Shown here one piece after another: positions 1-20,547 of a stretch of 20,547 bases of DNA (positions within the stretch are counted from its first letter, which is position 1; the number at the start of each line of letters is the position of its first letter). The position numbers were made by a program, and so were the translations under genes. Source of the DNA: a virus; IMG/VR virus record IMGVR_UViG_3300017987_000432, positions 1-20,547 of that record; one strand, 5' to 3'. The notes below the pieces were generated by a model. It searched no databases and was not told the origin of the DNA. It was given only the letters and a program-made list of their open reading frames with translations.

Positions 1-210
1 GATTTGACAGATCACATTGCTGTCAGAGCCCTACCTTGGAGATTTGAAGCGGCAGGTTTGCATCGCTTAATGATTTTGATGCTTCCCCGGGAAGACGCAA
101 TTAAGGTTGCAGTTCGTTCTGACGTAGAAAGTTCAGATAACTGTAAAGTCACAGTCAGATTCTGCACCGATGAAATCTCTTGGGGCGGTGTTGGTCAAGG
201 TGATGAATAA
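1..210 (+). CDS. C-terminal part of an unrecognised protein (cut by window start)
   Basis: The frame is open from the first base to a TAA at 208-210, giving about 69 residues of what is probably the end of a longer gene. A TTG at position 4 could in principle be a start, but no ribosome binding site is visible in the three bases before it. The fragment has mixed composition, with a Gly-rich, acidic end (WGGVGQGDE) and no motif I recognise. Its stop overlaps the ATG of the next gene at 203, which suggests translational coupling and supports it being real. Function unknown. Confidence 0.5.
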   Translation, partial: DLTDHIAVRALPWRFEAAGLHRLMILMLPREDAIKVAVRSDVESSDNCKVTVRFCTDEISWGGVGQGDE

Positions 211-565
211 TTATAAACAATATGATATGATCGATGAAGCAGTTGATCGTGTGGCAATGAATGAAGATATCTGGGATGTCATTCGGTGGCTTCTCAGAGT
301 TCTGGGTATTACCAGCAAAAGAAGAATGAAGCCCTTTGCAACCATTGACGCCGCAAAGATACGTGGCGGGACTGTTGGTGGCATTGCGGATATGGCTTTG
401 CGTAGAAGCTTGTTACACAACCAAAGAAAATTTGTGGAAGTCATTCCCCTTATAAGACACAAGAAAATAGTAGTGAGAAGAGACGCATCAGCGTCAGGGT
501 CCAAGAGACTCGCCAGTAGAGTGGTTCAATTCTTAGTAGCGCGCGGAGGCACAGTCCTCACATAA
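203..565 (+). CDS. small basic protein of unknown function with helical N-terminal motif
   Basis: This is a 120-residue protein. I chose the ATG at 203 because AAGG(TG) lies just upstream and the ATGAATAA arrangement overlaps the stop of the preceding gene; an upstream in-frame ATG at 170 would overlap that gene more. Residues about 8-30 (MIDEAVDRVAMNEDIWDVI) form a predicted amphipathic helix resembling the motif at the N-termini of several genes that follow. The rest is rich in Arg and Lys, with a Gly/Ala-rich central stretch. There is no signal peptide and no known enzyme motif. Position in a virion gene block suggests a minor structural or head-internal protein, but this is inference. Confidence 0.6.
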   Translation: MNNYKQYDMIDEAVDRVAMNEDIWDVIRWLLRVLGITSKRRMKPFATIDAAKIRGGTVGGIADMALRRSLLHNQRKFVEVIPLIRHKKIVVRRDASASGSKRLASRVVQFLVARGGTVLT

Positions 566-620
566 AAGTAGCAGATTTTAATACCGAACAAACAACATTG
601 ATAACCAATACTACTTTTAT
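562..620. repeat. 10-bp inverted repeat in intergenic region
   Basis: ATAAAAGTAG (562-571) is the exact reverse complement of CTACTTTTAT (611-620), with 39 bases between. It starts inside the stop codon of the upstream gene and ends just before the GGAGGA ribosome binding site (625-630) of the next. The arms are AT-rich and the loop long, so it would be a weak hairpin. It could be an mRNA-processing or protein-binding site, or coincidence. Confidence 0.35.
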
Positions 621-637
621 TTTCGGAGGAAACGAAA

Positions 638-1171
638 ATGACTGACGCTATTGAATTGATTGAACGTGTACTGGAAGGCGAGGACCCTGATGATGTTCTC
701 GATTCACTTGATGAGGACCTTCAGATTGAAGAACTGCTTGCCTACGAGTATTTCAACCCCTATACCGAATCCTGGGAAACCATCGATGAGATCGATGAGG
801 ATCTGCTGGATGAAGCCGATGAATGGGATCTGCGCCCCGCTGAATTGACAGAGGACGATTTCCTGGAAAAGGCTGGCAGGATCCGGCGTGCATTGAGGTT
901 CCTTGGCCGCCATAAAGGCAAAATTGCTGCCGGAGCAGGGTTGGTAGGTGCCGGTGTGGCCTTGGCTCATCCAAAATCCCGTAAATACCTTGCAGGAACC
1001 AGACCTGGGAAGTTTGTTGCACGAAAAGGCTCTGAGTATGCCAGTCGAGCGGCTCATCGAGCAGGGTATGTCCCGGCTGCCGAGATGGAGAAAGCAATAG
1101 CAGCCACACAAGCTCACAAGAAACCTGGTATTATCTCAAGAGCTATTCGTCGTGCGCGAAAACGTGGGTAA
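638..1171 (+). CDS. putative virion protein with GEDP helix motif and Gly/Ala-rich hydrophobic segment
   Basis: This is a 177-residue protein with a strong ribosome binding site (GGAGGA at 625-630, 7 bases before ATG). Residues 1-24 carry the shared motif (IELIERVLEGEDPDDVLDSL). A very acidic stretch follows, with the pattern FNPYTESWETIDEIDE at about 39-54. Residues about 94-109 (GKIAAGAGLVGAGVAL) form a short Gly/Ala-rich hydrophobic segment that could insert in a membrane. The C-terminus is strongly basic (ISRAIRRARKRG). The order of parts matches the next gene (1225-1833), which looks like a diverged paralogue. A virion-internal protein delivered to the host membrane is possible, but no family is recognised. 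Confidence 0.75.
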   Translation: MTDAIELIERVLEGEDPDDVLDSLDEDLQIEELLAYEYFNPYTESWETIDEIDEDLLDEADEWDLRPAELTEDDFLEKAGRIRRALRFLGRHKGKIAAGAGLVGAGVALAHPKSRKYLAGTRPGKFVARKGSEYASRAAHRAGYVPAAEMEKAIAATQAHKKPGIISRAIRRARKRG

Positions 1172-1175
1172 TTCT

Positions 1176-1207
1176 AAGACTGCGGACAATTAAGTCCGCA
1201 GTCTTTT
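1176..1207 (+). terminator. rho-independent-type terminator
   Basis: A perfect 12-bp stem is visible: AAGACTGCGGAC (1176-1187), loop AATTAA, GTCCGCAGTCTT (1194-1205), followed by TT. It begins five bases after the stop of the 638-1171 gene. The stem is long and GC-rich; the T-run counts four if the last stem bases are included. The following gene starts at 1225. Confidence 0.85.
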
Positions 1208-1224
1208 CCTTAAGGACTATACCA

Positions 1225-1833
1225 ATGATCGCTCTAGAGCTTCTTGATAAGATTACCCCTGCCAAGACAACGAACAAGTTGACTGAGGCACTGCTGTCTC
1301 TTGAGTTTCAGAACCCCAGGACCGGAAGGTGGTCGAAGTTCGAGGACATCAACGAGCAGGATTATGCCCAGATCCCGATGTGGCAGGCCCAGATAGGTCC
1401 ACAGGCCAATTACCCCCTTCATGCTTACGGCGGTCATCCACTCTTTCAACAGAAACAATCGCCGAGTGGGTGGAAGAAGGCCAAGAAGTGGATGTTGCGG
1501 TACGGTCCATGGATTGCGGGCATTATAGGTGCCGGAGCATTGGGGGTATATGGGCATCGACAATATATGAAGGGTAAGATTCCATTATTAAAGCCCCACC
1601 CTGAAAAAATAAAGGATATTCTCCTTTCTCTACCCCCAGAACAACGAGCATCAGTAAAGAAAATTACCCAGCTACAAAATCTCTCTATGAAAGATGCCAA
1701 AAATCTTAGAGATGCTATGAAGGGCAAACATGGAGCAGATCTTAGGGACCTGATAGGTTGGGCTTACGCAAAGCATCAGGAAACTGTAAGTCAGGGAGCA
1801 GATATAGGGGCTGAGACTTATCCCGAAACATAA
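1225..1833 (+). CDS. putative virion protein, paralogue-like partner of the preceding gene
   Basis: This is a 202-residue protein with AAGGA (1212-1216) upstream of the ATG. Residues 1-26 are an amphipathic helix (IALELLDKITPAKTTNKL) in the place where the previous protein has its GEDP motif. Next comes FQNPRTGRWSKFEDINEQ (about 29-46), which matches FNPYTESWETIDEIDE in the previous protein in spacing and key residues (N-P, W, D-I/E-I). A Gly-rich hydrophobic segment (WIAGIIGAGALGVYG) lies at about 93-107. The remaining 95 residues are charged and helical with no known domain. Role unknown; a membrane-active or head-internal virion protein is an inference from architecture and context. Confidence 0.75.
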   Translation: MIALELLDKITPAKTTNKLTEALLSLEFQNPRTGRWSKFEDINEQDYAQIPMWQAQIGPQANYPLHAYGGHPLFQQKQSPSGWKKAKKWMLRYGPWIAGIIGAGALGVYGHRQYMKGKIPLLKPHPEKIKDILLSLPPEQRASVKKITQLQNLSMKDAKNLRDAMKGKHGADLRDLIGWAYAKHQETVSQGADIGAETYPET

Positions 1834-1847
1834 CAGGAGAACATTAG

Positions 1848-2210
1848 ATGGCAATTACTTGGACATTACAGGGCGCCCTGAAACGGTCTACGGACACGGA
1901 TCGCCCTAAGAACATTCGAGACTTGAACGTCTCAATTTCAACGGAAGAAGAAGCTTCTTTCACCTGGAGGATCCCAACCGGTACTGTTGATGAACAGTTT
2001 GACTTCGGTCTCGTTCAGGATGCCCAGATGGTTGCCCTCTTCTCCGATGAAACCGTATCAGCAAAGTTATCCCCTGGGGGAGATCCCATTGACTTTGAGG
2101 GGGCTCTTATTATTATGGGGTCAGCTTTGAATGAACTCTATCTGTCGAATTCAAGCGGCGAAACAGCAACCGTAAGTGCTTTCATCGGGGGCGCTGTAGT
2201 AACCCTGTAA
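1848..2210 (+). CDS. small beta-rich protein of unknown function, likely virion component
   Basis: This is a 120-residue protein with AGGAGA at 1835-1840, suitably placed before the ATG. The composition suggests beta structure: alternating hydrophobic and polar stretches (SISTEEEASFTWRIPTG), few Lys, and a hydrophobic C-terminus (AFIGGAVVTL). There is no signal peptide, transmembrane helix or catalytic motif. It lies between two motif-bearing virion candidates, so a small capsid decoration or appendage protein is plausible. I do not recognise the family. Confidence 0.7.
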   Translation: MAITWTLQGALKRSTDTDRPKNIRDLNVSISTEEEASFTWRIPTGTVDEQFDFGLVQDAQMVALFSDETVSAKLSPGGDPIDFEGALIIMGSALNELYLSNSSGETATVSAFIGGAVVTL

Positions 2211-2219
2211 GGTCAATTC

Positions 2220-2933
2220 GTGAATATTCAGACAATCACAGATGCGATTTTGGATGGTTCCTCCCCCCGGGCAGTTATTGACCTGACGGAAAGTGCTCAG
2301 TTGAAATGGTATAACTGGGGCAGAAAGTTGGATCAGGTTATCAAAACCGGCGGTGTTATGGCAGCTGCAGCAGCTCCACTGGTTGGTGGTTATGCGCAAT
2401 ACCAGATACTGAAGGCTGAAGTTAATAAAGATGAGGTCTTAAAATATACTCTTTCTCAAGGTCACACCATGGCGGATTATGTGGATGTTTTGAAGGAAAG
2501 GGATCCATCGGGGGCTGAAGCCAGGGAGTTTCTTAAGTCCAAAGTCTATAAAAGCCTTGATGATCTTCAGAAAGAGAAGACGGGGGCCGGGAGATTGATG
2601 TTAATGTCACTTACGGCATCCGGGGTTGCTCTTGGGGCAAGTATGCTGGGGTCCATAGGAATTTTTGAACAACTTGGCCTTTTCATTGATAGGAGGAAGT
2701 TTCGGAAGAATATTAAGGCAGGTATCACTGGGTTACTGACCGCTGTCGATCCCATGCACCGGAATGAAATTTCAGCCCTCACCTATCCCCTGCTTTCTAT
2801 TGATCCCTTTGAAGATCCTGTCCGATATAAGCGATCCCTGATTTCATTGTCGCAGAAGCTGAGGAGTTACAATGATCCACGCTACTCTCATCACACTATG
2901 AGTATTGACAAATTCATTGAGGTATTGCCATGA
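2220..2933 (+). CDS. putative virion protein with N-terminal helix motif and two hydrophobic segments
   Basis: This is a 237-residue protein starting at GTG 2220, with TAAGG (2208-2212) as ribosome binding site overlapping the previous stop. Residues 3-20 (IQTITDAILDGSSPRAVI) repeat the motif of neighbouring proteins, with GSSP replacing GEDP. A Gly/Ala-rich stretch follows at about 42-60 (GGVMAAAAAPLVGGYAQY), and a longer hydrophobic stretch lies at about 125-156 (MLMSLTASGVALGASMLG). The C-terminal third is soluble in character. The stop overlaps the next start (ATGA at 2930), implying coupling. Two candidate membrane segments suggest a protein that meets the host membrane during infection; this is inference. 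Confidence 0.7.
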   Translation: MNIQTITDAILDGSSPRAVIDLTESAQLKWYNWGRKLDQVIKTGGVMAAAAAPLVGGYAQYQILKAEVNKDEVLKYTLSQGHTMADYVDVLKERDPSGAEAREFLKSKVYKSLDDLQKEKTGAGRLMLMSLTASGVALGASMLGSIGIFEQLGLFIDRRKFRKNIKAGITGLLTAVDPMHRNEISALTYPLLSIDPFEDPVRYKRSLISLSQKLRSYNDPRYSHHTMSIDKFIEVLP

Positions 2934-3688
2934 CGATCAACAGCACCCCGAATTATAATATTCAATACCCTCTGCTTTATCATCCAACCCCCGAGTGGCC
3001 AATTGTTCAGGGCAATGCGGTGATATTGATTGATGCTCTGATCAAGGCAAGAGAGGATGAATTTGATGGTCATGAGAGCAATCCGGACGCTCATCACAGC
3101 GAGCTGCACTCGATTGGCAGTCATATAGAGGCTATTAGTGCTCCATTAGTCATGGGAGATCTTTTCTTCTGGAGCGACCCGCCAGGTGAGTGGGTGGTAG
3201 GACAGCTTGATCACAACTTGCTTGATAACATTTTACCCGATCAGCATCACAATCGGCAACATGGATTAAACTCCGCGTCAGATCATACGGGTAGCCTTCC
3301 TGAAGCCAAAGTGACGTTTGATGCCCTGACCGGGCACAACCATGATGGCGTTGGGAGTACAGCTGTACGGGGGGTACATATTGACTCGGATGCTGAGCCC
3401 TTTGGAAGATACCTGATAGCTGATGGTGCCGGTAATGCTGTATGGCAGGCCGGCGGGGGCTTTGCTTTTCAAAATCATTATGTTCTTGTAACAGCGGGTA
3501 TTGTATCATCGAAGCAAGTTACCATTCCTGCAATCCCGCTTTCAAATTCTGAATCCGTTACGTTGAATGGTGCAGTTCAGTATAAGGGCTCATCGCTGGA
3601 CTACACGATCACAGGAGCGGTTATTACTTTTCAGGCTCGTGTCACGTTAACTGTAGGTGATGAAGTGTACGTAAAGTATACTGCGTAG
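2930..3688 (+). CDS. putative fibre or appendage protein, His-rich
   Basis: This is a 252-residue protein translationally coupled to the gene before it (ATGA). It contains several His-rich patches of the kind found in tail-fibre shafts and metal-binding fibre tips: NPDAHHSELHSIGSH (about 46-60), DQHHNRQHG (about 104-112), DHTGSLP and GHNHDG (about 135-140). The C-terminal 90 residues are beta-rich and end in a small domain with GDEVYVKYTA. The N-terminal part (NIQYPLLYHPTPEW) may be an attachment region. No enzyme motif is visible. A short fibre, head fibre or baseplate appendage fits best; the exact role is uncertain because it sits among head-type genes. Confidence 0.65.
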   Translation: MTINSTPNYNIQYPLLYHPTPEWPIVQGNAVILIDALIKAREDEFDGHESNPDAHHSELHSIGSHIEAISAPLVMGDLFFWSDPPGEWVVGQLDHNLLDNILPDQHHNRQHGLNSASDHTGSLPEAKVTFDALTGHNHDGVGSTAVRGVHIDSDAEPFGRYLIADGAGNAVWQAGGGFAFQNHYVLVTAGIVSSKQVTIPAIPLSNSESVTLNGAVQYKGSSLDYTITGAVITFQARVTLTVGDEVYVKYTA

Positions 3689-3762
3689 AGAGTTCAATAA
3701 TGAACAGAAAGATCAGATTGTAGCTCTGGTTTCAATAACACTAACCCGTAAGGAGGAATATC

Positions 3763-4044
3763 ATGTCCTTTCCAGGAATGCATCAAGTTTCCAGAAAAGT
3801 GGATACAACTGGAATCAGGGATCCCCTTGCAAATAGTTTCATCAATGGGTTGAAATATCTCCAGCTCTATCGAGAACAGCTCAGAGAAGATGCAGGCAGG
3901 ATTCCCGTTGACATTGGATCAGCAGACGAGGCCACTTTTACGACTCTGTTGGGAGAACTTGAGACAGCTCTCGAGACTTCAATTGTCAAAACAAATGGGA
4001 TCATAGACTTATTTATGTCCCTTGGGGACTATCCCCTGAGTTAA
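3763..4044 (+). CDS. small protein of unknown function
   Basis: This is a 93-residue protein with a near-perfect ribosome binding site (AAGGAGG, 3750-3756). It appears mostly helical, with a central segment of leucine-type heptad spacing (FINGLKYLQLYREQLRED at about 26-43) and a second helix near the C-terminus. No domain is recognised. A short noncoding stretch (3689-3762) lies in front and a strong hairpin follows, so it could be expressed at a different level from its neighbours. A small head or scaffold-associated protein is possible. Confidence 0.7.
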   Translation: MSFPGMHQVSRKVDTTGIRDPLANSFINGLKYLQLYREQLREDAGRIPVDIGSADEATFTTLLGELETALETSIVKTNGIIDLFMSLGDYPLS

Positions 4045-4055
4045 TCAAACAGGAA

Positions 4056-4077
4056 TGTGGGGCTCTAGGGCCCCACA
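4056..4077 (+). terminator. strong hairpin, probable terminator
   Basis: Perfect 8-bp GC-rich stem TGTGGGGC (4056-4063) / GCCCCACA (4070-4077) with a 6-base loop, 12 bases after the stop at 4044. There is no clear T-run, so it may be a weak or processing-type terminator. Confidence 0.65.
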
Positions 4078-4120
4078 ACTCCTTCAGATAGTCAGCGAGG
4101 AAGAGTAGAGAGGTTTATTG

Positions 4121-4576
4121 ATGAGTAAACAGAAAATGAATGAAGAGGCCTTCCGGGCGCAGTTGCAGGGTTACCTACAGAGTAGTGATAATGCTCAGAA
4201 TGTGGAGCAGTCTCAATCTGGGGTGTCATATCCCAGACCAGATAAAGTCGGGAGGGGGGATTTGTCCCCAATAATCCAGGGTGTGAAGCCAAGTAAGCAA
4301 CAGACTGAAATGATTAAGGATTTGCTCAGGAAGACAGGGGTCATGAATGAGCAACAAGATCCTGCTCAGACTGTGCTGCAGAGGAGAACAACAAGACAGA
4401 TGCAACCAACAGAGCCTCGGCCCCAGGAGAGGCAGGTTAGATCAGAGAGTAATATGGGACCAAGAAGAGTTGATCTCATCCGAGATTCCATTGAGAGAAT
4501 TAGAGAGGGAGAAGATCCATTGAAACTTGCTGAGAGGCTCATAAGTAGACGAAGGAAGTGGAGATATGGCAGATAA
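4121..4576 (+). CDS. disordered Gln-rich protein with C-terminal GEDP helix motif
   Basis: This is a 151-residue protein. I preferred ATG 4121, with AGAGAGG (4107-4113) upstream, over the adjoining TTG at 4118. The first 115 residues are polar and Gln/Arg/Pro-rich without obvious fold (for example QMQPTEPRPQERQVR). The C-terminus, about residues 118-141, carries the shared helical motif (IRDSIERIREGEDPLKLAER), then a basic tail. This is the only case where the motif is C-terminal, as if it were a portable docking element. The gene end overlaps the next start by 11 bases. Probable virion or assembly protein; no family recognised. Confidence 0.65.
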   Translation: MSKQKMNEEAFRAQLQGYLQSSDNAQNVEQSQSGVSYPRPDKVGRGDLSPIIQGVKPSKQQTEMIKDLLRKTGVMNEQQDPAQTVLQRRTTRQMQPTEPRPQERQVRSESNMGPRRVDLIRDSIERIREGEDPLKLAERLISRRRKWRYGR

Positions 4577-5621
4577 TCTTGCAGAACGAATGTTGGACCT
4601 GGTAGCTTCGGGGAAAACTGCCGATGATGCTATCAATCAGATTATATCTGAACGAACAGCATCGAAAAAGGCTGTAAAGCAGAAGAAACCAGAAGCTGAA
4701 ACAAAAAAGAAGGAGACAATGCGGCAGGTTTATCGGTGTGTCAATCAGAGCGAGTGCGATTTCATGGTAATCAACACAGGCAAACCCGTCGATGTCTGCC
4801 CGAAGTGCGGATCTTTGACAATTATTAATGAAGAGGAAATTAAAGGAAACCCTGATTCAACCAATCCGGTTGTTCGGGATGCAGCTGTTACCGTTGTAAC
4901 AGAGGATGGAGTCAATCCGATACAGCAATACACTTTAGCTTTTTTACGACCGAGTGACAGATTTATCTTCTTAAATGTCATTCCGGATATGGCGGATCGA
5001 GGTGTGGAATACACCATTGTTCCAGCAAAGCGAGGATGGGTATCCTTTACAGATAATTTTGAGCGGACTTTTACTATTCCCTTATGTAGGGCCCTTATTT
5101 TCCCGGTGAAACTTCTAAGCAGTGAATATACTGACCCGAATAAGAAATTCATTTTGGGGGATAAGATATGCTGCGTGGAGTCTAACAGGGAAGGCAGAGT
5201 TGTTCGTATCAAAGGTAACAACGGTTATATGATCCGTTTTGATGATGAGCCCGAGAAACAGGTATGGAAGCCAGGATCCAGGATTAAACTGATTGATCGT
5301 GACGCAACAACCATTTCATACATTACTCAGAGTAATGGGAAGAACAATTGGACAGTGACTTATGGGGATTTCATGAAGGAGTGCAAGGATTTTTCCTCTG
5401 CGTTAAAACTTCTTAACTCCAGGAACCGACCAGCGTTCAACCGGTACTCAAAATTGTTGGCCATGAATAAGATCATTGACCTGGATACTGAAACCGTCGA
5501 ACTTCTGATTCAACTTGATCCCCGTATCTGGGGTAAGAAAGAGAATCTGGTTAAGCATGGATACATCCAAACAAACGATGAATTCGATGCCGTCAGGGAT
5601 AGATTTAACCTCCATCGATGA
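4566..5621 (+). CDS. zinc-ribbon protein with helical N-terminal motif
   Basis: This is a 351-residue protein whose ATG lies inside the end of the previous gene. Residues 4-28 (LAERMLDLVASGKTADDAIN) are a version of the helical motif seen in neighbouring proteins, followed by a Lys/Glu-rich linker. A zinc ribbon is formed by Cys58, Cys64, Cys78 and Cys81 (the latter pair in CPKCGS). Around residues 196-225 is a stretch that looks like a small SH3/KOW-type barrel (GDKICCV, EGRVVRI, GYMIRFDDE). The C-terminal third is helical. These parts suggest binding to nucleic acid or to another protein. Position just before the prohead protease suggests a head assembly role. Function not recognised. Confidence 0.75.
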   Translation: MADNLAERMLDLVASGKTADDAINQIISERTASKKAVKQKKPEAETKKKETMRQVYRCVNQSECDFMVINTGKPVDVCPKCGSLTIINEEEIKGNPDSTNPVVRDAAVTVVTEDGVNPIQQYTLAFLRPSDRFIFLNVIPDMADRGVEYTIVPAKRGWVSFTDNFERTFTIPLCRALIFPVKLLSSEYTDPNKKFILGDKICCVESNREGRVVRIKGNNGYMIRFDDEPEKQVWKPGSRIKLIDRDATTISYITQSNGKNNWTVTYGDFMKECKDFSSALKLLNSRNRPAFNRYSKLLAMNKIIDLDTETVELLIQLDPRIWGKKENLVKHGYIQTNDEFDAVRDRFNLHR

Positions 5622-5829
5622 CTGCATTATCATAAAAAGGGAACCCTTTGAGATAGAAGAGGTTGTCATAATTCTTCCTGGAGACAGAAATTATACGGTG
5701 ACATGGCTGCAGAAAGACTTCTTCCTGATGCGAATGAAACTTGAGATTCCGGAGATGGTCTTTGATGCAGTATTCAATTTCAATGAGGTTCACTGGTACC
5801 CAGTGTCGGAGAGGATGGATATCCAATAA
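5557..5829 (+). CDS. small protein of unknown function overlapping the preceding gene
   Basis: The frame ends at TAA 5827-5829. The region after 5621 is clearly coding in this frame, with beta-type sequence such as IEEVVIILPGDRNYTVTW. The start is unsure: ATGs at 5557, 5578 and 5587 all lie inside the upstream gene and none has a strong ribosome binding site. I give 5557 (90 residues), with a weak purine-rich AGAAAGAG about 13 bases before it; 5587 (80 residues) is as likely. No domain is recognised. It directly precedes the protease gene and may be a small structural protein. Confidence 0.6.
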   Translation: MDTSKQTMNSMPSGIDLTSIDDCIIIKREPFEIEEVVIILPGDRNYTVTWLQKDFFLMRMKLEIPEMVFDAVFNFNEVHWYPVSERMDIQ

Positions 5830-5841
5830 GAAAGGTGAATT

Positions 5842-8505
5842 ATGGAAAGAATGATTGATATTTTACCATTCAAATATCAGATACTGGAAGACAACAGAGA
5901 AAGCGGAAGGATGAAGGTTCGTGGTGTCTTTCAGAGAGAGGGGGTAAAGAATCAGAACGGACGGATCTATCCCTCTGGCCTCTTCGAGAGAAAAATTAAT
6001 GAGAGAATCTTCAAGGAGAGGATGGGTGCCCGTGGGATGTTCGGTGAGCTGGATCACCCATGTTTTCATCGTTCTGATTTCAGAGTATTAACCGTTAATG
6101 GCTGGAAAGAGTTTGTTGATGTTAAAGTGGGAGACCTAGTATGGTCGAGGAAAAATGGGTATGCGGTAAAGTCCACGGTTGAATCCATTATAGATGAAGC
6201 ATATGATGGTCCAATGTTCCATATTCACGGGAGAAGTATTGATGTTGGGGTTACTCCTGGGCATCGATTTATACTGGAAAAGCGGCCCGATAGGAACAGA
6301 GCTCAAGAAGAAGTAATGGTGAGAACTTCCGAGATTTTTGATAATCCCGGTAATTTTGCCCACCATGCCATACCTAAAAAAGCCAAATGGTTGATTGAAG
6401 ATGGTGAACATGTAGTTATTCCTGGGGTTGAAGTCCCCAGACTGAACAGCCATGCAAATGATGTATCTCAGGATCTCATACTTGATGCCAAGTTATTTTC
6501 TGCATTTATGGGAATCTACTTGGCTGAGGGATACTGTAAGACAGGGGATAGTGTATATACTGTAGGGATAAGTCAAATTAAGGGGTGGAGTAGAAAGTTC
6601 ATCTGGGATGAGATTTTATCAAGATTTCCATCAAATCTACAGTGGGGTGAAGAAGAATCTGGATTTTTTCTAACCGATGCCAGATTGCACGCCTATCTTC
6701 AAGTATTGGGGAATCAATATGATCGATATATTCCAGACAACATTAAGAGCCTCTCGCCGGACTGCTTGCATGAATTAATCTTCTGGTTCTGCATAGGGGA
6801 TGGGCGTATGGTTGCAAAAGATGCTGCTCATCGGGAAAAGATTGCTTCTAATGGAGTAACGTTAAAGGAGGCTATAAAAGATGATGTTAGGGGTGGGAAT
6901 GTAATAGCCCACACTCGTCAAGATCTCTTCTCTGTATCTCAGAGATTGATTAGAGACTTGCATGAATGTCTGGTTAAGTCTGGGGGGGCAGGTACACTAT
7001 CACAGATTAACCCTGACAAAGATTATGAGTTTGCTGGTCACATAATTAAAGCAGAGGATAAAGTACCTTTATTTCAATTGCATATCAGTCATTCCGACCA
7101 TATATGGCTGGATCCGAGGTTTATAAATATTGATCTGACCCACCACACGGGCAGAATTCATTGTTTGACTGTAACAAATGGATCTTTTTATGTAGAAATA
7201 GACGGTAAATCATTCTGGACTGGTAACTCCGATGGAAAAACCTCTCTGTCCCGCGTATCTCATATCATTACCGGTCTCTGGGTAGATAGGGACGGTATTG
7301 TCAACGGAGAGGCTGAAATACTCGACACACCTAGAGGGAAAATACTTCAAGAGCTTTTCCGAAGCGATACCCGTGTGGGCATCTCTTCCAGAGGATCAGG
7401 GACCCTTGGCAAGACTGAACCAGTTGTCCAGGATGACTACAAGCTTGAGACATTTGACTTTGTTGCTAATCCCTCTACGTTCGGAGCCTTTCCCGAAGCC
7501 ATCTATGAGAGTGTCGAATTTACCCCCGAAGAGGCTCAAATAAAACTGAGTGAAGTTAAGGATTATTTGAAGACCATCATTAATGAGATGGAAACCGATG
7601 ACCATCTACGTCTCGTAGAGTTTTCATCTCGGTTGAGTACTTATAAAAAGGAACTGAGTGTCATCAAGGAGACTGAAGAAAATCAGGGCTTGGAGGATGT
7701 TACTACTTTACTCCTTGAACAAATTGACAGTCTGTTGAGTATCATCACACCCAAAATCAACTATGGGGAGGAAGTCCCCAAAGGAGGAAGTGCTATGCCA
7801 AACGAAGTAGACATCAAAGAAAGCCTCTCTAATATTCAGCAGCAGTTGGCTTTCATGAATGAGGGCAACGAAGCCGCAGAAGCTATGGGCGATAAATATG
7901 CTGCAGCAGTTGCCATCATCGAGGAAATGAAGAACAGGTATGGTGACCTGTTGGAGGTCAAGGATTATGCCGAAAACTATGTTGAGGCCGCAAGTGATCT
8001 CATCGAGGGTCTCATCCAAAGACTGAACAATAAACGAAGTGAAATTCAGGCAGACATGGGGGAAGATGTAGGTACTGCGAAAGAGTTGCTCCAAGCCCTC
8101 GTAGAGAAATATCAGCATCTGTCCCGGATGTATGCCGGCCTTGAAGAAAGCTTTGAAGCATCCATTGCTTTGCTTGATGCAGTCATTGAACGCAACGAGA
8201 CAGCCGATATGGAGGATATGATTGACGAAGCTGTCAACAATCATCCTCTTGGCGAACAGATCGTCCCCCTTCTTGAGGGATGCCAGACCCCTCAGGAGAT
8301 GAGCGAGAAATTGCGAATCATTGATTCATTGACTGAGTCCATGGGTGTTGCCGATACTGGTTTTGACTATGAGCCATTACCCAGCTATGGCGGCGATGTA
8401 GAGATGTTGAATGAAGACACCTTTGGTGAATTCGAAACAGGGGAAGAACTCCACGAAGGTGCACAGGTAGCGAGAAAAGTTACTCGAAGGTTGAAATGGA
8501 GATAA
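5842..8505 (+). CDS. prohead protease-scaffold fusion precursor containing an intein
   Basis: The precursor is 887 residues; GAAAGGTGA lies just before its ATG. Removing the intein (residues 74-462) leaves a 498-residue protein. Its N-terminal part is a T4 gp21-type prohead serine protease: GVKNQNGRIYP, GELDHP with the likely catalytic His72, then after the intein SDGKTSLSRVSHIITG and VGISSRGSG with the likely catalytic Ser515 or Ser516. The protease part runs to roughly residue 560 of the precursor. The remaining 320 residues are acidic, long-helical and coiled-coil in character, as expected for an internal scaffold (T4 gp22 role). The protease would cleave scaffold and capsid proteins inside the prohead. 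An internal start at 7795 should yield the scaffold separately. It precedes the major capsid gene, as genes 21-22-23 do in T4. Confidence 0.9.
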   Translation: MERMIDILPFKYQILEDNRESGRMKVRGVFQREGVKNQNGRIYPSGLFERKINERIFKERMGARGMFGELDHPCFHRSDFRVLTVNGWKEFVDVKVGDLVWSRKNGYAVKSTVESIIDEAYDGPMFHIHGRSIDVGVTPGHRFILEKRPDRNRAQEEVMVRTSEIFDNPGNFAHHAIPKKAKWLIEDGEHVVIPGVEVPRLNSHANDVSQDLILDAKLFSAFMGIYLAEGYCKTGDSVYTVGISQIKGWSRKFIWDEILSRFPSNLQWGEEESGFFLTDARLHAYLQVLGNQYDRYIPDNIKSLSPDCLHELIFWFCIGDGRMVAKDAAHREKIASNGVTLKEAIKDDVRGGNVIAHTRQDLFSVSQRLIRDLHECLVKSGGAGTLSQINPDKDYEFAGHIIKAEDKVPLFQLHISHSDHIWLDPRFINIDLTHHTGRIHCLTVTNGSFYVEIDGKSFWTGNSDGKTSLSRVSHIITGLWVDRDGIVNGEAEILDTPRGKILQELFRSDTRVGISSRGSGTLGKTEPVVQDDYKLETFDFVANPSTFGAFPEAIYESVEFTPEEAQIKLSEVKDYLKTIINEMETDDHLRLVEFSSRLSTYKKELSVIKETEENQGLEDVTTLLLEQIDSLLSIITPKINYGEEVPKGGSAMPNEVDIKESLSNIQQQLAFMNEGNEAAEAMGDKYAAAVAIIEEMKNRYGDLLEVKDYAENYVEAASDLIEGLIQRLNNKRSEIQADMGEDVGTAKELLQALVEKYQHLSRMYAGLEESFEASIALLDAVIERNETADMEDMIDEAVNNHPLGEQIVPLLEGCQTPQEMSEKLRIIDSLTESMGVADTGFDYEPLPSYGGDVEMLNEDTFGEFETGEELHEGAQVARKVTRRLKWR
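6061..7227 (+). mobile_element. intein with LAGLIDADG homing endonuclease, in the prohead protease
   Basis: The 389-residue insertion runs from Cys74 to Asn462 of the precursor, with Ser463 as the +1 residue. Block A is CFHRSDFRVLTVNGW followed by VGDLV. Block B is GVTPGHRF, with T138 and H141. Two LAGLIDADG-type helices are visible: FSAFMGIYLAEGY (219-231, acidic E229) and LIFWFCIGDGRM (312-323, acidic D320). Block F is HCLTVTNGSFYVEIDG and the end is FWTGN, followed by SDGKTS. The penultimate residue is Gly461, not the usual His. Splicing joins GELDHP to SDGKTS, restoring a contiguous protease active site. The endonuclease would cut intein-free alleles and spread the element. Confidence 0.93.
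7780..7787 (+). promoter_or_regulatory. internal ribosome binding site for a separate scaffold protein
   Basis: AAAGGAGG lies inside the protease-scaffold gene, seven bases before an in-frame ATG at 7795. It is as strong as the best gene-start sites in the window, and such a match inside a coding frame is unlikely to be an accident. It falls at the junction of the protease part and the coiled-coil scaffold part. Confidence 0.8.
7795..8505 (+). CDS. nested scaffold protein (internal in-frame start)
   Basis: Translation from ATG 7795 (Met652 of the precursor) would give a 236-residue protein identical to the C-terminus of the fusion. It is acidic and almost wholly helical, with regular hydrophobic spacing (IEEMKNRYGDLLEVKDY; LIEGLIQRLNNKRSEI), and has a basic end (VARKVTRRLKWR). 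Scaffold proteins made from a start nested in a protease gene are known, for example lambda Nu3 within C. Here it would provide many scaffold copies per protease copy, and its production would not depend on intein splicing, because the intein lies upstream. Confidence 0.8.
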   Translation: MPNEVDIKESLSNIQQQLAFMNEGNEAAEAMGDKYAAAVAIIEEMKNRYGDLLEVKDYAENYVEAASDLIEGLIQRLNNKRSEIQADMGEDVGTAKELLQALVEKYQHLSRMYAGLEESFEASIALLDAVIERNETADMEDMIDEAVNNHPLGEQIVPLLEGCQTPQEMSEKLRIIDSLTESMGVADTGFDYEPLPSYGGDVEMLNEDTFGEFETGEELHEGAQVARKVTRRLKWR

Positions 8506-8546
8506 TCCGTTCAGAATTCTAATCAACTATCCCTAAGGAGGATAAA

Positions 8547-9418
8547 ATGACTTTTGATCCCCTCGTTGAGGATGTCCAGCAAAGAGGAGCTCAGCTCTGC
8601 GAGAGCACGCGGTGGAGACCTTATTGCGAAAACATCGAAGACGACTACAAACGTGTTGTAACCGCTTTCCTGCTGGAGAATGCCCATAGGAACTTCAAGG
8701 CAAGAAACCCGTTGTACGAAACGACAACGACCACTACACCAGGAATTGCAAACTTTGAGAAATTTGCGTTCCCGCTGATTCGAGCTATCTTCCCGAACCT
8801 GATCGCAACTGATCTGGTCAGTGTTCAGCCTATGCTGGGCCCTGCAAGTATGGTTTTCTACCTGCAGTTTGTTTATGGCTCCAATAAGGGTGCTATCCAG
8901 AGAGGCCGAGTGATTGAGGATAACCAGGGTTACACCCGCGCTGCTGATATGTACTCTTCGGAAGTTGTCGAGGAAGAGACACTCTCGGCTGGTAACGGGT
9001 CCCTCGGACCTTACACCGGGTCACTGTCCTATATCCCTGTACGGCCTGGTTCAGTTCAGATATTTACCCAGGATGATGTAGGTAATGCACGGACCCTGAC
9101 TGATGATGGTGCCGGTGGGCTATCCGGACATGGAACAGGAACCGTCAGTTATGCAACCGGTGACATCTCAGTGACCTTTACTGCCGGTCCTGGCGGTGCC
9201 AACATTCCGGCTTCGGAACTGATTACCATGACTTATGAATACAACATGGAAGGTAATCCGAACCTGCCGGAGATCGATCTGGTCCTGACCAGTTCACCAG
9301 TCATTGCACGACCCCGGAAACTGAGAAGTCGATGGTCAATGGAAGCTGCGGCCAACCTGCGGAATGTTCATGGGTTGGATGCAGAAGCAGAACTGATTGC
9401 AGTTCTTGCAGAAGAGCT
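8547..9418 (+). CDS. major capsid protein, exon 1 (T4 gp23-like)
   Basis: Exon 1 encodes residues 1-290 and two bases of codon 291. A strong TAAGGAGG (8534-8541) precedes the ATG, fitting high expression. The gp23 family is shown by FPNLIATDLVSVQPMLGP and VFYLQFVYGS near residues 85-112, and by SMEAAANLRNVHGLDAEAEL near the exon end. Residues about 152-233 form an inserted beta-rich domain (YIPVRPGSVQIFTQDD, TDDGAGGL, GTVSYATGDISVTF). Unspliced reading continues 76 bases to a stop at 9492-9494, giving an unrelated tail. Joined to 10446-10977 it makes 1404 bases, or 467 residues, a normal length for this family. The N-terminus may be a cleaved propeptide, as in T4 gp23. Confidence 0.9.
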
Positions 9419-9506
9419 TAACACAATGGGCTCCTTGGACGGAGACGTCCTCGACGAAGCTACTCAATTGCTGGAACCTCTTAAGGCAGCTTAAGACAAT
9501 CAGCAG

Positions 9507-9517
9507 CTGGAGAAAAG
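9507..9517 (+). promoter_or_regulatory. endonuclease ribosome binding site inside intron stem P6
   Basis: CTGGAGAAAAG directly precedes the endonuclease ATG at 9518 and contains its GGAG site. The same 11 bases pair with CTTTTCTCTAG at 10274-10284, ten Watson-Crick pairs and one G.U, forming P6 of the intron. In the folded intron the ribosome binding site is therefore base-paired, which should limit endonuclease translation and reduce conflict with splicing. Confidence 0.7.
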
Positions 9518-10384
9518 ATGGAAAAAGTAATCTGCCATATCTGCAAAGAATACAAAGCTCATAACCTTTTGAGCCATTTACGGTATGCCCACCCCGAGGT
9601 TGACCTCGCTGAGTATAAAAAGAGTCACCTGGTTGTTTCCTTCCATGCGAAGGAGCAAATGAGCAAAGCCCATAAGGATGTTCCCTTGAGTGAAGCACAC
9701 CGCAAAGGTATATCCAAGGCAAACAAAGGTAACCCCAAATGTGCAGCAGCCGCCCGAAGAACAAAGAACAGACTCGGGACAGAAACTTCACAGGAAGCTC
9801 GGGATAATATGAGACAGAGTGCTCTTGGTAAGATCATCACATTGGAACATGCCCAGAACATCTCAAAGGCTCAGATCGAGAGATATAAGGATCCTGAAGC
9901 CCGGAGGAAAGTATCGCTCGGTATGGCCAGGATGGTTGCAGATGGCAGGAGAAATTATAATCAGTATAAAACTGGTTACCATAGCGGCAGGCTGGGAAGA
10001 TTTTACTACAGGTCATCGTATGAATTACGATTCCTGGAGTTGATCGATACCGACCTGTCTGTGGTACAACTTCAGTACGAAGAGGTAGTGATACCTTATG
10101 GATCATACCAGCACTACGTGCCGGACTACTTGGTAACTCTTGCCAACGGGCAAAAGTTTATGGTAGAGATCAAACCTGAAAGACTCCTGAGTTACTGTGA
10201 GGAGAAGCATGAGGCTGCTCGTGCTTGGTGCTCCAGAAACAGTATGGTCTTTTTGGTTTTGGCTGAAGATGTCCTTTTCTCTAGTTCACAGACTGCGTCC
10301 CTGTGGGTAACTGCGGGGGCTACGGTAGCCGCTTCCTCTATTCAGGATAGAGAAGCTGAAGGTACAGTCGGGCCTCTACGGTGA
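9518..10384 (+). CDS. intron-encoded homing endonuclease (C2H2 finger, NUMOD3-like, PD-(D/E)XK)
   Basis: This is a 288-residue protein. The N-terminus has a zinc-finger pattern: Cys6, Cys9, His20, His25. Residues about 55-137 hold repeats like NUMOD3, a DNA-binding motif of homing endonucleases (SEAHRKGISKANKGNP; LEHAQNISKAQ; PEARRKVSLGM). The C-terminal domain fits a PD-(D/E)XK nuclease: RSSYELRF with Glu169, then YVPDYLV with Asp203, then VEIKP with Glu217 and Lys219. This is the TnsA/Vsr-type arrangement, not GIY-YIG or classical HNH. The gene sits in the P6 loop. Its last 35 or so codons run through intron elements R, P8, S and P9, so that tail is shaped by RNA structure. It should cleave intronless capsid genes near the insertion site. 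Confidence 0.88.
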   Translation: MEKVICHICKEYKAHNLLSHLRYAHPEVDLAEYKKSHLVVSFHAKEQMSKAHKDVPLSEAHRKGISKANKGNPKCAAAARRTKNRLGTETSQEARDNMRQSALGKIITLEHAQNISKAQIERYKDPEARRKVSLGMARMVADGRRNYNQYKTGYHSGRLGRFYYRSSYELRFLELIDTDLSVVQLQYEEVVIPYGSYQHYVPDYLVTLANGQKFMVEIKPERLLSYCEEKHEAARAWCSRNSMVFLVLAEDVLFSSSQTASLWVTAGATVAASSIQDREAEGTVGPLR

Positions 10385-10445
10385 CGTAGAGAAGGTAGGC
10401 AGAAATGACCTACCCGCCATTAAAAAATGGTTGTTAACATAAGTG

Positions 10446-10977
10446 CAAATTTGAGATTGACCGTGAGATAATCAGCGATCTGTATGCTATCGCAGGCGCC
10501 GGAGAAGTTGACTTCAACCGCTCCCTGCCTACTGGTGTATCCTGGACTGAACACAAACAGGCCTTCATTGATACTCTGGTTGAGGCCTCAAACCTGATCT
10601 TCTCGGCAACCAGACGGGCAACCGGTAACTGGGTTGTTGCCGGTGTTCAGGTTTGTAACATTATTGAGACTCTGCCCGGCTTCGTGCCTTCTGGCCTTGC
10701 TGGCGGGATGGGTGTTCAGAAGGTTGGAACTCTTCAGGGTAAATGGGATATCTATAAGGATCCCTATTTCGAACCCACAAAGTTCCTGGTTGGTTACAAG
10801 GGCGTGAGCTTCCTGGAAACAGGATATATCTACGCTCCTTATATCCCGCTGTATGAAACCCCGACTGTAACTCTCGACGATTTCGTCGTGCGGAAGGCAA
10901 TCGGTACTCAGTACGGTAAGAAAGTTGTCTGGAACAAGTTCTACTGCAAAGGATACGTCCACACAACAGCTCCATAA
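10446..10977 (+). CDS. major capsid protein, exon 2 (T4 gp23-like)
   Basis: Exon 2 begins with one base that completes codon 291 (Leu), then KFEIDREIISDLYAIAG, which continues the gp23 alignment after LAEEL of exon 1. It encodes 176 further residues to TAA 10975-10977. Conserved features include SATRRATGNWVVAG, KWDIYKDPYF, FLVGYKG and an end resembling other gp23 proteins (DFVVRKAIGTQYGKK). It has no start codon of its own before an internal ATG at 10708 and no ribosome binding site, so it is not an independent gene. It forms the C-terminal part of the capsid shell protein. Confidence 0.9.
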
Positions 10978-10995
10978 CACAGTAGATGATACTTT

Positions 10996-11027
10996 CCTGG
11001 GCCGCTCCGGCGGTCCAGGTTTCAATT
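10996..11027 (+). terminator. terminator after the major capsid gene
   Basis: A 9-bp stem CCTGGGCCG (10996-11004) / CGGTCCAGG (11011-11019), with one G.U pair and a 6-base loop, is followed by TTTCAATTT. It lies 18 bases after the capsid stop. It would end or attenuate the abundant capsid transcript ahead of the connector genes. Confidence 0.75.
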
Positions 11028-11042
11028 TGAAAGGTGGAAGAT

Positions 11043-11588
11043 ATGAGAGAATATTACAATCCGCATAAGTATCCGGTCTCCTTTACAGCAAAGGACGGCG
11101 GGCGGATGATGTTATCCCCTGCAAAGCCGGGGAAGAAGCCACAGACGGTGACTGGTGATTATTATGAGTCCCTGGTTGAAAGGGGAATGCTTGCTGTGTG
11201 GAATAAGGAAGCTGCTGAGGTTAACAAGCAGGCCTACCTGCGGGAAATGACTTTCAGGATGCCCAGACCGACAAAGAGCCCAACTCCTCCTCTACCGAGA
11301 ATACAGGGTGTGAGGGAGATGAAGAAACGTGATGAGAAAGAGCAGGCGAGGCCGGAAGACATGGTCGAGGTTGAAGAGGCCCCGAAGAAAGTGGAGACCA
11401 AGAAGGTTGAGCAGGAAAGCCCGAGGGTAGAACAACCCAAGGAAGAAACGAAAGGCAAGATGACCAAGGAAGAACTTCAACTCCTCACTGTCAGAGAGCT
11501 GAAGGCCATTGCTGAGGCTCAGGGTTCCACTGACACCGGAAAGATGAGAAAGGCTGAGCTCATTGATGAGATTCTGAAGAATCTATAG
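11043..11588 (+). CDS. protein with C-terminal Rho_N/SAP-like domain
   Basis: This is a 181-residue protein. ATG 11043 is chosen because AAAGGTGG (11030-11037) is well placed for it; a GTG at 11034 lies inside that site. The N-terminal 55 residues form a small domain (YPVSFTAKDGGRMMLSPAKP, then YESLVERGMLAV). A long Lys/Glu/Pro-rich linker of low complexity follows (about 80-138). The last 43 residues resemble a Rho N-terminal or SAP/HeH helical domain (LTVRELKAIAEAQG, KMRKAELIDEIL), which often binds nucleic acid or acts as an adaptor. The N-terminal domain looks related to the gene at 14323-14673. It may be a minor head or neck protein. Confidence 0.75.
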   Translation: MREYYNPHKYPVSFTAKDGGRMMLSPAKPGKKPQTVTGDYYESLVERGMLAVWNKEAAEVNKQAYLREMTFRMPRPTKSPTPPLPRIQGVREMKKRDEKEQARPEDMVEVEEAPKKVETKKVEQESPRVEQPKEETKGKMTKEELQLLTVRELKAIAEAQGSTDTGKMRKAELIDEILKNL

Positions 11589-11597
11589 GCTGGGTTT

Positions 11598-12398
11598 ATG
11601 AAAGAATTCACTGAAGAAGAGATCAAGGCATGGATCCTTAGACAATTGGGTCACCCGACAATTACCGTTGAACTGACCCAGGAGCAGTTAGGGGATGCTG
11701 CCAATGATGCACTTGAGCAGTTTAATCGATATCGTTCCAGGGTGATGGTGGCTTATGTGCCCCTTTATGAAAGTGGCAGCTATGATTTCTATGCTGAATC
11801 ATCACAAGCTCGTTGGCCCTGGTATGGTGATGCTGCGTCCCAGGCCAGGCTCCCAACTGGTGTTGGTCCGGGATTGCCTAATTCAACCAGATATAGATTA
11901 GAGCATTATGGTCGTGGTCTCTATGATGTCAGTGCCGGAAAGAGAAACATTTTAGATTGGTCCTTGAGATTTGGTTTTCCAATTCCGATTGAGTATAGAA
12001 CGTTCACGTTTGCCATTGAAAAATATGAAGCCTATCTGATGTGGGAGGAAGAGGCAAGCAGGCTTTTCTCCACTGAATTCGACTGGAAGTGGATCGAACC
12101 TTATCTTTACGTAGCGAACATTCCGTGGGATGCTGAGGTTCTTTACTATACTTATTTTGATGGCCATATTTTCAGTTCAGTTCCACACGCATGGCACAAG
12201 TGGATCAAAGACTATTCTCTTGCCGAGGCGAAAGCTATTCTTGCCAGAGTCCGAGGAAAGTATCAAAACGTGCCTACTCCTGGTGGGGGAGCGCAGCTGG
12301 ATGGGACCGACCTGCAGACTCAGGCTGAGACAGCCAGAGAACAACTTCTCGAGGATCTGAGAAATTCCAGACAGAGTTTACCACCCATGTGGGGTTAA
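11598..12398 (+). CDS. putative head-tail connector (neck) protein
   Basis: This is a 266-residue protein. The N-terminus (FTEEEIKAWILRQLGHPTI) and its helix LGDAANDALEQFNRYRSR recall the start of phage connector or neck proteins. The middle is rich in Tyr and Trp. The C-terminal part has KDYSLAEAKAILARVRGKYQ, a Gly-rich loop (VPTPGGGAQLDGTDL) and a final helix ending LLEDLRNSRQSL. This pattern is familiar to me from structural proteins of T4-like myoviruses near the capsid gene. Position after the capsid gene and before the sheath supports a head-completion or neck role, comparable to T4 gp13/gp14. The assignment is by context and general resemblance. Confidence 0.65.
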   Translation: MKEFTEEEIKAWILRQLGHPTITVELTQEQLGDAANDALEQFNRYRSRVMVAYVPLYESGSYDFYAESSQARWPWYGDAASQARLPTGVGPGLPNSTRYRLEHYGRGLYDVSAGKRNILDWSLRFGFPIPIEYRTFTFAIEKYEAYLMWEEEASRLFSTEFDWKWIEPYLYVANIPWDAEVLYYTYFDGHIFSSVPHAWHKWIKDYSLAEAKAILARVRGKYQNVPTPGGGAQLDGTDLQTQAETAREQLLEDLRNSRQSLPPMWG

Positions 12399-12400
12399 TC

Positions 12401-12997
12401 ATGGTTCTTTTTCCCAGTAAGACAGATATTGAGTTTCTTACCCGGATTAATCGGGAGGTCCATAAGCTGTTCTTTAACATTTATAAGCTTTACATACGCA
12501 ATCTGAAAGAACAGCCTTACGACCCCCTTTATGGGGAAACTGATGAATCCACATTTTACTGGGAACCTCTTTGGATTCCGGCCTTTGTTGAATACACTGT
12601 GGAACGGCAGCGTCCTTTGATTATGTTTGGGAAGGACGAGGAGCGACGACTCGTTGTCTGGTGTTCCAAGAGGATAATGGAAGAGCTCGAAGTTGAACTC
12701 AAGACAGGTGATATCTTCATCATTGATAATAAGGAATTTGAGATCCTGGAAGAGAGACTGGAAGTTAATCTGTGGAACGAGAACATTCATCTGGATCGTG
12801 CATACTTGACAGAAATGAGAAGACAGGCCAGCACAAAGGACAATAGAATAGACCGTGAGGATGTCCCAGGGCATGATGAGCATGCTTATAAAGATGACAT
12901 TGTTAAGGGGTTTGAGGGGTTTGATCCCGATAGCTCCTACGAGTTCACTGATGCACCATTTGACCCCAATTATCCTGAAGGGCCTTACGATCCATGA
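12401..12997 (+). CDS. putative neck or head-tail adaptor protein
   Basis: This is a 198-residue protein from ATG 12401; a GTG at 12389 overlapping the previous gene would add four residues. The ribosome binding site is weak, so coupling to the preceding gene is likely. The sequence has DPLYGETDESTFYWEPLWIP, then PLIMFGKDEERRLVVW, then LKTGDIFIIDNKEFEILE. A GD-I-ii-d-N-kEfEI-type strand pattern of this kind is common in phage head-closure and adaptor proteins. The C-terminus is acidic and Pro/Asp-rich (FDPNYPEGPYDP). Its stop overlaps the next start (ATGA). Role assigned from order and pattern, not from a firm family match. Confidence 0.6.
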   Translation: MVLFPSKTDIEFLTRINREVHKLFFNIYKLYIRNLKEQPYDPLYGETDESTFYWEPLWIPAFVEYTVERQRPLIMFGKDEERRLVVWCSKRIMEELEVELKTGDIFIIDNKEFEILEERLEVNLWNENIHLDRAYLTEMRRQASTKDNRIDREDVPGHDEHAYKDDIVKGFEGFDPDSSYEFTDAPFDPNYPEGPYDP

Positions 12998-13434
12998 TAA
13001 CATTGAAAACATCAACATCGAAGGAAATTAATAAGCTTAATACGCTTTTCAATAAGGGTTGTGCGTATAAATACTTGCTGGTCCTTGAGAGAGAAGCAGA
13101 TGATATCCTCAATGATATAAAACGAAGGATACTGGGAAGTAAGGTGTCCTGGGGAGAAGGCATTCTTAATATTGAAGCAAACAAGCAATTAGCAGATGCA
13201 ATAATAATTGTGAAGGGTGAAAACAGAATCGGTATCTCAGTAAAGGAAGGAATTCATGAACAGAGCAAGCTGAGTTATATGGATGCCCTCCGGGCCCGGG
13301 AGTTCGGGACATCCAGGATCGAGGCTGACCCGTCGATAACGCCGGTTCTGACCGCAGCAAAGCTGAGGAGCAAGGCGATTGGCAGAGAGATCTGTGACAA
13401 CCTTTTGAAGGAGCTCAGAAAGTCATTGAAATGA
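12994..13434 (+). CDS. small head-tail joining region protein of unknown function
   Basis: This is a 146-residue protein coupled at both ends by four-base overlaps (ATGA at 12994, and at 13431 with the next gene). The N-terminal half is helical and charged (KEINKLNTLFNKG, VLEREADDILNDIKRRI). The middle is beta-type (ADAIIIVKGENRIGISV), and the C-terminal helix is basic (ICDNLLKELRKSLK). Length and position suggest a minor connector or tail-completion protein like those between neck and tail genes in other myoviruses. I do not recognise a family. Confidence 0.6.
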   Translation: MITLKTSTSKEINKLNTLFNKGCAYKYLLVLEREADDILNDIKRRILGSKVSWGEGILNIEANKQLADAIIIVKGENRIGISVKEGIHEQSKLSYMDALRAREFGTSRIEADPSITPVLTAAKLRSKAIGREICDNLLKELRKSLK

Positions 13435-14303
13435 AAGAGATTTCACCAAAAGATGCATTTATGTATCGACCAACTGATGTTGCTGTCAGTAACAACGCCG
13501 GGACGTTGGAGATTCACGACAAGAAGATCCCGGTGGTATTTGCGACTCCGAGACGAGCTCTTGCCAGGTTAGCCAAGGCATTGCGGATTAAGAATACGGC
13601 AAACATACCCATGCCGTATATCTCAGTCAACAGAATAAACGAGACTTTGGATCAGACAAGGTTCAATTACAGTAGCTGGAGAAATTTAAAATATACAGAG
13701 GATAAAACAGCAGTACTCAAGGGGAAGCACCCTGTTCCCTACCTGTTCGATTACCAGATACATTTCTGGACCAAATACAGATGGGAACTTCAAACATTAC
13801 TTGAACAATATTTAAGACGATTTGTACCAACCTACAGACAATCAGTAGATTTTGGGCAGCCCTGGGGTATCTTTGAATGCAATACGGTTCAGAATGGGAT
13901 TGAGGATATGTCAGAGCTGGAACCAGGGGAAGAGGCAGAGAGAAAATTGCATAAAGTGGTAGCGATTCAGATCGGAACGTGGCTGATGCCTGTAACTGAA
14001 TGGGTCCCGACAATGATCGAAGGTGAGATATGGTTCAGTGGACCTGTTGATCTTACAGGAGGGGATTTCCCCATCCCCGGGGAGTTTCAATTACCCGATA
14101 CAGAGGAGCCTGCTCAGGAGCCTATAACAACCTTTGACGGTGATGTTCAGGTTCCTGGAAGCGGCGCTGATGCACCTCCCTATTATGCAGGGGAAGAGTT
14201 CGTCATCTGGCTAGAGAGAGCCATTGAAGAAAAGGAACTTGAAGCATCCGGGGAAGAAGTATCTGCAGCAGAGGCAGATGAGTATCTCATTGAAGATCCA
14301 TAA
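13431..14303 (+). CDS. putative tail terminator/tail completion protein
   Basis: This is a 290-residue protein coupled to the previous gene. Recognisable patterns are PVVFATPRRALARLAKAL (about 34-51), MPYISVNRI, and the central PVPYLFDYQIHFWTKYRWEL (about 102-121). These resemble tail completion or terminator-type proteins that sit just before sheath genes in T4-related phages (T4 gp15 position). The C-terminal 90 residues are acidic and Pro-rich with a Glu-rich end, probably flexible. It would cap the tail at the head-proximal end. Family identification is moderate; the order (capsid, neck, this, sheath, tube) supports it. Confidence 0.6.
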   Translation: MKEISPKDAFMYRPTDVAVSNNAGTLEIHDKKIPVVFATPRRALARLAKALRIKNTANIPMPYISVNRINETLDQTRFNYSSWRNLKYTEDKTAVLKGKHPVPYLFDYQIHFWTKYRWELQTLLEQYLRRFVPTYRQSVDFGQPWGIFECNTVQNGIEDMSELEPGEEAERKLHKVVAIQIGTWLMPVTEWVPTMIEGEIWFSGPVDLTGGDFPIPGEFQLPDTEEPAQEPITTFDGDVQVPGSGADAPPYYAGEEFVIWLERAIEEKELEASGEEVSAAEADEYLIEDP

Positions 14304-14322
14304 ACGCTTTTTGGAGGTAAGC

Positions 14323-14673
14323 ATGGAAAAAGTACGAATTACAAATCGAACGAGACAAGCTATTCCCTTTCTCCTGCGGGATAAGGAGAAGAAGTTTGTC
14401 CACGGTCAGCTAAGGGCCGGTCAGGGGAGAATGATTACAGCCGATCAAGTATCCCCACAACTTGAGTCGCTCCACAAAAAAGGAATTATCAGGATCGAGC
14501 GACTTACTGCCGTGATACCGAAGCGACAGTCTCCTTTGACTGCACGCCGGGCAAGGGTGGCCGCAAAAAAAGTCCCTCAACCATCAACCAAAGCGGTGGC
14601 TAAAAAAGTCGAGGAAAAGGCCGAAGTGAAAACTGGGACCAAAAAGTCGACAACCACCAGAAAAAAGAAATAA
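14323..14673 (+). CDS. small basic protein with Lys-rich tail
   Basis: This is a 116-residue protein with a strong ribosome binding site (TTGGAGGT) before ATG 14323. The N-terminal 55 residues (IPFLLRDKEKKFVHGQLRA, then LESLHKKGIIRIE) resemble the N-terminal domain of the 11043 gene in length and pattern. The rest is Lys/Ala/Thr/Pro-rich, low in complexity and strongly basic (VKTGTKKSTTTRKKK). Such a tail could bind DNA or an acidic partner. It precedes the sheath gene, whose ribosome binding site overlaps its stop. Function unknown. Confidence 0.7.
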   Translation: MEKVRITNRTRQAIPFLLRDKEKKFVHGQLRAGQGRMITADQVSPQLESLHKKGIIRIERLTAVIPKRQSPLTARRARVAAKKVPQPSTKAVAKKVEEKAEVKTGTKKSTTTRKKK

Positions 14674-14686
14674 GGAGGGCTAACTC

Positions 14687-17600
14687 ATGGCAGTTTTTGT
14701 ATCCCCTGGTGTATATACCCGAGAAATAGACTTATCGATTTATGCACCGCAATTATCAACAAGTATTCTTGGTAACATCGGGACATCGACAAAGGGCCCA
14801 ATGAACCAGAAAGTCTATGTCAGCAACCACGCTCAGGCAATCCGGTATTTCGGTAACCCAAGTCCCAATCACCTGGCAAGTCTGGCACATCTGCAATTCT
14901 TTTCCAAGGGTAATCAAAGCTGGAGAGTCCGCATTGGTGACGGTACTGAAGATTATGCTTCGGTCGAGCTTCCTGTTGACGATGCACCGGCTATGATCAG
15001 AGGCACAGAGGAAGGTCCTTTTGCTCTGGTTGCTGCCAGTTATGGAGAATTGATCAGTTCCCAGATAGGCCCATTTAATCCTGTGCCATCAGTTCCCGGA
15101 AATAACATTGGCTTGGATGCAGTTCCCAATACTGGTTTTTGGGCAGCTGTGCTCAATGCGGAATTTAGAGTTAACTTTACTGACCGCGATGGGGCTTCTT
15201 CGTTCTTTGATGTTATTGGCCTGGATATCTCAACGGCTGCAGATGAAACTGCTGTTGCTGCTCTCATGGAGGCAGCTGTCCAAGTCACCTACCCATCAGT
15301 CCAGATAATCTGGAACTTTGTTGGGCCGGCTGGTTATTTTGAGGCCTATACAGGTGATGAACATTGTGGATCCAATGCAGCTATCTCCATTGTTGCAGTC
15401 CCCGGAGGAATAGGCACGGATATTTCAGGTGCCGGGTTCACCGAATTCTCCACGGGAAGTACCAGCAATGGAACGGATGGGACCGACAGTCTTCTCCTTG
15501 AAGATGAGACCTACGGTATTCAACTTGTGAAGCTGCCTGCAGGTCCGTTGACTGCAGACCAGGTTGCAGATGAAATTAACAATCAAACAAACGGCATCAA
15601 TGCCTTTGAGGAACCTGCTGGTGCCGGGCAGTATTACGTAAAGATTCAGACCGATCAGCTCGGTTCAACCGGGTTCATTCGAGTCTTGGCATTAACCTCC
15701 ACAATGAATGCATATTCAGTGCTTGGTTTCAATGGCCCCTATCCCATGGAAGATTATGGGACTGATGGCACGGTTGCCCTGAACATCTGGGTAAATCCCT
15801 GGGGCTGGTACAGATCAAATGACAGTTCGGCCAATCTCAGCAACATGCAGGCAGTTACCAATGGTTCGATCAGTATTGCTTTGGATGGTGTGGGTGCTCT
15901 TGGTGGCGTTGTTCCCGAGGATGTGACAGGGATTGATCTTTCCGCAGCGACAGATATGGACGAAGTTGCGTTGGAAATCCAGACAGCCATCAATGCTGCC
16001 TTTGCTGCGATTCCAAGTACAAAGACAGTCATGGTTACGTGGAGTAACCCTTACTTCTATTTTGTCAGTTTCGACACCTCATACACCGACATTGGGCCGG
16101 ATTCTACTATTGCTTTCGGGGCCCCCGGTGGTGGAACCAATCTGCTTCAGTCTCACCTTGTTGCTCCTGGTGGGGCTCCAACTGATGGCCTTGATATTCA
16201 GCAGTTCCTGCTGACCCCAGGGTCTACTACACTCAGCCAGATCATTGCCGACCTTGCCGGGCTTGTTGACGCGGAAGCCTCAGCCTACAAAGAGGTCCTG
16301 CAGATTGCCACTACTATGGACGGCCCAGCTGCCTTCCTCATGGTTGATGCAGCCAGCACAGCCGATACTCCATTGGGATTGGATAACTCCGGGCACTGGG
16401 GAACACCGGTCGGTGCGGCAACTGCAATTGCTTACGCCCCAACTCAGGGGACCGACGGCAATAACCTCAGCCTGGTTGTCAGTGAGGCTTATCAGAGCAC
16501 TTTACACAGTCAATGGGTATCGGACAATCCTCTGGAAGACGAGGAAGATTCTCCTTACTATGAATTCCGTGAGGCTGTAAAGTTTGATGTGTTCTGGAGT
16601 ACCTACAAAGTGGGCAGCTACGACAATCTGGTCTTCGATGATCCGCAGAGCGAAAATTATTTTGAGACAATTCTTGGGACCCGGGCAAGCTCCTGGAACT
16701 CGCAACGAACTATATTATGTGAAGACCAAGGTCTCGGCCTCCCCCCAGCAGCAGGGACATACAGCTTGTCTGGTGGGTTAAATGGCGATGGTTCACTGTC
16801 GGCAGCGGATTATATTGGGGTTGTTGCTGATCCAAGCGGTAATCCTACCGGCCTTCAGATCTTCAGGAATGCGGAAACCCTCGATGTCAATATCATAATT
16901 ATCCCCGGTGTGTCCGATGATGCAGTTATTGCAGCCATGCTGGAGCTCTGCGAGTACCGTGGGGATTGTATGTGCATAATTGATCCCCCACTTGGTCTTG
17001 ATGGCCCCCAAGGCGCTGTCGACTGGTCAAACAGGCAGGGGACATATTCACCTGGTCAGCCAATCAATTCGAGCTATGGTGCAATTTATTGGCCCTGGAT
17101 CAAGGTCTATGATTCATACAATGAGGTTGAGGTCTGGACCCCCCCATCGGGGCATGCTGCTGCGGTTTATGCCTATACAGATTACATTGCAGATCCGTGG
17201 TGGGCACCTGCTGGTCTGAATCGAGCCCACATTCTGCCGGCCCTTGAGATTGAAATGTCTCCTTCTCAGGGTGACCGTGACTTGATGTATGGCTATCCCA
17301 ATGTGGTTAACCCGATTGTCAATTTCTTCCCGGATGGGGTTACCATCTGGGGGCAGAAGACAGCCCAGAGGAAACCATCGGCTACGGATAGAGTCAATGT
17401 CAGACGGCTCCTGCTGTATGCCAAGAAACTGGTATCTACTGTAGTCAAGTATCTCACCTTTGATCCGAATGATGATATTACCAGACGGCAGTTTGTTAAC
17501 CTGGTTACCCCAATCTTCTCGGATATACAATCCAGGAGAGGTGTCTATGAATTTCGGGTTATTTGTGACGAGACAACTAATCCACCTGAAGTCATCGATC

Positions 17601-17713
17601 GAAATGAGATGCATGGTCGGATCTATCTGAAACCAACAAAAGCGGCAGAGATTATCCTGGTAGACTTTGTAATTGTGTCAACCGGGGCATCCTTTGACGA
17701 AATAGAGTACTAG
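14687..17713 (+). CDS. tail sheath protein, unusually large
   Basis: This is a 1008-residue protein with AAGGAGG (14672-14678) before the ATG. The N-terminus (VFVSPGVYTREIDLSIYAP) is the classical sheath start, followed by KGPMNQKVYVSNHAQAIRYF. The C-terminal 250 residues are the conserved sheath core: AAVYAYTD, VNVRRLLLYAKKLV, YLTFDPNDDITRRQFVNLV and a final MHGRIYLKPTKAAEIIL strand region. The protein forms the contractile outer tube that drives injection. T4 gp18 is 659 residues. The extra length lies in the middle, where two related blocks (about 174-352 and 405-570) look like a tandem duplication. These would probably lie on the tail surface. Confidence 0.92.
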   Translation: MAVFVSPGVYTREIDLSIYAPQLSTSILGNIGTSTKGPMNQKVYVSNHAQAIRYFGNPSPNHLASLAHLQFFSKGNQSWRVRIGDGTEDYASVELPVDDAPAMIRGTEEGPFALVAASYGELISSQIGPFNPVPSVPGNNIGLDAVPNTGFWAAVLNAEFRVNFTDRDGASSFFDVIGLDISTAADETAVAALMEAAVQVTYPSVQIIWNFVGPAGYFEAYTGDEHCGSNAAISIVAVPGGIGTDISGAGFTEFSTGSTSNGTDGTDSLLLEDETYGIQLVKLPAGPLTADQVADEINNQTNGINAFEEPAGAGQYYVKIQTDQLGSTGFIRVLALTSTMNAYSVLGFNGPYPMEDYGTDGTVALNIWVNPWGWYRSNDSSANLSNMQAVTNGSISIALDGVGALGGVVPEDVTGIDLSAATDMDEVALEIQTAINAAFAAIPSTKTVMVTWSNPYFYFVSFDTSYTDIGPDSTIAFGAPGGGTNLLQSHLVAPGGAPTDGLDIQQFLLTPGSTTLSQIIADLAGLVDAEASAYKEVLQIATTMDGPAAFLMVDAASTADTPLGLDNSGHWGTPVGAATAIAYAPTQGTDGNNLSLVVSEAYQSTLHSQWVSDNPLEDEEDSPYYEFREAVKFDVFWSTYKVGSYDNLVFDDPQSENYFETILGTRASSWNSQRTILCEDQGLGLPPAAGTYSLSGGLNGDGSLSAADYIGVVADPSGNPTGLQIFRNAETLDVNIIIIPGVSDDAVIAAMLELCEYRGDCMCIIDPPLGLDGPQGAVDWSNRQGTYSPGQPINSSYGAIYWPWIKVYDSYNEVEVWTPPSGHAAAVYAYTDYIADPWWAPAGLNRAHILPALEIEMSPSQGDRDLMYGYPNVVNPIVNFFPDGVTIWGQKTAQRKPSATDRVNVRRLLLYAKKLVSTVVKYLTFDPNDDITRRQFVNLVTPIFSDIQSRRGVYEFRVICDETTNPPEVIDRNEMHGRIYLKPTKAAEIILVDFVIVSTGASFDEIEY

Positions 17714-17718
17714 AGCCT

Positions 17719-17750
17719 GGGGGACTTGCGTCCCCCTACTCTTCCCTTTT
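17719..17750 (+). terminator. terminator after the sheath gene
   Basis: Stem GGGGGAC (17719-17725), loop TTGC, GTCCCCC (17730-17736), followed by TACTCTTCCCTTTT. It begins six bases after the sheath stop and precedes the tail tube ribosome binding site. It probably sets different transcript levels of sheath and tube. Confidence 0.8.
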
Positions 17751-17764
17751 ACAAGGAGGTTTAA

Positions 17765-18256
17765 ATGCCTTTACTCCCAGCCAGTGCGGAACCGATTCGA
17801 CTGTCGGATCCAATACGATCATTTGACTTTGAAGTAGTGATTCCTCCCTACATTCCAAGTCTTGCAGTTGAGACTGCCTTCTTTCCCAATGTAAGTGTTG
17901 AGGAAATTGAGCTTCCTTTCAGGAACTCAAGAACATGGGTAGCAGGCAGAGCAAATGTTGAACCAGGTACCATGACATGCAGAGATATTTTGCAGTTCAA
18001 AACAGCCGGTAATATCTGGAACTGGTATCTTACTGTATACAATGTTCTTACCGGAGGCATCGGGCTGACATCTCAGTACAAGAAAAATGGAACTATCCTG
18101 GCCTATCTTTCCAACGGCACCCCCTATTCCGGATGGACTATCGTAGGGGCCTGGCCTACCACATGCAACTTTGGCGTAGCCGACTACAATGCGAACGACG
18201 TTGTAAAAATTGAAACAACAATTCGATATGACGGGACAATAAGAGTAGGGACCTAG
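17765..18256 (+). CDS. tail tube protein (T4 gp19-like)
   Basis: This is a 163-residue protein, the same length as T4 gp19. AAGGAGGT (17753-17760) gives it one of the strongest ribosome binding sites here, fitting a major tail component. Features include SFDFEVVIPPYIP, VEEIELPFRNSRTWVAG, GTILAYLSNGTPY and the end GWTIVGAWPTTCNFGVADYN followed by IETTIRYDGT, typical of the gp19 family beta-barrel. It polymerises into the inner tube through which DNA passes. Location directly after the sheath agrees with T4 order. Confidence 0.9.
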   Translation: MPLLPASAEPIRLSDPIRSFDFEVVIPPYIPSLAVETAFFPNVSVEEIELPFRNSRTWVAGRANVEPGTMTCRDILQFKTAGNIWNWYLTVYNVLTGGIGLTSQYKKNGTILAYLSNGTPYSGWTIVGAWPTTCNFGVADYNANDVVKIETTIRYDGTIRVGT

Positions 18257-18283
18257 CGTTAAATATTAAGAAGGAGTAAAATA

Positions 18284-19378
18284 ATGGTAGACGAGAAAAG
18301 TAATGTAGGTGACACAAAGGCTCAAACCATTGCTCAGGCAGAGGCCTTGAGGAAGCAGAGAATGGAACAAGCAAAGGCTAACCCCAAAACTATCCAGGAA
18401 GAACCACAGAATGTTCCCCCATCCTGGACTCCTCCCGATGGTGAAATTGGAAAACTACCAATGGGAGAACACAGGATTCCTGATGAATTATTGAGAAAGG
18501 CTGAATCTCAACCACGACCGCAGATCTCTGAAAACTTCAGTCAAAGAAAGAGGCAGGACAGATATAATTCTGAGCTGGAGAAAGCTTTTGCTTATACTAT
18601 CAAGAAACCTCCAACATACCAGTTGGAGCTACCATCCAGAGGTCTTCTTTACAATGGGTATGTTCCTAATGGAATGGTCAATGTTACGCCTCTTACAGCC
18701 AGGGAAGAGAAACTTCTTTCCGGTGTGGGTGAAGTAACCGAGATCATCGATACCATCTTCGAGAGATGCGTTGATACCCGTGGTATGCGAGCGGAAGACT
18801 TCCTGGCCAGTGATCGTTTTTATGTCCTGATGATGTTGAGAGTCAATTCTTACGGTGCTGAATACAGCTTTCCGATAACCTGCGAACTCTGCAACTTTGA
18901 CTTTGCAGAGACAATCAACATCAGTGAAGACCTTGAGGTTACCCGCCTTGAGGATGACGTAGAAGAGCCATTCCATATTATCCTGCCGTGGAGCCAGAAG
19001 GAAGTTGGGTTCCACTTGCTCCGGGGTAAAGAGGAAGCTAAGATTACCAGTTACACCAGACGTGTACTTGGTAGGCGTAGACAGAAGAGAGTAGCAAAAC
19101 TTGAAGGTGACCCTGCTTTTACTTATCGGGTTGCCATTGCGATTGATACCCTTGATGGGATCGATGTGTCAGGTGAGGACCTCATTGACCGAAAGGTTCA
19201 GTTTGTTGAGTCCCTCGTTGGTGCTGATTCAGATGCGTTACAATCGGCAGTAGCCAATTCAGACTCCGGGATTGATACGGAGATGGATATCCGCTGCCCC
19301 AATTGCAGGAGGGTGAATACAATCATAATGCCGTTTACGGCAGAATTTTTTCGTCCTTCCGCGAGAAGACATGGCTAA
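18284..19378 (+). CDS. T4 baseplate-family protein (gp26/gp28-like) with CxxC pairs
   Basis: This is a 364-residue protein with AAGGAG (18271-18276) upstream. The first 100 residues are polar and probably flexible. From about 112 the sequence fits the T4 baseplate family: LELPSRGLLYNGYVPNGM, VTPLTAREEKLLSG, DRFYVLMMLRVNSYGAEYSF. Two CxxC pairs, Cys200/Cys203 and Cys338/Cys341, probably form a zinc site. In T4 this family has baseplate hub roles. Here it lies right after the tail tube, where other phages place tail assembly chaperones, so a chaperone role is an alternative. It overlaps a small downstream gene by eight bases. Confidence 0.75.
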   Translation: MVDEKSNVGDTKAQTIAQAEALRKQRMEQAKANPKTIQEEPQNVPPSWTPPDGEIGKLPMGEHRIPDELLRKAESQPRPQISENFSQRKRQDRYNSELEKAFAYTIKKPPTYQLELPSRGLLYNGYVPNGMVNVTPLTAREEKLLSGVGEVTEIIDTIFERCVDTRGMRAEDFLASDRFYVLMMLRVNSYGAEYSFPITCELCNFDFAETINISEDLEVTRLEDDVEEPFHIILPWSQKEVGFHLLRGKEEAKITSYTRRVLGRRRQKRVAKLEGDPAFTYRVAIAIDTLDGIDVSGEDLIDRKVQFVESLVGADSDALQSAVANSDSGIDTEMDIRCPNCRRVNTIIMPFTAEFFRPSARRHG

Positions 19379-19535
19379 TGTTTTGACTCAGCAGTTCGAT
19401 CTGTCATATCACACAAGTATGACGTATGAAGACACAGAACACATGCCGTCAACAGAGAGACAATTTTTTTACAGTAAACTTGTTGAAACGAAGAAAAAAG
19501 AAGAGGAAGCAATGAAAGGGGGCACCAGACTATGA
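19371..19535 (+). CDS. small 54-residue overlapping protein
   Basis: ATG 19371 opens a 54-codon frame that overlaps the end of the baseplate-family gene (ATGGCTAA) and ends at TGA 19533-19535, overlapping the next start at 19532. The sequence is polar with a highly charged C-terminal helix (VETKKKEEEAMKGG). Only a weak GAGAAG lies before the ATG, so translation is probably coupled. Full use of the gap between two genes, with overlaps at both ends, supports it being real. It is in the +1 frame relative to the upstream gene and that frame is open from 19329. It could be a partner of the upstream protein. Confidence 0.6.
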   Translation: MANVLTQQFDLSYHTSMTYEDTEHMPSTERQFFYSKLVETKKKEEEAMKGGTRL

Positions 19536-20479
19536 GCACCAAGGATGATTTCCTCAATCTCTATTTGAGTAAGCCGGAGAGAATTATCTTCTCCGAGGCA
19601 ACAATTGAGCCCCAGAATCCAATAGAGAAGACTGTTTATAGCGATACGTACAAAGCAACAGGGAATCGTGCTGCTGCCATGACTGGTGTTGATGCGCTTC
19701 GCCGGGTCAAAAAGATGGGGTTCAGCCCGGTCGAGATGATCAAGCACCTTGCCGGGGCCAGTGGTAAGGCTCGGGGTCCGATGAAGTTCCTTATTGGATA
19801 TAGACCGTTTGCCGGACCATTCAGAGATACTAGATTTGTCCTGGCTCTGACGCTGAAAAGATACTCGGGTAACCAGGTTCGCTGGGGATTTGATTTTACT
19901 ACGCAGAACCAGCCGTCCCGAAGTTGTGAAATGGAATATGATATTACCGGCGACGCTTTTCAGTTTGGTTTTTCAACCCCTATGTATCAGCTTCCAGGTG
20001 GATTTAAGATACCACCACAATTTATTTCAACAGGTCCAATGTCCTCCAAGGAATTTGCCCAGGATAGAACCCTTACAACTACAAGGACTCGACGTTACCT
20101 GCCGAGACATGCCCGCCGTGTTGAACTTCCTGGCTGGTTTGCCATGCAGAATGAATTTGAACGACACAACGTGGAAAAAATGCGAGGTGAGGGGTTTAAG
20201 GAGCCCCGCAAATGGGTTTCTTTCGCGCAGAATCCACATTGGGCATATCTTTCCTTTGGTAGAGGTCGGCATGTTTTCGATCCCAACGAAGTTTACAAGA
20301 CCCTCCCAGGTTCGGGAGAAGATCATAACAAGGCTTATCGGGACAAAAATGTAAGACTCCGATATGCCTTTATTGGTCGGTATGAAGTCGGACCCGGGAA
20401 GGTCATCCAGGTATACCCTGGAATGCCAGTAGCTCAAGATCACTTTAAATACTGGCGGACGATGGGCGCAGGAAAGTAG
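19532..20479 (+). CDS. tail or baseplate region protein of unknown function
   Basis: This is a 315-residue protein. AAAGGGGG (about 19514-19521) lies before ATG 19532, within the small upstream gene. The N-terminal 90 residues are helical and include AAAMTGVDALRRVKKMGF and MIKHLAGASGKARGP. The rest is basic and aromatic, with many Arg, Tyr and Phe and few long helices (KRYSGNQVRWGFDF; RRYLPRHARRVELPG). There is no signal peptide or enzyme motif. Its place after the baseplate-family gene suggests a tail or baseplate part, or a tail assembly factor. I do not recognise the family. Confidence 0.65.
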   Translation: MSTKDDFLNLYLSKPERIIFSEATIEPQNPIEKTVYSDTYKATGNRAAAMTGVDALRRVKKMGFSPVEMIKHLAGASGKARGPMKFLIGYRPFAGPFRDTRFVLALTLKRYSGNQVRWGFDFTTQNQPSRSCEMEYDITGDAFQFGFSTPMYQLPGGFKIPPQFISTGPMSSKEFAQDRTLTTTRTRRYLPRHARRVELPGWFAMQNEFERHNVEKMRGEGFKEPRKWVSFAQNPHWAYLSFGRGRHVFDPNEVYKTLPGSGEDHNKAYRDKNVRLRYAFIGRYEVGPGKVIQVYPGMPVAQDHFKYWRTMGAGK

Positions 20480-20528
20480 GCTACTCTTTTAACATTGTCG
20501 GTGCACTCTTTACATTCGGAGACCCCGT

Positions 20529-20547
20529 ATGCCCGAAATCTTCGGCA
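20529..20547 (+). CDS. start of a further gene cut by the window end
   Basis: ATG 20529 begins MPEIFG and runs off the end. CGGAG (20517-20521) lies at a fitting distance before it. The 49-base gap after the previous stop contains nothing else I can identify. A tail gene, perhaps the tape measure, might be expected here, but six residues cannot show it. Confidence 0.4.

Follow-up and report, generated by a model that had tools for sequence, protein, structure and literature searches.

What is a block of 389 residues doing inside the prohead protease of a virus, between the two catalytic residues of the enzyme? The window, by which we mean the whole 20,547-nt stretch of viral DNA analysed here, encodes a T4 gp21-type protease whose reading frame runs through such a block, and the initial annotation of this locus had proposed that the block acts as a built-in timer for head maturation. 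Our analysis points elsewhere: the block is very probably a class 1 intein that is able to splice, carries an intact homing endonuclease of the LAGLIDADG type and resides as a selfish mobile element in a gp21-type protease gene.

The protease gene and its intein

The interrupted gene immediately precedes the major capsid gene, and its product matches Peptidase_S77 (Pfam; E 5.2e-11) and PHROG 207, the head maturation protease family (E 1.3e-37). A profile of the spliced protease finds T4 gp21 (5jbl) at E 5.1e-17 in hmmsearch. In this comparison His72 falls on position 104 of the 5jbl chain and Ser515 on position 159, both of which are Ala in the structure and which we infer to be H85A and S140A, assuming a tag offset of 19. 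His72 is invariant in the homologues, one set of which was itself selected on the GE..HP motif. The His and Ser motifs, the sequence match and the fold match described below together place the window protease with T4 gp21 in Peptidase S77. The alignment with T4 gp21 also supports the earlier claim that the insertion follows the catalytic His after a single residue and divides it from the catalytic Ser; the borders and length given for the block by the initial annotation turned out to be exact to the base (Table 1).

Table 1. Position and key residues of the prohead protease gene and its predicted intein in the window
Feature	Coordinates	Strand	Evidence or remark
Prohead protease ORF, T4 gp21-type, 887 aa	5842-8505	+	intein included in frame
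N-extein, aa 1-73, last residues GELDHP	5842..6060	+	PHROG 207/3014 and S77 matches; gap-free alignment to intein-free gp21 homologues
Catalytic His72 codon (intein position -2)	6055..6057	+	alignment to T4 gp21 His position (Ala in 5jbl)
Class 1 LAGLIDADG intein, 389 aa, Cys74-Asn462, TGT...AAC, between GELDHP and SDGKTS	6061..7227	+	in-frame codon block; +1 residue is Ser463
Block A, nucleophile Cys1, LTVNGW	6061..6105	+	Cys1 and Gly14 invariant in 28 inteins
Block B, GRSIDVGVTPGHRFIL, Thr65 and His68 (T-x-x-H)	6229..6276	+	both invariant in 28
LAGLIDADG motif 1, FMGIYLAEG, acid E156	6505..6531	+	acid is E in 26/28, D in 2/28; helix in model
LAGLIDADG motif 2, FWFCIGDG, acid D247	6781..6804	+	GDG (G246-D247-G248) invariant in 28
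Block F, GRIHCLTVTNGSFYV, IHCLTV, Cys at F:4	7150..7194	+	Cys368 invariant in 28
Block G, GKSFWTGN then S, terminal Asn389, penultimate Gly	7204..7227	+	Gly388-Asn389 invariant in 28
C-extein, Ser463 (+1) to end; rest of protease and scaffold-like C-terminal extension	7228..8502	+	S77 and PHROG 207 matches
Catalytic Ser515 codon, GISSRG	7384..7386	+	alignment to T4 gp21 Ser position; invariant in alignment A7

Intein blocks A, B, F and G and two LAGLIDADG helices had been read from the letters of the window, and all of them are confirmed here, with key residues that vary little or not at all across 28 homologous inteins and with a matching fold. The window element has the residues of a class 1 intein (Cys1, Thr and His in block B, a terminal Asn and a +1 Ser) and is assigned to this class by its Cys1, protein splicing being the activity predicted from its sequence. 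Across the family the +1 residue is Ser or Cys and the terminal Asn is universal; the residue preceding the window intein (-1) is Pro73. The usual but non-obligatory penultimate His of class 1 is absent, its place being taken by Gly388 in 28/28 inteins. This does not disqualify the element from class 1, since some splicing-competent phage class 1 inteins have a penultimate Gly, and replacing it with His slows one of them, according to a study of mycobacteriophages (PMC5050341). Neither this Gly nor the -1 Pro had been pointed out in the initial annotation. We also considered class 3, in which a Trp-Cys-Thr triplet is found and the reaction starts from the F:4 Cys, and rejected it: a Cys at F:4 and a Thr at G:5 are there, but the window has Phe at B:12, none of the 28 inteins has Trp at this position, and Cys1 is present.

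A check against Pfam, proposed in the initial annotation, gave a divided answer. The window intein alone has no intein match in Pfam or NCBIfam, and a phmmer search of the PDB, for which the query was the window intein minus its first Cys, returned no match; on the other hand, same-motif homologues score above the Pfam gathering thresholds for Intein_splicing (L026, L035) and for LAGLIDADG_3 (L003, L033, L035). The assignment of the window intein therefore rests on its relatives and on its fold.

An AF2 model of the window intein, made with 22 aligned family members, reached a pLDDT of 90.3 and a pTM of 0.90, and its best matches in the PDB are TliVMA (the best, Foldseek E 2.9e-15), PhoVMA and PI-SceI. 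The HINT fold is likewise recovered in the model of the precursor (VIA Z 24.5, rmsd 4.8, 311 residues). The endonuclease part matches I-DmoI (E 1e-5, Z 13.4), and this fold, together with two helices that carry the acids E156 and D247, identifies a LAGLIDADG homing endonuclease for which DNA cutting is predicted. When the precursor is modelled with AF2, its exteins adopt a gp21-like fold with the intein looped out (VIA Z 15.7, rmsd 3.0 over 138 residues against 5jbl). Since the fold is kept in this model, inactivity of the precursor would need a change in active-site geometry or a steric block; given the proximity of the intein to the active site, an inactive unspliced precursor is plausible.

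Relatives, insertion points and the homing cycle

Viral contigs searched directly with the window protein gave no relatives. Relatives were found by scanning viral contigs with an intein profile and LAGLIDADG patterns, which are blind to mini-inteins, and then by junction-pattern scans; about 50 viral contigs carry a homologous intein in the GELDHP motif. This total includes the window itself and two phages from the public collection, SRB7757, a cultured phage on Nitratidesulfovibrio (PV062637), and a 484-kb uncultured phage (LR756508); both of these records are unannotated. In the tree, 24 distinct protease inteins form one clade (100/99.8), apart from inteins of PurD, NrdD, terminase and portal, genes of the kind (names read from sequences) in which the host genomes hold their only, and distant, relatives of the intein.

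Within this one clade the insertion point is not fixed. Three points occur within six codons, written here with a caret: HP^ in the window and most others, HPx^ in L002, L003, L020-L025 and L033, and GE^ in L030 (3992-5104), where the +1 Cys replaces the native Leu/Met of GELDHP and the mature protein would read GECNHP. The shift from HP^ to HPx^ is real, because the mature proteins have the same length across the junction. At least five changes of insertion site are required on the intein tree, and a single clade of HPx^ inteins (site b) was rejected (p-AU 6e-7). Endonuclease swapping was rejected as the source of the shift, in that L019 (HP^) stays with the HPx^ inteins L020/L022/L023 in trees of both the splicing part and the endonuclease part. 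In SDGK-type proteases Ser is the first residue after HP and in other lineages it lies one codon further on, while cyanophage-like carriers have Cys where four compared intein-free cyanophage proteases have Asp; the insertion position may be guided by the +1 residue. The -1 residue at HPx^ inteins is Asp, Ser, Glu or Ala.

The motif into which these inteins are inserted is highly conserved. G, E, H and P of GE..HP are invariant and the next position ranks 132/161 in conservation, figures that are inflated by the use of the GE..HP motif in the search pattern and filter; the same four residues are also kept in proteases found independently, namely those of four cyanophages, one Flavobacterium phage and one Bacillus phage.

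Occupied and empty genes can be compared directly. In DNA, the intein-bearing L018 and the intein-free L091 are 96.8% and 97.6% identical across the roughly 3 kb that flank the locus on each side; the intein is exactly where their alignment breaks. Five synonymous differences fall in the 19 nt after this junction, followed by 0 in 71 nt, against a background of 1.4% (clustering p ~2e-5, for a stretch picked post hoc), as would be expected of a short co-conversion tract. Another carrier, L014, has several empty relatives whose flanks are 88-93% identical, and L048, a 205-kb contig that is the window's nearest relative, is intein-free with the same gene order, its exteins being 69% identical in the best segment. 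After removal of the intein, exteins align without gaps to intein-free gp21 homologues; inspection of such homologues, which had also been proposed as a check, found the block cleanly absent, so that the refuting condition set there, homologous proteases that retain it when mature, was not borne out. The L020 intein groups with that of L022 (97/95) but the L020 exteins do not, suggesting that this intein moved horizontally.

Inteins in other states were also found. The L186 intein has lost its LAGLIDADG residues, which marks a decayed endonuclease, while L146 and L161 (contigs 99.65% identical) carry a clean 165-aa mini-intein from which the nuclease is gone and in which all splicing residues are kept. 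A single-pattern scan found at least 120 stretches with an intein-free GELDHPxDG, compared with 21 for GELDHPC[L/F]. Occupied, decayed, endonuclease-free and empty states thus coexist, and, judged from these sequences, all stages of the homing cycle are present.

Selfish homing or a timer for head maturation

The conserved residues and the fold suggest how a selfish intein would operate at this site. The Pro73-Cys74 bond would be attacked by Cys1, the N-extein would pass to Ser463 (+1) and Asn462 would cyclise, leaving a ligated protease of 498 aa with the exact native sequence GELDHP-SDGKTS. In a co-infected cell, the freed endonuclease would then cleave the gp21 gene of a phage lacking the intein at the GE-x-D-H-P codons, and repair of the cut gene would copy the intein in. 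Such a site would be favoured for two reasons: the protease has no freedom to change G, E, H or P and so evade the cut, and variation begins only with the residue after them, which in most cases is already the Ser that must serve as +1 nucleophile. A scattered distribution, excision that is clean at the sequence level and a target made of invariant codons are in keeping with a selfish element (PMC2814812), and delayed activation of the protease, if any, would be a side effect.

Two versions of a timer have to be weighed against this explanation. In the first, which we regard as quite unlikely, the -1 Pro of the HP^ clade slows the first step so that the precursor outlasts prohead assembly and active protease appears late, with the HPx^ and GE^ inteins as faster members of a timer series. 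The second, broader one, closer to the initial annotation, has the intein retained for its slow or conditional splicing, which would hold the protease back until the prohead is assembled; this too we consider quite unlikely. The Mth RIR1 intein, which splices poorly in E. coli, is a natural precedent for a -1 Pro. Here, the insertion adjoins the catalytic His, and Pro is the -1 residue in all HP^ copies, the nuclease-free mini-intein included. In another intein this residue is reported to reduce the first step, N-terminal cleavage, about 1000-fold (PMC8891592), and by analogy the window intein may be slow or specially adapted. Timing does matter for such an enzyme, as T4 gp21 is active within the assembled prohead core (PMC9026906). 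At the same time, a regulatory intein should be conserved in its presence, and this one is polymorphic between the near-identical L018 and L091, missing from the nearest relative of the window and from many others, and found in only 2 distinct phages (3 records) among 575 phage records matching the protease protein. Nor is its position in the protease special: the mean distance between native inteins and active-site residues is 8.3 A (PMC3359363). As for conditional splicing, a review from 2014 found no physiological example (PMC4031507). The pairing of -1 Pro at HP^ with other -1 residues at HPx^ offers a ready comparison, in which we see no evidence of selection for delay. The built-in timer is therefore left unsupported by near-identical phages with and without the intein, by an intein-free nearest relative and by a site that suits a selfish element.

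It is highly improbable that the Hint domain cleaves without splicing, leaving a protease that works as a pair of separate, associated chains. Intein-like domains whose main activity is cleavage do exist in bacteria, and the penultimate residue in this family is Gly, not His. However, the +1 Ser or Cys and the terminal Asn are retained throughout, a single small domain would have its His on one chain and its Ser on the other, and the phage class 1 inteins with a penultimate Gly mentioned above do splice. The block might instead belong permanently to a diverged protease as an in-frame domain, or be an intein that has died in a defective phage; this reading draws on the missing Pfam match of the window intein itself and is extremely improbable in the face of fully intact splicing residues, clean empty-site homologues and homologues that pass the Pfam intein cut-offs.

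Neighbouring elements and known systems

Other interruptions were seen in these genomes. In the window, the gp23-like major capsid gene (8547-10977) is split into exon 1, ending at about 9421 (AEELNT), and exon 2, starting at about 10435 (EIDREIISDLY); between them lie a match to the group I intron family that stays below threshold (RF00028, E 0.16, 9409-10391) and, within this candidate intron, an ORF for a TnsA-like/NUMOD3-like endonuclease (9518-10384). With an intein in the protease gene and an endonuclease-bearing split in the capsid gene, the protease and its presumed substrate would thus both carry mobile elements. In the stretch 4604-6504, L048 has an endonuclease insertion at apparently the same capsid-gene site and a second interruption at about 4876-5157, and in Bacillus phage SP-15 (L005, 4558-7075) an annotated endonuclease likewise divides the major capsid gene. 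In LR756508 a portal-like protein encoded upstream of the protease intein (L003, 3-2423) contains a second intein, apparently of the HNH type. The tail sheath protein of the window (14687-17713), with 1008 aa, is about twice the length of its profile (496 positions) and has a large internal insertion. In L152 the frame of the intein-bearing protease is broken inside the endonuclease motif, through assembly error or true decay, and in its near relative L150 it is not.

In the gp21 intein family the homing cycle can be followed clearly at a single catalytic motif, with an insertion point that moves by one to a few codons within a single intein clade. The family opens to testing the questions of how an intein allele reaches a neighbouring codon, and of whether splicing of a natural intein can be slowed by an unfavourable -1 Pro to a degree that matters for virus assembly. 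Class 1 LAGLIDADG inteins are a known kind, and we found no earlier report, in the open-access papers searched, of an intein in a gp21-type prohead protease.

Compared with T4 gp21 (Peptidase S77, 5jbl), the window protease shares the extein fold and the catalytic His/Ser motifs; the T4 chain has no intein, and the window protein is extended at its C-terminus by a long scaffold-like region. The VMA-type class 1 LAGLIDADG inteins TliVMA, PhoVMA and PI-SceI resemble the window intein in their HINT domain with an inserted two-motif LAGLIDADG endonuclease, and in Cys1, the block B Thr/His and the terminal Asn. The window intein differs from them in its phage head protease host, its penultimate Gly and its Cys at F:4, and identity is only 8-15% in the Foldseek matches. 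The mycobacteriophage inteins with a non-His penultimate residue are likewise phage class 1 inteins, some of them with a penultimate Gly, and the endonuclease activity of the terminase inteins among them has been tested; those considered here sit in terminase, RDF and other genes, none in a gp21-type protease (PMC5050341). The gp21 inteins of SRB7757 (PV062637) and LR756508 are homologous to the window intein (35-36% identity) and occupy the same protease motif, but one codon later (HPx^S versus HP^S) and with Ser or Asp, not Pro, at -1.
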